The notes beneath the pieces were generated by a model. It did not search any database, was not told where the DNA came from, and saw only the letters and a program-made list of their open reading frames with translations. From assembly GCF_003595175.1 (NCBI RefSeq), contig NZ_CP032419.1, positions 2,418,001 to 2,482,000 on the forward strand: a stretch of DNA of 64,000 bases, written 5' to 3'. Position numbers and translations under genes: made by a program. Shown piece after piece: positions 1 through 64,000 of the stretch (position 1 is the first letter of the stretch; each line of letters begins with the position of its first letter). The stretch is from Pseudomonas cavernae (GTDB taxonomy: Bacteria > Pseudomonadota > Gammaproteobacteria > Pseudomonadales > Pseudomonadaceae).

Positions 1-645
1 GCGGCGGACGGCGGGACTTTGTTCCTCGACGAAATTGGCGATTTGCCGCAGGAGTTGCAGGTGAACCTGCTGCGCTTTCTGCAGGAGCAACTGATCGAGC
101 GTGTTGGCAGTTCCCTGCCGATCAAGGTGGATGTGCGCATCCTGGCGGCCACCCATGTGGATCTTGAAGAGGCCGTGCGTCACGGGAGTTTCCGTGAGGA
201 TCTGTATTACCGACTCAATGTGCTGCAGGTCATGACCGCGCCTTTGCGCGAGCGGTCGAGTGATCTGGTGCTGCTGGCCAACCATTTCGCCCGCCTCTAC
301 AGCCACGAGATGGGCAAGCGGCCCCGGCGTTTCAGCGAGGGGGCCCAGGTAGCGATGACTCAGCATAGTTGGCCGGGCAATGTCCGCGAGTTGGCCAACC
401 GGGTGCGGCGTGGTCTGGTATTGGCGGAAGGTAGGCAGATCGAGGCCGCCGATCTGGGGTTGGATAATCTCGACGAAGCCTATCTGCCTCTGGGTACCCT
501 GGAGCACTACAAGACCGAGGCCGAGTGCCAGGCGCTCCGTGATGCCTTGGCGCGGCATAGCAGCAACATGAGCGTGGCCGCCCGCATGCTGGGTATCTCC
601 AGGCCGACTTTCTATCGCCTGTTGCACAAGCATCAATTGCGCTGA
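1..645 (+). CDS. Sigma-54-dependent response regulator, 3' part (5' end outside window)
   Basis: The reading frame is open from base 1, so the N-terminal receiver or sensor domain and the Walker A and GAFTGA motifs lie upstream of the window. What remains is the second half of an AAA+ domain: Walker [12 protein letters not shown] at the left edge, the sensor/arginine-finger stretch [11 protein letters not shown], and the WPGNVREL motif. A Fis-type helix-turn-helix closes the protein (MLGISRPTFYRLLHKH). Such proteins bind enhancers and remodel RNA polymerase-sigma54. The target cannot be told from this fragment. The following 419 bases show no gene on the same strand. Confidence 0.9.
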   Translation, partial: AADGGTLFLDEIGDLPQELQVNLLRFLQEQLIERVGSSLPIKVDVRILAATHVDLEEAVRHGSFREDLYYRLNVLQVMTAPLRERSSDLVLLANHFARLYSHEMGKRPRRFSEGAQVAMTQHSWPGNVRELANRVRRGLVLAEGRQIEAADLGLDNLDEAYLPLGTLEHYKTEAECQALRDALARHSSNMSVAARMLGISRPTFYRLLHKHQLR

Positions 646-1064
646 TGGACAGGGCTTGGTTGTTCTGCTAATGACACGTACCTGCTGAAGCAACCGCCGG
701 AAGTCCTGTAAATCCGGGGTTGTTGGGCTCTTGGCCAAACCTGTTCCATTCTTGAAACGACATCCCAGAACACAGGGCAACGCCGCCATTTCTCGGGCTT
801 TGCTTGAGGCGAGGTGTTTTGACAGCGGAACAGGTGCGCACTATTTCGACAGCTGTTGACGCTCAAGAATGGGCGGTTTCAAGGTGCAAGTGGCCGAGGT
901 GGCCGACAGGGGCAGGGCACAGTCCGTATAGCGGGATCAAGCGCCACAGCAAACGCAAGCGAGCGCATGCGTTCAACAATCAGCTGTCGCTGGTAAAGCT
1001 CGAAAAACGTTATTTCACGAGCCCGGAGCGTGTCTGGGAAGGCCGGAGCGATTCAAGTTGGGGT
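646..1064. other. Intergenic region without a supported gene
   Basis: These 419 bases separate the sigma-54 regulator from the convergent unknown gene. Short open frames exist on both strands but none has a convincing start, ribosome binding site or recognisable protein. I see no strong hairpin, tRNA or promoter here. Confidence 0.5.
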
Positions 1065-1679
1065 TCAGCAGACCAGGCTATCCGCCTCCCGATAGAGCAT
1101 CAGCAACTTGCGGGTAATGGTCTGCTGGATATCGTCGCGATCGAAGGCGGAGAGGTGAGTGAGTTTGTTCACCTGCAAGCGATGCAGATGGATGTAGGGC
1201 ATTTGCTGGTCGAATTCGCGCAGGTCGCCTTTCTGCAGGATCGGCAGAAACAGGCCGCCGGCTTGCTTTTGCTTGCTGATGATCTGCGCCAGCGCGGCCC
1301 TGAACGGCATGGTCTTGGGTGTTTGGCCGCCTTCGTCAAGGTGATTGGCGAGCAGCAACCCGGGCTTGCCCAGTAACGCGCCGGGCAGCACGCACAGACC
1401 GGTCTTGCGGATGGCCTCGGCGTCGATGCCATGCAGGGTGTCGTGAAAGGCGTAGGTGTTGGGCAGCACCACCATCTTGCGGCCGAGATCGGAGGGGAAG
1501 TGCAGGGTGTAGTTGGTATACAGTTGGCGCACCGACTCGGAGTAAACGCACAGACGATTCTCGAACAGGCGCATGAAGCGCTCGGCCAGCTCGCGGCGGG
1601 CCAGGCTCCCCATATCCCAGATCAGATCCTGATTTTGCGGTTGGTGCAGGTCGATTTCCTGATGTTCCATGCGCTTCAT
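1065..1679 (-). CDS. Conserved-looking hypothetical protein, about 204 aa
   Basis: I do not recognise the family. The product is soluble, with no signal peptide or membrane segment and mixed charged and hydrophobic composition typical of a real protein. It contains histidine-rich stretches (MPYIHLHRLQ) and a C-terminal basic helix. Two starts are possible: ATG at 1679 or ATG at 1670 (MEHQEIDLH); neither has a strong Shine-Dalgarno and a longer form from 1739 is less likely. It is transcribed divergently from uppP, about 200 bases away, and convergently to the upstream regulator. No function is proposed. Confidence 0.6.
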   Translation of the reverse strand: MKRMEHQEIDLHQPQNQDLIWDMGSLARRELAERFMRLFENRLCVYSESVRQLYTNYTLHFPSDLGRKMVVLPNTYAFHDTLHGIDAEAIRKTGLCVLPGALLGKPGLLLANHLDEGGQTPKTMPFRAALAQIISKQKQAGGLFLPILQKGDLREFDQQMPYIHLHRLQVNKLTHLSAFDRDDIQQTITRKLLMLYREADSLVC

Positions 1680-1886
1680 CCATTCGTCATGCGACGTTTG
1701 TACCACACCTCTGATAGCATCTCCGCGCCCACGCGGCAAACCCGAGCGCCTGCCGGGTTGTCGTTCCGTTTGGGCATCCGCTTGTTGGAATTGACTTTTC
1801 GCCGGTGAGTCACAAGCTCGCCCGGCAGCATCTGGCTGTTGAATTCATTATGCGGCAATGCGCGGCATTGCCACACAGGGGACTGC

Positions 1887-2717
1887 ATGGATCTTTGGGT
1901 TGCCGTTCAGGCGCTGATTTTGGGCATCGTGGAAGGGCTGACGGAGTTTTTGCCGATTTCCAGCACCGGCCACCAGATTATTGTCGCCGACCTGCTTGGC
2001 TTCGGCGGCGAGCGGGCGATGGCGTTCAATATCATCATTCAGTTGGCGGCGATTCTGGCGGTGGTCTGGGAGTTCCGGCGCAAAATCACCGACGTGGTCG
2101 TCGGCCTGCCGACCCAGGCCCCGGCCCAGCGCTTCACCGCCAATCTGCTGATCGCCTTCCTGCCTGCGGTGATTCTCGGCGTGCTCTACGCCGACCTGAT
2201 CCACGCGTACCTGTTCAACCCGATCACCGTGGCGAGCGCGCTGGTGGTGGGCGGGGTGGTCATGCTCTGGGCCGAGCGGCGCGAGCACGTCATCCGCACC
2301 GAGACGGTCGATGATATGGGCTGGAGAGAGGCGCTGAAGATCGGCTGCGCCCAGTGTCTGGCGATGATTCCCGGCACTTCGCGCTCGGGGGCGACCATCA
2401 TCGGCGGCCTGCTGTTCGGTCTGTCGCGCAAGGCGGCGACCGAGTTTTCCTTCTTTCTCGCCATGCCGACCATGGTCGGGGCCGCGGTGTATTCCGCCTA
2501 CAAGTACCGCGACCTGTTCCAGCCCGGCGACCTGCCGGTGTTCGCCGTCGGTTTCGTGACCTCCTTCATATTCGCCATGATCGCCGTGCGCAGCCTGCTG
2601 AAATTCATCGGCAGCCACAGCTATGCGGCGTTCGCCTGGTACCGCATCGGCTTCGGCCTGCTGATCCTGGCGACCTGGCAGCTGGGCTGGATCGACTGGA
2701 GCACGGCCCAGCATTGA
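1887..2717 (+). CDS. uppP: Undecaprenyl-diphosphatase
   Basis: A 276-residue BacA/UppP-type polytopic inner-membrane enzyme that dephosphorylates undecaprenyl pyrophosphate to recycle the lipid carrier for peptidoglycan and other envelope polymers; it also confers bacitracin tolerance. Both family signatures are present: [14 protein letters not shown] (about residues 16-29) and PGTSRSG (162-168), which form the active site. The ATG at 1887 is chosen because CAGGGGA sits just upstream and the protein then begins [13 protein letters not shown], as in the family; an in-frame extension to 1839 is not membrane-protein-like. Monocistronic, followed by a hairpin at 2741. Confidence 0.96.
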
Positions 2718-2740
2718 TGGGCTAGAGGCATCCGGCGGCT

Positions 2741-2774
2741 AGCTAAAGGCGCGCTTGCGAGTGCGCCTTTAGCT
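2741..2774. terminator. Hairpin after uppP
   Basis: A perfect 12-bp stem AGCTAAAGGCGC / GCGCCTTTAGCT with a 10-base loop, 24 bases after the uppP stop. A short T run follows about 15 bases later. Likely a transcription terminator. Confidence 0.65.
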
Positions 2775-2924
2775 GAGTGGAGCTGGGTTTTTGCGGCGTT
2801 TCCAAGCCCGCACCTCAGTGTCGATACGGTTATGCTTAGTTGATGGCCCGCGTGGCTCGCTATGCGGGCTGACATTTGCGAAGCGGCGTCGCCGTCTACG
2901 CCTGATCTGCCTAGCGAGACCTGC

Positions 2925-3761
2925 ATGTCGCCCACCGAGCGTTTCGACGGCCCTGAGCAAACTGCTATTACCGGCGAAACCGTGCTGCGCTACCACTATT
3001 GCTGGAAGCGCCGGGACCTCGACGGAGTGATGGCGCTCTATCACCCGGATATCGAATACAACGACTTCTTCCAGAACCGCGTGATGCATCTGACCGAGTT
3101 GCGCGACTACGTGCGCGCCACCATGCCGCGTGGCCCGGAAGAGGCGCTGGAACACAGCGACCGGATTCGCCTGGATGGCGACACGGCCTTTATCCAATAC
3201 CGGATCACCTTGCGTGGCGGCGAAGGGCTGGTGTCCTTCCGCGCCAGTGAGGCGCTGACCGTGCGCGATGGCCTGATCTGGCGGGTCAATGAGTACGCCT
3301 CGCTGGTGCACGAAAGCCGTGTCGCCAACTCCGCAGCCGACAGTCGCCCGGCGATCAGTCGCCTGGGCCTGTCGGCGCGGCAACTGGGTTTCCTGGCGCA
3401 AGACCTGCAGCAGTATTTCGAGCGCGATCAACCCTATCTCGATCCGGAGCTGAATCTGCAACAGGTGGCGGCTCACAGTGGTTACAGTCGCAACCAGATT
3501 TCCTACCTGCTCAATCAGGTGCTCGGGCAGAGCTTCTACCGCTATGTGAACCAGGCGCGCCTACAGCATCTGTTGGCCACGCTGGCAACCGCCCCGCAGC
3601 CGGTGCGGATCGACGAGTTGGCCTTCGCCGCAGGTTTCAATTCCCTGTCCGCCTTCTATAAGTGCTTTCGCCAGCACACCGGGCTGTCGCCCAAGGCCTA
3701 TTTAAAGCTGAGTCCTGGCGAGCAAATTTCTTTGCGGGCACGCGCGCAAGACAAGCGCTGA
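2925..3761 (+). CDS. AraC-family regulator with N-terminal NTF2/SnoaL-like domain
   Basis: The first ~130 residues look like an NTF2/SnoaL-type cone fold (LRYHYCWKRRDLDGVMALYHPDIEYNDF), a small-ligand pocket instead of the usual AraC cupin. The last ~110 residues are a standard AraC/XylS double helix-turn-helix (LQQVAAHSGYSRNQISYLLN and the FNSLSAFYKCFRQHTGLSPKAY signature). Start ATG 2925 is preferred (MSPTERFD); an extension to 2862 adds residues unlike the domain. It lies 51 bases upstream of an amine-oxidising flavoprotein gene on the same strand, so it probably controls that cluster in response to a polyamine-like substrate (inference). Confidence 0.85.
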   Translation: MSPTERFDGPEQTAITGETVLRYHYCWKRRDLDGVMALYHPDIEYNDFFQNRVMHLTELRDYVRATMPRGPEEALEHSDRIRLDGDTAFIQYRITLRGGEGLVSFRASEALTVRDGLIWRVNEYASLVHESRVANSAADSRPAISRLGLSARQLGFLAQDLQQYFERDQPYLDPELNLQQVAAHSGYSRNQISYLLNQVLGQSFYRYVNQARLQHLLATLATAPQPVRIDELAFAAGFNSLSAFYKCFRQHTGLSPKAYLKLSPGEQISLRARAQDKR

Positions 3762-3812
3762 GCCGAGCCACTAGGCTCTTGCGGAAATACAGTCCACCCC
3801 TGGAGTTTCCGC

Positions 3813-5219
3813 ATGACCGCCTGGCGCAGCATCAGCCTGTGGATGGATCAGCTTGACGACGAACTGAGTGCGCGCCTGGCACTGGACGGTGCGCTGGAGG
3901 CTGACGTCGCGATCATCGGGGCGGGCTATACCGGGCTGTGGACCGCGTACTACCTCAAGCGTCAGGCGCCGCACTTGCGCATCGCGATTGTCGAGGCCGA
4001 GACCGCCGGCTTTGGCGCCTCCGGGCGCAATGGGGGTTGGCTGATGGGTAATCTCCTCGGCGAGGATCGCCTGCTGGCCGGCCTGCCAGCAGAGCAGCGG
4101 CGCGCAGCCTTCGACCTGCTGCACGGCATTCCCGACGAAGTGGCGGTGGTACTCCAGCGCGAAGGCATCGAGTGTGACTACCGCAAAGCAGGGGTGCTGT
4201 ACTGCGCCGCGCGCTATCCCGAGCAAGAAACCAGCCTGCGTCAGCAGTTGGAGCATCTCTACAGCCAGGGCCTGAGCGAAGCGGATTATCGTTGGCTGAG
4301 CCCTGCCGAACTGAGCCAGCAACTGCGTATCGCCAAGCCTTTCGGCGCGATCTACACCCCGCACTGCGCGACCATCCAACCCGCCAAACTGGTTCGTGGC
4401 CTGGCACGTACAGTCGAGCGCATGGGCGTCCAGCTGTTCGAAAAAAGCCGCGTAACCGACTGGCAACCGGGGCTGATTCGTACAACCCACGGCGAAGTCC
4501 GTGCCCGCTGGGTGGTGCCGGCGGTGGAGGGCTACTCGGTCACCTTGCCGCCCTTGGGCCAATACCAACTGCCGGTGCAAAGCCTGCTGATCGCGACGGC
4601 TCCGTTGTCAGCCAACACGTGGGCCGAGATCGGCCTGGATCGCGGGCAAGCCTTCAGCGAAAGCAGCCGGCAGGTCACCTACGGCCAGCGTACCGCTGAC
4701 GATCGCTTGGTGTTCGGCGCCCGTGGTGGCTATCAGTTCGGCGGCAAACTGCGCCATGACTTCAATCTCACCGAGGATGAAGTTGGCCTGCGCCGCTATC
4801 TGTTCGGCGAACTCTTCCCGCAGCTAAAAGCAGTCGAAATCACCCATTCCTGGGGCGGCAACCTGGGCATGTCGCGGCATTTTCACCCGCACATGCTCTG
4901 CGACCGCAAGAACGGCATCGCGCTGTCCGGTGGTTATGGCGGTGAAGGCGTGGGCGCCAGCAACCTCGGTGGGCGGACCCTGGCGGACTTGATTCTGGCC
5001 CAGGACAGCCTGCTCACCCGTCAGCCCTGGGTGCTTAAGGACGACTCCATTCAGGCGCTGAAAGCCTGGGAGCCGGAGCCCTGCCGCTGGCTCGGCTATA
5101 ACGCCATCATCCGTAGTTTCGTGTATGAGGATCAGGTCCTCGCCAACCCTCACAGCCCCGTTTGGAGACGCAAGCTCGCCAGCCGCCTGGCGGACTTCAT
5201 GGAAGCTTTGATGCGCTAG
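3813..5219 (+). CDS. FAD-dependent oxidoreductase, PuuB/gamma-glutamylputrescine oxidase-like
   Basis: A 468-residue DAO-family flavoprotein. The dinucleotide-binding motif DVAIIGAGYTG lies at residues 31-41, followed by the SGRNGGWLMG stretch typical of PuuB/OrdL-type amine oxidases. The family oxidises secondary or primary amines, for example gamma-glutamyl-putrescine, releasing an aldehyde plus H2O2 or reduced acceptor. It is followed by a DUF861-type cupin and a polyamine-binding protein, an arrangement common in Pseudomonas polyamine utilisation. The exact substrate cannot be read from the sequence. Confidence 0.85.
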   Translation: MTAWRSISLWMDQLDDELSARLALDGALEADVAIIGAGYTGLWTAYYLKRQAPHLRIAIVEAETAGFGASGRNGGWLMGNLLGEDRLLAGLPAEQRRAAFDLLHGIPDEVAVVLQREGIECDYRKAGVLYCAARYPEQETSLRQQLEHLYSQGLSEADYRWLSPAELSQQLRIAKPFGAIYTPHCATIQPAKLVRGLARTVERMGVQLFEKSRVTDWQPGLIRTTHGEVRARWVVPAVEGYSVTLPPLGQYQLPVQSLLIATAPLSANTWAEIGLDRGQAFSESSRQVTYGQRTADDRLVFGARGGYQFGGKLRHDFNLTEDEVGLRRYLFGELFPQLKAVEITHSWGGNLGMSRHFHPHMLCDRKNGIALSGGYGGEGVGASNLGGRTLADLILAQDSLLTRQPWVLKDDSIQALKAWEPEPCRWLGYNAIIRSFVYEDQVLANPHSPVWRRKLASRLADFMEALMR

Positions 5220-5270
5220 AACCCCGCTGGTTACCGACTCGCGGACGATTAACAAAAAGGTACTCGAACC

Positions 5271-5612
5271 ATGAGCATCACCCACTTTAAAAACACCGCC
5301 AGCGTGGCCCTTGCCGCCTCGGCGCCGGTCGCCGTGCCCTTGAGCGAGCCGGTCGCCATCGCCTCGACAACCAGCGTGACAAGACCCGATGGCGTCGAGA
5401 CCGGCATCTGGGAATGCACGCCGGGACGCTGGCGCCGGCAAATCGTGCAGCAGGAGTTTTGCCACTTCATTCAGGGCCGCTGCACCTTCACCCCGGACGG
5501 CGGCGAGCCTCTGGAGCTCGAGGCCGGCGATGCGTTGATGCTGCCGGCCAACAGCACCGGCATCTGGGATATTCAGGAAACGGTGCGCAAGACCTACGTG
5601 CTGATTTTCTGA
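5271..5612 (+). CDS. Small cupin (DUF861-type) protein
   Basis: 113 residues forming one cupin barrel: WECTPGRWRRQ followed by EFCHFIQGRCTFTPDGGE and a second motif around LEAGDALMLPANSTGIW. These (S)-ureidoglycine aminohydrolase-like cupins commonly accompany PuuB-like oxidases and polyamine transport genes. Start ATG 5271 follows AAAAAGG. It is 51 bases after the flavoprotein and 78 bases before the binding protein, in an apparent operon. Biochemical role is unknown. Confidence 0.85.
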   Translation: MSITHFKNTASVALAASAPVAVPLSEPVAIASTTSVTRPDGVETGIWECTPGRWRRQIVQQEFCHFIQGRCTFTPDGGEPLELEAGDALMLPANSTGIWDIQETVRKTYVLIF

Positions 5613-5690
5613 AGCCGCTGCCGGTAGCTCCCTGAGCGATCGCTATCCCAAGAATCCTTAGCCACAACAAAATCAAAGTAAGGAATCAAC

Positions 5691-6767
5691 ATGCGCAAGA
5701 TATTTGTCCCGCTGATGCTGATGGCCTCGATGAGCCAGGCCGCCGAAACGGTGAGAATCTATAACTGGTCCAGCTATATCGCCCCGGACACCCTGAAGAA
5801 CTTTCAGGCCGAAACGGGCATCCAGCCGACTTACGACGTGTATGACAGCAACGAAACCCTCGACGGCAAGTTGATGACCGGCAACTCCGGGTATGACGTG
5901 GTTGGGCCCTCCAACCATTTCATGGCCCGGCAGATTCAGGGCGGCGCCTTGAAGAAGTTGGACAAGAGCCAGTTGCCTAACTGGAACAACCTCAATCCCG
6001 TGTTGCTCAAGGCGCTCGAAGCGAACGACCCTGGCAACCAATATGGCTTCCCCTATCTGTGGGGCAGCACAGGCATCGGCTACAACGTGGCCAAGATCAA
6101 GGAAGTCCTGGGCGCGGATGCGGTCATCGACTCCTGGGACATCCTGTTCAAACCCGAGTACATGGAGAAGCTCAGCAAGTGCGGCGTGGCCATTTTGGAC
6201 AATGGCCCCGAGGTCTTTCCCATCACCCTGAATTACCTGGGGCTACCGCACCACAGCCAGAACCCGGATGACTACAAGAAGGCCGAGGCGGCGCTGATGA
6301 AAATCAGACCCTATGTGAGCTACTTCCACTCCTCGAAATACACCTCGGATCTGGCGAACGGTGATGTCTGCCTGGTGGTCGGTTTTTCCGGCGATGTTTT
6401 CCAGGCCGCCGAGCGTGCCAAGGAGGCTAACAACGGTATCCAGATCGGCTATTCCGTGCCCAAGGAGGGCGCTCCCATGTGGTTCGACATGATGGCGATG
6501 CCGGTCGATGCGCCGAATGAAAAAGCCGGCTATGCGTTCATGAACTATCTGCTGCGCCCCGAGGTGATGGCCAACATCAGCAACCATGTGCAATACGCCA
6601 ACGGCAATGAACAGGCAGACAGCTTGGTGAACCCGGCGATCAAGGCCGACACCAAGATCTATCCCACCGCCGAAGTGCAGAAGAAGCTATTCGCGCTCGA
6701 GGCGATGCCGATGAAGATCGACCGCGTGCGCACCCGCATGTGGAGCAAGATCAAGTCGGGCAGCTGA
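5691..6767 (+). CDS. Polyamine ABC-transporter periplasmic binding protein (PotF/SpuD-like)
   Basis: 358 residues with a signal peptide (cleavage near MSQA-AETV, residue 17) and a PotD/PotF-type fold: VRIYNWSSYI at the mature start, GNSGYDVVGPSNHFM, and FPYLWGSTGIGYN. The family binds putrescine or spermidine in the periplasm. No permease or ATPase gene follows, so it must share a transporter encoded elsewhere or serve as a sensor. Start ATG 5691 follows GTAAGGA. A GC-rich hairpin lies just after the stop. Length matches the family. Confidence 0.92.
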   Translation: MRKIFVPLMLMASMSQAAETVRIYNWSSYIAPDTLKNFQAETGIQPTYDVYDSNETLDGKLMTGNSGYDVVGPSNHFMARQIQGGALKKLDKSQLPNWNNLNPVLLKALEANDPGNQYGFPYLWGSTGIGYNVAKIKEVLGADAVIDSWDILFKPEYMEKLSKCGVAILDNGPEVFPITLNYLGLPHHSQNPDDYKKAEAALMKIRPYVSYFHSSKYTSDLANGDVCLVVGFSGDVFQAAERAKEANNGIQIGYSVPKEGAPMWFDMMAMPVDAPNEKAGYAFMNYLLRPEVMANISNHVQYANGNEQADSLVNPAIKADTKIYPTAEVQKKLFALEAMPMKIDRVRTRMWSKIKSGS

Positions 6768-6774
6768 GTTGATC

Positions 6775-6807
6775 GCCCGGCGCCGGCTGTTCCCGCTGGC
6801 GCCGGGC
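6775..6807 (+). terminator. Hairpin after polyamine-binding protein gene
   Basis: Perfect 10-bp stem GCCCGGCGCC / GGCGCCGGGC with a 13-base loop, 7 bases after the stop codon, followed by a weak T-rich stretch. Probable end of the amine-oxidase/cupin/binding-protein operon. Confidence 0.6.
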
Positions 6808-6883
6808 GCTCTTCGTCACTTGGCGCAGGCCGCAGCCCTCTTGTAACCTGGCCGGCCACCACGGCCAGGTCAGTTCGACGAAG

Positions 6884-7600
6884 ATGGAAGTACGCGGTTC
6901 GATAAAAAGCTGGAACGATGACAAGGGTTTCGGTTTCATCACGCCAGAGCAGGGCGGCAGCCAGATCTTCGTACACATCTCGGCCATGCGCGGTGATCGC
7001 CGGCCCATGCCGGGTGACCCGGTGCTTTACATTGCCAGCAAGGATGACCAGGGGCGCCTGCGCGCCGAGCATATGCGCCTGGAGGGTCTGAGCCTCGATA
7101 TACCGACTATTCGCAACAAGCCCAAAGCGCTTAAACCTCAACCAGCCAAGCCTCGATCGCAAGCCAAACGCTCCGTACCTAAGCCTTCTCTCGGCTTGCC
7201 GCAAAACCTCGGGTTCAAAACCCTGCTGTTTACCGGCCTGTGCCTGTTGCCCCTGATCGGCTCGATACAACTGCTGTTGACGCAGGCCTTGATCTGGCCG
7301 CTGTGCGCCTACCTGCTGGTCAGCCTGGTCACTTTTTGCCTGTATGCCCATGACAAGCAGAGCGCCGAAAAAGGTCGTTGGCGTACGCCGGAAAGCACCC
7401 TGCACAGTGCCGAGCTGCTCGGCGGTTGGCCCGGCGCCTTACTGGCGCAGCAGGTCTATCGGCATAAAACCCGCAAGGTCTCTTATCAGGCGGTGTTCTG
7501 GATGATTGTGCTGGCGCATCAGGCCATCTGGGTCGATTGGCTGTTGCTGAAAGGTGCCTATCTCGGGTCTCTGCTTCACATCTTGTTGCGGCTCGGCTAG
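6884..7600 (+). CDS. Cold-shock domain / DUF1294 membrane protein
   Basis: Residues 1-66 form a cold-shock domain with RNP1 KGFGFI (14-19) and RNP2 IFVHIS (28-33). A basic proline/lysine-rich linker (about 78-105) leads to a C-terminal membrane part with four hydrophobic segments and the DUF1294 signature YAHDKQSAEKGRWRTPE...LLGGWPGALLAQ. The protein presumably places a nucleic-acid-binding domain on the cytosolic face of the inner membrane. The combination is known in proteobacteria but its job is not established. ATG 6884 follows GACGAAG. Confidence 0.88.
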   Translation: MEVRGSIKSWNDDKGFGFITPEQGGSQIFVHISAMRGDRRPMPGDPVLYIASKDDQGRLRAEHMRLEGLSLDIPTIRNKPKALKPQPAKPRSQAKRSVPKPSLGLPQNLGFKTLLFTGLCLLPLIGSIQLLLTQALIWPLCAYLLVSLVTFCLYAHDKQSAEKGRWRTPESTLHSAELLGGWPGALLAQQVYRHKTRKVSYQAVFWMIVLAHQAIWVDWLLLKGAYLGSLLHILLRLG

Positions 7601-7638
7601 CCGCCGAAACCGAGCAAGCGATCTGCAGCGTTCATCGC

Positions 7639-7992
7639 TCAGTCCACATCGAGTAACAACCCCACCTGGCGGATCTTTGACAGCCGGCGCACCACCATTT
7701 GATGGGAGCGGGTCAGCAAGTCTTGCAGCTCGGCATCGCTCAGCGGGTAGGGCGCCGTCATGCTGATCCAGTAGGCGCGCGCTAGGTACGGCGCCGGCTG
7801 GATGCCGGGGCGGTCGACATAGCCGAGGAACAGCTCGCTCTCGACCTTGAAGGCCAGGCCGTCGCCGAGGAAGTCGAGGATGGCGAACATCTTGTTGCCC
7901 GCCACCGAGAACACCCGGTTGCTACCCCATTTGAGGTCCTCACGGGCGCCTGGCAGTTGCAGGCAATAGGCGGCGACTTGGTCGGCGGTCAT
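7639..7992 (-). CDS. MmcQ/YjbR family protein
   Basis: 117 residues with the YjbR double-wing fold hallmarks: an N-terminal LPGAREDLKWG, then VFSVAGNKMFAIL, and the C-terminal LLTRSHQMVVRRLSK. Members are small DNA-binding-like cytosolic proteins of unknown role. The gene starts 12 bases after the LysR gene on the same strand, so the two are probably co-transcribed, and it is convergent with the cold-shock/DUF1294 gene. Confidence 0.87.
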   Translation of the reverse strand: MTADQVAAYCLQLPGAREDLKWGSNRVFSVAGNKMFAILDFLGDGLAFKVESELFLGYVDRPGIQPAPYLARAYWISMTAPYPLSDAELQDLLTRSHQMVVRRLSKIRQVGLLLDVD

Positions 7993-8004
7993 CCGGGCCT
8001 CGCT

Positions 8005-8907
8005 TCAGACGGGCTGGTCGGGGTAATCCTTGAAGGCTGCACGCAAGTGTTCGATCCACGCGCGCACCGCCGGCAGCATCCCGCGCCGGTGCGGGTAGAC
8101 CGCCTGCAGGTAGCCGCCAGGGATGCTCCACTCGGGCAGCAAGACTTGTAGACGGCCATCGGCCAATTCCTCCTGACAGAAAACCTGCGGCAACAGGGTC
8201 ATACCCAAGCCGGCCAGTGCTGCGGCCTTGCGGATCGCGAAGTCCTCGACACTCAGGCGTGCCTCCAGGGCGATATCGCGGCGATTGCCGCTGCGGTCCT
8301 GCAGACGATAGTGAATCTTGCGATCGGCCTCCAGCGCACCCAGCGCCGGCAGGCTGACGAGATCTTCCGGCGTGGTGATGTGGCGCCCTTCGAGCAAGGC
8401 TGGCGCCGCCACCAACAGGCTCTGGGCCGGGAGCAGGCGACGGGTGATCAGGGCCGGGTCTTCGTCATCGGCGGTGCGCACCCGCAGGGCGACATCGACA
8501 CCCTCATTGAGCAGGTCGATGCGGCGGTTGCTGATCAGCACCTCGAGCTGCACTTGCGGGTAGGCGCTGAGAAAGTCGGTGACGATTGGCGTTAGCTGGC
8601 TGAAGCCCACCGGACAGGACACCCGCAGCCGGCCGCGCGGCTCGCTGCGTAAGGTGGCGACGGTTTCCTCGGCCTGCTCGGCCTCCAGCAGCATGGCCTG
8701 GCAGTGGCGCAGGTAGCGCTCGCCGACGTCGGTCAGCGCCAGTTTGCGCGTCGTGCGTTGCAGCAGACGCACGCCGAGGCGCTCCTCCAGCTCGGCGATC
8801 CGCCGCGACAGGCGCGACTTCGGCACGCCTAGTTGGCGCCCGGCGGCGGCGAACCCGCCGGCCTCGACGACTTTGGCGAAGTAATAGAGCTCGTTGAGAT
8901 CTTGCAT
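8005..8907 (-). CDS. LysR-family transcriptional regulator
   Basis: 300 residues: N-terminal winged helix ([24 protein letters not shown], with [24 protein letters not shown]) and a LysR substrate-binding domain of the CrgA/AaeR-like branch ([12 protein letters not shown]). Divergent from azoR with a 124-base gap that contains an inverted repeat. By analogy with many LysR/quinone-reductase pairs it likely controls azoR and itself; the effector may be a quinone or azo compound (inference). Confidence 0.93.
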
Positions 8908-8922
8908 GGCTATCGTCCTATC

Positions 8923-8942
8923 TGTGGGACGAACTATCGCAT
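8923..8942. promoter_or_regulatory. Inverted repeat between LysR gene and azoR
   Basis: TCGTCC-N8-GGACGA, 15 bases upstream of the LysR start codon and about 90 upstream of azoR. A plausible operator for the divergent LysR regulator, based on position and symmetry only. Confidence 0.45.
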
Positions 8943-9031
8943 TCTGTAGGGCTAATCAGCAATTGAATCCATGGGTAGGATTTATCCCCAGCAGATCGCC
9001 AACCGGCGATCAGAATTCAGGAGCCTTGCCC

Positions 9032-9649
9032 ATGAAACTTCTGCACATCGACTCCAGCATCCTTGGTGACGCATCGGTATCCCGTCAATTGAGCCGCACC
9101 GTGGTCCAGGCCTGGCAGGCCAGCGAGTCCGAGCTGCAAGTCAGCTACCGTGATCTGGCCGGCGACGAGCTGGGGCACCTGTCGGCCGGCAGCCTGGTCG
9201 CCGGCAGCACCCCGGCGGATCTTCGCGATGCCGCGCAGCAGCATGAAGCGGCGCGGGCCGAGGCCGCGCTCAATGAGTTTCTCGCGGCGGACGCCATCGT
9301 CATCGCCGCGCCGATGTACAACTTCGCCCTGCCCAGCCAGCTGAAGGCCTGGATCGACCGCATCACCGTAGCCGGCAAGACCTTCCGCTACACCGAGGCG
9401 GGCCCCGAAGGGCTGGCGGCCGGCAAGCAGGTGGTGATCGTCTCCACCGCCGGCGGCCAGCACGCAGGCCAGCCCAGCGCGGCGGCCCACGAGGATTATC
9501 TCAAGTTCGTGCTCGGTTTCCTCGGCATCACCGATGTGAGGGTGGTGCGCGCCCATGGCCTGGCGATGGGCGAGCAACCGCGCGCCATTGCCTTGCAGCA
9601 GGCGCAGGAGCAGATAGACGAACTGTTCGCGGTAGCCGAGCTGAGTTGA
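9032..9649 (+). CDS. azoR: FMN-dependent NADH-azoreductase
   Basis: 205-residue flavodoxin-like enzyme that reduces azo dyes and quinones with NADH through a bound FMN. Visible family features: [21 protein letters not shown] at the start (FMN phosphate loop), [18 protein letters not shown] in the middle, and VSTAGG. The ATG at 9032 follows CAGGAG and matches the family N-terminus; the frame stays open upstream to 8894 but that part is unrelated. Divergent from its likely LysR regulator. Confidence 0.95.
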
Positions 9650-9658
9650 TCGAAGCGG

Positions 9659-9685
9659 GCGCGCCAGTCCTAGCGACTGGCGCGC
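9659..9685. terminator. Shared hairpin between azoR and the MFS gene
   Basis: Perfect 11-bp stem GCGCGCCAGTC / GACTGGCGCGC with a 5-base loop. It overlaps the last codons of the minus-strand MFS gene and lies 10 bases after the azoR stop, so it may stop transcription from both sides. Confidence 0.55.
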
Positions 9686-10851
9686 GCCAACACCACACTC
9701 AACAACAGGCCGGCCAGCGAGAGCAGGGCCGAGACCAGAAAGATCGAGGCATAGCCATAGCCGCGCGCGATCGCGCCCATCAGCGGCCCGGCAATCCCCA
9801 AGGCCAGGTCGAAGAACATCGCATAGGCGCCCAGACCGGCGCTGCGGCTGCTGGCCGGGATGCTGCTGATCACTTCCATGCCCAGCGCCGGATACACCAG
9901 GGACAGGCCGAAGCCTGCCATTGCCGCGCCCAGCAGGGCCAGCGAAGTTGAAGGGGCGAGCCAGAGCAGCAGCAGGCCGAGGGTTTCGATGCCCAGGCAG
10001 ATGATGGCCACGTTGAAGCCGCCCAGGCGGTTGATGCTGTTGATGAAAAACAGCCGCGCGGCAATGAAGGCCAGGCCGAAGGCCGTCAGGCAATAGGCCG
10101 CCCCCGTCCAGCCGCGACTGGCGTAGTACAGGGTGACGAAGGTGGTCAAGGTGCCATAGCCGATCGAGCCGAGCGCCAGGCCGCTGCCGTAGGGCAGCAC
10201 GCGGCCGAGGGCGGAGAGGAAGGGCAGGCGTTCGCCGGCTATCACCGGTGAGGAGGGCTTCGGCCAGAGCAGCAGAAGGCCCAGCACAGCCAGCAGTGCC
10301 AGCGAGGCGCCGATGGTCCACAGCCCGAGGTTGTCGGCGAGGACCACCCCCAGTGGCGCGCCGATACCGATGGCGGCATAGGCGGCGATACCGTTCCAGG
10401 AAATCACCCGCGCCGTGTGCTCGCTGCCGACCCGGGCGATCCCCCAGCTAAGCGCACTGATGCCGATGATGCTGAGTGCCGCGCCGAGCACCACCCGGCC
10501 GCCGAGCAGTATCAGCAGGCTCGACAGCGGTTGGCCCTGTAGCGAGGTGGCGAGCAGCGTCAGCAAGCCGCTCAAGCCGATGCCGATCAGCCCATAGGTC
10601 AGCCCGCGCTTGCAGCCTCTGCTGTCGGCAATCCGCCCGGCGATGGGGCGACCGAGCAGGGTGGCGAAATATTGCAGGCCGATGGTCAACCCCGCCCACA
10701 CACTGCCGTACCCTAGGTCTTGGTGGACATAGCCGGGCAGCACGGCGAGCGGAATGCCGGTGCAGAGATAGCCGAGGAAGGAGAAGAACACCACACCGAG
10801 GATCTGCAGAGTGATCTTCGAACTGGGCTGGGCAGAGCCTTGGCTGGACAT
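9670..10851 (-). CDS. MFS transporter, YhhS/YfcJ-like
   Basis: 393 residues with 12 predicted transmembrane helices. Motif A-like loop [17 protein letters not shown] follows TM2 and GAPLG follows TM5. The closest family I recognise is the YhhS/YfcJ group of drug/metabolite exporters. The start codon overlaps by one base (TGATG) the stop of the 34-codon ORF upstream, which suggests translational coupling. Substrate unknown. Confidence 0.88.
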
Positions 10852-10955
10852 CAGGAACTTCGCAGGCGCTTGAACACGAATGCAATGATCGCCGCAGCGA
10901 GGAATAAAAGGAAGCTAGCTAACAATAAGCCGCGTACAGGTTTTGTATCTTCCAT
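10851..10955 (-). CDS. Putative 34-residue single-pass membrane protein
   Basis: ATG at 10955 opens a 34-codon frame starting MEDTKPVRG, followed by one hydrophobic helix (about residues 10-28, [19 protein letters not shown]) and a basic tail KRLRSS. The topology (short N-terminus, one helix, positive C-terminus) is that of a real small membrane protein. Its TGA overlaps the MFS start codon. It begins 7 bases after the hairpin that follows ybiT and I see no strong ribosome binding site. Function unknown; it could be a small partner of the transporter or a leader that couples translation. Confidence 0.6.
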
Positions 10956-10962
10956 AAAGCAC

Positions 10963-10986
10963 GACGCCCCGGCAGAGCGGGGCGTC
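10963..10986 (-). terminator. Terminator after ybiT
   Basis: Perfect 9-bp GC-rich stem GACGCCCCG / CGGGGCGTC with a 6-base loop, 26 bases downstream of the ybiT stop, followed on the minus strand by GTGCTTT. Confidence 0.7.
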
Positions 10987-11011
10987 ATGTGACTCGTTCA
11001 GGGCGGTCGAA

Positions 11012-12601
<1,590 letters not shown>

Positions 12602-12792
12602 GAATCTTGACCGGTGCGTAAGCGAAAAGGGCGCGATTGTAGCGGTTTGTCGCCAAAAACGGCAGCTAAACAGATCGGAGGCGGGTGAATGGGCAGAGCC
12701 TCGGTATCCGGCTACTATGCTGCCCAGGGCGCCTCGGCAGTAGGCGACCGAGCACGCACCAATCAGGAAAATACGGCAAAGTAAGGAAACCG

Positions 12793-14157
12793 ATGCGGAA
12801 GATCCGAGGATTCGGGCTGGGCATGCTGGTCTGGCTGGCGCTGCCGGCAGCCGCGGAGCAGGCCATCGGCATAGGCGATGCGATGGATCGCCTGCGCGAC
12901 AGCCCCAGGCTGAAGGCCGGCGATGCCGCCATCAGTGCGGCTGAGGGCAAGCGCGAGGCGGCGGCGGCTAAGCACTTGCCGCAGCTGGCACTGTCCAGCA
13001 ACCACTACCTGCTGGACAAGGACATCGAGGTCGATCTCGGTGACGTGCGTCAGGCGTTCATCGACCGGGGCGATGGCGCCCTGGCGGCACGCATCAACGA
13101 TGTCACCATCCAGGAGCGCAACTTCGGCAGCCTCGACGCCATCGTCAAGTACCCGGTGTATACCGGCGGACGCATCACGGCCGGCGTCGCGGTGGCCGAG
13201 TCGGGCATCGCGGCGTCCCGCGAGGCGCGCGAACATACCCACGAAGAACTGCTGCTGGAGCTGGTCCGGCGCTATTACGGCGTGCGTGTCGCCGACGAGG
13301 CATTGGCGGTGCAGACGGCGGCGGCCCGTGGTCTGCGCGAGCACCAGAGGCACGCCGAGCACCTCGAGAAAGAAGGTCAGATCGCCAGGGTCGAGCGGCT
13401 CAGCGCCAATGTCGCCGCCGCCGAGGCAGAGCGCGAGCGGGTGGTGGCCGAGCGCAACCTGACGATGGCACGTCAGGCACTGACCTCGCTGCTGGACGCC
13501 GAGGCGATGCCGCCCGGGCAACTGGGGATCCCCTCGGTCGAGAGCCTGCCGCCGCTGCAGCGCTTCGTCAGTGGCACCCGCGACAACAACGCTCAGCTCA
13601 AGCAACTGGCTGCTACCCGCAAGCAGGCCGAGTCGGCTACCAGCGCGGTCAAGGGCGCCTATCTGCCGACGGTCAATCTGCTGGCCATTCGCAGCCTGAG
13701 CAACTACAACCTGCCGGATGTCTGGCCGGACTGGACGGCCGGCGCGACCATCAGCCTGCCGTTGTTCGACGGCGGCGAGCGGCGCGGCAAGCTGCACGAG
13801 GCCAATGCCCGTCTGGAGCAGGTCGGTCAGACCTACGAGCAGGCGCGGCGGGACTTTGAGTTGCTGGTCGAACAGCGCTACCACGAACTGCAGAACGCTC
13901 AGGAGCAGATTCGCACGCTCAAGCGCACGCGCGAGCTCAGCGAGGAAAGTTTGCACGCCCAGCGGAAGGCCTTCAGCGAAGGCGTCGCCCGTTCACTGGA
14001 CGTGATCGATGCGCAGACCACCCGCTCCAAGGTGTTGCTCGCCGATCTCAGCGCCCGCTACTCGGCATTGACCAATTACGCCGCGCTGATGCTGGTGTCC
14101 GGCCAGGGGCCGGCATTGGAGGAGTGGTTGCGCAGTACACAGGAGAATCAGCCATGA
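12793..14157 (+). CDS. TolC-family outer-membrane efflux protein
   Basis: 454 residues with a signal peptide (cleavage near LPAAAEQA) and the two-repeat coiled-coil plan of TolC/OEP proteins, e.g. [22 protein letters not shown] and the matching second-half helix [25 protein letters not shown]. It forms the outer-membrane duct of a tripartite pump. ATG 12793 follows AGTAAGGA; a longer frame from 12685 lacks a signal peptide. Its stop overlaps the HlyD start (ATGA), so the genes are coupled. Confidence 0.93.
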
Positions 14158-15161
14158 GCGAAGAAACCGGAAAATCCAGGTCAGCCAGCACGGTGTTGCT
14201 GGTCCTGCTGGTGGTCGTCGTGCTGGTCGGCCTGGCGGTGTGGGTATTCTGGCCGCAACCGCGCTACCTGGAAGGGCAGATCGAGGCCGATCGGGTGAGC
14301 ATCGCCTCCAAGTATCCGGGGCGGATCAGGGCCATCCATGTCCGCGAGGGTGATGCGGTCAAGCCCGGGCAACTACTGGTGGAGATCGATAGTCCGGAGG
14401 CCGACGCCAAGCTGGCTCAGGTCCGGGCCATGGTCAGCGGTGCCACCGCGCTGCGCGACAAGGCCGAGGCCGGGGCGCGCAGCCAGGACATCGCCCGCGC
14501 CAAGGCCGGCTGGCAGGCGGCCCTGGAGGAGGCCCGGCTGGCGCAGACCACCGCCGGGCGCATGGAGCGTCTGTTCCGCGACGGGGTGATCCCGCAACAG
14601 CGCCGCGATGAAGCGCGGACCATGGCCGCCGCCGCCGCGCAGAAGACCGCCGCCGCCAAGGCCCAGTACGACGAGGCTCTGGAAGGTGCCCGCAAGGAGG
14701 ACAAGGCCGCGGCCAGCGCCCAACTCGGCGAAGCCGAAGGTGCGCGCGCCGAGGTCGAGGCGGTGGTCGCCGAAACCCGGTTGAGTGCTCCGGTGGCCGG
14801 CGAAATCAGCACGCGCGTCATCGAAGAGGGCGAGGTGTTGGGCGCCGGCTTCCCGCTGCTGGTGATCACCCGTACCGACCTGCCGTGGGTCACCCTCAAC
14901 CTGCGCGAGGATTTCCTGCAAGGGCTCAAGGTCGGCCAGGAATTCACCGCCCGGGTGCCGGCGCTGGGCGGCCGCGAGGTGCGCTTCAAGGTCAGCCTGA
15001 TCGCGCCGCTGGGCGACTTCGCCACCTGGCGCTCGACCCGCGACCTGGGCAGTTTCGACCTGCGCACCTTCGAGGTCCGGGCACGGCCGGTCGAGGCGGT
15101 GGAGGGGCTGCGTCCGGGCATGCGCGTGGTGCTGCCTGAAACCGACCTGACCGCGGGCTGA
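14154..15161 (+). CDS. HlyD-family periplasmic adaptor subunit
   Basis: 335 residues: one N-terminal transmembrane helix (about 15-33, VLLVLLVVVVLVGLAVWVFW), a biotinyl-lipoyl half-motif (VSIASKYPGRIRAIHVREGDAVKPGQLLVEID), a long alanine-rich coiled coil and the second lipoyl half (LSAPVAGEISTRVIEEGEVLGAGFPL). It bridges inner-membrane components to TolC. It overlaps the TolC gene by four bases and is followed after 7 bases by two ABC-2 permease genes. Confidence 0.94.
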   Translation: MSEETGKSRSASTVLLVLLVVVVLVGLAVWVFWPQPRYLEGQIEADRVSIASKYPGRIRAIHVREGDAVKPGQLLVEIDSPEADAKLAQVRAMVSGATALRDKAEAGARSQDIARAKAGWQAALEEARLAQTTAGRMERLFRDGVIPQQRRDEARTMAAAAAQKTAAAKAQYDEALEGARKEDKAAASAQLGEAEGARAEVEAVVAETRLSAPVAGEISTRVIEEGEVLGAGFPLLVITRTDLPWVTLNLREDFLQGLKVGQEFTARVPALGGREVRFKVSLIAPLGDFATWRSTRDLGSFDLRTFEVRARPVEAVEGLRPGMRVVLPETDLTAG

Positions 15162-15168
15162 GACCGGC

Positions 15169-16317
15169 ATGGGTCGTTTCCTGTGCCGCGAGTGGCAGCG
15201 TATCCGCGATCACCAGTCGGCGGCCTGGCTGCTGTTCGGGCTGCCGCTCATCGGCACCATGCTGCTGCTATGGATCTTCTCCGCACGCACACCGCATGAC
15301 CTGCCGATCGCCGTGGTGGACCTCGACAACAGCGCCTTGAGTCGCGAGGTCACCCGTCTGCTGGATGCCGCCAGCTCCACCCGGGTCGCGGCCTTTCCAG
15401 ACAGCGTCGGTGCCGCGCAAGACCTGCTGCTGCGTGGCGAGGTCTATGCGGCGATGGTGCTGCCCCACGACCTGTTCAAGCGGATGAAGCGCGGCGATCC
15501 GGTCCCGATTCAGGTGTTCGTCAACCAGCAACTGATGACGGCGGCGGGCAGGATCAGCGTCGATGTCCAGTCGGTGCTGGGTGAGCTGTCGGCCCGCTAC
15601 TCGTTGATCCAGCAGGCACAGATGGGCGGCAAGGTGGTCAGCATCCTCCCGGTGCGCGCCGAACTGCACCCGCTGTTCAACCCCGGCATCGACTATGGGC
15701 CCTTTCTCGCCTTGCTACTGATCTCGGCGACGCTGCACGTGTTCATCTTCATCAGCGCTACTCAGTTCATCGGCACCGAACTGCTGGAGAAGAGCGTACC
15801 GGCCTGGCTGGCGGCGGCGCAGGGCGGCTGGTTTCGCGCGCTGATACGCAAGTTCGGGCTCTATACCGGCTGGTGGATGCTGTTCGGCGGCTTGCTGCTG
15901 TTCGGCACCTACCGCTGGCTGGGCATGGGCATGCCCGAGCATCTGGGCGTGATGCTGTTCGGCTTGCTGCTGTTGGTGCTGGTTTACCAGGGCCTGGCCC
16001 TGCTGCTGGTGATGACCACCGCCAACTACCGGGTGGCCGTCTCGCTCGCCAGCCTGATCGCCTCGCCGGCGGTGGCGTTCTGTGGGGTCACCTTTCCTCT
16101 CGAGGCATTGCCGCTTGGTCCGCGCATCTGGGGCGAGATGCTGCCGCTGACCCATTTCGTCCATCTGCAGATCGAGCAGACCCTGGGCTCGATACCCGAA
16201 GCGGCGTCCGCTCAGCGTTTGCTGACCCTGGCCCTGATGACCATATTCTTCTGGGGGATCGGCCTGTGGCGGGCGCGGCTGGTATTGCAGACACCGAGCT
16301 ACTGGGGGCGCGAATGA
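15169..16317 (+). CDS. ABC-2 type membrane permease, first copy
   Basis: 382 residues with the ABC-2/YhhJ-type layout: one N-terminal helix (AAWLLFGLPLIGTMLLLWIFSA), a ~140-residue periplasmic domain beginning DLPIAVVDLDNSALSREV, then five C-terminal helices. The homologous family normally works with an ATP-binding subunit, but none is encoded in this operon. It ends in an ATGA overlap with the second permease. Confidence 0.9.
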   Translation: MGRFLCREWQRIRDHQSAAWLLFGLPLIGTMLLLWIFSARTPHDLPIAVVDLDNSALSREVTRLLDAASSTRVAAFPDSVGAAQDLLLRGEVYAAMVLPHDLFKRMKRGDPVPIQVFVNQQLMTAAGRISVDVQSVLGELSARYSLIQQAQMGGKVVSILPVRAELHPLFNPGIDYGPFLALLLISATLHVFIFISATQFIGTELLEKSVPAWLAAAQGGWFRALIRKFGLYTGWWMLFGGLLLFGTYRWLGMGMPEHLGVMLFGLLLLVLVYQGLALLLVMTTANYRVAVSLASLIASPAVAFCGVTFPLEALPLGPRIWGEMLPLTHFVHLQIEQTLGSIPEAASAQRLLTLALMTIFFWGIGLWRARLVLQTPSYWGRE

Positions 16318-17489
16318 TCGGGGCCTTCCTGCAGGCGATGCGCGAGGAGTTCGCCGCGGTGCGTCGCAACGAGGGCGCGCTGGGCGTGCTGATTGGCGCC
16401 ATTCTGCTGTATGGCCTGCTGTATCCCTCGCCCTACAGCAACCAGGTGTTTCGCGACGTGCCGGTGGTGGTGGTCGACCACGACAACAGCGTCCTCAGCC
16501 GTCAGCTGATCCGCATGGCGGATGCTTCCGAGATGGTCGATGTGATCGGTCAGGCAGGCGACATGAGCGCCGCCCGCGACCAGCTGTATCGCTCGAAAGT
16601 CCTTGGCGTGGTGCAGATTCCTCGCGAGTTCGAGCGGCGCGTGCTGCGCGGCGAACAGGCGGTGATCGGCGTGTACGGCAACGCCGGTTATGTGCTGGCC
16701 TACAGCATGATCGCCGAAACCCTCACCGAAGTGGCGATGACCATCGGCGCCGGAGTGCAGATCGAGCAGCTGCAGGCCAAGGGGGTGCCGCTGGAGCAGG
16801 CCAAGGTTGCGCGGGCGGTGCTGCCGGTCACCATCAAGACGCTCTACGACCCGGCCGGCGGTTATGCCAGCTACGTGGTGCCGGCGGTGCTGATCATCAT
16901 GCTGCACCAGACCCTGCTGATCGGCATTGGCATGCTTTCGGCAGACAATCGCCACCTGCCACTGTCGCCCGTGGCCGGACGCTCGCCGGGGATGTGGGTG
17001 CTCGGCCGCTGCGTGCCGTACCTACTGATCTCGGCGTTCAACTCGCTGTTCTTCTTCGGCGTGATCTTCCGCCTCTACGGACTGCCGAGCCAGGGCAACG
17101 GCTGGGTGCTGATGCCCTTTCTGACGCTGTTCCTGCTCGCCACCACGCTGTTCGGCCTGGTGGTTGGCAGCCTCTTCCGCAGCTCGATCACCGTCGGCCA
17201 GGTGCTGCTGTTCACCTCGTTGCCGGGCGTGTTCCTCGCCGGCTTCAGCTGGCCAAAGGAGATGTTGCCTGAGCCGTTGTTCTGGTTGTCGAGGATGATC
17301 CCCAATACCGCTGGCGTAGAGGGCTTCCTGCGCCTGCACCAGATGGGCGCCGACTACCGGCAGATCGAGTGGCCGCTGGTCAATCTGGCCATCCTCGCCC
17401 TGGTGTTCTGGCTGCTGGCGCGCTGGCTGACGCGGCGGCGGGTGAGAGCGGAGCAGGGAATTGCCCCCGGTCACACGGGGCAGACCTGA
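16314..17489 (+). CDS. ABC-2 type membrane permease, second copy
   Basis: 391 residues, same architecture as the preceding gene (LLYGLLYPSPYSNQVFRDVPVVVVDHDNSVLSRQ, then C-terminal helices ending LVFWLLARWLTRRR). ATG 16314 is set by the four-base overlap with the first permease; the frame runs open far upstream inside the neighbour and is not used. The two permeases probably form a heterodimer. Substrate unknown; related systems export hydrophobic compounds or act on membrane stress. Confidence 0.9.
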   Translation: MIGAFLQAMREEFAAVRRNEGALGVLIGAILLYGLLYPSPYSNQVFRDVPVVVVDHDNSVLSRQLIRMADASEMVDVIGQAGDMSAARDQLYRSKVLGVVQIPREFERRVLRGEQAVIGVYGNAGYVLAYSMIAETLTEVAMTIGAGVQIEQLQAKGVPLEQAKVARAVLPVTIKTLYDPAGGYASYVVPAVLIIMLHQTLLIGIGMLSADNRHLPLSPVAGRSPGMWVLGRCVPYLLISAFNSLFFFGVIFRLYGLPSQGNGWVLMPFLTLFLLATTLFGLVVGSLFRSSITVGQVLLFTSLPGVFLAGFSWPKEMLPEPLFWLSRMIPNTAGVEGFLRLHQMGADYRQIEWPLVNLAILALVFWLLARWLTRRRVRAEQGIAPGHTGQT

Positions 17490-17507
17490 CCTCCGGGGCG
17501 TCCCGCA

Positions 17508-17786
17508 TCACTCGCGATAGAACACCTGCACCAGGTGATAGCCGAACTGGCTCTTCACCGGCCCATGCACTTCGCGCACCGGCTTCTTGAAGATCACCTG
17601 ATCGATCGCCCGCACCATCTGCCCGGGGCGCACCTCGCCGAGGTCGCCGCCGCGCTTGCCGGATGGGCAGAGCGAATACTTGCGGGCCAGCACGTCGAAG
17701 GCCTCGCCGGCGGCGATGCGTTTCTTCAGCGCGGCCGCTTCGGCCTCGGTCTTGACCAGGATGTGGCGGGCCATTGCCTTTGCCAT
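17508..17786 (-). CDS. ppiC: Parvulin-type peptidyl-prolyl isomerase
   Basis: 92 residues comprising a single rotamase domain: MARHILVKTEAEAAALKKRI at the start, ARKYSLCPSGKRGGDLGEVRPGQMV in the centre, and the conserved HGPVKSQFGYHLVQV near the end. Cytosolic, as there is no signal peptide. ATG 17786 is preferred because GAGGA lies 6 bases upstream; the frame extends to 17840 without support. Length matches E. coli PpiC (93 residues). Convergent with the exporter operon. Confidence 0.93.
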   Translation of the reverse strand: MAKAMARHILVKTEAEAAALKKRIAAGEAFDVLARKYSLCPSGKRGGDLGEVRPGQMVRAIDQVIFKKPVREVHGPVKSQFGYHLVQVFYRE

Positions 17787-17917
17787 GACGCTGTCCTCAT
17801 TTTTGCGGGGCCGGTATTGTGCCAGTATTTGCCGCGCCACCAGAATGACGCCGGTTTTCAGGCTTATCTGGCGGCAAGCCGCCGCGACTCATCGCCCAAT
17901 TTACGGAAATGCCGCAC

Positions 17918-19123
17918 ATGGATCTCTCCGCAATGCTGAAAATCCTGGCCAGCCAGGATGGTTCCGATCTTTACCTGTCCACCGGCGCGCCGCCCTGCGC
18001 CAAGTTCAACGGCGTGCTCAAACCGCTGAGCAGCGAAGCGCTCAAGTCCGGCGAGGTCGCCAGCATCGCCGCCAGCGTCATGGACAGCGAACAGAGGGCC
18101 GATTTCGAGCGCGAACTGGAGATGAACCTGGCAATCTCCCTGGCGAACATCGGCCGCTTCCGCATCAACATCTTCAAGCAGCGCAACGAGGTGTCGATCG
18201 TCGCGCGCAACATCAAGATGGAAATCCCCAAGTTCGAGGACCTCAAGCTGCCGGAAGTGCTGCTCAAGACGGTGATGGAGAAGCGCGGTCTGGTGCTGTT
18301 CGTCGGTGGCACCGGCTCGGGCAAGTCGACCTCGCTGGCGGCGCTGATCGACTACCGCAACCGCAACAGCGGCGGCCACATCATCACCATCGAAGACCCG
18401 GTGGAATACGTGCATCGGCACAAGAAGTCGATCATCAACCAGCGCGAAGTCGGGGTGGACACCCGCAGCTTCCATGCCGCGTTGAAGAACACCCTGCGCC
18501 AGGCCCCGGACGTGATCCTGATCGGCGAGATCCGCGACCGCGAGACCATGGAGCACGCCCTGGCCTTCGCCGACACCGGCCACCTGGCGATCTCCACCCT
18601 GCACGCCAACAACGCCAACCAGGCGCTGGATCGCATCATCAACTTCTTCCCCGAGGAGCGCCGGCCGCAGCTGCTCAACGACCTGGGCAACAACCTCAAG
18701 GCCTTCGTCTCCCAACGCCTGGTCAAGACCGCCGACGGCAAGCGCCGCGCCGCGGTGGAGGTGCTGCTCGGTACGCCGACCATCCGCGACCTGATCAAGC
18801 GCAACGAGTTCTCCGAGATCAAGGAGATCATGGAGAAGTCGAAGAACCTCGGCATGCAGACCTTCGACCAGGCGCTGATCGACCTGGCCAACGAGGGGGT
18901 GATCAGCGAAGAAGAAGCGGTAAAGAACGCCGACTCGGCGAACAACGTGCGCCTCAAGCTCAAGCTATACCGCGAAACCCCACCGGCAGCGAGCCCCGCG
19001 CCGACTGCGCCGGTGGCTGCCACGGCCAAGGCCAGCGAATCCGGCGACTGGAGCATGGAACTCAAGCTCGAGGACATCGAAGAGGAGGCGCAGCCCGAAG
19101 CTCCGGGGCGGCACGGCATCTGA
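17918..19123 (+). CDS. PilT/PilU-type pilus retraction ATPase
   Basis: 401 residues of the GspE/PilT secretion-ATPase family, closest in my judgement to PilU. Walker A GGTGSGKST is at about 130-138; the Asp box IIIEDPVEYVH-type region, Walker B VILIGEIRDRETM and the His box TGHLAISTLHANNANQ follow. Such ATPases power retraction of type IV pili. It stands alone with no other pilus gene nearby. The last ~45 residues are a proline/alanine-rich then acidic extension absent from standard PilU. ATG 17918 (MDLSAMLKIL) aligns with the PilU start; ATG 17909 is possible. Confidence 0.88.
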   Translation: MDLSAMLKILASQDGSDLYLSTGAPPCAKFNGVLKPLSSEALKSGEVASIAASVMDSEQRADFERELEMNLAISLANIGRFRINIFKQRNEVSIVARNIKMEIPKFEDLKLPEVLLKTVMEKRGLVLFVGGTGSGKSTSLAALIDYRNRNSGGHIITIEDPVEYVHRHKKSIINQREVGVDTRSFHAALKNTLRQAPDVILIGEIRDRETMEHALAFADTGHLAISTLHANNANQALDRIINFFPEERRPQLLNDLGNNLKAFVSQRLVKTADGKRRAAVEVLLGTPTIRDLIKRNEFSEIKEIMEKSKNLGMQTFDQALIDLANEGVISEEEAVKNADSANNVRLKLKLYRETPPAASPAPTAPVAATAKASESGDWSMELKLEDIEEEAQPEAPGRHGI

Positions 19124-19219
19124 ATCGGCTGTACCGCTGAGTCAGACGCTCACTGTACCGGGCGATCCGCCGTCGTTCTCTCTACAGTCGCTGCAGGGCT
19201 CAACCGACAGGAGCGGAAC

Positions 19220-19816
19220 ATGCGCATCGCCGTACTGACCTTCGATGGCTTCAACGAACTGGATTCCTTCGTCGCCGCCGGGCTGCTCAATCGCCTGCGC
19301 GGCCAGGGCTGGCGGGCGGAAATCACCTGCCCGACCGAGCAAGTCACCTCGATGAACGGCGTGACCGTGCACGCCCAGCAGCCGCTGGAGTTCGCCAATG
19401 CGGCGGATGTCGTGCTGTTCGGCAGCGGCGTGCAGACCCGCGCGATCGCCACCGATACCGCCATCCTTGACCGCCTCAGCCTCGACCCGCAGCGGCAACT
19501 GATCGGCTCGCAGTGTTCCGGCGCGCTGCTGATGGCCAAGCTGGGCTTGCTCGGCGACCTGCCGGCCTGCACCGACCTGACCACCAAGCCCTGGGTCATC
19601 GAAGCGGGCGTGCGCGTGCTCGACCAACCGTTCTACGCTCAAGGCAATCTGGCCACCGCCGGCGGCTGCCTGTCGGCGCCCTACCTGGCCGCTTGGGTGA
19701 TCGCCAAACTGGCCGGCGAGGGCGCCTGCGCCGAGGCGCTGCACTACGTGGCGCCGGTGGGCGAGAAGGAGGACTTCGTGGCCAGGGCGCTGGGCGTGGT
19801 GAGGCCGTATCTGTAG
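19220..19816 (+). CDS. DJ-1/PfpI family protein
   Basis: 198 residues of the glutamine-amidotransferase-like DJ-1/PfpI fold: AVLTFDGFNELDSFVAAGLLNRL at the start and the nucleophile-elbow cysteine in IGSQCSGALLMAK. Family members act as glyoxalases, deglycases, chaperones or isonitrile hydratases; the exact activity cannot be assigned. ATG 19220 follows ACAGGAGCGGAAC. Apparently monocistronic. Confidence 0.88.
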   Translation: MRIAVLTFDGFNELDSFVAAGLLNRLRGQGWRAEITCPTEQVTSMNGVTVHAQQPLEFANAADVVLFGSGVQTRAIATDTAILDRLSLDPQRQLIGSQCSGALLMAKLGLLGDLPACTDLTTKPWVIEAGVRVLDQPFYAQGNLATAGGCLSAPYLAAWVIAKLAGEGACAEALHYVAPVGEKEDFVARALGVVRPYL

Positions 19817-20218
19817 TAGTGGCGACCAGTTGCTGGCGTACTGCTCGCAGCGCTCCTGAGTCCGCCCCACGGGCTGAAGCTCGAGGAGAGCCGCCGGAAG
19901 ACCCGGGGCGACCGGGGGCCGAGGCGGAGCACAGGCTTTTGTAGGAGCGAATTTATTCGCGATTCTGGAGCGACTCCGCATAGCCCCTTGTCGCGAATAA
20001 ATTCGCTCCTACAGGAAAGGGCATTGCCTGCCAGGCCCGAATTTCTTATGCCCGCGCTTGCGAGGAGGGCAGGCCACGGTTTCTCGCGGAACGACCACAC
20101 TGTAAGAGGAGCCCGCAGGAGCCCGACTTCTGCGGTCGTTCGAATAGTCACTTGCTGAACGCCGGGGCGCAGGCCCGGCGGTTAGCGCTAGGCATCACTC
20201 GCATAGAGGAGGCTGATC
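19817..20218. other. Repeat-bearing intergenic region
   Basis: 402 bases between the DJ-1/PfpI and GFA genes. It holds an inverted pair of REP-like elements at 19940-20013 (listed separately). The remainder shows no credible gene; an AGGAGG-like site for the GFA gene lies at its right end. Confidence 0.6.
19940..20013. repeat. Inverted pair of TGTAGGAGCGAAT-type REP elements
   Basis: Two 23-base copies in opposite orientation (19940-19962 and 19991-20013), each itself partly palindromic (GCGAATTTATTCGC core), separated by 28 bases. The unit is the familiar Pseudomonas REP type; other copies occur at 21947, 22105, 22140, 31431 and 31486. Confidence 0.88.
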
Positions 20219-20668
20219 ATGAGTGATTCATTCAAAGCGGTAGGAGGGTGCCGCTGTGATACCAACCCCGTTCGCTACGAGTACACCGCCCGACCCGCCG
20301 AAGTGCATTACTGCCTGTGCACCGATTGCACCGACATCTGCGGCGGGGCCATGGCGATCATCGCCGTGGTCGACAAGCAGTCCTTCCGCATCACGGAGAA
20401 TGCGGACAAGTTGCGCACCTTTCACTCCAAATCCACCTGCCATCGGCACTTCTGCAGCGCATGCGGCTGCCATCTGTACGTGCACGTGGATTCCTTCGCT
20501 GATTTCGAGCTGGTGCACGTGCCGACCCTGGACCGCGACCAGGATGTGGGCGGCAAGCCCGACCGCTGGGTATTCGTGCGCTCCAAGCACCCCCTGCTGA
20601 CCCTGCCCGAGGATGGCTTGCCCCGGCATCAAGGCTGGGCCAATAGTGGTGAGCCGGTAGCGGCTTGA
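20219..20668 (+). CDS. GFA family (glutathione-dependent formaldehyde-activating-like) protein
   Basis: 149 residues with the GFA zinc-binding pattern: GGCRCD near residue 11, CLCTDC in the first third and CSACGCHLYV in the middle. The family includes S-hydroxymethylglutathione synthase-like proteins, but most members have no proven activity. ATG 20219 follows GAGGAGG. Standalone gene, no formaldehyde dehydrogenase nearby. Confidence 0.88.
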   Translation: MSDSFKAVGGCRCDTNPVRYEYTARPAEVHYCLCTDCTDICGGAMAIIAVVDKQSFRITENADKLRTFHSKSTCHRHFCSACGCHLYVHVDSFADFELVHVPTLDRDQDVGGKPDRWVFVRSKHPLLTLPEDGLPRHQGWANSGEPVAA

Positions 20669-21062
20669 CGAGTTATCCGCGACCGGCTTGTGGCTGGCGT
20701 ACTCCCGTAGCCGTACGCCAGCCGCAGGCGGACTGTTCGCTGCGCTTCTGAGTCCGCTCGAAGGTCGCGACTCAGCCCGTAAGGAATGCTCGAGAAACAA
20801 TGCACCGCGTGCTCCACAGCTTCAGCAGATCGCGATAACCCGCCAGCCATATAGGCATTGGTAGGATGGGTTGAGCGCAGCGATACCCATCCTACGGTTC
20901 TGCGTGGTCCGCTAGCGATCGCCAGCAAGCCACGCCGCGCCGGTTAAAGCACTCGCACCTGCAACGACCTAATGGCCATCATTGGCTCGATGAAAGGGTG
21001 GCAAGCGTTCACGCAGAATTCCTTCTCAATGGTGCTTACCCGGTCGGTACACAGGCGCCGCC
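20669..21062. other. Intergenic region with one hairpin repeat
   Basis: 394 bases between the GFA gene and the convergent NERD gene. Apart from the GTAGGATGGGT hairpin at 20861-20895 I see no gene, tRNA or clear promoter. Confidence 0.55.
20861..20895. repeat. GTAGGATGGGT hairpin repeat
   Basis: Perfect 11-bp stem GTAGGATGGGT / ACCCATCCTAC around an 13-base loop containing TGAGCGCAGCG. The same unit recurs at 29940, 31012, 33121, 33183, 35749 and 35791. Confidence 0.85.
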
Positions 21063-21833
21063 TCAAAGGCTTTGCATCACCCGGCATTTGGGGAAAGTCG
21101 AGCAACCCCAGAATTGCTGGCCGGCTTTGGGGCCGGATTTGATGCTACGGATGACCAGGGCGCTGCCGCATTTCGGGCAGTTGCGTTCGGCGTTGGGGTC
21201 GCTGCGCCGTTTGAGGTTTTGCACGTGCGCGCGGTGGGTGGCGAGTGTCGGGGCGAGGCGGCCGGTTTGCAGGGTGTGCAGCATCGCCTCGACCTCGGAG
21301 GCGCTGAAGACTGGCTGCTGGAAGGACTTGATGTAGCGGACAAAGCCGATGCCTTCGGTGACGTTCGCCGGCATCGGCGTCTTGAAGCTGCTGCCGCCGA
21401 CAAAGGTGATCACCGAGTGCAAGTGCTCGGGGGCGATGCTCAGCGCAGCCTCCAGTGCCTTGAGGTGCTTGAAGTTCTGCCGCAACGGGTTCTGGAACTT
21501 GAAGCTGCGCTTGTAGAGCTTCTGCGTCCACTGCGCCTGCTGCTCGTTGCCGAAGATCCAGCCGCTCATGTTCTTGGTCTCCAGCACGAACAGGCCGAAG
21601 GGCGAAATAAACACGTGGTCGATCTGCGTGCTGCCGTCCGGTGTGGTCAGGGTGACGTTGTGCAGGCGGCGATAGGTCTTCTGGTCCAGCATCCAGTGGG
21701 CGAACAGGCGCACCAGCAGCTCGCCGAGCTGGCCCTTGGCCCAGGGCGACTTGAGCAGGCCGATCAGCAGCATCAGCGGGATCAGCCAGCTGGCCGTGCT
21801 CCAGAGCTGCGCGATGATGGGGGTGAAGTCCAT
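21063..21833 (-). CDS. NERD-domain protein with C-terminal zinc ribbon
   Basis: 256 residues: an N-terminal membrane helix (about 12-25), a NERD (nuclease-related) domain with KGQLGELLVRLFAHWML, the QIDHVFISPFGLFVLETKNMSGWIFG core, and a topoisomerase-type zinc ribbon (Cys 219, 222, 244, 250). The D-x(n)-E-x-K pattern (IDHV...ETKN) resembles the restriction-endonuclease-like fold. Start 21833 follows AAGGAGA. NERD proteins are thought to process nucleic acid, but no physiological role is settled. Confidence 0.88.
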   Translation of the reverse strand: MDFTPIIAQLWSTASWLIPLMLLIGLLKSPWAKGQLGELLVRLFAHWMLDQKTYRRLHNVTLTTPDGSTQIDHVFISPFGLFVLETKNMSGWIFGNEQQAQWTQKLYKRSFKFQNPLRQNFKHLKALEAALSIAPEHLHSVITFVGGSSFKTPMPANVTEGIGFVRYIKSFQQPVFSASEVEAMLHTLQTGRLAPTLATHRAHVQNLKRRSDPNAERNCPKCGSALVIRSIKSGPKAGQQFWGCSTFPKCRVMQSL

Positions 21834-21946
21834 TTCCGAATCTCCTTGGTGATGGGGCGATGAGGCTGGAGCAGTGGGGTGGATGGTGCGCACGCCGCCG
21901 GCTAGCACCGAAAGGTCAGGGCCAGCACGGTATCTGAGGCGAGCGC

Positions 21947-21969
21947 TGTAGGAGCGAATTCATTCGCGA
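21947..21969 (+). repeat. Single TGTAGGAGCGAAT-type REP element
   Basis: One 23-base copy with GAATTCATTC core, on the plus strand upstream of the NERD gene. Confidence 0.8.
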
Positions 21970-22104
21970 TCAAGGCACACCACCGTGGCGCCCGTAAGCG
22001 TCCGTGCAGACAGGCTCAGCGGCATGGGACGACAGTAAACAAGCTGGCCAATTTTGGCCAGTTATGCGGAGCGCGCCCGGATCCAGACTCCGGCGTGGCC
22101 CTGG

Positions 22105-22162
22105 TCGCGAATGAATTCGCTCCTACAAGTGGGCACGCCTGTAGGAGCGAATTTATTCGCGA
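22105..22162. repeat. Inverted pair of REP elements at the aacS 3' end
   Basis: Copies at 22105-22127 (minus) and 22140-22162 (plus) in tail-to-tail orientation with a 12-base spacer. Placed just past the aacS stop codon, where such pairs commonly protect or end transcripts. Confidence 0.85.
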
Positions 22163-22172
22163 TTGGAGCAGC

Positions 22173-24128
<1,956 letters not shown>

Positions 24129-24156
24129 ATCGGAATTCCGTGCTTCGTGGTTCTTA

Positions 24157-24296
24157 GAACCTGTTTCGGATCTGCTGCGCGTCGGCGATACAGCGTTAAA
24201 AACCGCCTCAGAGTGCTCATTTACAACTCGTAAACTGCGCTTCTTCGGCTGTTTTTGCCTTGTCTCGCTCTAGCTCGCGAGATCCGAAACAGGTTC
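24157..24296. mobile_element. MITE-like element, 140 bp, perfect 17-bp terminal inverted repeats
   Basis: Left end GAACCTGTTTCGGATCT (24157-24173) and right end AGATCCGAAACAGGTTC (24280-24296) are exact inverses. TTA flanks both ends (24054-type duplication: 24154-24156 and 24297-24299), compatible with a 3-bp target duplication. There is no coding capacity. It lies directly upstream of the aacS start codon, so it may carry or displace aacS leader signals. Confidence 0.7.
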
Positions 24297-24301
24297 TTAT
24301 C

Positions 24302-24385
24302 GTAGGGTGGATGTCGCTTTTCACATCCACCGGTTTGTGGTGGAAAACGCTTCGCGGCTTTCTACGGGGTGGAAGGCCACCCTAC
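24302..24385. repeat. GTAGGGTGG-type composite hairpin repeat
   Basis: Begins GTAGGGTGGATG and ends CCACCCTAC, with internal inverted segments (GTGGATG/CATCCAC, GGTGGAAAACGCTTCGCGG). A close relative lies at 35664-35731 between liuA and liuB. Confidence 0.75.
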
Positions 24386-24404
24386 AGGCTCGTTCCAACA
24401 AGGC

Positions 24405-25175
24405 TCACTGCGCCAACCAGCCGCCGTCCACGTTCCAGGCGGCGCCACGCACCTGGCTGGAGGCCTCGCTGCAGAGGAACAGCACCAGTTCGCCGAGTTG
24501 CTCGGGGGTGACGAACTCGCGCGACGGCTGCTTCTCCGCCAGCAGGTCGTGACGCGCCTGCTCGACGCTGCCGGCGGCCTCGGCGCGGCTGTCGATCTGC
24601 TGCTGGACCAACGGGGTCAGCACCCAGCCGGGGCAGATGGCGTTGCAGGTGATGGCGCTCTGCGCGGTTTCCAGCGCCACCACCTTGGTCAGGCCGACGA
24701 CGCCGTGTTTGGCGGCCACGTAGGCGGCCTTCTGCGCCGAGGCGGCCAGGCCGTGCACCGAGGCGATATTGACGATCCGCCCCCAGCCGCGCCGGCGCAT
24801 GCCCGGCAGCGCCAGGCGGGTGGTGTGGAACACCGAGGACAGGTTGATGGCGATGATCGCGTCCCAGCGCTCGAGCGGGAATTCCTCGACCGGCGCGACG
24901 TGCTGGATGCCGGCGTTGTTGACCAGGATGTCGACGCCGCCGAATTCGCGTTGGGCGTAGGCGAGCATCTCGCCGATCTGTTCGGGGCTGGCCATGTCCG
25001 CCGGATGATGGCCGACCTTGCCGCCGTGCTTGGCGACGGCGGCGAGCGCGGCCTCGACCTCGCCGAAGCCGTTGAGCAGCACATCGGCGCCGGAAGCGGC
25101 CAGGCGCTCGGCGATGCCGAGGCCGATGCCGCTGGTGGAGCCGGTGACCAGTGCGGTCTTGCCTTTCAGATACAT
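24405..25175 (-). CDS. hbdH: 3-hydroxybutyrate dehydrogenase
   Basis: 256-residue classical SDR. NAD-binding GSTSGIGLGIAE is at about 12-23, NNAGIQHVAPVE in the middle, catalytic Ser in VNIASVHGLAAS and the YxxxK pair in AAYVAAKHG. The motif set and C-terminal region (PGWVLTPLVQQQID) match (R)-3-hydroxybutyrate dehydrogenase, which oxidises 3-hydroxybutyrate to acetoacetate. It lies between a GntP-family permease and acetoacetyl-CoA synthetase, which makes the assignment strong. Known as bdhA in P. aeruginosa. Confidence 0.94.
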   Translation of the reverse strand: MYLKGKTALVTGSTSGIGLGIAERLAASGADVLLNGFGEVEAALAAVAKHGGKVGHHPADMASPEQIGEMLAYAQREFGGVDILVNNAGIQHVAPVEEFPLERWDAIIAINLSSVFHTTRLALPGMRRRGWGRIVNIASVHGLAASAQKAAYVAAKHGVVGLTKVVALETAQSAITCNAICPGWVLTPLVQQQIDSRAEAAGSVEQARHDLLAEKQPSREFVTPEQLGELVLFLCSEASSQVRGAAWNVDGGWLAQ

Positions 25176-25233
25176 GGGGTTCTCCTGCGATTGCGTCGGG
25201 CCCGGCGAGCCAGGCCCTGTTGAGCCGGCGTGA

Positions 25234-26625
25234 TCAGACGATACCGGTAGCGTAGAAGGTGCCGATCACCACGAACACCGCCAGGGTCTTGATCAGGGTA
25301 ATGCCGAAGATGTCTTTGTAGGCTTCGCGGTGGGTCAGCCCGGTGACCGCCAGCAGGGTGATCACCGCGCCGTTGTGCGGCAGGGTGTCCATGCCGCCGC
25401 TGGCCATCGAGGCCACGCGGTGCAGCACCTCCAGCGGAATGCCGGCGTTGTTGGCGGCGGCGATGAAGTCGTTGGCCATGGCCGCCAGGGCGATGCTCAT
25501 GCCGCCCGACGCCGAGCCGGTGATGCCGGCCAGCAGGGTGACGGTGATCGCCTCGTTGACCAGCGGATTGGGGATGCTTTTCAGCGCGTCGGCCAGCACC
25601 AGGAAGCCGGGCAGCGAGGCGATCACCGCGCCGAAGCCGTATTCCGAGGCGGTGTTCATCGACGCCAGCAGCGAGCCGCCGACCGCGGTGCGGGTGCCTT
25701 CGGCCAGCTTGCCGCGGATGGCGCGGAATCCGCACACCAGCACCAGCAGGATGCCCAGCAGCAGTGCCGCCTGCACCGACCAGATGGCGGTCAGCTTGGC
25801 TACGTCGCTCTGCACCGGCGCGGCCATGCCGGCCAGCTGCAGGCTGTGGGCCTTGCCGTACAGCTCGGGAATCCAGCGGGTGAACATCAGGTTGGATACG
25901 CCGACCAGCACCAACGGCGCGATGGCCAGCCAGGGGTTGGGCAGGCTGATGTCGTCCGGGGTTTCCGGCTCGTTGCGCAGGTTGCTGCCATAGCCTTCAC
26001 CGCTGCGCCGGGCTTTGCCCAGCTGGCGCTGTAGGTAAAGCATGCCGACGCTGAACACGAACAGGGTGCCGATCAGCCCGAGCCAAGGGGCGGCCCAGGC
26101 GTTGGTGTTGAAGAACGCCGAGGGGATGATGTTCTGGATCTGCGGGGTGCCGGGCAGGGCGTCCATGGTGAAGCTGAATGCACCTAGGGCAATGGTGGCC
26201 GGGATCAGCCGCTTGGGGATATCGCTCTGGCGGAACATCTCGGCGGCGAACGGGTAGACCGCGAACACCACCACGAACAGCGACACGCCACCGTAGGTGA
26301 GCAGGGCGCAGACCAGCACGATCACCAGCATGGCCTGGCTGGTGCCGAGCAGGCGGATGGCCGCGGCGACGATGGCGCGCGAGAAGCCGGACAGCTCGAT
26401 CAGCTTGCCGAACACCGCGCCGAGCAGGAACACCGGGAAATACAACTTGATGAAACCGACCATCTTCTCCATGAACACGCCGGTGAAGGCCGGCGCCACG
26501 GCGGACGGGTCGGTGAGCAGCACGGCGCCGAGGGCGGCGATCGGGGCGAAGAGAATGACGCTGTAGCCGCGGTAGGCGGCGAGCATCAGCAGGGCGAGTG
26601 CCGCAAGGGCGATGACCACACTCAT
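25234..26625 (-). CDS. GntP-family permease, probable 3-hydroxybutyrate uptake
   Basis: 463-residue inner-membrane protein with about 12-13 hydrophobic helices and GntP-family sequences (SASGGMSIALAAM, GMDTLPHNGAVITLLAVTG). The GntP family imports gluconate and other hydroxy acids by proton symport. The position directly before hbdH (58 bases) indicates 3-hydroxybutyrate as substrate (inference supported by the equivalent P. aeruginosa locus as I remember it). Confidence 0.92.
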   Translation of the reverse strand: MSVVIALAALALLMLAAYRGYSVILFAPIAALGAVLLTDPSAVAPAFTGVFMEKMVGFIKLYFPVFLLGAVFGKLIELSGFSRAIVAAAIRLLGTSQAMLVIVLVCALLTYGGVSLFVVVFAVYPFAAEMFRQSDIPKRLIPATIALGAFSFTMDALPGTPQIQNIIPSAFFNTNAWAAPWLGLIGTLFVFSVGMLYLQRQLGKARRSGEGYGSNLRNEPETPDDISLPNPWLAIAPLVLVGVSNLMFTRWIPELYGKAHSLQLAGMAAPVQSDVAKLTAIWSVQAALLLGILLVLVCGFRAIRGKLAEGTRTAVGGSLLASMNTASEYGFGAVIASLPGFLVLADALKSIPNPLVNEAITVTLLAGITGSASGGMSIALAAMANDFIAAANNAGIPLEVLHRVASMASGGMDTLPHNGAVITLLAVTGLTHREAYKDIFGITLIKTLAVFVVIGTFYATGIV

Positions 26626-26776
26626 TGACTGGTCTCCTGGGGCTGCGTCGCGGCGAACGGTTCGCGCACGCGCAGCGATCTGTTGTTTGTCTGCGGCCTG
26701 GGCCGCCAGGTTTCATGGACTCGGGCCTATCACTTGCTCACGATCCCTTCTCCGGGCAGCGGACTTGCCGCTTTGC

Positions 26777-26802
26777 CCCCTCTCCCGTTTACGGGAGAGG
26801 GG
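26777..26802. repeat. CCCCTCTCCCGT palindrome
   Basis: CCCCTCTCCCGT-TT-ACGGGAGAGGGG, a perfect 12-bp stem with a two-base loop, in the gap between the porin stop and the permease start. A near-identical unit is at 43433-43457. Confidence 0.8.
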
Positions 26803-26829
26803 AGTCCCCCGGGATCGTGCATGCACTGC

Positions 26830-28107
26830 CTACCAGAGTGGCAGCGTGTAGCTGAGGATCAGCCGGTTCTCGTCGAGGTCGTTGCCGAAGTTGGCCCGTG
26901 TGGTCGCGTTGCGCCATTTCACGCCGAAATTCTTCAGCGGGCCGCTCTGTACCACATAGGCGATGTCCATATTGCGCTCCCACTCCTTGCCTTCGCCCTG
27001 GGCGGCGCCGCGATCGATGTCGTCACCGGACAGGTAGCGGGTCATGAAGGTCAGCCCGGGAATGCCGATGGCGGCAAAGTTGTAGTCATAGCGCAGCTGC
27101 CAGGATTTCTCATCCTTGTTGGCGAAGTCGCCGATCTGCACGAAGTTGACCAGGAAGGCATCGGTGCCGTTGATATAGGCGAAGCCGGTGTCGCCGCTCA
27201 TCGCCTGGTAGCCGGCGCCCAGCGCGTGGCCGCCAAGGCTGTAGGTGAACATGGCACCGAAGGCGTTGTTGTCGACGTTGCTGCTGTCGTCGTCGCCGGA
27301 GCGGCTGTAGCGCAGGTCGGTCTTCAGGGTCTGGCCTTCGGCGACCGGCAGCACATGCAGTAGGTTGAGGGTGTGCTGGCGATAGAAGCCGTCCAGACCG
27401 CCATAGTTGTAGGCGGTGGTGAGCCGGTCGTTCCACTTGTAGCTGGCGCCGGCGAAGTTGAACTGGTCGCTGGTGGTGCCGGGGCGGAAACTGATCTGTT
27501 TGGCGCCGTTGCCGGTGATGGTCATGTCCTCGCTGTCGGACGAGTCGCGCTGGCTGACCTGGCGCAGTTGCCCGGCATCGAGGGTCAGGCCGGCGAACTC
27601 GCTGGAGCTCAGGTGTGCGCCCTGGAAGGTCTGCGGCAGCAGGCGCGAATCATTGGCCAGCACGCTCGGCAGCTTGGGCAGCAGGGTGCCGAGCTTCAGC
27701 ACGCTCTGCGAGGCGCGCAGCTTGGCGGTCAGGCCCAGCTCGCTGTAGTCGTCCTGGGCGCGTTTGGGCGCTTCGCGGTCGCGCGGCAACAACCCCGAGC
27801 CGGCGCGATCGGGGCTGGAATCGAGTTTGACGCCGAGCAGGCCGAGAGCATCGACGCCGACGCCAATCGGCCCCTCGGTGTAGCCGGATTCGTAGCGCAG
27901 CAGGAAGCCCTGTGCCCATTCCTCGGCCTTGGCCTGGGAGGCGTTGTCCTGGCGGAAATCGCGGTTGAAGTAGAAGTTGCGCAGTTCCAGGCTGCCCTTG
28001 CTGTCGTCGAGAAAGGCGGCGTGGACGGAGGAAGCGAGGCCGGCGGTGGCGCCGAGGGTGGCGAGGGTGGCGAGGGCGAGGCCCCGGGTGAGCTGGGTGT
28101 GGCTCAT
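26830..28107 (-). CDS. OprD-family outer-membrane porin
   Basis: 425 residues with a signal peptide (cleavage near SSVHA-AFLDD, ~30) followed by SLELRNFYFNRDFR, the OprD N-terminal signature, and alternating amphipathic beta strands ending in LILSYTLPLW with a terminal aromatic. OprD porins are specific for small organic acids or basic amino acids. First gene of the 3-hydroxybutyrate operon, so it probably admits 3-hydroxybutyrate across the outer membrane. A sigma-54 promoter match and HbcR-type sites lie upstream. Confidence 0.94.
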   Translation of the reverse strand: MSHTQLTRGLALATLATLGATAGLASSVHAAFLDDSKGSLELRNFYFNRDFRQDNASQAKAEEWAQGFLLRYESGYTEGPIGVGVDALGLLGVKLDSSPDRAGSGLLPRDREAPKRAQDDYSELGLTAKLRASQSVLKLGTLLPKLPSVLANDSRLLPQTFQGAHLSSSEFAGLTLDAGQLRQVSQRDSSDSEDMTITGNGAKQISFRPGTTSDQFNFAGASYKWNDRLTTAYNYGGLDGFYRQHTLNLLHVLPVAEGQTLKTDLRYSRSGDDDSSNVDNNAFGAMFTYSLGGHALGAGYQAMSGDTGFAYINGTDAFLVNFVQIGDFANKDEKSWQLRYDYNFAAIGIPGLTFMTRYLSGDDIDRGAAQGEGKEWERNMDIAYVVQSGPLKNFGVKWRNATTRANFGNDLDENRLILSYTLPLW

Positions 28108-28190
28108 CTATGACTCCTGGCACGGCGACGTGGCGAACGGGGACGGTGCCGGAGCGTCCCGCTGGAGCATTCGCACAACGTGCAGCGATC

Positions 28191-28201
28191 TTGTTGTTAT
28201 T
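28191..28201 (-). promoter_or_regulatory. Hfq/Crc-type CA motif in the porin leader
   Basis: On the mRNA strand the sequence is AATAACAACAA, containing two overlapping exact matches to the AAYAAYAA motif bound by Hfq/Crc in Pseudomonas. It lies about 85 bases before the oprD start and inside the leader predicted from the sigma-54 promoter. Predicted role: catabolite repression of the operon. Confidence 0.45.
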
Positions 28202-28230
28202 CGGCTGCGGACAGGCCGCAGGAGTCCGAT

Positions 28231-28246
28231 AGCGGCTTTCGTGCCA
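28231..28246 (-). promoter_or_regulatory. Sigma-54 promoter for the porin/permease/hbdH operon
   Basis: Minus-strand TGGCACGAAAGCCGC: GG and GC dinucleotides are separated by exactly 10 bases, as at -24/-12 promoters, with a full TGGCAC. The start of transcription would be about 110 bases before the oprD ATG. Fits control by the sigma-54 activator encoded just upstream. Confidence 0.65.
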
Positions 28247-28308
28247 GATTTATAAGTGATTGATAATAAAGATATTTACCTGATTTTCCGGGGTTTACGC
28301 GAGTGAAA

Positions 28309-28402
28309 GTCTCCAGGCGGAGACAAACAGGCGGCAGCTCTACGGCGGAAACGTTGAGTTCTCGGGCTTCAGGAGCATGTCTCCGATTTGAGACGAGTCT
28401 CC
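28309..28402 (-). promoter_or_regulatory. Putative HbcR binding sites (upstream activating sequences)
   Basis: Inverted repeats GTCTCC-N4-GGAGAC (28309-28324) and GTCTC-N6-GAGAC (28379-28394), plus a half-site at 28397-28402. They sit 65-160 bases upstream of the sigma-54 promoter, the normal enhancer distance, and just downstream of the hbcR stop codon. Confidence 0.55.
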
Positions 28403-28405
28403 AAG

Positions 28406-29839
28406 TCAGGACGAAAACCCCAGCGCGGCCATCTTCTTGTACAGCGTCGAACGGCCGAGCCCCAGGCGCCGCGCGGCTTCGTTGACGTTGCCGGCATATT
28501 CGGCGAGGGCCTGGCCGATCAGCTCGCGCTCGAAGGCTTCGCGGGCGCTGTGGAAGTCCAGCGCTTGCTCCGGGCCGCGCCGGGAAACGCTGGTTTTGGT
28601 CGGGTTCGGCAGCGGCGTCAGCGTGCCGATCGCCGCACGCAGGGCCTCGGCACCGAGCAACGGTTCGTCGCTGAGCAGGGCGGCGCGCTCCAGCACGTTG
28701 CGCAGTTCGCGGATATTGCCCGGCCAGGCGTGGCTGGCGAGCAGGGCGAGGGCGCCGTCATCCAGTTCGTGGTGCTGATGGCCGGCGCCGAGGCGCAGTT
28801 CGTCGAGTATCGCCTCGCACAGGGCCGGCAGGTCGTCCAGTCGTTCGCGCAGCGGCGGCACCCGGAGCGGCAGGACGTTGAGGCGGTAGTAGAGGTCGGC
28901 ACGGAAGCTGCCCTTGCGCACGGCTGCCTCGAGGTCGATCGAGGTGGCGGCGATCAGGCGGATGTCGCTGCGGATCACCTGGTTGGAGCCGACCGGCTCG
29001 AACTCCTTCTCCTGCAACACGCGCAGCAGCTTGCTCTGCAGCGCCAGCGGCATGTCACCGATCTCATCGAGGAACAGCGTGCCGCCCTGGGCGATTTGCA
29101 GCTTGCCAGGCCGCGCCTTGCGCTCGGCGCCGGTGAACGCGCCCGGCGCGGTGCCGAAGAACTCCGCCTCCAGCAGGGCCTCGGGAATCGCCGCGCTGTT
29201 GACGCTGACGAACGGCTTGTTGGCCCGCGGCGAAGCGGCGTGGATGGCGTGGGCAAGCAGTTCCTTGCCGGTGCCGGTCTCGCCGAGCAGCAGCACCGGC
29301 GAATCGGTGGCCGCGCTGCGCCGCGCGCGGCGTTTCACTTCCAGGCTGGCGGCGCTGGTGCCGATGAAGTTGGAGAAGCTGTACTTGGCCTGGCGCGCCT
29401 GCAGCAGTGAGCGGGTCGAGGCCAGTTCGGCCTGCATGTTCTGGTAGCGGATCAGCAGCGGCGACAGCGAGCGCAGCTGGTCGAACAGGGCGAAACCGAT
29501 GGCGCCGATGATTTCGCCTTGGTCGTCTTGGATCGGCAGGCGCATCACCACCAGCGGGTCCTTGGGCGTGTCGAGCATGTCCAGCAGGATCGGTCGGCCC
29601 GTGCTCACTACTTCGCGCAGCAGGCTACCGGGAATCACGCTTTCGCAGGGTTTGCCGATGGCCTGTGCGGCGCTGTCCAGGCCAAAACGACGGGCATAGC
29701 GCTCGTTCATCCAGACGATCTTGGCATCGTGGTCGACGATGATGGTGCCTTCGCTGGATTGTTCGACGATCTCGAACAGCGAGCGAATCGCCAGCAGGCG
29801 CACGTGCTGGTAGTCCTTGAGGCTCTCGGCGTCTTTCAT
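28406..29839 (-). CDS. hbcR: Sigma-54-dependent activator of 3-hydroxybutyrate catabolism
   Basis: 477 residues: an N-terminal PAS domain (LFEIVEQSSEGTIIVDHDAKIVWMNERYARRFG), a central AAA+ domain with Walker A GETGTGKE, the GAFTGA motif and Walker [12 protein letters not shown], and a C-terminal Fis-type helix-turn-helix (NEAARRLGLGRSTLYKKM). It activates sigma-54 transcription, here most likely of the oprD-permease-hbdH operon, as for HbcR of P. aeruginosa. ATG 29839 (MKDAESLKDY) is chosen; the frame stays open to 29959 with a low-complexity prefix. Confidence 0.88.
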   Translation of the reverse strand: MKDAESLKDYQHVRLLAIRSLFEIVEQSSEGTIIVDHDAKIVWMNERYARRFGLDSAAQAIGKPCESVIPGSLLREVVSTGRPILLDMLDTPKDPLVVMRLPIQDDQGEIIGAIGFALFDQLRSLSPLLIRYQNMQAELASTRSLLQARQAKYSFSNFIGTSAASLEVKRRARRSAATDSPVLLLGETGTGKELLAHAIHAASPRANKPFVSVNSAAIPEALLEAEFFGTAPGAFTGAERKARPGKLQIAQGGTLFLDEIGDMPLALQSKLLRVLQEKEFEPVGSNQVIRSDIRLIAATSIDLEAAVRKGSFRADLYYRLNVLPLRVPPLRERLDDLPALCEAILDELRLGAGHQHHELDDGALALLASHAWPGNIRELRNVLERAALLSDEPLLGAEALRAAIGTLTPLPNPTKTSVSRRGPEQALDFHSAREAFERELIGQALAEYAGNVNEAARRLGLGRSTLYKKMAALGFSS

Positions 29840-29939
29840 GGGCAGTCTCGGCGGAGGGAAGGCGGCAAGCGTAGTCGGCTGGATTGCAGGGCCGTAAGGC
29901 AGGCTGGATTGAGCCAGGCGGGGGACCGCCGGCAGATCG

Positions 29940-29969
29940 ATGGGTATCGCTGCGCTCAACCCATCCTAC
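29940..29969 (-). repeat. GTAGGATGGGT hairpin repeat between hbcR and liuE
   Basis: ATGGGTATCGC...CAACCCATCCTAC, same family as 20861-20895, six bases from the liuE stop codon. It may act as the transcript end of the liu operon. Confidence 0.8.
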
Positions 29970-29974
29970 GGGAA

Positions 29975-30871
29975 CTACGCCTGACGGGCCTTGGCAACCC
30001 GCGAGCCGTTGTCACGACCGAGCACCTGGCAGATGCGCCGGCCGGCGGCGATCAGCTTGTCGAGATCGATGCCGGTGTCGATGCCCAGGCCGTTGAGCAG
30101 GTAGAGCATGTCTTCGCTGGCCACGTTGCCGGTGGCGCCCTTGGCGTAGGGGCAGCCGCCGAGGCCGGCGACCGAGCTGTCGAACACGCTGATGCCTTCG
30201 AGCAGGCTGGCGTAGACGTTGGCTACAGCCTGGCCATAGGTGTCATGGAAGTGCCCGGCCAGCTTGTCGCGTGGCACGTCGCGGCCGACCACCTCGAACA
30301 TCTTGCGGGTAGCGCCGGCGGTGCCGACACCGATGGTGTCGCCGAGGGAGACTTCGTAGCAGCCCATGGCGAACAACTCGCGCGCCACACTGGCCACCTG
30401 TTCGGGCGCAACCGCGCCCTCGTAGGGGCAGCCGAGTACGCAGGACACATAGCCGCGCACGCGCACGCCGCGCTGCTTGGCGGCGTCTAGCACCGGCACG
30501 AAGCGCTCCAGGCTCTCGGCAATCGAGCAGTTGATGTTCTTCTGCGAGAAGGCCTCGGAGGCGGCGGCGAACACCGCGACTTCCTCGACCTTCGACTCCA
30601 GCGCGGCCTCGAAGCCTCTCAGGTTCGGCGCCAGCGCGGCGTAGGTGACGCCCGGCTTGCGCGCGATCTGGGCGAACACCTCGGCGCTGCCGGCCATCTG
30701 CGGCACCCACTTGGGCGAGACGAAGCTGCCGACCTCGATATAGCCGAGGCCGGCGGCGCTCAGGTCGTCGACCAGACGCACCTTGTCGGCGACGCTGATC
30801 GGCTGCTTCTCGTTCTGCAGACCGTCACGCGGGCCGACTTCGACCAGGCGGACGTGTTGGGGTAGGTTCAT
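29975..30871 (-). CDS. liuE: Hydroxymethylglutaryl-CoA lyase
   Basis: 298 residues of the HMGL-like TIM-barrel family. Motifs: VRLVEVGPRDGLQNE at the start (metal/substrate loop), VEVAVFAAASEAF, and the active-site cysteine loop SVAGLGGCPYAKGATGN. It cleaves 3-hydroxy-3-methylglutaryl-CoA to acetyl-CoA and acetoacetate, the last step of leucine/isovalerate breakdown. ATG 30871 (MNLPQHVRL) follows GGAGAA at a good distance; an upstream ATG at 30892 is less likely. Its product acetoacetate is activated by aacS encoded nearby. Confidence 0.96.
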   Translation of the reverse strand: MNLPQHVRLVEVGPRDGLQNEKQPISVADKVRLVDDLSAAGLGYIEVGSFVSPKWVPQMAGSAEVFAQIARKPGVTYAALAPNLRGFEAALESKVEEVAVFAAASEAFSQKNINCSIAESLERFVPVLDAAKQRGVRVRGYVSCVLGCPYEGAVAPEQVASVARELFAMGCYEVSLGDTIGVGTAGATRKMFEVVGRDVPRDKLAGHFHDTYGQAVANVYASLLEGISVFDSSVAGLGGCPYAKGATGNVASEDMLYLLNGLGIDTGIDLDKLIAAGRRICQVLGRDNGSRVAKARQA

Positions 30872-30913
30872 GTTCTGGTTCTCCGTTTTCATCGACGGTT
30901 CTGCGAACCGTTC

Positions 30914-31041
30914 GTTGGGCTTCGTTCCTCAGCACCAACCTACGGGCGCGGGGTGCTCCGGTAGGTTGGTGCTGAGCCTGCGAAGCCCAACAGCTCTGTC
31001 AACGCCGGGCGATGGGTATCGCGTTGCTCAACCCATCCTAC
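30914..31041. repeat. Cluster of three GTAGG-type hairpin repeats between liuE and liuD
   Basis: Copies at 30914-30943 (GTTGGGC...CAACCTAC), 30961-30991 (inverse of the first) and 31012-31041 (ATGGGTATCGC...CCATCCTAC). They fill most of the 190-base gap between liuD and liuE. Confidence 0.8.
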
Positions 31042-31061
31042 GGGGTGCTGAGTCCGCCCTG

Positions 31062-33086
31062 CTATCCACCGAACTCGCCGCCGCCGGTGGCCAGTTGCTC
31101 CAGCTCCACCAATGCCGCGCCTTCGCTGACCATGTCGCCCTCTGTGCAGTACAGCGCCTTGACCACGCCGGCATGCGGCGCGCGGATGCTGTGCTCCATC
31201 TTCATCGCCTCCAGCACCACCAGGGCGGTGCCGGCCTCGACCGCTTGGCCGGCTTCGACCAGCACGCGGACGATGCTGCCGTTCATGGGGGCGGTGAGGC
31301 CGCCGTGATGACTGTGGCTGGCTTCCACTGCGGCGATCGGGTCGAAGCGGGTGATGGCGTGCAGCTCGCCGTTCCACTCGAGATACAGGGTATCGCCCTG
31401 GCGGATGGCGTGCAGGCGGCGTTGTACCCCTGTAGGAGCGAACTTGTTCGCGATCGGGGATTCTGGCTGCGTCTGCGATGTCTCTTCGCGAATAAATTCG
31501 CGCCTACAGAACAGCGAAGCACCTTGGAGCTGGGCACTGCCAGTGGGGCGCACCTTGCGTTCCACGCCGTTGCAGACCAGATGCAGCTCGGTCTCCGCTG
31601 TCACCCCGGCACGCCAGCCGCTGCGGGCGTTCCACGGCGAGTGTGGATCGTCGCCGCGCACCTGGCTGGCTTCGCTCTGGATAAAGGCATCGGCGGCAGC
31701 CTGCCAGAACGCCTCCGGCAGTGCGCCCGGAGCCGGTAGCAGCACATCCTGGTGGCGCGGGATGAAGCCGGTGTCCAGCTCGGCGGCGGCGAAGGCCGGA
31801 TGGGCCAGCACGCGGCGGAGGAAGGTCAGGTTGGTTCTGACCCCGCCGATCAAGGTCTCGTCGAGCATGGCCAAGAGGCGCTGGCGGGCTTCCTCGCGGT
31901 TGTCGCCCCAGGCGATCAGCTTGCCGAGCATCGGGTCGTAGAACGGCGAGACCACATCGCCTTCGGCCACGCCGCTGTCCACTCGGCGGCCCGGGCCGGC
32001 GGCCGCTTCGCGATACAGAGCGAGGGTGCCGGCGGCCGGGAGGAAGTCGTTGTCCGGGTCTTCGGCGTACAGGCGCACTTCGATGGCGTGGCCATTGAGC
32101 GGCACCTGCGCCTGGCTGATCGGCAACGCTTCACCGCGGGCGACGCGGATCTGCCAGGCGACCAGGTCGAGGCCGGTGATGGCTTCGGTGACCGGATGCT
32201 CGACCTGCAGGCGGGTATTCATCTCCATGAAGAAGAAGTCGCCACGCGCATCCAGCAGGAATTCCACGGTGCCGGCGCCGACATAGCCGATGGCCTGCGC
32301 GGCCTTCACCGCCGCCTCGCCCATGGCCTGGCGCAGCTCGGGGGTGAGGCCCGGAGCCGGGGCTTCCTCGACCACTTTTTGGTGGCGACGCTGGATCGAG
32401 CAGTCGCGCTCGTTGAGGTACAGGCAGTTGCCGTGCTGGTCGGCGAACACCTGGATCTCCACGTGGCGCGGCTTGAGCACGTACTTTTCCACCAGCATGC
32501 GCGAGTCGCCGAACGCCGATTGCGCCTCGCGCTGGGCCGAGGCCAGGGCTTCGCCCAGTTCGCTCTCGCGTTCGACCACCTTCATGCCCTTGCCGCCACC
32601 ACCGGCGGCAGCCTTGAGCAGCACCGGGTAGCCGATGCCCGCGGACGCAGCGCGGAAGGTTTCCACATCCTGCGCCTCGCCGTGGTAGCCGGGCACCAGG
32701 GGCACGCCGGCATCTTCCATCAGCGCCTTGGCGGCGGACTTGCTGCCCATCGCGTCGATGGCTCTGGCGGGCGGGCCGAGGAAGATCAGCCCGGCGGCCT
32801 CGATGGCGCGGGCGAAGCCGGCGTTCTCGGAGAGGAAGCCGTAGCCAGGATGAATGGCCTGGGCGCCGCTGGCCTGGGCCGCGGCGATCAGCTTGTCGAC
32901 CAGCAGGTAGCTGTCGGCCGGTTTGGCGCCGCCGAGGTCGACGGCCATGTCGGCCTCGCGCACGTGGCGGGCGTCGCGGTCGATGGCGCTGTGCACGGCC
33001 ACGGTCTTCAGGCCGAGGGCTTTGGCGGTGCGCATCACCCGGCAGGCGATCTCGCCGCGGTTGGCGACCAGCAGGGTGGTGATCAT
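31062..33086 (-). CDS. liuD: Methylcrotonyl-CoA carboxylase, biotin-carrying alpha subunit, with in-frame REP insertion
   Basis: 674 residues: biotin carboxylase domain (VANRGEIACRVMRTAKALG; ATP-grasp loop AAAGGGGKGM; EMNTRLQVEHPVTEAITG), a BT linker region and a C-terminal biotinyl domain with the target lysine in EAMKMEHS (about residue 629). With LiuB it carboxylates 3-methylcrotonyl-CoA. Residues 527-552 are encoded by an inverted REP pair (31431-31508) that keeps frame; without it the length would be 648, near the ~655 usual for Pseudomonas LiuD. The insert sits in the linker before the biotinyl domain, so the enzyme may still work. ATG 33086 (MITTLLVANRGE) is chosen over 33149. Confidence 0.93.
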   Translation of the reverse strand: MITTLLVANRGEIACRVMRTAKALGLKTVAVHSAIDRDARHVREADMAVDLGGAKPADSYLLVDKLIAAAQASGAQAIHPGYGFLSENAGFARAIEAAGLIFLGPPARAIDAMGSKSAAKALMEDAGVPLVPGYHGEAQDVETFRAASAGIGYPVLLKAAAGGGGKGMKVVERESELGEALASAQREAQSAFGDSRMLVEKYVLKPRHVEIQVFADQHGNCLYLNERDCSIQRRHQKVVEEAPAPGLTPELRQAMGEAAVKAAQAIGYVGAGTVEFLLDARGDFFFMEMNTRLQVEHPVTEAITGLDLVAWQIRVARGEALPISQAQVPLNGHAIEVRLYAEDPDNDFLPAAGTLALYREAAAGPGRRVDSGVAEGDVVSPFYDPMLGKLIAWGDNREEARQRLLAMLDETLIGGVRTNLTFLRRVLAHPAFAAAELDTGFIPRHQDVLLPAPGALPEAFWQAAADAFIQSEASQVRGDDPHSPWNARSGWRAGVTAETELHLVCNGVERKVRPTGSAQLQGASLFCRREFIREETSQTQPESPIANKFAPTGVQRRLHAIRQGDTLYLEWNGELHAITRFDPIAAVEASHSHHGGLTAPMNGSIVRVLVEAGQAVEAGTALVVLEAMKMEHSIRAPHAGVVKALYCTEGDMVSEGAALVELEQLATGGGEFGG
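31431..31508. repeat. Inverted REP pair inserted inside liuD
   Basis: Unit one 31431-31453 (TGTAGGAGCGAACTTGTTCG...) and inverted unit two 31486-31508 (...AATTCGCGCCTACA) with a 32-base spacer. The 78 bases equal exactly 26 codons in phase and contain no stop in the liuD frame, adding a 26-residue peptide that begins CRREFIRE and ends NKFAPT. Confidence 0.92.
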
Positions 33087-33120
33087 GGCTGCGACTCCGA
33101 AGGGCAGAGGGAAACGGAAC

Positions 33121-33213
33121 GTAGGTTGGGTTGAGCCTGCGATACCCAACGGGCGGGTTTGAGCGCGACGAAGGGGTCTTTGTTGGGTATCGCTTCGCTC
33201 AACACCAACCTAC
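33121..33213. repeat. Inverted pair of GTAGGTTGG-type hairpins between liuC and liuD
   Basis: GTAGGTTGGGTTGAGCC...CCCAAC (33121-33150) and TTGGGTATCGC...CCAACCTAC (33183-33213) face each other in the 142-base gap between liuD start and liuC stop. Confidence 0.8.
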
Positions 33214-33228
33214 AAAAGCATGCAGACC

Positions 33229-34026
33229 TCATGGCGTTTCCTGCCAGGTCGGTTTGCGTTTGTCGAGGAAGGCGCGCAGGCCTTCCTGACCTTCGGCGCT
33301 CATGCGCACGCGGGCGATGGCGCTTTCGGTATAGCGGCGCAGCGCCGGGGTCAGCTCGGCGGCGGCGACCTCATGGAACAGCGCCTTGCAGGCGCTCATC
33401 GCCGCGGGACTGTTGAGGCGCAGGTTGGCGATCCAGGCCTCGGCCTGGGCCTCCAGCTCCTCGGCCGGATAGCTTTCGGCGAGCAGGCCGAGGGCTACGG
33501 CGCGCTGGCCATCGAAGCGCTCGGCGGTCAGCGAGTAGCGGTTGGCGGCGCGCTGGCCGATGGCCTTGACCACGAACGGCGCGATGGTTGCCGGGATCAG
33601 GCCGATGCGCACCTCGGAGAGGCTGAACTGTGCGTTGTCGGCGCCGATCGCCAGGTCGCAGCAGCTGACCAGGCCGAGGCCGCCGGCGAAGGCCGCGCCT
33701 TGCACCACGGCCAGGGTCGGCTTCTTCAGGTGGTAGAGGTTGTGCATCAGCTCGGCGAGTTGCTGGGCATCGGCCAGGTTGCCGTTGTAGTCCAGTTCGG
33801 CGGCCTGCTGCATCCAGCTCAGGTCGCCGCCGGCGCAGAAGTGCTTGCCGCGGCCGCGCAGGACCAGCAGACGCACGCTCTTGTCGGCGCCGATCGCATC
33901 GAGGGCGAGGATCAGCTCGCGGATCATCTCGGCGTTGAAGGCATTGTTCTTGTCCGGGCGGTTGAGCCAGAGGGTGGCCACGCCGCGCGGGTCGATCTGT
34001 AGTTCGATGGTGTTGAAGTCGGTCAT
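33229..34026 (-). CDS. liuC: Methylglutaconyl-CoA hydratase
   Basis: 265-residue enoyl-CoA hydratase/isomerase family protein. Oxyanion-hole loops GKHFCAGGDLSWMQQ and VVQGAAFAGGLGLVSCCDLAIG are clear. In the liu pathway it hydrates 3-methylglutaconyl-CoA to HMG-CoA. ATG 34026 (MTDFNTIELQ) lies 4 bases after the liuB stop; translation is probably coupled. Length equals that of P. aeruginosa LiuC as I recall it. Confidence 0.95.
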   Translation of the reverse strand: MTDFNTIELQIDPRGVATLWLNRPDKNNAFNAEMIRELILALDAIGADKSVRLLVLRGRGKHFCAGGDLSWMQQAAELDYNGNLADAQQLAELMHNLYHLKKPTLAVVQGAAFAGGLGLVSCCDLAIGADNAQFSLSEVRIGLIPATIAPFVVKAIGQRAANRYSLTAERFDGQRAVALGLLAESYPAEELEAQAEAWIANLRLNSPAAMSACKALFHEVAAAELTPALRRYTESAIARVRMSAEGQEGLRAFLDKRKPTWQETP

Positions 34027-34030
34027 GGCA

Positions 34031-35638
<1,608 letters not shown>

Positions 35639-35663
35639 CAGGTGGACTCCGATACCGTAATCC

Positions 35664-35820
35664 GTAGGGTGGATAACGCTTTGTTCATCCACCGGCTCTG
35701 GTGGAAAACGCTTCGCGGTTTTCCACCCTACGAGGACGAATCAATTACGTAGGGTGGGTTGAGCGTAGCGATACCCACGCGGCTCAAGTGATGGGTATCG
35801 CTGGGCTCAACCCATCCTAC
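35664..35820. repeat. Composite of three GTAGG-type hairpins between liuA and liuB
   Basis: 35664-35731 is the larger GTAGGGTGGATAACG...CCACCCTAC form (relative of 24302-24385); 35749-35778 and 35791-35820 are the GTAGGGTGGGTTGAGC / CAACCCATCCTAC form in opposite orientations. Together they fill the 193-base gap. Confidence 0.8.
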
Positions 35821-35831
35821 AAAGGCCTCGA

Positions 35832-36995
35832 TTACTTGGTTTCGTTGAACAGCTCGCGGCCGATCAGCATGCGGCGGATTTCGCTGGTGCCGGCGCCGAT
35901 TTCGTAGAGCTTGGCGTCGCGCAGCAGGCGGCCGGTGGGGAAGTCGTTGATGTAGCCGTTGCCGCCGAGGATCTGGATGGCATCCAGGGCCATCTGCGTG
36001 GCGCGTTCGGCGGTGTAGAGGATCACCCCGGCGGCGTCCTTGCGTGTGGTCTCGCCACGGTCGCAGGCGTTGGCCACCGCGTACAGGTAGGCGCGGCTGG
36101 CGTTGAGCTGGGTGTACATGTCGGCGACCTTGCCCTGGATCAGCTGGAACTCGCCGATGCTCTGGCCGAACTGCTTGCGGTCGTGGATGTAGGGCAGCAC
36201 CACGTCCATGCACGCCTGCATGATCCCGGTCGGGCCGCCGGAAAGCACCACGCGCTCGTAGTCGAGGCCGCTCATCAGCACCTTCACGCCGCCGTTGAGC
36301 GCGCCGAGGACGTTCTCTTCCGGCACTTCCACATCCTGGAACACCAGTTCGCAGGTGTTCGAGCCGCGCATGCCGAGCTTGTCCAGCTTCGGACTGCGGG
36401 AGAAACCCTTCCAGTCGCGCTCGACGATAAAGGCGGTGATGCCGCCCGAGGCCTTGCTCGCGTCGGTGCGCGCGTAGATCACGTAGGTGTGGGCGTCCGG
36501 GCCGTTGGTGATCCACATCTTGCTGCCGTTGAGCACATAGCGGTCGCCCTGCTTGTCGGCGCGCAGCTTCATCGACACCACGTCGGAGCCGGCGTTCGGC
36601 TCGCTCATGGCGAGGGCGCCGACATGCTCGCCGGAGACCAGCTTGGGCAGGTACTTGGCCTTCTGCTCGGCGGTGCCGTTGCGCTTGATCTGGTTGACGC
36701 ACAGGTTGGAGTGCGCGCCGTAGGAGAGGGCGACCGAGGCCGAGGCGCGGCTGATCTCTTCCATGGCGACGACGTGGGCCAGGTAGCCCAGACCCGAGCC
36801 GCCGTACTCTTCTTCGACGGTGATGCCGAGCAGGCCCATGTCGCCGAACTTCTTCCACATGTCCATGGGGAACTGGTTGCTGCTGTCGATCTCGGCGGCG
36901 CGCGGCGCCAGTTCGGCGGCGACGAAGCCCTGTACCTGCTCGCGCAGCATGTCGATGGTTTCACCGAGGGCGAAGTTGAGGTTCAGATAAGTCAT
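35832..36995 (-). CDS. liuA: Isovaleryl-CoA dehydrogenase
   Basis: 387-residue acyl-CoA dehydrogenase. Signatures: [18 protein letters not shown] (FAD/substrate loop), the [19 protein letters not shown] segment and the C-terminal [42 protein letters not shown]. It converts isovaleryl-CoA to 3-methylcrotonyl-CoA and passes electrons to ETF. First catabolic gene after liuR, 29 bases away, hence co-transcribed. Confidence 0.96.
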
Positions 36996-37024
36996 GGTTC
37001 CACCTGTAATTGTGTTTGTAAGGT

Positions 37025-37423
37025 TTAGGACGCAATACCTTGTTTTCTATCGGTTTCGGCCAGGGCGGTCAGGCAGCGCTCCTCGGCGGTATCCAGTTCC
37101 AGCTGCATCTGCTGGATGTCCAGCAGTTGTTGCTCCAGTTGTAGGCGACGCTCGGCGATCTTGCGCATGAAGGTTTCCAGCTGTTTGCGATTGCCGTGCA
37201 CCGGGTCGTACAGCTCGATCAGCTCCTTGCATTCGGCCAGCGAGAAACCGATGCGCTTGCCGCGCAGGATCAGCTTGAGCGTAACCAGGTCCTTGGCGCT
37301 GTAGACGCGCTCCTGGCCACGCCGCTCGGGGCTGAGCATCTCCTGCTCCTCGTAGAAGCGGATGGCGCGGGTGGTGATGTCCAGTTCGCGGGCCAGGTCG
37401 GAGATGGAGTAGGTCAGGGACAT
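37025..37423 (-). CDS. liuR: MerR-family regulator of the liu operon
   Basis: 132 residues: MerR winged-helix ([32 protein letters not shown]...[21 protein letters not shown]) and a C-terminal coiled coil ([25 protein letters not shown]). It lacks the cysteine pattern of metal-sensing MerR proteins. LiuR proteins repress branched-chain catabolism and are relieved by a pathway intermediate. A perfect palindrome lies 28 bases upstream of its start. Confidence 0.94.
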
Positions 37424-37450
37424 AGGGAAGTGCTCGGCTGCTTGTTTACC

Positions 37451-37466
37451 TTTACGTTAACGTAAA
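37451..37466. promoter_or_regulatory. LiuR operator upstream of liuR
   Basis: TTTACGTTAACGTAAA, a perfect 16-bp palindrome 28 bases before the liuR start, matching the known LiuR-type motif as I remember it. It would autoregulate the liuRABCDE operon. A one-mismatch copy exists at 50599-50614. Confidence 0.85.
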
Positions 37467-37642
37467 CATATGCCAGTCTGACTGTCAACCGTGATCCACA
37501 GCCCGTCGATATCGCCAGCCAGGGCTACTCTTTACGGACTGCTCATGCAGGTGTAGACATTCCGGGCGTGTGGTTGCGTATCCGGCCCGTGATGCCCGAA
37601 CATCGTGTTCGGGCCCGCCGGGAGAGCGTGTTGGAGCGACAG

Positions 37643-39547
<1,905 letters not shown>

Positions 39548-39636
39548 TGCCCCGGCCGCCCGCCCTGAGCGCAAGCCCGAAGCGGCGGACCCGGCCCGCT
39601 GGGCGTTATCGGTAAACCCACCTTCCGCGAGACACG

Positions 39637-41370
39637 ATGATCAGATTTCTGCTCGGGCTGGTGGAAACCAGCGACCCTGAGTTGTTGCGCCGGGCCATGG
39701 CCTGGCTGTACAGCTTCGTCCGCCCGCAGCGGCGGGGCATCCTGCTGCTGCTCGGGCTGTCGCTGTGCGCCTCGCTGCTGGTGTTGGCGCAGCCCTGGCT
39801 GACCAAGATGCTGATCGACGACGGCCTGCTGGCCAAGGATTTCGGCCGCCTGGTGCAGGTCGCCGTGGCAATGATTGCGGTCGGCATCATCGGCACGCTG
39901 CTGGCCGGGATCAACCGCTACCTGCATACCCGGCTGTCCGGGCGCATCCTGTTCGCCCTGCGCGACGCCCTGTACCGCCACCTGCAGCAACTCTCGCCGA
40001 CCTTCTTCGGCCGCCGACGGATTGGCGACCTGCTGTCGCGCCTGGATGGCGACGTCGCCGAGATCCAGCGCTTCGCCGTCGACTCGCTGTTCTCCGCGGT
40101 GTCCAGCGTCATCGGCCTGCTCGGTGCCATCGCCCTGATGCTGATGCTGTCCTGGCAGCTGTCGTTGCTGCTGGCCGTGCTGATTCCCATCGAGGTGCTG
40201 TGGCTGCGCTGGATGCGGCGCAAGGTCGAGCGCGACGTGCGCCAGTTGCGCGAGCGCTCGGCGGATCTGTCGTCGTTTCTGGTGGAAACCTTGCCGGCGA
40301 TGAAGTTCATCCAGGCCGCCGGCCAGCAGCAGCGCGAGTCCCAGCGCCTGGAAGGGCTCGGTCAGGGCTATATGGGCCAGTTGCTGAAACTGCAGATCAC
40401 CGAGTTCTTCACCCATGCGCTGCCGGGCACCCTGACCTCGCTGTCGCGTGCCTGTGCCTTCATCATTGGCGGCTACTGGGTGGTGCAGGGCAGCTGGCAG
40501 CTGGGTTCGCTAATCGCCTTTTCCACCTACCTGGGCATGGCCGTGGGGCCGGTGCAGAGCCTGCTCGGCCTGTATGTGGCGCTGCAGCGCATGACCGTCA
40601 GCCTTGGCCGGGTCATGGAGTTGCAGCAGGAGCCGGTCGCGGTGCGCCAGCCGCAGGCGCCGCAAACGCTGCCGGCGGGCAATGGCGAACTGCGCTTCGA
40701 GGGCGTCTGGTTCGCCCACCAGCAGCGTGCCGAGGCGGTGCTGCGCGGGGTCGATGCTTGTATTGCCGGCGGCCTCAAGGTGGCGATCAGCGGCGCTTCC
40801 GGGGTTGGCAAGTCGACCCTGATCGACCTCCTGCAGCGTTTCTACGACCCGGACCAGGGCTGCATCCGCCTCGATGGTGCCGACCTGCGCGAGCTGGACC
40901 TGTTCGCCCTGCGCCGGCGCATCGCCGTGGTCAGCCAGGACATAGTGCTGTTTCGCGGCAGCCTCGCCGACAACCTCGCCTACAGCGCGCCCGAGGCCGG
41001 TCGCGACGCCATCGAGCGGGTGGCGCGCCTGGCCCGGCTGGATGGCCTGATCGCGACCCTGCCGCAGGGCCTCGACAGCCAACTCGGCGAGCGGGGCCAG
41101 CAGCTGTCCGGTGGGCAGAAACAGCGCATCGCCATCGCCCGCGCGTTGCTGCAGGAGCCGCTGATCCTGGTGCTCGACGAAGCCACTTCGGCGGTCGACG
41201 AGGCCACCGAGCGTGAGGTGATCGCCGCCATCGACCAGCTGTTCGCCGGGCGCACACGCATCCTCATCAGCCATCGGCCGTCGACGCTGGCCCAGGCCGA
41301 CCTGCGCTTGCACTTGGAGGCCGGGCTGCTGCAGCCAGTCGTCGAGCCACAGGTGAGCCATGGCCACTGA
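39637..41370 (+). CDS. qhpF: ABC transporter QhpF for amine dehydrogenase gamma subunit export
   Basis: 577-residue half-transporter: six N-terminal transmembrane helices then an ATPase domain with Walker A GASGVGKST (about 386-394), signature LSGGQKQRIAIARALL (about 490) and Walker B LILVLDEATSAVDE (about 510). In the qhp system an ABC exporter of this type moves the cross-linked, leader-processed gamma subunit into the periplasm. It overlaps the protease gene by 11 bases. Assignment rests on family plus the complete qhp context. Confidence 0.88.
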   Translation: MIRFLLGLVETSDPELLRRAMAWLYSFVRPQRRGILLLLGLSLCASLLVLAQPWLTKMLIDDGLLAKDFGRLVQVAVAMIAVGIIGTLLAGINRYLHTRLSGRILFALRDALYRHLQQLSPTFFGRRRIGDLLSRLDGDVAEIQRFAVDSLFSAVSSVIGLLGAIALMLMLSWQLSLLLAVLIPIEVLWLRWMRRKVERDVRQLRERSADLSSFLVETLPAMKFIQAAGQQQRESQRLEGLGQGYMGQLLKLQITEFFTHALPGTLTSLSRACAFIIGGYWVVQGSWQLGSLIAFSTYLGMAVGPVQSLLGLYVALQRMTVSLGRVMELQQEPVAVRQPQAPQTLPAGNGELRFEGVWFAHQQRAEAVLRGVDACIAGGLKVAISGASGVGKSTLIDLLQRFYDPDQGCIRLDGADLRELDLFALRRRIAVVSQDIVLFRGSLADNLAYSAPEAGRDAIERVARLARLDGLIATLPQGLDSQLGERGQQLSGGQKQRIAIARALLQEPLILVLDEATSAVDEATEREVIAAIDQLFAGRTRILISHRPSTLAQADLRLHLEAGLLQPVVEPQVSHGH

Positions 41371-42037
41371 ACTGCGCGTCGGCGTGGTCGACAGCGGCCA
41401 CGCGCCGGCACAGTCCCCGCTGGTCTGCGCCTCGCGGCGCTTCTGGCTGGAGCAGGAGCAATTGCACGAGGGCGAAGCGCAGGCCGACCGCCTCGGCCAT
41501 GGCGCGGCGGTGATCGACAGCCTGATCGCCCAGGCCGGGTCGCCACGGCTATGCGTCGCCCAGGTCTTCGCCGAGCGCTGGACGACCAGCCCGCTGCAGA
41601 TCGCCGCGGCGATTCATTGGCTGATCGAACAGCAGGTGGCGCTGATCAACCTCAGCCTCGGCCTGCGCCAGGATCGCCCGGTGCTGCGCGCCGCCTGCGC
41701 GGCGGCGCACGAGGCCGGCATCCTGCTTTGCGCCGCCAGCCCGGCACAGGGCGCGCCGGTGTACCCGGCCAGCTACCCGGGCGTGCTGCGCATCACCGGC
41801 GATGCGCGCTGCGCGAGCGGGCAATGGTCCTGGCTGGACAGCGCGCAGGCCGATTTCGGTGCCGCGGTGGCGGCCGGCAGCGGCTTGGCCGGCGCCAGCG
41901 TTGCCTGCGCGGCGCTCAGCGGGCAGATCCTGGCCTACCTGCACGAGCATCCGGCAGCCGGGCCGGGCCAGGTGCTCGACTATTTGCGCCATGGCGCAGC
42001 CTTTCTCGGCCCCGAGCGGCGGAGCGCACAGCCATGA
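41360..42037 (+). CDS. qhpE: Subtilisin-like leader peptidase QhpE
   Basis: 225 residues of a small S8 peptidase. The catalytic triad is visible: Asp11 in VGVVDSGHA, His47 in RLGHGAAVID and Ser180 in GLAGASVACAALSG. No signal peptide, so it works in the cytoplasm, where QhpE removes the ~28-residue leader of the modified gamma subunit. Overlaps both neighbours (11 bases with qhpF, 4 with qhpG), a tightly coupled operon. Confidence 0.9.
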   Translation: MATELRVGVVDSGHAPAQSPLVCASRRFWLEQEQLHEGEAQADRLGHGAAVIDSLIAQAGSPRLCVAQVFAERWTTSPLQIAAAIHWLIEQQVALINLSLGLRQDRPVLRAACAAAHEAGILLCAASPAQGAPVYPASYPGVLRITGDARCASGQWSWLDSAQADFGAAVAAGSGLAGASVACAALSGQILAYLHEHPAAGPGQVLDYLRHGAAFLGPERRSAQP

Positions 42038-43335
42038 GCCGGGCACGGGTCGTCGTGCTCGGCGCCGGTCCGGCCGGGGCGACCGTGGCGTTGGGCCTGC
42101 AGCGCCTCGGCTACCAGGTTTGCGTGGTCAGCGAATGGCGCCGCTTCGCCGCGGTGGAAGGGGTGTCCCAGCGGGTGCTGGACGGTCTGCGTCAGGCCGG
42201 GCTGCTGCGTGCCCTGGCCTGCGCGGCGGCGCCTTCGCCGCGCCGGGTGGCATGGAATGGCGCGCGCCAGCTGCTCAACCAGGAATTCCTCCTCGACCGC
42301 CGGCGCTTCGATGCGGCGCTGCGCGAGGATCTGCGCGCGGCCGGCGTCGAGCTGATCGAGGCGCGAGTGCGCCAGGTGGACTCGACTGCACACGGCCATC
42401 GGCTATCGATCGAGCCGGGGGCGACGCTGCTGGCGGATTTCCTCGTCGAGGCGCGCGGCCGTCAGGCGCCGCTGGCCGGCCGCCGGTGGCGCGGGCCGGA
42501 AACCCTCAGTCTGCTCAACCACTGGCAGGAGGCGGCGGGGCAACCGGCCTCGGCAGTGGAGAGCCGCGCCGATGGCTGGGCGTGGATGGCGCGTCTGGCC
42601 GATGGTCGTTGCTACTGGCAGCTCACCCTGGATGCCGCCAGCGCCGAACTGCCCGGCAAGGAGCAACTCGCCGCTTACTGCGCCGAGCGTCGTGGTCAGT
42701 CGGCGCTGGCGCGTGAACTGTTCGGCGCGCAAGCCCTGCAACCGGTCAGCCTGTACGCGCGCAGCAGCACCGCCACGCTGTTTCACGAGGCCGGCGGGGC
42801 GAACTGGCTGCGCGTCGGCGATGCGGCCATGGCGGTCGACCCGTTGTCCGGCAACGGCATCTTCCAGTCGCTGTCGTCCGCCCTGCAGGCGCCGGCGGTG
42901 ATCAACACGCTGCTCAGCCAGCCGCAGTTCGGCGAACTGGCATTGCGCTTTCACCAGGCGCGCGTCGAGCATCTATTCCGGCGTTTCGCCCGCACCGGAC
43001 GCGACTTCTATGCCCTCGAGCAGCGCTGGCCGCAGCAGCCGTTCTGGCGCAGCCGAAGTGGCTGGCCGGATAGCGAGCCGCTGCATGCCGGCGCCGATTT
43101 CAGTCAGCTGCGGGTCGAGCGTGCGCCGGTATTGCGCGGCGCGCTGATCGACGAGGCCGAGGTGGTGGTGACCGCCGACCAGCCGCTGGGCATCTGGCAC
43201 CTGCAGGGCCTCGAGCTGGCGCCCATCGTCCGCAGCCTGCAACAAGGCCAGCTGGATCAGGCGTTGGCGGCGCTGCCCGTGGAGCACAAGCGCATGGTGC
43301 AGGGCTGGTTGCTGGCGCAGGGTTACAAGCCCTAG
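42034..43335 (+). CDS. qhpG: FAD-dependent monooxygenase QhpG
   Basis: 433 residues of the tryptophan-halogenase/geranylgeranyl-reductase-like flavoprotein class: VVVLGAGPAGATVALGLQRLGY at the N-terminus and VGDAAMAVDPLSGNGIFQSLSSA as the second FAD motif. QhpG hydroxylates the gamma-subunit tryptophan that becomes the cysteine tryptophylquinone cofactor. ATG 42034 is fixed by the ATGA overlap with qhpE. Last gene of this half of the locus; convergent with the aldehyde dehydrogenase. Confidence 0.9.
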   Translation: MSRARVVVLGAGPAGATVALGLQRLGYQVCVVSEWRRFAAVEGVSQRVLDGLRQAGLLRALACAAAPSPRRVAWNGARQLLNQEFLLDRRRFDAALREDLRAAGVELIEARVRQVDSTAHGHRLSIEPGATLLADFLVEARGRQAPLAGRRWRGPETLSLLNHWQEAAGQPASAVESRADGWAWMARLADGRCYWQLTLDAASAELPGKEQLAAYCAERRGQSALARELFGAQALQPVSLYARSSTATLFHEAGGANWLRVGDAAMAVDPLSGNGIFQSLSSALQAPAVINTLLSQPQFGELALRFHQARVEHLFRRFARTGRDFYALEQRWPQQPFWRSRSGWPDSEPLHAGADFSQLRVERAPVLRGALIDEAEVVVTADQPLGIWHLQGLELAPIVRSLQQGQLDQALAALPVEHKRMVQGWLLAQGYKP

Positions 43336-43432
43336 CCCTGCGGGAGAGGGGGTAAAGGGGGACTCAGTGGCGGCTGGCGGTCTTTGCCGGAACGTCCTGC
43401 GGTCTGATATTTCCAGTCCTTCGCGGGCCAGT

Positions 43433-43457
43433 CCCCTCTCCCGTTTACGGGAGAGGG
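43433..43457. repeat. CCCCTCTCCCGT palindrome after qhpG
   Basis: CCCTCTCCCGT-TT-ACGGGAGAGGG, perfect 11-bp stem, in the 149-base gap between convergent qhpG and the aldehyde dehydrogenase gene. Second copy of the unit at 26777-26802; may terminate both transcripts. Confidence 0.75.
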
Positions 43458-43484
43458 TTGGGGAGAGGGAGCCCAGGTCTCAGC

Positions 43485-44978
43485 TCAGAGCTTGATCAGC
43501 ACCGACTTCAACTCGGTGTAGTGCTCGATGGCCGCCGCGCCCATCTCGCGGCCGACGCCCGAGAGTTTGTAACCGCCGAAGGGCAGGGCCGGATCGAGGG
43601 CGCTGTGGCAGTTGACCCACACCGAGCCGGATTTGATCCGCGGGATCATCCGGTGCACCGCCGCGAGGTTGTTGGACCAGATGCTCGCACCGAGGCCGTA
43701 GGGGTTGTCGTTGGCCAGGCGCACGACTTCGTCGAGGTCGTCGAACGGCATGGCCACCAGCACCGGGCCGAAGATTTCCTCCTGCACCAGGCGGTGCTGC
43801 TGGTCGACATCGACTATCACCGTGGGCTTGACGAAGTAGCCGGGGCCGAAGCTGTCACCACCGCAGGCGATGGTGGCGCCAAGTTTGCGGCCCAGGTTGA
43901 TGTAGTCGGTGACGCGCTCCTGTTGCCTGGCGGAAATCAGCGGGCCCATCTGCACGCTGGGATCGAGGCCGTTGCCCAGTTTCATGCCGTTGGCAATGCC
44001 GGCGATGTCGGCCACCACGTTGTCGAAGTGCTTGCGCTGCACATAGAGGCGCGAACCGGCGCAGCACACCTGGCCCTGGTTGAAGAAGATCGCGTTGGCG
44101 GCGCCGGCGGCGGCCTGCTGCAGGTCGGCGTCGGCCATGACGATGGTGGGCGACTTGCCGCCCAGTTCCAGGGTCACGCGGGTCATGTTGTCCATCGCCG
44201 CCTTGCCGATCTGGATGCCGACCGCGGTGGAACCGGTGAAGGTCAGCTTGTCGACGTCCGGGTGCTGGGTCAGGGCGACGCCGGCCTGCAGGCCGGTGCC
44301 GGTGATCACGTTGAATACACCGGCCGGGTAGCCGGCCTCCAGCACCAACTCGGCCAGCTTGAAGGCGGTCAGTGGGGTTTCATCGGCGGGCTTGAGCACC
44401 ACGGTGCAGCCGGTGGCCAGCGCCGGGCCGAGCTTCCAGCAGGCCAGCAGCAGGGGGAAGTTCCAGGCGACGATGGCACCCACCACGCCCACCGCTTCGC
44501 GGCGAATGAAGCCGTGGAACTGGTCGTCCGGCATCAGCGGCAGGGAGACGTCGACGGTCGTGCCTTCCACCTTGGTGGCCCAGCCGGCCATGTAGCGGAA
44601 GAAGTCGATGGCCAGCTGGACGTCCATCACCCGCGCCACGCTGGCGCTCTTGCCGTTGTTCAGGCACTCCAGTTCGGCCAGCTGCTGGGCGTCGCGTTCC
44701 ATCAGGTCGGCGAGCTTCCACAGCAGGTTCTGCCGCTCGCGCGGCCGCATGCGGCTCCACGGCGAGTCGTCGAAGGCCTGGCGGGCGGCCCGCACGGCGA
44801 GGTCGACATCTGTCGCGTCGGCCGAGGGTACCTCGCCGAGGACGTCGCCGGTGGCTGGGTTGCGGAAGCTCATGGTGGCGCCGCTGGCGGCATCCAGCCA
44901 TTGCCCGCCGATCAGCATTTTCAGCTGGCGGGTGGCGAAGGCGCGGGTTTGCGGGAGGATGGGCAGATCGACAGGCAT
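43485..44978 (-). CDS. NAD(P)-dependent aldehyde dehydrogenase
   Basis: 497-residue ALDH superfamily enzyme. Motifs: VVAWNFPLLLACWKLGPALATG, FTGSTAVGIQIGKAA, the glutamate in LELGGKSPTIV, the catalytic cysteine in NQGQVCCAGSRLYVQ, and EEIFGPVL. It most likely oxidises the aldehyde produced when the amine dehydrogenase deaminates its substrate. ATG 44978 (MPVDLPILPQ) is chosen; the frame remains open to 45032. A sigma-54 promoter on the same strand starts about 40 bases upstream. Confidence 0.94.
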   Translation of the reverse strand: MPVDLPILPQTRAFATRQLKMLIGGQWLDAASGATMSFRNPATGDVLGEVPSADATDVDLAVRAARQAFDDSPWSRMRPRERQNLLWKLADLMERDAQQLAELECLNNGKSASVARVMDVQLAIDFFRYMAGWATKVEGTTVDVSLPLMPDDQFHGFIRREAVGVVGAIVAWNFPLLLACWKLGPALATGCTVVLKPADETPLTAFKLAELVLEAGYPAGVFNVITGTGLQAGVALTQHPDVDKLTFTGSTAVGIQIGKAAMDNMTRVTLELGGKSPTIVMADADLQQAAAGAANAIFFNQGQVCCAGSRLYVQRKHFDNVVADIAGIANGMKLGNGLDPSVQMGPLISARQQERVTDYINLGRKLGATIACGGDSFGPGYFVKPTVIVDVDQQHRLVQEEIFGPVLVAMPFDDLDEVVRLANDNPYGLGASIWSNNLAAVHRMIPRIKSGSVWVNCHSALDPALPFGGYKLSGVGREMGAAAIEHYTELKSVLIKL

Positions 44979-45016
44979 GGTCTCGGGCCTCGGTGATTGG
45001 CGTTGCGGGCAATGTC

Positions 45017-45032
45017 GCAACCGCCATGCCAA
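45017..45032 (-). promoter_or_regulatory. Sigma-54 promoter for the aldehyde dehydrogenase gene
   Basis: Minus-strand TTGGCATGGCGGTTGC: GG and GC separated by 10 bases, close to the TGGCAY-N5-TTGC consensus. Transcription would begin about 25 bases before the start codon. Confidence 0.7.
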
Positions 45033-45117
45033 GCCCTGTCTGTTCTTCTAACTCGATGATATGGAAAGTCTTTTTCTGCAGGTTCGGGATTTTCCGGGCC
45101 GCCCAGCTGTAGCAGTT

Positions 45118-45183
45118 TGAGACGCGCTGAGACGGCCATGGGACAGTGTCTCAGGCCGGTACAGGCTGTCGCGAAACGGGACA
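45118..45183. promoter_or_regulatory. First activator-site block (enhancer)
   Basis: Contains TGAGAC (45118, 45128), GGGACA (45140), TGTCTCA (45147) and the near-palindrome TGTCGCGAAACGGGACA (45167-45183). These TGTCYC/GRGACA elements resemble sites of AcoR-type activators. The block lies between two divergent sigma-54 promoters (45017 minus and 45250 plus) and could serve both. Confidence 0.6.
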
Positions 45184-45249
45184 GCGCAGATGGGCTCGCG
45201 CAGCGCTCGATGCGGGCTAAGGGGTTGTTGCGCAAGGCCTTCGCGCCTG

Positions 45250-45264
45250 TGGCATGCAATGTGC
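45250..45264 (+). promoter_or_regulatory. Sigma-54 promoter upstream of a decayed gene
   Basis: TGGCATGCAATGTGC, GG-N10-GC. It is 67 bases after the first activator block and 34 bases before the GTG of the remnant. Confidence 0.6.
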
Positions 45265-45277
45265 CAGCTGGGCGGAC

Positions 45278-45285
45278 AATAACAA
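45278..45285 (+). promoter_or_regulatory. Hfq/Crc-type CA motif at the remnant's ribosome binding site
   Basis: AATAACAA, an exact AAYAAYAA match, directly abutting the GGAGA Shine-Dalgarno. Confidence 0.4.
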
Positions 45286-45297
45286 GGAGATCTGACC

Positions 45298-45690
45298 GTG
45301 CACGACCTACGATTCGGCAGGTTCCAGCAAGGAATGCTCGGGCTTGTCCTGTCCTGTGCCTTGCTATGGTCCCTGCCGTAGCTGGGCAATGTGCTGCTTG
45401 CGGCAGCTGTGCGAAATACTCGACTACCGCTATGCGCGCCACGTGGGCGATCCGGGCTACGTGCTGCCCCCGTTCATCGTGCGCAGCTGGTCGGAGGACC
45501 TGCAAGTCTGGGTGCCAGCATCGTCTAAGCTGATGTTGACCGAAGGCAAGGTCAGGGCGGGCGCCGACGAGATCCAGAGCGTGGTGGTCGTGCGGCGCTA
45601 TCCTTCGTCTCGTTCGTGTGGGTCGGCCTGCTGGCGATGGTGCTCGGCATCCTGCTGCTGCCCGCTCCCGGCCATGCCTCCAGAGGCAGC
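45298..45690 (+). pseudogene. Decayed gene with intact promoter and signal-peptide start
   Basis: An AAGGAGA ribosome binding site is followed by GTG 45298 and 27 codons that look like a signal peptide (basic start VHDLRFGRFQQG, hydrophobic LGLVLSCALLWSLP), then a TAG at 45379. Beyond it, one frame reads a soluble segment (LDYRYARHVGDPGYVLPPFI) to about 45590, and another frame then continues with a transmembrane-like stretch (LSFVSFVWVGLLAMVLGILL). This is best read as remnants of one or more deleted and frameshifted genes. I cannot name the ancestor; an exported dehydrogenase partner would fit the context. Confidence 0.55.
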
Positions 45691-45699
45691 GGACAGGCC

Positions 45700-45735
45700 T
45701 GTCTCAGAGTTAGACAGCTATCGCGAAATTAGACG
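45700..45735 (+). promoter_or_regulatory. Second activator-site block (enhancer for qhpA)
   Basis: TGTCTCAGAGTTAGACA (45700-45716) with outer arms TGTCT/AGACA, then CTATCGCGAAATTAGAC. It aligns over 36 bases with the first block (TGTCTCAG...CAG..CTRTCGCGAAAYNRGAC), indicating duplication. It ends 80 bases before the qhpA sigma-54 promoter. Confidence 0.6.
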
Positions 45736-45813
45736 CCGACACCCCGTCTCCGCCCCCTGCTAACGGCGTCGAATTAGACCTAAATACTTGTTACACAAGG
45801 CTTTCTAGGTCTT

Positions 45814-45828
45814 TGGCACACAACATGC
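45814..45828 (+). promoter_or_regulatory. Sigma-54 promoter of the qhpADCB operon
   Basis: TGGCACACAACATGC: TGGCAC then GC with 10 bases between GG and GC. Predicted start about 45840, leaving a ~60-base leader. Confidence 0.7.
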
Positions 45829-45876
45829 CTTACCTCGTGCAGATGTGCTTCTAGCCCCTCGCCGGGCGCGAATTTT

Positions 45877-45884
45877 AACAACAA
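45877..45884 (+). promoter_or_regulatory. Hfq/Crc-type CA motif before qhpA
   Basis: AACAACAA, an exact AAYAAYAA match 6 bases upstream of the GGAGG ribosome binding site of qhpA; its position would block translation when Hfq/Crc binds. Confidence 0.5.
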
Positions 45885-45902
45885 TACCGTGGAGGCCTGA
45901 CC

Positions 45903-47474
45903 TTGAAGACGACACGACTCCGGCATTTCCTGGGCACCAGCACCGTGGCCCTGGCCATGGGCATGCTGTTGCAGCCCCAGGCGCACGCCGCCCAGGATGG
46001 GCCAGCCATCCTCAACTCCAAATGCATGGGTTGCCACATCCCCGAAGGCAACAACGCTTTCAGCCGCATCAGCCACCAGCGCAAGACGCCAGAAGGCTGG
46101 CTGATGAGCATCGCGCGCATGCAGGTGATGCACGGCCTGCAGATCAGCGACGACGATCGCCGCACGTTGGTCAAGTACCTGGCCGACAAGCAGGGCCTGG
46201 CGCCGAGCGAGACCGAAGGCGTGCGCTACGCCATGGAGCGCCGCCTGAACACGGTGGAGAAGTTCGACGACAAGCTCAGCCAGATGTGCGGGCGTTGCCA
46301 CTCCGGCGCGCGGGTGGCGTTGCAGCGCCGGCCGGCCAAGGAGTGGGAACACCTGGTCAACTTCCACCTCGGCCAATGGCCGTCCCTCGAATACCAGGCG
46401 CAGTCGCGCGATCGCGACTGGCTGGACATCGCCCTCAAGGAAATGGTCCCCGACCTCGCCAAGCGCTTCCCGCTGGACAACGCGGCCTGGGCCGACTGGC
46501 AGAAGGCCAAACCGAGCGCGGCCGCCCTGCCGGGGCAGTGGAGCTTCAGCGGCCACATGCTCACCAAGGGTGATGTGCGCGGGGTGATGACCGTCAGCGC
46601 CGAGCCGGGCGATACCTTCAAGGTCAGCGTCAAGGGCCAGTACGCCGACGGCACGCCGTTCGATGGCAGCGGCTCGGCGATCCTCTACAACGGCTACGAA
46701 TGGCGCGGCAACGTCAAGGTCGGTGAGCTGAACCTGCGTCAGGTGTTCAGCGTGCTCAACGGCGAAATGCACGGGCGCATGTTCGAGGCCGAGCACGACG
46801 AGCGCGGCCTGGACTTCAGCGCCGCCAAGGCCGGCACCGCCAAGCTGCTGGCCGTGCAGCCAAGCTACCTGAAGGCCGGCAGCGAGGCCGAGCTGACCCT
46901 GGTGGGCAGCGGGTTGACCGGCAAGCCGGCGTTCGGCGCCGGTGTCGAGGTCCTGCAGGTGCTGGAGCAGACCCCGGAACGCGTGCGGGTCAAGGTCAAG
47001 GCCGCCGCCGACGCCTCGGGCGGTCCGCGCGCGGTGAGCCTTGGCGACCTGAAAGGCGTCGAGCTGGCGGTCTACCAGACCATCAACGAAGTCAAGGTGG
47101 TGCCGGAATTCTCCGTGGCACGGGTCGGCGACAACGGCGGCTCGACGCCCAAGGTGCAGGGCCGCTTCGAGGCCGAGGCCTGGGGCAAGGACGCCAGCGG
47201 TAAGCCCTACCGCATCGGTTACCTGCCGGCGAAGTGGTCGGTCGAGCCCTTCGACGAGCGCGCCGCCGAGGACGAGGACGTCAAGTTCGCCGGCACCATG
47301 CAGAAGGACGGCGTGTTCCTGCCCGGCGACGCCGGCCCGAACCCGGCGCGCAAGATGTCCACCAACAACGCCGGCAACCTCAAGGTCATCGCCCAGCTCG
47401 AAGAGGGCGGCATGAAAGGCGAAGGCCACTTGATCGTCACCGTGCAGCGCTGGAACAACCCGCCGATCCCGTGA
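45903..47474 (+). CDS. qhpA: Quinohemoprotein amine dehydrogenase, alpha subunit (diheme)
   Basis: 523 residues with a signal peptide (cleavage near QAHA-AQDGP, ~29). Two heme c motifs: CMGCH (41-45) and CGRCH (129-133). After the cytochrome domain come beta-barrel/Ig-like domains (LLAVQPSYLKAGSEAELTLVGSG) as in the QH-AmDH alpha subunit. It relays electrons from the CTQ cofactor of the gamma subunit to a periplasmic acceptor. The start is TTG at 45903, supported by GGAGG 8 bases upstream and by the signal peptide. First gene of the structural operon. Confidence 0.95.
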   Translation: MKTTRLRHFLGTSTVALAMGMLLQPQAHAAQDGPAILNSKCMGCHIPEGNNAFSRISHQRKTPEGWLMSIARMQVMHGLQISDDDRRTLVKYLADKQGLAPSETEGVRYAMERRLNTVEKFDDKLSQMCGRCHSGARVALQRRPAKEWEHLVNFHLGQWPSLEYQAQSRDRDWLDIALKEMVPDLAKRFPLDNAAWADWQKAKPSAAALPGQWSFSGHMLTKGDVRGVMTVSAEPGDTFKVSVKGQYADGTPFDGSGSAILYNGYEWRGNVKVGELNLRQVFSVLNGEMHGRMFEAEHDERGLDFSAAKAGTAKLLAVQPSYLKAGSEAELTLVGSGLTGKPAFGAGVEVLQVLEQTPERVRVKVKAAADASGGPRAVSLGDLKGVELAVYQTINEVKVVPEFSVARVGDNGGSTPKVQGRFEAEAWGKDASGKPYRIGYLPAKWSVEPFDERAAEDEDVKFAGTMQKDGVFLPGDAGPNPARKMSTNNAGNLKVIAQLEEGGMKGEGHLIVTVQRWNNPPIP

Positions 47475-47543
47475 CGCACGGGTGCGGACAGAACCAGAGT
47501 GCCCGCCACGGTGGGCGTATCAAACGAGTTTCTGGAGGTTGTC

Positions 47544-48974
47544 ATGGGTGCCATCTTGAATTTGGTCGAGCGCAACCTGCATGAAGTGCAGGTCGACGCC
47601 GACCGCCTGCTGTTCCACATCCCGAGCAGTTCGCTGTTCGCCAGCGATGCACTGACCGGCGGCATCATCGATGCGCTGCGTGAGCAGGGCTGTTCCTCGG
47701 AAGAGTTGGTGCAGCGCCTCGGCGGGCGCTTCGCCGGCGCGGACATCGACGAAACCCTGCGCGAGCTGATGGCGCTGGAAGTGGTCAGCGACGGTTCGCC
47801 GCTGACCCCGGAAATCGCCGTCAAGCGGGTCGAGCGCACGGCGCTGAACACCGTGGTGTTGAACGTCAACACCGGCTGCAACCTGAGCTGCACCTATTGC
47901 TACAAGGAAGACCTGGCCAAGCCGTCGGCCGGCAAGAAGATGGGCGCGGAAACCGCCGAGGCTTCGGTGGAGATGCTCCTCAAGGAGTCGCCGGACGAAG
48001 AGCGCTACACCGTGGTGTTCTTCGGTGGCGAGCCGTTGTCGAACCGCAAGCTGATCGAGCACATGGTCGATTACTGCGAGCGGCGTTTCTCCGAGGCGGG
48101 CAAGCAGGTGGAGTTCGTCATGACCACCAACGCCACGCTGCTCACCGAAGAGGTCGTCGACTACCTCAACGCCCATCGTTTCGGCCTGTCGGTGAGCATC
48201 GACGGGCCGAAGACCGTGCACGACCGCAACCGCATCACGGTGGGCGGGCAGGGCACCTACGACGTGGTGCGGCGCAAGGCCGAGATGCTGCTGTCGCGCT
48301 ACAACAGCCGCCCGGTCGGCGCGCGGGTCACGCTGACCACGGGTATCACCGACGTCGAGACGATCTGGGACCACCTGTTCAACGAGCTGGGGTTCGCCGA
48401 AGTCGGCTTCGCCCCGGTCACCTCCGGCGACATCAGCAGCTTCAACCTGACCGGCGAGGAGCTGGTCGAGGTGTTCGCCAACATGAAGGCGCTCGGCCGG
48501 CGTTACCTCGAAGCGGCGCTGGAGCATCGCAACATCGGTTTCTCCAACCTGCACCAGCTGATCACCGACATCCACGAAGGGCACAAGAAAGCCCTGCCGT
48601 GCGGCGCCGGGCTGAAGATGCTGGCGGTCGACCACAAGGGCGAGCTGAATCTCTGCCATCGTTTCACTGGCTCGTCCTTGCCGACCTTCGGCAACGTGCA
48701 CAGCGGGGTGAAGCAGGTCGAGCTCAACGACTTCCTCTCGCAGCGCCTGGATCGCAGCAACACCGGCTGCGAGGACTGTCGGATTCGCAACCTCTGCTCG
48801 GGCGGCTGCTACCACGAGAGCTATGCGCGCTACGGCGATCCCACTCACCCGACCTATCACTACTGCGAGCTGATGCGCGACTGGGTGGACTTCGGCATCG
48901 AGGTCTACAGCCGGATCATGGCGGCCAACCCGGCCTTCATCAGCAGCTACATCACTCCGCGGAAGGCGCACTGA
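47544..48974 (+). CDS. qhpD: Radical SAM peptide maturase QhpD
   Basis: 476 residues. The radical-SAM cluster motif is CNLSCTYC (Cys 112, 116, 119), followed by [17 protein letters not shown], and a C-terminal SPASM domain with auxiliary-cluster cysteines ([42 protein letters not shown]). QhpD makes the three Cys-to-Asp/Glu thioether bonds in the gamma subunit. ATG 47544 follows TGGAGG; the longer frame from 47499 has no support. One base separates its stop from the gamma-subunit gene. Confidence 0.95.
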
Positions 48975-48975
48975 C

Positions 48976-49299
48976 ATGAAACATCTGAAGCCGCTCAACA
49001 ACAAAGCGCAAATGCTCGACCAGGCCGCAGCCGAAGATCGCATCGAAGAGGTCCTGGCCATGAGTGCGGTGGTCGGTTGCACCTCGACCACCGATCCGGG
49101 CTGGGAAGTGGACGCCTTCGGTGGCGTGACGTCGCTGTGCCAGCCGATGGAGTCCGACCTTTACGGCTGCTCCGACCCGTGCTGGTGGCCGGCGCAGGTG
49201 CCGGACATGATGAGCACCTACCCCGACTGGAACAAGGATGCGCAGAGCTCCGGCGAAAACTGGCGCAACCTCGGCACCGTGTTCCCGAAAGACAAATGA
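48976..49299 (+). CDS. qhpC: Quinohemoprotein amine dehydrogenase, gamma subunit (CTQ cofactor peptide)
   Basis: 107 residues: a ~28-residue leader without Sec features, then the cofactor core. All cross-link residues of the known gamma subunit are in place: Cys35-Glu44, Cys55-Asp61 and Cys69-Asp77 for the thioethers, and Cys65 with Trp71 for cysteine tryptophylquinone. With the leader removed these fall at 7/16, 27/33, 41/49 and 37/43, the published P. putida spacing as I recall it. The leader is cut by QhpE and the peptide exported by QhpF. Confidence 0.96.
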
Positions 49300-49329
49300 C
49301 CCGGCGAAAAGAATAAAAGGGGTACCGCT

Positions 49330-50487
49330 ATGAAGCTTCAGTTCACCGGCAGTCTCGCTGCCACCAGTATTGGTCTGGCTATCCTCGGCGCCGCCGCCGT
49401 TGTCGGCCTGGCGCTTGGCGCGCCGAGCGCGGTCGCCGCGGAGGCCGGCCCGACGCTCAAGGCTGGTCACGAATACATGATCGCCACCAACTACCCGAAC
49501 AACCTGCACGTCATCGACCTGGCCAGCGACACGCTGTACAAGACCTGCCAGCTGCCCGATGCCTTCGGCCCCGGCACCGCCATGATGGCGCCGGACCGCA
49601 AGACCGCCTTCATCCTCAACAACCACTACGGCGACCTGTACGGCGTCGACCTGGACAATTGCAAGACGGTGTTCCACGCCAAGCTGTCGGTCAATCCAGG
49701 GGAGAAGGCACGCGCGATGTTCTCCTTCGCCCTCAGCCCGGACGGCAAGGAGCTCTACACCACGGTCAATCCCACGCAGATGCTCAACGACCACTACGTG
49801 GTGCAGCAGCCGCGCCTGCAGGTGTACGACACCGCCGCCGGACTGGACGCCAAGCCGGTGCGCAGTTTCCCGATGCCCCGTCAGATCTACCTGATGCGCG
49901 CGGCGGATGACGGCACCCTCTATGTGGCCGGACCGGACATCTACAAGATGGATGTGAAGACCGGCAAGTACGAGGTGGCGGTGCCCGGCCGCAACTGGCA
50001 GCGGCCGCTCTACAGCGCACCGGACGTGCTGTATTTCTGGCCGCACCAGACGACTTACCACGAGTTCTCGATGCTCTACACCACGGCCAAGTTCAAGGAC
50101 GAGAAGCAGGACCTGGCTACCGCCGACTTCGTCTATGGCTACGTCAGCATCGACCTGAAGACCGGCAAGAGCACGGTGCAGGATTTCGCGCCACTGACCG
50201 AGCTGTATTTCAGCGGCCTGCGCTCGCCGAAGGACCCGAACCAGATGTTCGGCGTACTCAATCGCCTGGCCAAGTACGACATCAAGGAGCAGAAGCTGAT
50301 CAAGGCGGCCAACCTGGATCACTCCTACTACTGCATCGCCTTCAACGCCGAGGGCAGCAAGCTGTACCTGGCCGGCACCTTCAACGACATCGCGGTGTTC
50401 GATCCGGACAGTCTGGAGAAGGTGAAGAACATCAAGCTGCCGGGCGGCGACATGGCGATCACCACCACTCAGGTGTTCACCCGCTGA
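49330..50487 (+). CDS. qhpB: Quinohemoprotein amine dehydrogenase, beta subunit
   Basis: 385 residues with a signal peptide (cleavage near SAVAA-EAGP, ~37) and a seven-bladed beta-propeller (repeats such as [29 protein letters not shown] and [25 protein letters not shown]). It covers the gamma subunit in the periplasmic heterotrimer and shapes the active site. It follows qhpC after 30 bases with ribosome binding site AAAGGGG. A terminator-like hairpin comes 8 bases after the stop. Confidence 0.94.
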
Positions 50488-50495
50488 GCCAAGGC

Positions 50496-50516
50496 CCTCT
50501 CCCCGGGCGGGAGAGG
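50496..50516 (+). terminator. Hairpin after qhpB
   Basis: 8-bp stem CCTCTCCC / GGGAGAGG with a 5-base loop, 8 bases past the qhpB stop. No T tract is visible, so it may be a 3' stabiliser or a weak terminator. Confidence 0.5.
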
Positions 50517-50598
50517 ACGCCTCCCGCCAGCCGGCATGTGGCCGGCAGCGTGCCATTAGACTTAAAGCTGATCGGACGGTACTTGGACGCGCTGCGTG

Positions 50599-50614
50599 TT
50601 GACGTTAACGTAAA
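50599..50614 (+). promoter_or_regulatory. Second LiuR-type operator
   Basis: TTGACGTTAACGTAAA, one mismatch from the 16-bp palindrome upstream of liuR (37451). It lies 46 bases before the acyl-CoA synthetase start codon. Suggests LiuR control of the acyl-CoA cluster. Confidence 0.7.
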
Positions 50615-50660
50615 CGACAAGTCGCCGATCACCGCCCACAACAATCACAAAGGGGCAGCC

Positions 50661-52358
50661 ATGAAACACCGCAGCTACACCCGCGGCCGGCAGGACAAAG
50701 ACCTGCTGGCCATGACCATAGGCGATGCGTTCGACGCCACCGTTGCGCGCTTTGCCGAGCGCGAGGCGCTGGTGGTGCGCCACCAGGGCCTGCGTTTTAG
50801 CTGGGCCGAGCTGGCCGAGGCGGTCGAGCGCCATGCCCGTGCCTTGCTCGCCCTCGGCCTGCAGAGCGGCGAGCGCCTGGGCATCTGGGCGCCGAACTGC
50901 GCCGAGTGGTGCATCACCCAGTTTGCCAGCGCCAAGATCGGCGCCATCCTGGTCAACATCAATCCGGCCTATCGCAGTAGCGAGCTGGAATACGCGCTGA
51001 AGCAATCCGGCTGCCGCTGGGTGATCTGCGCCGACGCCTTCAAGGCGTCCGACTACCACGCCATGTTCCTTGGCCTGCTGCCCGAGCTGGCCCAGGCCGC
51101 GCCGGGTGAATTGAACTGCGAGCGCCTGCCGGAGCTGCGCGGCGTGGTCAGCCTGTCGAGCACTCCGCCCGCCGGGTTCCTGGCCTGGCCGGCCCTGCAG
51201 CAACGCGCCGACGCGGTCAGTCGCGAGGCCCTGGCCGAGCGTCAGGTCAGCCTGCAGTTCGACGACCCGATCAATATCCAGTACACCTCCGGCACCACCG
51301 GTTTCCCCAAGGGCGCCACCCTCAGCCACTACAACATCCTCAACAACGGCTACATGGTCGGCGAGAGCCTGGGGCTCACCGAGCAGGACCGCCTGGTGAT
51401 CCCGGTGCCGCTGTACCACTGCTTCGGCATGGTGATGGGCAACCTCGGCTGTCTGACCCACGGCAGCACCATGATCTACCCGGGCGATGCCTTCGATCCG
51501 CTGGCCACGCTGAGCGCCGTTGCCGAGGAGAAGGCCACCGCACTCTACGGCGTGCCGACCATGTTCATCGCCGAACTGGATCACCCGCAGCGCGCCGAAT
51601 TCGACCTCTCCAGCCTGCGCACCGGGATCATGGCCGGCGCCACTTGCCCGATCGAGGTGATGCGCCGAGTGATCGGCGAGATGCACATGAGCGAGGTGCA
51701 AATCGCCTATGGCATGACCGAAACCAGCCCGGTGTCGCTGCAGACCGGCCCGGAGGACGAGCTGGAACTGCGCGTGACCACGGTCGGCCGCACCCAGCCG
51801 CACCTGGAGAGCAAGATCGTCGACGAGGCCGGCAAGGTGGTGCCGTACGGGCAGATCGGCGAACTGTGCACCCGCGGCTACAGCGTCATGCTCGGCTACT
51901 GGAACAACCCGCAGGCCACCGCCGACGCCATCGACGCGGGCCGCTGGATGCACACCGGCGACCTCGCCTCGATGGACGACAACGGCTACGTGTGCATAGT
52001 CGGGCGCAGCAAGGACATGATCATCCGCGGCGGCGAGAACATCTATCCGCGCGAGCTCGAGGAGTTCTTCTTCACCCACCCGGCGGTGGCCGACGTGCAG
52101 GTGATCGGCATTCCCTGCAGCAAGTACGGCGAGGAAATCGTCGCCTGGATCAAGTTCCACCCCGGCCACAGCGCCACCGAGGAGGAGCTGCGCACCTGGG
52201 CCAAGGAGCGCATCGCCCACTTCAAGGTGCCGCGCTACTTCCGCTTCGTCGACGCCTTCCCGATGACGGTGACCGGCAAGATCCAGAAGTTCCGCATGCG
52301 CGAAATCAGCATTGAGGAACTGGCGCCGCCCAAGGGCAATGTCACGGCGATTCGCTAG
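50661..52358 (+). CDS. Acyl-CoA synthetase (AMP-binding), ACSF2-like
   Basis: 565 residues of the ANL adenylating family: P-loop [28 protein letters not shown], the hinge [20 protein letters not shown] and the C-terminal lysine in [13 protein letters not shown]. It activates a carboxylic acid, probably a medium- or branched-chain fatty acid, to its CoA ester. ATG 50661 is preferred (ribosome binding site AAAGGGG); the frame is open to 50538 but that part contains the LiuR operator. Heads a catabolic cluster in the same order as P. aeruginosa PA2557-PA2550 (from memory). Confidence 0.92.
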
Positions 52359-52377
52359 CCAGCCTGCAAGGGAAAAC

Positions 52378-53418
52378 ATGACAGGCACGTCCGCCGAGAA
52401 AGGCACCATCTCCGTACGCCTGGTCAACGAAGCCCTGCTGGAACTGCGCCAGCAGGGCCTCGACCATCTGCGTCTGCTGGATCAGGCCGGCATTCCCGTG
52501 GAGTTGCTCGACAAGCCCTATGCGCGGGTTTCTTCGCAGCGCTACGCGCGGCTCTGGTTGCTGATCGCCGCCGCCATGGATGACGAGTTCTTTGGCATGA
52601 ACGCCAGGCGCCTGAGATCCGGCAGCTTCGCCTTCATGGCCCGGGCCGCGGTCAAGGAACCCACCCTCGGTACGGCGCTGGAGGGGGCGCTGCGCTTCCT
52701 GCGGCTGATCTTCGATGACCTGACCCCGTGTCTGGAGCGCAAGGGCGGGCTGGCCGAAATCGCCCTCGACGAGCCGCCGGCAGGGCAATGTCGGGCGTTC
52801 GGCTGCTTCACCCTGTGGATGATCGTCCACGGCCTGGCCTGCTGGCTGGTCGGCCGGCGCATCCCGGTCCTGGCCGTCGACCTGCGCGGCGAGATGCCCG
52901 ACTACATCGAGGACTACCGGGTGATGTTCACCGACAACCTGCATTTCTCCCGGCCGCGCAACCGCCTGTTGTTCAATGCCGACTGCCTCGACCTGCCGGT
53001 TCGGCGCAGCCGGCGCGAACTCCAGGGCTTTCTCGTCGGCGCCCCGGCCAACATCCTGGTGCGCTACCGCGACCCGCAGAGCCTGGCCGCGCGGATCAAG
53101 GCCTACCTGCGCAGCCTCAAGCCCGAGCGCTGGCCGGATGTCGAGGCGCTCTCCAGTCACTTCTACATGGCACCCTCGACGCTGCGGCGCAAACTCGCGC
53201 TCGAGGGCCAGTCCTACCAGGGGCTCAAGGACCAGGTCCGCCGCGACCTGTGTCTCGCGCGCCTGGATCGCGGCGAGATCAACTTCGGTGAACTCGCCTT
53301 GGAGCTCGGTTTCGCCGACGCCAGTGCCTTCTACAAAGCCTTCAAGAAATGGACCGGCTCGACGCCGGGGCAGTATCGCGCGCTGATCCATCCGACGGCG
53401 TCCCCTGGGTCCCAGTGA
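52378..53418 (+). CDS. AraC-family regulator (OruR-like)
   Basis: 346 residues: an Arabinose_bd/OruR-type N-terminal domain (ARLWLLIAAAMDDEFFGMNARRLRSGSFAFMARA) and a C-terminal AraC helix-turn-helix (FYMAPSTLRRKLALEGQSYQGLKDQVRRDLC; LELGFADASAFYKAFKKWTGSTPGQYR). ATG 52378 follows AAGGGAAA. It sits 19 bases after the first acyl-CoA synthetase gene, inside the cluster, and likely responds to a pathway substrate. Ligand unknown. Confidence 0.9.
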   Translation: MTGTSAEKGTISVRLVNEALLELRQQGLDHLRLLDQAGIPVELLDKPYARVSSQRYARLWLLIAAAMDDEFFGMNARRLRSGSFAFMARAAVKEPTLGTALEGALRFLRLIFDDLTPCLERKGGLAEIALDEPPAGQCRAFGCFTLWMIVHGLACWLVGRRIPVLAVDLRGEMPDYIEDYRVMFTDNLHFSRPRNRLLFNADCLDLPVRRSRRELQGFLVGAPANILVRYRDPQSLAARIKAYLRSLKPERWPDVEALSSHFYMAPSTLRRKLALEGQSYQGLKDQVRRDLCLARLDRGEINFGELALELGFADASAFYKAFKKWTGSTPGQYRALIHPTASPGSQ

Positions 53419-53535
53419 CTGCCCAGGGTTGTCAAAAACGCTCGGCCAGATTGACGTCTTTCGACATTGCCGAGACCTGCCAGCGGCGCGAACATTCCGA
53501 TTACTCCAGACAAAAACAAACCGGGAGTTACCGTC

Positions 53536-55200
53536 ATGCGCGATTACTTCACCGTTGCCCACGAGTTCGACTACGCCAGTGCTGCCACCAGCACCCTGGC
53601 GGGTTCCCTCGACGCCCTTAACGCCTGTGTCGAATGCTGCGACCGGCATGCCTTGCCGGGGCGCATCGCCCTGTTCTGGGAAGGCCGCGACGGCAGCAGC
53701 GCCAACTACACCTTCAGCCAGCTGAAGGAAGAGTCCGCCCGTTTCGCCAACTTCCTCCACAGTCAGGGCGTGCGGGCTGGCGACTGCGTGTCGGGCATGC
53801 TGCCGCGCACTCCGGAACTGCTCATCACCATTCTCGGCACCTGGCGCCTCGGTGCGGTGTACCAGCCGCTGTTCACCGCCTTCGGCCCCAAGGCCATCGA
53901 GCACCGGGTGCAATGTGCCGGCTCCAAGCTGGTGGTCATCGATGCGGCCAACCGCGCCAAGCTCGATGAGGTCGAGGGCGCTCCGCTGACCGTCACGGTT
54001 GGTGGGCCGAAAGGGCAGGGCATCGCCCGCGGCGACTTTAGTTTCTGGGCCGAGCTGGAGCGCCATTCGCCGCAGTTCGAGCCGGTTATGCGCAGTGCCG
54101 AAGATCCGTTCCTGATGATGTTCACCTCCGGCACCACCGGCTTGGCCAAGCCTGTGCCGGTGCCGCTCAAGGCGATTCTCGCCTTCGTCGGCTACATGCG
54201 CGATGCGGTGGATCTGCGCCCCGAGGACGCGTTCTGGAACCTGGCCGACCCGGGCTGGGCCTATGGCCTCTACTACGCGGTCACCGGCCCCTTGGCCATG
54301 GGCCATCCGACCACCTTCTACGAGGGTGCGTTCACGGTCGAAAGCACCTGCCGGGTCATCCGCAAGTACGGCATCACCAACCTGGCCGGCTCGCCCACCG
54401 CCTATCGCCTGCTGCTGGCCGGCAAGGCCGAGGTGGAGCCGCAGCTCAAGGGCCGCCTGCGCGCCGTTAGCAGTGCCGGCGAGCCGCTGACCCCGGAAGT
54501 GATCCGCTGGTTCGAAGGCGGGCTCGGGGTGACCATCCACGACCATTACGGGCAGACCGAAACCGGCATGGTGCTGTGCAACCACCACGCCCTGCAGCAC
54601 CCGGTGCGTATCGGCGCCGCCGGTTTCGCCGTGCCCGGCCACCGCGTGGTGGTGCTGGACGAGGCCAATCGCGAACTGCCGCCCGGCCAGCCGGGCATTC
54701 TCGCGGTGGACCGGCGCCAATCGCCGCTGTTCTGGTTCCCCGGCTACCTGGGCATGCCGACCAAGGCCTTCGCCGGCGACTACTACCTGAGCGGTGACAC
54801 CGTGGAGCTGAACGAGGACGGCAGCATCAGCTTCGTCGGCCGCAGCGACGACGTGATCACCACCTCCGGCTACCGCGTCGGCCCCTTCGATGTGGAAAGC
54901 GCGCTGATCGAGCACCCGGCGGTGATCGAGGCGGCGGTGATCGGCAAGCCCGACCCGGAGCGCACCGAGCTGGTCAAGGCCTTCGTCGTGCTGCACGCGC
55001 AGTTCCGCCCGGACGCCGAACTGGCCAATGAGCTGCAGCAGTACGTGCGCAAGCGCCTGTCCGCCCATGCCTATCCGCGCGAGATCGAATTCGTCGCGGA
55101 ACTGCCGAAAACCCCCAGCGGCAAGATCCAGCGTTTCCTCCTGCGCAATCAGGAGATCGCCAAGGCCCAGGCGCAAGCCACTGCGTCCGCCGCCCACTGA
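53536..55200 (+). CDS. Acyl-CoA synthetase (AMP-binding), medium-chain ACSM-like
   Basis: 554 residues with P-loop [17 protein letters not shown], the [11 protein letters not shown] motif, hinge [20 protein letters not shown] and catalytic lysine [15 protein letters not shown]. It differs from the first synthetase in this cluster, so the two probably act on different acids. ATG 53536 follows CGGGAG; an extension to 53467 is unlikely. 14 bases separate it from the SDR gene, so the next genes are co-transcribed. Confidence 0.92.
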
Positions 55201-55214
55201 TTCAGGAGTCCAGC

Positions 55215-55982
55215 GTGCGTATCGAAGATCGAGTATTTCTGCTCACCGGCGGCAGTTCCGGGCTGGGCTTGGCCACTGCCCGCGAGTTGATCGCCCAGGG
55301 TGGCAAGGTGGTGCTGGCCGATATCAATGCCGAGGCCGGCGCGGCGCGGGCCGAAGAGCTGGGCAGCCTGGCCCGCTTCGTACAGACCGATATCACCCGC
55401 GAGGCGGATGGCCTCCGCGCGGTCGAGGTGGCCCTGGAGGCCTTCGGCGGCCTGCATGGCTTGGTCAACTGCGCCGGCATCGCGCCGGCGGAGAAGGTCC
55501 TCGGTCGTAATGGTCCGCATGGGCTGGAGAGCTTTCGGCGGGTGATCGAGGTCAACCTGATCGGCAGCTTTAACATGCTGCGCCTGGCCGCCGAAGCCAT
55601 GGTCGGAAGCCAGGCCAACGAGGAGGGCGAGCGCGGGGTGATCATCAACACCGCCTCGGTGGCGGCCTTCGACGGGCAGATCGGCCAGGCCGCCTATGCC
55701 GCCTCGAAGAGCGCGGTGGTCGGCCTGACCCTGCCGGCGGCCCGCGAACTGGCGCGCACCGGCATCCGCGTGATGTGCATCGCCCCGGGCATTTTCGAGA
55801 CGCCGATGATGGCCGGCATGCCCGCGGAAGTCCGCGCTTCGCTGGCCGCCGGCGTACCGTTCCCGCCGCGCCTCGGGCGCCCGGACGAATACGCCGCGCT
55901 GGTGCGCCACATCATCGAGAACCCCATGCTCAACGGCGAGGTCATCCGCCTGGACGGCGCGCTGCGCATGGCTGCTAAGTAG
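55215..55982 (+). CDS. SDR-family 3-hydroxyacyl-CoA dehydrogenase (HSD17B10-like)
   Basis: 255 residues, starting with GTG after TCAGGAG. NAD-binding [15 protein letters not shown] at the N-terminus, [13 protein letters not shown], catalytic Ser in [11 protein letters not shown] and YAASKS as the YxxxK pair. The sequence resembles type-II 3-hydroxyacyl-CoA/2-methyl-3-hydroxybutyryl-CoA dehydrogenases. Within the cluster it would oxidise the beta-hydroxyacyl-CoA before thiolysis. Confidence 0.92.
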
Positions 55983-56011
55983 GGGTTCGGGCGGGCTACG
56001 GCTGGTTTATT

Positions 56012-56035
56012 GGATTCCCGCCTGCGCGGGAATCC
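56012..56035. repeat. GGATTCCCGC palindrome
   Basis: GGATTCCCGC-CTGC-GCGGGAATCC, perfect 10-bp stem in the 167-base gap between the SDR and thiolase genes. A further imperfect stem (CGGATGCAATCCG and CGGATGGCATCCG) follows at about 56070-56120. Confidence 0.75.
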
Positions 56036-56149
56036 AGCGGACCGCACGGGAACGACGAGCGCATAGCCGGATGCAATCCGAAAGACCAAGGCAGCCGGCT
56101 TCCCCGGATGGCATCCGGGCTAGAGGATTTGGCAATGAGGAGTAGCGAG

Positions 56150-57343
56150 ATGAACAGACAATCCGATCCGGTGGTCATCGTCAGTGCCGTGCGCACGCCG
56201 ATGGGTGGCTTCCTCGGTGATTTCAAGGACGTCAGCGCCGCCGCACTGGGCGCCGCGTCGATCCGTGCCGCCGTCGAACGTGCCGGCCTGCCGGCCGAGG
56301 CGGTGGACGAGGCGATCATGGGCTGCGTGCTGCAGGCCGGCCAGGGCCAGGCGCCGGCGCGCCAGGCGGCCTTGGGCGCCGGGCTGCCGCAGGGCGTGGT
56401 TTGCTCGACGGTGAACAAGATGTGCGGCTCGGGGATGAAGGCGGTGATGCTCGGCCATGACCTGCTGCAGGCCGGCAGCGCCGAGGTGGTGATCGCCGGC
56501 GGCATGGAGAGCATGTCCAACGCGCCCTACCTGCTGGAGCGCGCCCGCGCCGGTTACCGCATGGGTCATGGCAAGGTACTCGACCACATGTTCCTCGATG
56601 GCCTGGAAGACGCCTACGACAAGGGCCGGCTGATGGGCAGCTTCGCCGAGGACTGCGCCCAGGACTACGGTTTTTCCCGTGAACAGCAGGACGCCTTCGC
56701 CATCGCCTCGCTGACCCGCGCCCAGCAAGCCATGGCCGAAGGCCGTTTCGCCAACGAAATCGTCGCGGTGCAGGCCAAGACGGGCCGCGAGGTGCGCAGC
56801 ATCGCCAGCGACGAGCAACCGCCCAAGGCCCGGCTGGATAAGATCCCGACGCTGAAACCGGCGTTCCGCGACGGCGGCACGGTCACCGCGGCCAATGCCA
56901 GTTCGATTTCCGACGGCGCCGCCGCATTGCTGCTGATGCGCCTGTCCGCGGCCGAGAAGCTCGGCCTGACGCCGCTGGCGCGGATCAGCGGGCACGCCTC
57001 CTTCGCCCAGGCGCCGAGCCGGTTCGCCACCGCGCCGGTCGGCGCGCTGCAGCGGCTGATGGCGCGCACCGGCTGGTCGCTGAATGACGTCGACCTGTTC
57101 GAGATCAACGAGGCCTTCGCCGTGGTGCCGATGGCGGCCATGCGCGACCTCGACATTCCCCATGCCAAGCTCAACGTGCACGGCGGCGCCTGCGCCCTCG
57201 GCCACCCGATCGGCGCCTCCGGCGCGCGGGTGCTGGTGACCCTGCTCAATGCCCTGCAGCAATACGACCTCCAGCGCGGTGTGGCTTCGCTGTGCATCGG
57301 CGGCGGCGAAGCCACGGCCGTGGCCATCGAACGCCTGCGCTGA
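56150..57343 (+). CDS. Acetyl-CoA C-acyltransferase (thiolase)
   Basis: 397-residue thiolase. Active-site cysteine Cys92 in [12 protein letters not shown], the NEAFA loop ([14 protein letters not shown]), [16 protein letters not shown] with the catalytic His and the C-terminal cysteine in [11 protein letters not shown]. It cleaves 3-ketoacyl-CoA. ATG 56150 follows AGGAGTAGCGAG; ATG 56135 is a less likely alternative. Followed after 14 bases by an acyl-CoA dehydrogenase. Confidence 0.95.
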
Positions 57344-57357
57344 AACGGGAGAACACC

Positions 57358-58485
57358 ATGATTCCTTCGGAACAAGACCTGCAGATCCGCGACGTCGCCC
57401 GTCAGTTCGCCCAGGAGCGGCTGAAACCCTTCGCCGCGGACTGGGATCGCGAACATCGCTTCCCCGCCGAGGCCCTGCGCGAGATGGCCGAACTCGGTTT
57501 TCTCGGCATGCTGGTGCCGGAACAGTGGGGCGGGGCGCAGACCGGGCACCTGGCCTATGCCCTGGCCCTGGAGGAAATCGCCGCCGGCGATGGCGCCTGC
57601 TCGACCATCATGAGCGTGCACAACTCGGTCGGCTGCATGCCGATCCTCAAGTTCGGCGACGACGAACAGAAGCGTCGCTTTCTCGTGCCGCTGGCCCAGG
57701 GCGCGATGCTCGGCGCCTTCGCTCTCACCGAACCGCAGGCCGGCTCCGACGCCAGCGACCTGCGCACCCGTGCGCGGCGCGACGGCGAGCACTACGTGCT
57801 GAGCGGCAGCAAGCAGTTCATCACTTCCGGCAGCCATGCCGGGGTGGTGATCGTCTTCGCCGTTACCGACCCGCAAGCCGGCAAGCGCGGCATCAGCGCC
57901 TTCATCGTGCCCACCGATAGCCCCGGCTACCAGGTGGTGCGCGTCGAGGACAAGCTCGGCCAGCACGCCTCGGACACCTGCCAGATCCAGCTCGACGAGG
58001 TGCGTATCCCGGCCTCCTTGCGCCTGGGCGCGGAAGGCGAGGGCTACCGCATCGCCTTGAGCAACCTGGAGGGCGGGCGCATCGGCATCGCCGCGCAATC
58101 GGTGGGCATGGCCCGCGCGGCCTTCGAGGCGGCGCGTGACTACGCCCACGAACGGCAGACCTTCGGCAAGCCGATCATCGAGCACCAGGCGGTGGCCTTC
58201 CGCCTGGCCGACATGGCGACCCAGATCGCCGTGGCGCGACAGATGGTGCATCACGCGGCGGCGCTGCGCGAGGCCGGGCTGCCGTGCCTGACCGAGGCGT
58301 CGATGGCCAAGCTGTTCGCCTCGGAGATGGCCGAGCGGGTCTGCTCGGCGGCGATCCAGACCCTCGGCGGCTACGGCTACCTCAAGGATTTCCCGCTCGA
58401 GCGCATCTACCGCGATGTGCGGGTGTGCCAGATCTACGAGGGCACCAGCGACGTGCAGCGGCTGGTCATCGCCCGCAACCTTTAG
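57358..58485 (+). CDS. Acyl-CoA dehydrogenase
   Basis: 375 residues, standard ACAD fold. FAD/substrate motifs [22 protein letters not shown] and [18 protein letters not shown]-terminal [40 protein letters not shown]. It most resembles short/branched-chain enzymes. ATG 57358 follows GGGAGAAC. It makes the trans-2-enoyl-CoA; no enoyl-CoA hydratase is encoded in this cluster, so that step must be supplied from elsewhere. Confidence 0.94.
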
Positions 58486-58854
58486 TCTTCCCCTTCCGTC
58501 GTGCAGGCGCCGGCCTGCCCAGCTATGTCCTGGCTCCCCGTCGGCACGGTGAGGGCGGCTTTTATTGTGCACTTCGCGGGCTGCGGCACGGGCGCAGGAG
58601 GCCCCGAATACGCCGTGCGCCGGCGCGCACGGCGGTGCTGCGGCTCAAGGCGGGCGCCAAGGCATGTAGGCGCGGGTTCCTTCAACGCAGGGCTGCCGCG
58701 TCGAGCGTCGGCTGTTCCAGGCGGTGTTCGCCGCCGCGGATCGGCAGGAAGGCATGCGCGCTGACCTTTGCTCGGCGAGTTGTCGTACGGAACCTCGTCA
58801 GCCGGCAGATCAGGCGCACGCCGGCCCCGTTGAGCTTTGTCGCGAGGCTAGATT
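58486..58854. other. GC-rich intergenic region with a strong hairpin
   Basis: 369 bases between two convergent genes. The only structure I see is a perfect 10-bp stem CGCCGTGCGC / GCGCACGGCG with a 4-base loop at 58611-58634. No gene is supported. Confidence 0.5.
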
Positions 58855-59781
58855 TCAGGCTTTCTCGGCCTTAAGTTCCTGAGCAGTGACCTGCTGGCAG
58901 ATCTCGATGATCTGCTCGCGCATCCAGCGGTTGGCCGGGTCCTGGTCGGTGCTTTCGTGCCAGTACAGGTGGGTTTCCAGCGCCGGCACGTCGCTCACCG
59001 GCAGGTCGACGTAGTGCAGCTGGTGGCGGCGGGCGAAGCGCTCCGGCACGGTCACCACCATGTCGGTGCTGTCGACCACAGTAGAGGCCATCAGGTAATG
59101 CTGCGAGCGCAGGGCGATCTTGCGCTGCAGGCCCATCTTGCCCAGCGCCAGGTCGATGTAGCCGAGGCCGCTGCGGCGGCTGGAAATCTGGATATGCGAC
59201 AGCGACAGGTAATCGTCGAGGTTGAACTTGTCCTTGGCCAGCGGGTGACCCTTGCGCATGGCGCAAACGTAGCGGTCTTCCATCAGCTTGACGTGGCGCA
59301 CCTGCGGGTCGGTATTCAGCGGCGCGTCGATGGCGAAGTCCAGACGCCCGGCGGCCAGTTCCTTGGTGGTCTCGCGGCGCTTGGCCAGGAAGCTCTCGAT
59401 CTGCACATGCGAGGCCAGCCGGCGCAGGCGCTGGAACAGCGGCGGCAGGATCACCGTCTCGGTGAGGTCGGTCATGCTGATGCGGTAAGTCTTGTTCGCC
59501 TGCGCCGGGTTGAAGATGCGGCTTTCCTGCACCGATACGCGCAGCAGCTGCAGGGCGTTGCGCACCGGGCCGATGATGTTCTGCGCCATCGGCGTCGGCA
59601 CCATGCCCTGGGCGGTGCGCACGAACAGCGGGTCGTTGAAAGTCTCGCGCAGGCGGGCGAGGGCGTTGGACACCGCCGGCTGGGTGATGCCGACGATCTG
59701 TCCGGCGCGAGTCAGGTTGGCCTCGGTATAGATGGCGTCGAAGACGATGAAGAGGTTGAGGTCGACCTTGTTTAGATTCAT
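58855..59781 (-). CDS. LysR-family transcriptional regulator
   Basis: 308 residues: winged helix (VDLNLFIVFDAIYTEANLTRAGQIVGITQPAVSNALARLRETFNDPLF) and a NodD/LeuO-type effector domain (YRISMTDLTETVILPPLFQRLR). Divergent from the acyl-CoA dehydrogenase at 59929, which it probably regulates. ATG 59781 (MNLNKVDLNLF) is the family start; the extension to 59823 runs towards the operator. Confidence 0.92.
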   Translation of the reverse strand: MNLNKVDLNLFIVFDAIYTEANLTRAGQIVGITQPAVSNALARLRETFNDPLFVRTAQGMVPTPMAQNIIGPVRNALQLLRVSVQESRIFNPAQANKTYRISMTDLTETVILPPLFQRLRRLASHVQIESFLAKRRETTKELAAGRLDFAIDAPLNTDPQVRHVKLMEDRYVCAMRKGHPLAKDKFNLDDYLSLSHIQISSRRSGLGYIDLALGKMGLQRKIALRSQHYLMASTVVDSTDMVVTVPERFARRHQLHYVDLPVSDVPALETHLYWHESTDQDPANRWMREQIIEICQQVTAQELKAEKA

Positions 59782-59823
59782 GCCGCGTGCGACTCCTGTG
59801 TTAGCCCGATCGGGTGATCGCAT

Positions 59824-59849
59824 ATCGTTTATGAATGTTTATACACGAT
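59824..59849. promoter_or_regulatory. Inverted repeat in the LysR/acyl-CoA dehydrogenase gap
   Basis: ATCGTTTAT-N8-ATACACGAT: the arms match at 8 of 9 positions. Centred between the divergent genes; a likely LysR operator. Confidence 0.55.
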
Positions 59850-59928
59850 GAGAATAGGTTAGATAAATCGTAATTGCTGTTCTAGGATCACTCTCACCTC
59901 TCAATAGCCCGTCAGAAGGTAGCCCTCG

Positions 59929-61158
<1,230 letters not shown>

Positions 61159-61168
61159 GTGCCGCTTT

Positions 61169-61202
61169 AACGCCAAGGCCCGCAATTGCGGGCCTTGGCG
61201 TT
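61169..61202 (+). terminator. Terminator after acyl-CoA dehydrogenase gene
   Basis: A 34-base perfect palindrome: 17-base arms beginning AACGCCAAGGCCCGC and ending GCGGGCCTTGGCGTT, then TG TGG. A strong intrinsic terminator 11 bases past the stop. Confidence 0.85.
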
Positions 61203-61475
61203 TGTGGGCTGCAGGGCTACGGCTTGGTGCACGTCGGTCTTTTGGATTGCTCCGCTGCGGGCCTGCACAAGCGCTATTCCGCGATAAAGCTGCGGTCCCG
61301 CCTTCGCGCACTACAACAAACAGCAGCCGCCTAGCGCCTTGAAATACCGCTCGCCACGGGAGTTTAGGCGCTTGGCTGGGTCCTCGACTTAACGGCGTGC
61401 CGGTGTCCGGTTCGATAGGGGCAACGCCAGACGCCTTCCCGCTGTATCCACCATTCGCCGAGGAGAGGTTGTAGG

Positions 61476-61504
61476 GGAATCCGCCGCTCGAAAAAAAATC
61501 TACG
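61476..61504 (+). promoter_or_regulatory. Possible ECF-type promoter
   Basis: GGAAT, 18-base spacer containing an A8 run, then TCTACG. The spacing and elements resemble ECF sigma promoters and it precedes the ECF gene by 65 bases, which would allow autoregulation. Weak evidence. Confidence 0.3.
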
Positions 61505-61568
61505 CTACCCAGAGTGGGTACCTACAGGTTCGGAGGAAAAAACCTCCAGAACACCAGGGGTGATAGGA

Positions 61569-62126
61569 ATGATGGATGCCGACGAAAGCAGGCAACTACT
61601 GAGCGGCATGTTGCGGGCCGTGGCAAATCACGACCGCAGCGCCTTTGCCGCGCTGTACCGGCTGACATCGGCCAAGTTGTTTGGTATCTGCCTGCGCATG
61701 CTGCCGCAACGTAGCGATGCCGAAGATGTACTCCAGGAGGTGTATGTCACCGTATGGCATAAGGCCACGCTGTACGACGGTCAGCGGGCGAGCCCGATCA
61801 CTTGGCTGGCCATGATCGCGCGCAACAAGTCCATCGATCGCCTGCGCGTCAGTGGCGTTGAACGGCACAATGAGCCCATAGAACTGCTCGAGCGCATGCA
61901 TGAGCCCGAGCCGGCCAGCGACCCAGTCGAAATCGACGCTGAGCGGCGGCGTCTCGATCAGTGCCTGGCCGCTTTGGAGGATCGTCAACGCTGCGTCATC
62001 CGCACGGCGTTCTTCGATGGCTGTACCTATGAAGAACTGGCCAGTCGCAGCGGCGTGCCGCTGGGAACCATGAAAAGCTGGATTCGTCGAGGCCTGTTGC
62101 GCCTCAAGGAGTGCCTGGAAAAATGA
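61569..62126 (+). CDS. ECF-family RNA polymerase sigma factor
   Basis: 185 residues: region 2 (AFAALYRLTSAKLFGICLRMLPQRSDAEDVLQEVYVTVW) and region 4 (LAALEDRQRCVIRTAFFDGCTYEELASRSGVPLGTMKSWIRRGLLRL). It belongs to the SigK/RpoE-like group paired with RskA-type anti-sigma factors. ATG 61569 or 61572 are the likely starts; a GTG at 61560 is possible. Stop overlaps the anti-sigma start (ATGA). Confidence 0.92.
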   Translation: MMDADESRQLLSGMLRAVANHDRSAFAALYRLTSAKLFGICLRMLPQRSDAEDVLQEVYVTVWHKATLYDGQRASPITWLAMIARNKSIDRLRVSGVERHNEPIELLERMHEPEPASDPVEIDAERRRLDQCLAALEDRQRCVIRTAFFDGCTYEELASRSGVPLGTMKSWIRRGLLRLKECLEK

Positions 62127-62863
62127 ATACACTCGACGAACCAGGCGAAGACGATGACGAACTTCGGATCGCCGAATATGTGCTGGGTGTACTTGACGCC
62201 CCAGAGCGTAAAGCCATAGAGACGCTGATCGCCAGCGATGTCGAATTCGCTGACCGATATGCCGCCTGGCAGGAACGCCTGGCCCCCTTGGCCAGCGAAA
62301 TCGAACCGGTCGCGACTCCCGACTATCTCTGGTCGAGCATCGCGGCGCAGTTGCACTTTCCTGCTGCTCCTACTCCGCAGCGGGTCGAGCCGGCGCCAAC
62401 AAAATTGAGATTCTGGGACAGCCTGGTGCTATGGCGTTGGCTCACTGCCGGTGGCTTTGCGTTGACCTTGCTCCTGGGGAGTCTGCTGTTGCTGAATATT
62501 CGCCCGGCGACCGATACGACTTCGCTTCCCGCCCTGACCGCCACCTTGCAACTGGAGAGTGGACAGGCCGTGTTTACAACCAGCATCGACACCCTGCGTC
62601 AGCGCATCATCGTTATCCCGAGCGCACCGGTTGAGCTCGCCGGCAGGGTCGCTGAACTGTGGTTGATCGCTCCCGGGCAGAAGCCTTATTCCCTCGGTCT
62701 GCTCGCCGCGGACCGGGCGATAACCTTGCCGATACCGCCCGACATCCGAAGCGTGACCCAGCCCCAAGCCGTGTTCGCAATCTCCCTGGAACCGCCTGGC
62801 GGGTCACCGACCGGGCAGCCGACCGGGCCGGTTATCGCCAAGGGCGAAATTTTCAGTCTCTGA
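62123..62863 (+). CDS. RskA-like transmembrane anti-sigma factor
   Basis: 246 residues: a cytosolic N-terminal domain (DELRIAEYVLGVLDAPERKAIETLIASDVEFADRYAAWQERLAPL), one transmembrane helix (about 104-127, WLTAGGFALTLLLGSLLLLNI) and a periplasmic anti-sigma-K C-terminal domain (ELWLIAPGQKPYSLGLLAAD; FAISLEPPGGSPTGQPTGPVIAKG). It holds the preceding sigma factor at the membrane until a signal releases it. Four-base overlap with the sigma gene. Confidence 0.92.
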   Translation: MNTLDEPGEDDDELRIAEYVLGVLDAPERKAIETLIASDVEFADRYAAWQERLAPLASEIEPVATPDYLWSSIAAQLHFPAAPTPQRVEPAPTKLRFWDSLVLWRWLTAGGFALTLLLGSLLLLNIRPATDTTSLPALTATLQLESGQAVFTTSIDTLRQRIIVIPSAPVELAGRVAELWLIAPGQKPYSLGLLAADRAITLPIPPDIRSVTQPQAVFAISLEPPGGSPTGQPTGPVIAKGEIFSL

Positions 62864-62941
62864 GTGCATCCGCAGGCCCAGCTACTCCGTAACTCTTATG
62901 CGCCTCGATTGGAGCGCATCCCTGAACTACGGAGAACCACC

Positions 62942-63502
62942 ATGAAACTGATTCGCCATAGCCTGGCTGCTGTCTGCCTTTCACTCGCCGCCGGATCGGT
63001 ATTGCCCGCATTGGCAGCCGATAGCGTGATGGTCGGCGGCGCGGCCATGTATCCCAGCAAGACCATCGTTGAAAACGCGATGAACTCACAGGATCACACC
63101 ACCCTGGTGGCAGCCGTCAAAGCCGCCGGTCTGGTCGACACCCTCAACAGCAAGGGACCGTTCACCGTCTTCGCCCCGACCAACGCAGCCTTTGCCGCCC
63201 TGCCGGCTGGTACGGTCGATAGCCTGTTGAAGCCGGAGAACAAGGCGACCCTGAGCAAGATCCTGACCTACCACGTGGTTGCCGGTAATCACACGGGGCA
63301 TGAGCTGATGGCCGCCGCGAAGAAAGGGGGCGGCTGGACCAAGTTGACGTCTGTCGAAGGCGAGCCATTGATCATCAAGGAGCATGGGGAAATGCTCACC
63401 GTGACTGATGCGAAGGGCGTCTCTTCCGCAGTCACCATCGCCGATGTGAAGCAGTCCAATGGCGTCATTCATGTCGTGGATAAGGTGCTGATGCCCAAAT
63501 AG
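62942..63502 (+). CDS. Secreted fasciclin (FAS1) domain protein
   Basis: 186 residues with a signal peptide (cleavage near LPALA-ADSV, ~26) and one FAS1 domain: H1 motif LNSKGPFTVFAPTNAAFAALPAG, ILTYHVVAG, and the H2-like VHVVDKVLMP at the end. FAS1 proteins act in adhesion or envelope assembly; several in proteobacteria belong to ECF/anti-sigma regulons, which matches this location 78 bases after the anti-sigma gene. ATG 62942 follows GGAGAACCACC. Confidence 0.92.
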   Translation: MKLIRHSLAAVCLSLAAGSVLPALAADSVMVGGAAMYPSKTIVENAMNSQDHTTLVAAVKAAGLVDTLNSKGPFTVFAPTNAAFAALPAGTVDSLLKPENKATLSKILTYHVVAGNHTGHELMAAAKKGGGWTKLTSVEGEPLIIKEHGEMLTVTDAKGVSSAVTIADVKQSNGVIHVVDKVLMPK

Positions 63503-63734
63503 GCAGGTCCAGCCTGAAGCGCCAGGGACGGCGCTGTAAGCCAACTCTGGCCACAGGCATCGAGGATGTTTTAGCCCCGGGCTCAGGCCGCGCTGTTGCG
63601 GGAGAAGCGGCGGGCGAAACCGTCCGCAACACGTCGCTTGGAATCGCGACGCACTGGGCACATTTTCCGGCCCTCAGCAGGTCACGCACCCTGACCTTTA
63701 GTGCCGAGAGCGTCCATCCGAGAGGAGACACATC

Positions 63735-64000
63735 ATGCGCACATCAGCTTTCAGCCGTTTTACCTTCACCCCACGTCGCGCCGTCCTTTCTGCATTGCTC
63801 ACGGCGAGCCTGCTGGGTGGGGCTGGGATGGCCCTGGCCGGGGATCAGCCTGACCCCCAGCGACCGATCGAAGTGAACCAGACCGACGGTTTCGGCAACG
63901 AACGCCTGGTCGCCTTCACTTACTTCATGAACTTCGACTGCGTCCATGGGCCCTTCGACAACTTCGATAACAACAAGGACGAACTCGGTAATCCGAAGGT
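63735..64000 (+). CDS. Exported protein, 5' part only
   Basis: ATG 63735 follows GAGAGGAGA and opens a frame that continues past the right edge (at least 88 codons). It begins with a basic region (MRTSAFSRFTFTPRRAVLSA), a hydrophobic stretch and a cleavage site near MALA-GDQPD, so it is exported. The mature start carries PIEVNQTDGFGNERLVAFTYF and a cysteine/aspartate-rich stretch. I do not recognise the family from this fragment. It may belong to the ECF/fasciclin group. Confidence 0.75.
   Translation, partial: MRTSAFSRFTFTPRRAVLSALLTASLLGGAGMALAGDQPDPQRPIEVNQTDGFGNERLVAFTYFMNFDCVHGPFDNFDNNKDELGNPK

Follow-up and report, generated by a model that had tools for sequence, protein, structure and literature searches.

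The liuD gene of the source genome very probably carries a lineage-specific, apparently tolerated insertion of a REPIN (an inverted pair of REP hairpins) that is read in frame as protein. It would be one case of a recurrent process that also reached recC and cobN, in which some copies have been kept across species. The source genome (G000) is a single contig of 4.95 Mb with a completeness of 100%, and the window, the whole stretch of DNA that was analysed, comprises 64,000 nucleotides (G000:C1:2418001-2482000). Within it, liuD was recognised from its open reading frame and Pfam matches as encoding the alpha subunit of methylcrotonyl-CoA carboxylase (MCC); its best match among solved structures is 3u9s, the P. 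aeruginosa MCC alpha subunit. The adjoining ORFs, presumably liuA, liuB, liuC and liuE, are open in the ORF list of the window. The features of the gene and the other members of the repeat family in the window are as follows.

31062..33086, minus strand: liuD, MCC alpha subunit, 674 amino acids.
31341..31715, minus strand: Pfam match to the BT domain of LiuD (PF21139, BT_MCC_alpha, residues 458-582), with the insert inside it.
31431..31508, minus strand: REPIN, 78 bp, liuD codons 527-552, phase 0, stop-free.
31486..31508, minus strand: REP arm 1 in coding order, TGTAGGCGCGAATTTATTCGCGA, read C-R-R-E-F-I-R-E; 1 mismatch to the REP pattern.
31431..31453, plus strand: REP arm 2, TGTAGGAGCGAACTTGTTCGCGA in plus-strand orientation, its complement read A-N-K-F-A-P-T; 2 mismatches.
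19940..20013, no strand assigned: REPIN of the same family; no frame has coding scores on both flanks.
22105..22162, no strand assigned: REP unit of the same family with arms facing apart; again, no frame has coding scores on both flanks.
21947-21969: single REP.

Counted from the ATG at 33086, the TGT at 31508 lies 526 codons on and the unit ends at 31431, which places it at codons 527-552. The 78 bp from 31508 to 31431 (TGTAGGCGCGAATTTATTCGCGAAG...GATCGCGAACAAGTTCGCTCCTACA) give residues 527-552, CRREFIREETSQTQPESPIANKFAPT. The initial annotation had read this segment as an inverted REP pair of exactly 26 codons in phase 0, and its sequence, coordinates and phase were right. Each arm is palindromic by eye, with a conserved head followed by a palindromic stem, and the two arms are inverted and closely spaced. 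A 90-nucleotide strand containing the REPIN folds far more stably than its shuffles (z = -3.9 as DNA, -4.4 as RNA). The 25-mer of the left arm has four matches in the window, itself included, at up to three mismatches, compared with none in 100 shuffles. Across the 4.95 Mb of the genome, the REP pattern TGTAGGAGCGAATTTATTCGCGA occurs in 106 copies (54 + 52) at up to three mismatches, while the reversed control gives 0. Both arms belong to this family, in agreement with the earlier proposal that a noncoding repeat has been turned into protein sequence.

LiuD loops do vary at this position (8 of the insert columns are filled in P. thermotolerans), but the idea that an ordinary loop of this lineage happens to look like a REP deserves almost no credence. 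The genome-wide family match already refutes it: the arms differ at 1 and 2 positions from a 23-mer that occurs 106 times in the genome and never in the control. The REPIN arrangement, its spacing and the strong fold contradict it as well. An assembly or sequencing artefact is very improbable as well: repeats are prone to misassembly, but the genome is a complete single contig, the reading frame is exact, the next-best genomic match of the 90-nucleotide query is merely 78% identical (query positions 5-90), and no other inverted REP pair among the 54 examined is 78 bp long.

To the extent of our sample, the insert is restricted to this lineage. A LiuD match (E up to 1e-100) was present in 75 of the 76 genomes searched, with the source genome included and paralogues counted, and the nearest relatives of its LiuD in named genomes are from Pseudomonas (best 80 of 590 loci). 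The alignment comprised 72 open frames of 600-720 amino acids from loci at least 60% identical, with loci below 60% identity left outside it; 18 further stretches were added, and some species are represented twice. L123, from G034, was excluded because its frame is broken in the BT region by a frameshift, either real or a sequencing error (L123:1850-1930). We considered whether a REP lay in this broken frame; the locus has the frameshift but no REP, and G034 has 0 REPs of the liuD type. Across the 72 aligned sequences, the insert columns are filled in the source genome alone, with 26 residues; apart from P. thermotolerans, all others fill at most four. The 674 residues of this LiuD compare with 627-655 in the other 71, so both the unusual length and the confinement of the extra residues to this lineage, as first suggested, are borne out by the alignment.

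The nearest sampled relative, G027, has a LiuD that is 88% identical and lacks the insert. The stretch that holds the insert measures 177 nucleotides in the source genome and 108 in G027; the matching stretch is 111 nucleotides in L031, L036, L002 and L122, and 123 in L054, L032, L003 and L004. Relative to the five nearest empty alleles (G027, L031, L036, L002 and L122), the net gain is therefore 66-69 nucleotides rather than 78, which implies that a few host codons were lost or have drifted. A clean 78-bp insertion is therefore not demonstrated: the empty site is not base-precise, and any account of the event has to include some local deletion or drift. The event had been called recent, which holds in the sense that it followed the split from G027; the meaning of the word is limited to that split.

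The insert had been placed between the BT linker and the biotinyl domain, but it lies rather inside BT_MCC_alpha, where strands 524-527 and 556-563 flank it in the structural model. Between these two strands, the model gives a pLDDT below 50 for residues 536-552. The insert is thus probably a disordered loop, consistent with the flexible site proposed at the outset, and it occupies a BT beta-barrel loop where the length and sequence of LiuD already vary. When the sequences are aligned, the 655-residue chain of P. aeruginosa MCC alpha (PDB 3u9s/3u9t) lacks the insert. Between the source genome and G027, dN/dS is 0.16 for the complete gene and 0.19 for the part that lies downstream of the insert; liuD is under ordinary purifying selection. 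The BT domain holds the holoenzyme together, and an insert that lengthens the link between two of its beta strands could have inactivated or impaired liuD and set it on the way to becoming a pseudogene. We consider this unlikely, given the in-frame, stop-free insert, the low dN/dS on both measures (although a very recent loss would not show yet) and the open adjoining ORFs, and we infer that the enzyme has retained MCC activity.

We took a census of one REP type, leaving out REPs with other stems in the source genome and G027. In the source genome it covered 54 stretches around REPs together with the window, holding 105 REPs (no more than three mismatches to one or other of two near-identical patterns), which is nearly the whole set. 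Units were classified by the codon-usage score on each side, with a threshold trained on nine window genes. Coding sequence on both sides in one open frame was found for three of the 61 distinct units, namely those in liuD and recC and a single arm in rmlB; the other 58 are not in coding sequence. This scarcity points to selection or targeting, in keeping with what is known of REPs. Inverted pairs number 54 in these stretches; they span 57-99 bp, most of them 70-74 bp, and the liuD pair is the sole one of 78 bp. Since 19 of the 54 have lengths that are multiples of three and every pair is open in one or more of the six frames, landing in frame is not very improbable. No gene split out of frame by a REP was found in the source genome or G027 when 150-bp flanks were searched for cases with both sides coding on the same strand, stop-free and in differing frames.

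Two further ORFs with a REP at their N-terminal end, encoding a GNAT protein (L182) and a glyoxalase (L172), were rejected on codon scores that were not coding on both sides; their true starts are probably downstream, as the Pfam domain begins after the REP in each. Apart from liuD, recC and rmlB, the remaining long ORFs scanned that run over a REP have no Pfam match. The arm in rmlB (dTDP-glucose 4,6-dehydratase; L180:1537-1559, G000:C1:4742636-4742658) is a single REP-like arm whose stem, GCGAGC..GCTCGC, is of a different type. It lies in frame, at a loop that is shorter in most of the 30 sequences aligned.

The first reading implied that a coding REP would be a rarity, but the source genome itself has a second in-frame REPIN, in recC, and there are others in cobN of its relatives. 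The recC element is located as follows.

G000:C1:168199-168263 (L131:1500-1564): REPIN, in frame, in recC.

It sits in a 902-codon part of recC (TIGR01450, 710 bits). We sampled 30 recC loci from 59 genomes searched, eight of which, the source genome included, are at least 70% identical. Three of these eight near sequences (G000, G027 and G082) have an insert at this site. The G082 REPIN differs in its GGCC-rich stem; the spacer of the source genome matches that of G082 at 14 of 19 positions and that of G027 at only five of 19. A single gain combined with a loss in the ancestor of G013 and G028 makes a shorter history on the RecC tree than three gains, with relevant supports of 78-99; independent gains are possible.

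In G027, the stretches examined hold 149 REPs at up to three mismatches to either pattern (the genome total for one pattern is 184), and two of 80 REP units are in coding frames, those in recC and cobN. The cobN unit (L217:13900-13977) is 78 bp, the only one of this length among 68 G027 pairs, and its peptide, GRSELIRD...ANEFAPT, is close to that of the liuD REPIN. A search of 76 genomes detected CobN in 52, and 31 of these were examined. An insert in the same variable stretch is present in 11 of the 12 genomes sampled, though not exhaustively, from another Pseudomonas clade (support 100); G047 is the one without. The in-frame elements of other species are at these loci.

L269, L271, L274, L275, L278, L281, L282, L284, L286, L287 and L327: in-frame cobN REPINs.

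From TGT to ACA, nine of the 11 inserts measure exactly 89 nucleotides. In G005 (L327), the insert is longer than in sister species and its arms are rearranged and partly degenerate, with the frame kept. The four apparently independent insertions share a reading frame, TGT-RGG-AGC (GGT in G027 cobN, CGC for AGC in liuD). We give this no meaning, because more than one frame is usually open and four cases are too few.

The arms of the cobN inserts vary in type by species (GAGCTTGCTC, GAGCCTGCTC or GGGCTTGCYC) and still pair. We examined this pairing in the nine inserts of equal length, across 24 arm-to-arm pairs (216 cells) and against 500 shuffles. Standard pairs make up 98.1% of the cells, a value reached in 0 of 500 shuffles; 14 cells are changed on both sides (0 of 500), and six pairs have a double change (4 of 500). 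Pair types are no more numerous than expected from the shuffles (492 of 500). Alignments slid out of register give no double change. It is these slid controls and the double changes that carry weight, since shared ancestry too can exceed shuffles. The hairpins within each arm are 95.4% paired but show less covariation, with two double-change pairs, as many as in 185 of 500 shuffles. Because the two arms have changed together and still pair, the amino acids of both arms covary: in all ten non-degenerate CobN sequences, the left-arm residues E/G and L/P are matched by S/P and S/G on the right.

G021, G046 and G038 have a common spacer of 32 nucleotides (one substitution from G021 in G046, five in G038) and three arm types, which favours in-place change over fresh insertion; re-insertion in every species was rejected as the sole explanation, since the same spacer carries three arm types. 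We also counted exact copies of the three types in each genome, two of the three patterns having degenerate positions. The type in cobN is the commonest of the three in its own genome in seven of ten cases (shuffled expectation 4.0, P 0.044), and the mean genomic share of the carried type is 0.64 versus 0.37 (P 0.003), P values that are too small because the genomes are related. In G019, G046 and G038, the cobN type is not the commonest of the genome. Conversion from other REPs and arm-to-arm repair are both possible routes of change.

The presence of the cobN REPIN in 11 of 12 sampled clade species, and of the recC REPIN in three species, would also fit a benefit to the host, whether from a useful loop or, for instance, from slower translation between domains at an mRNA hairpin. 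We find such a benefit improbable: the elements are missing from close relatives (G047 for cobN; G013 and G028, probably by loss, for recC), some have arms that have drifted or been rearranged (G005 and G029 cobN, G027 recC), and the peptide as such is not conserved. A more novel reading, to which we give roughly even odds, is that coding REPINs keep evolving as DNA elements. One ancestral insertion into cobN would have kept its arms paired while their type changed between species, tending toward the common type of each genome. Ectopic gene conversion from genomic REPs, or arm-to-arm templated repair, would rewrite both ends of the loop in step and force an amino-acid covariation unrelated to protein structure, and the liuD copy would have joined that regime recently.

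REP and REPIN elements of Pseudomonas are mobilised by RAYT (TnpA-REP) transposases and are typically, though not by strict definition, extragenic. The liuD element resembles them in its palindromic arms, its inverted pair, its hundred or so genome copies and the presence of a RAYT in the genome. Unlike the typical element, it is intragenic and read as protein. The one RAYT gene of the source genome (NF047646, 189 bits versus a cut-off of 80) is at G000:C1:765164-765712 (L141:7765-8313). Unlike a RAYT flanked by cognate REPs, it has no TGTAGGAGCG-type REP head in the roughly 2 kb to its left or right; a 10-mer that differs at one position, probably a chance match, is 2.1 kb away, and the nearest REP pair is at about 5 kb. 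As no such REP lies within about 2 kb, the link between this RAYT and liuD-type REPs is putative. The copy was most likely inserted by a RAYT-type transposase. We propose that a REPIN of the abundant family entered liuD after the split from G027 and landed in the variable loop of the BT beta-barrel. Divisible by three in length and free of stops in the frame that is read, it would simply have given the enzyme a 26-residue loop and left it functional. Selection after insertion would keep only open, in-frame copies in variable stretches. Rickettsia palindromic elements (RPE) are likewise inserted in frame in proteins, and the liuD repeat resembles them as a palindrome that adds residues at a tolerant site. 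It differs in belonging to other bacteria and another repeat family, and Pseudomonas REPs of the type searched lie mostly outside genes.

Selfish palindromic repeats thus enter core enzymes (MCC, RecC and CobN) as translated loops, and those in cobN have lasted through the radiation of a clade. They offer a natural test of DNA-level homogenisation, by conversion or hairpin-templated repair, as a driver of protein sequence, and a warning that structure prediction based on covariation could be misled where loop residues covary because of DNA palindromy. Because an insert-free relative is at hand, the liuD case provides a clean start for gauging the cost of a new insert.
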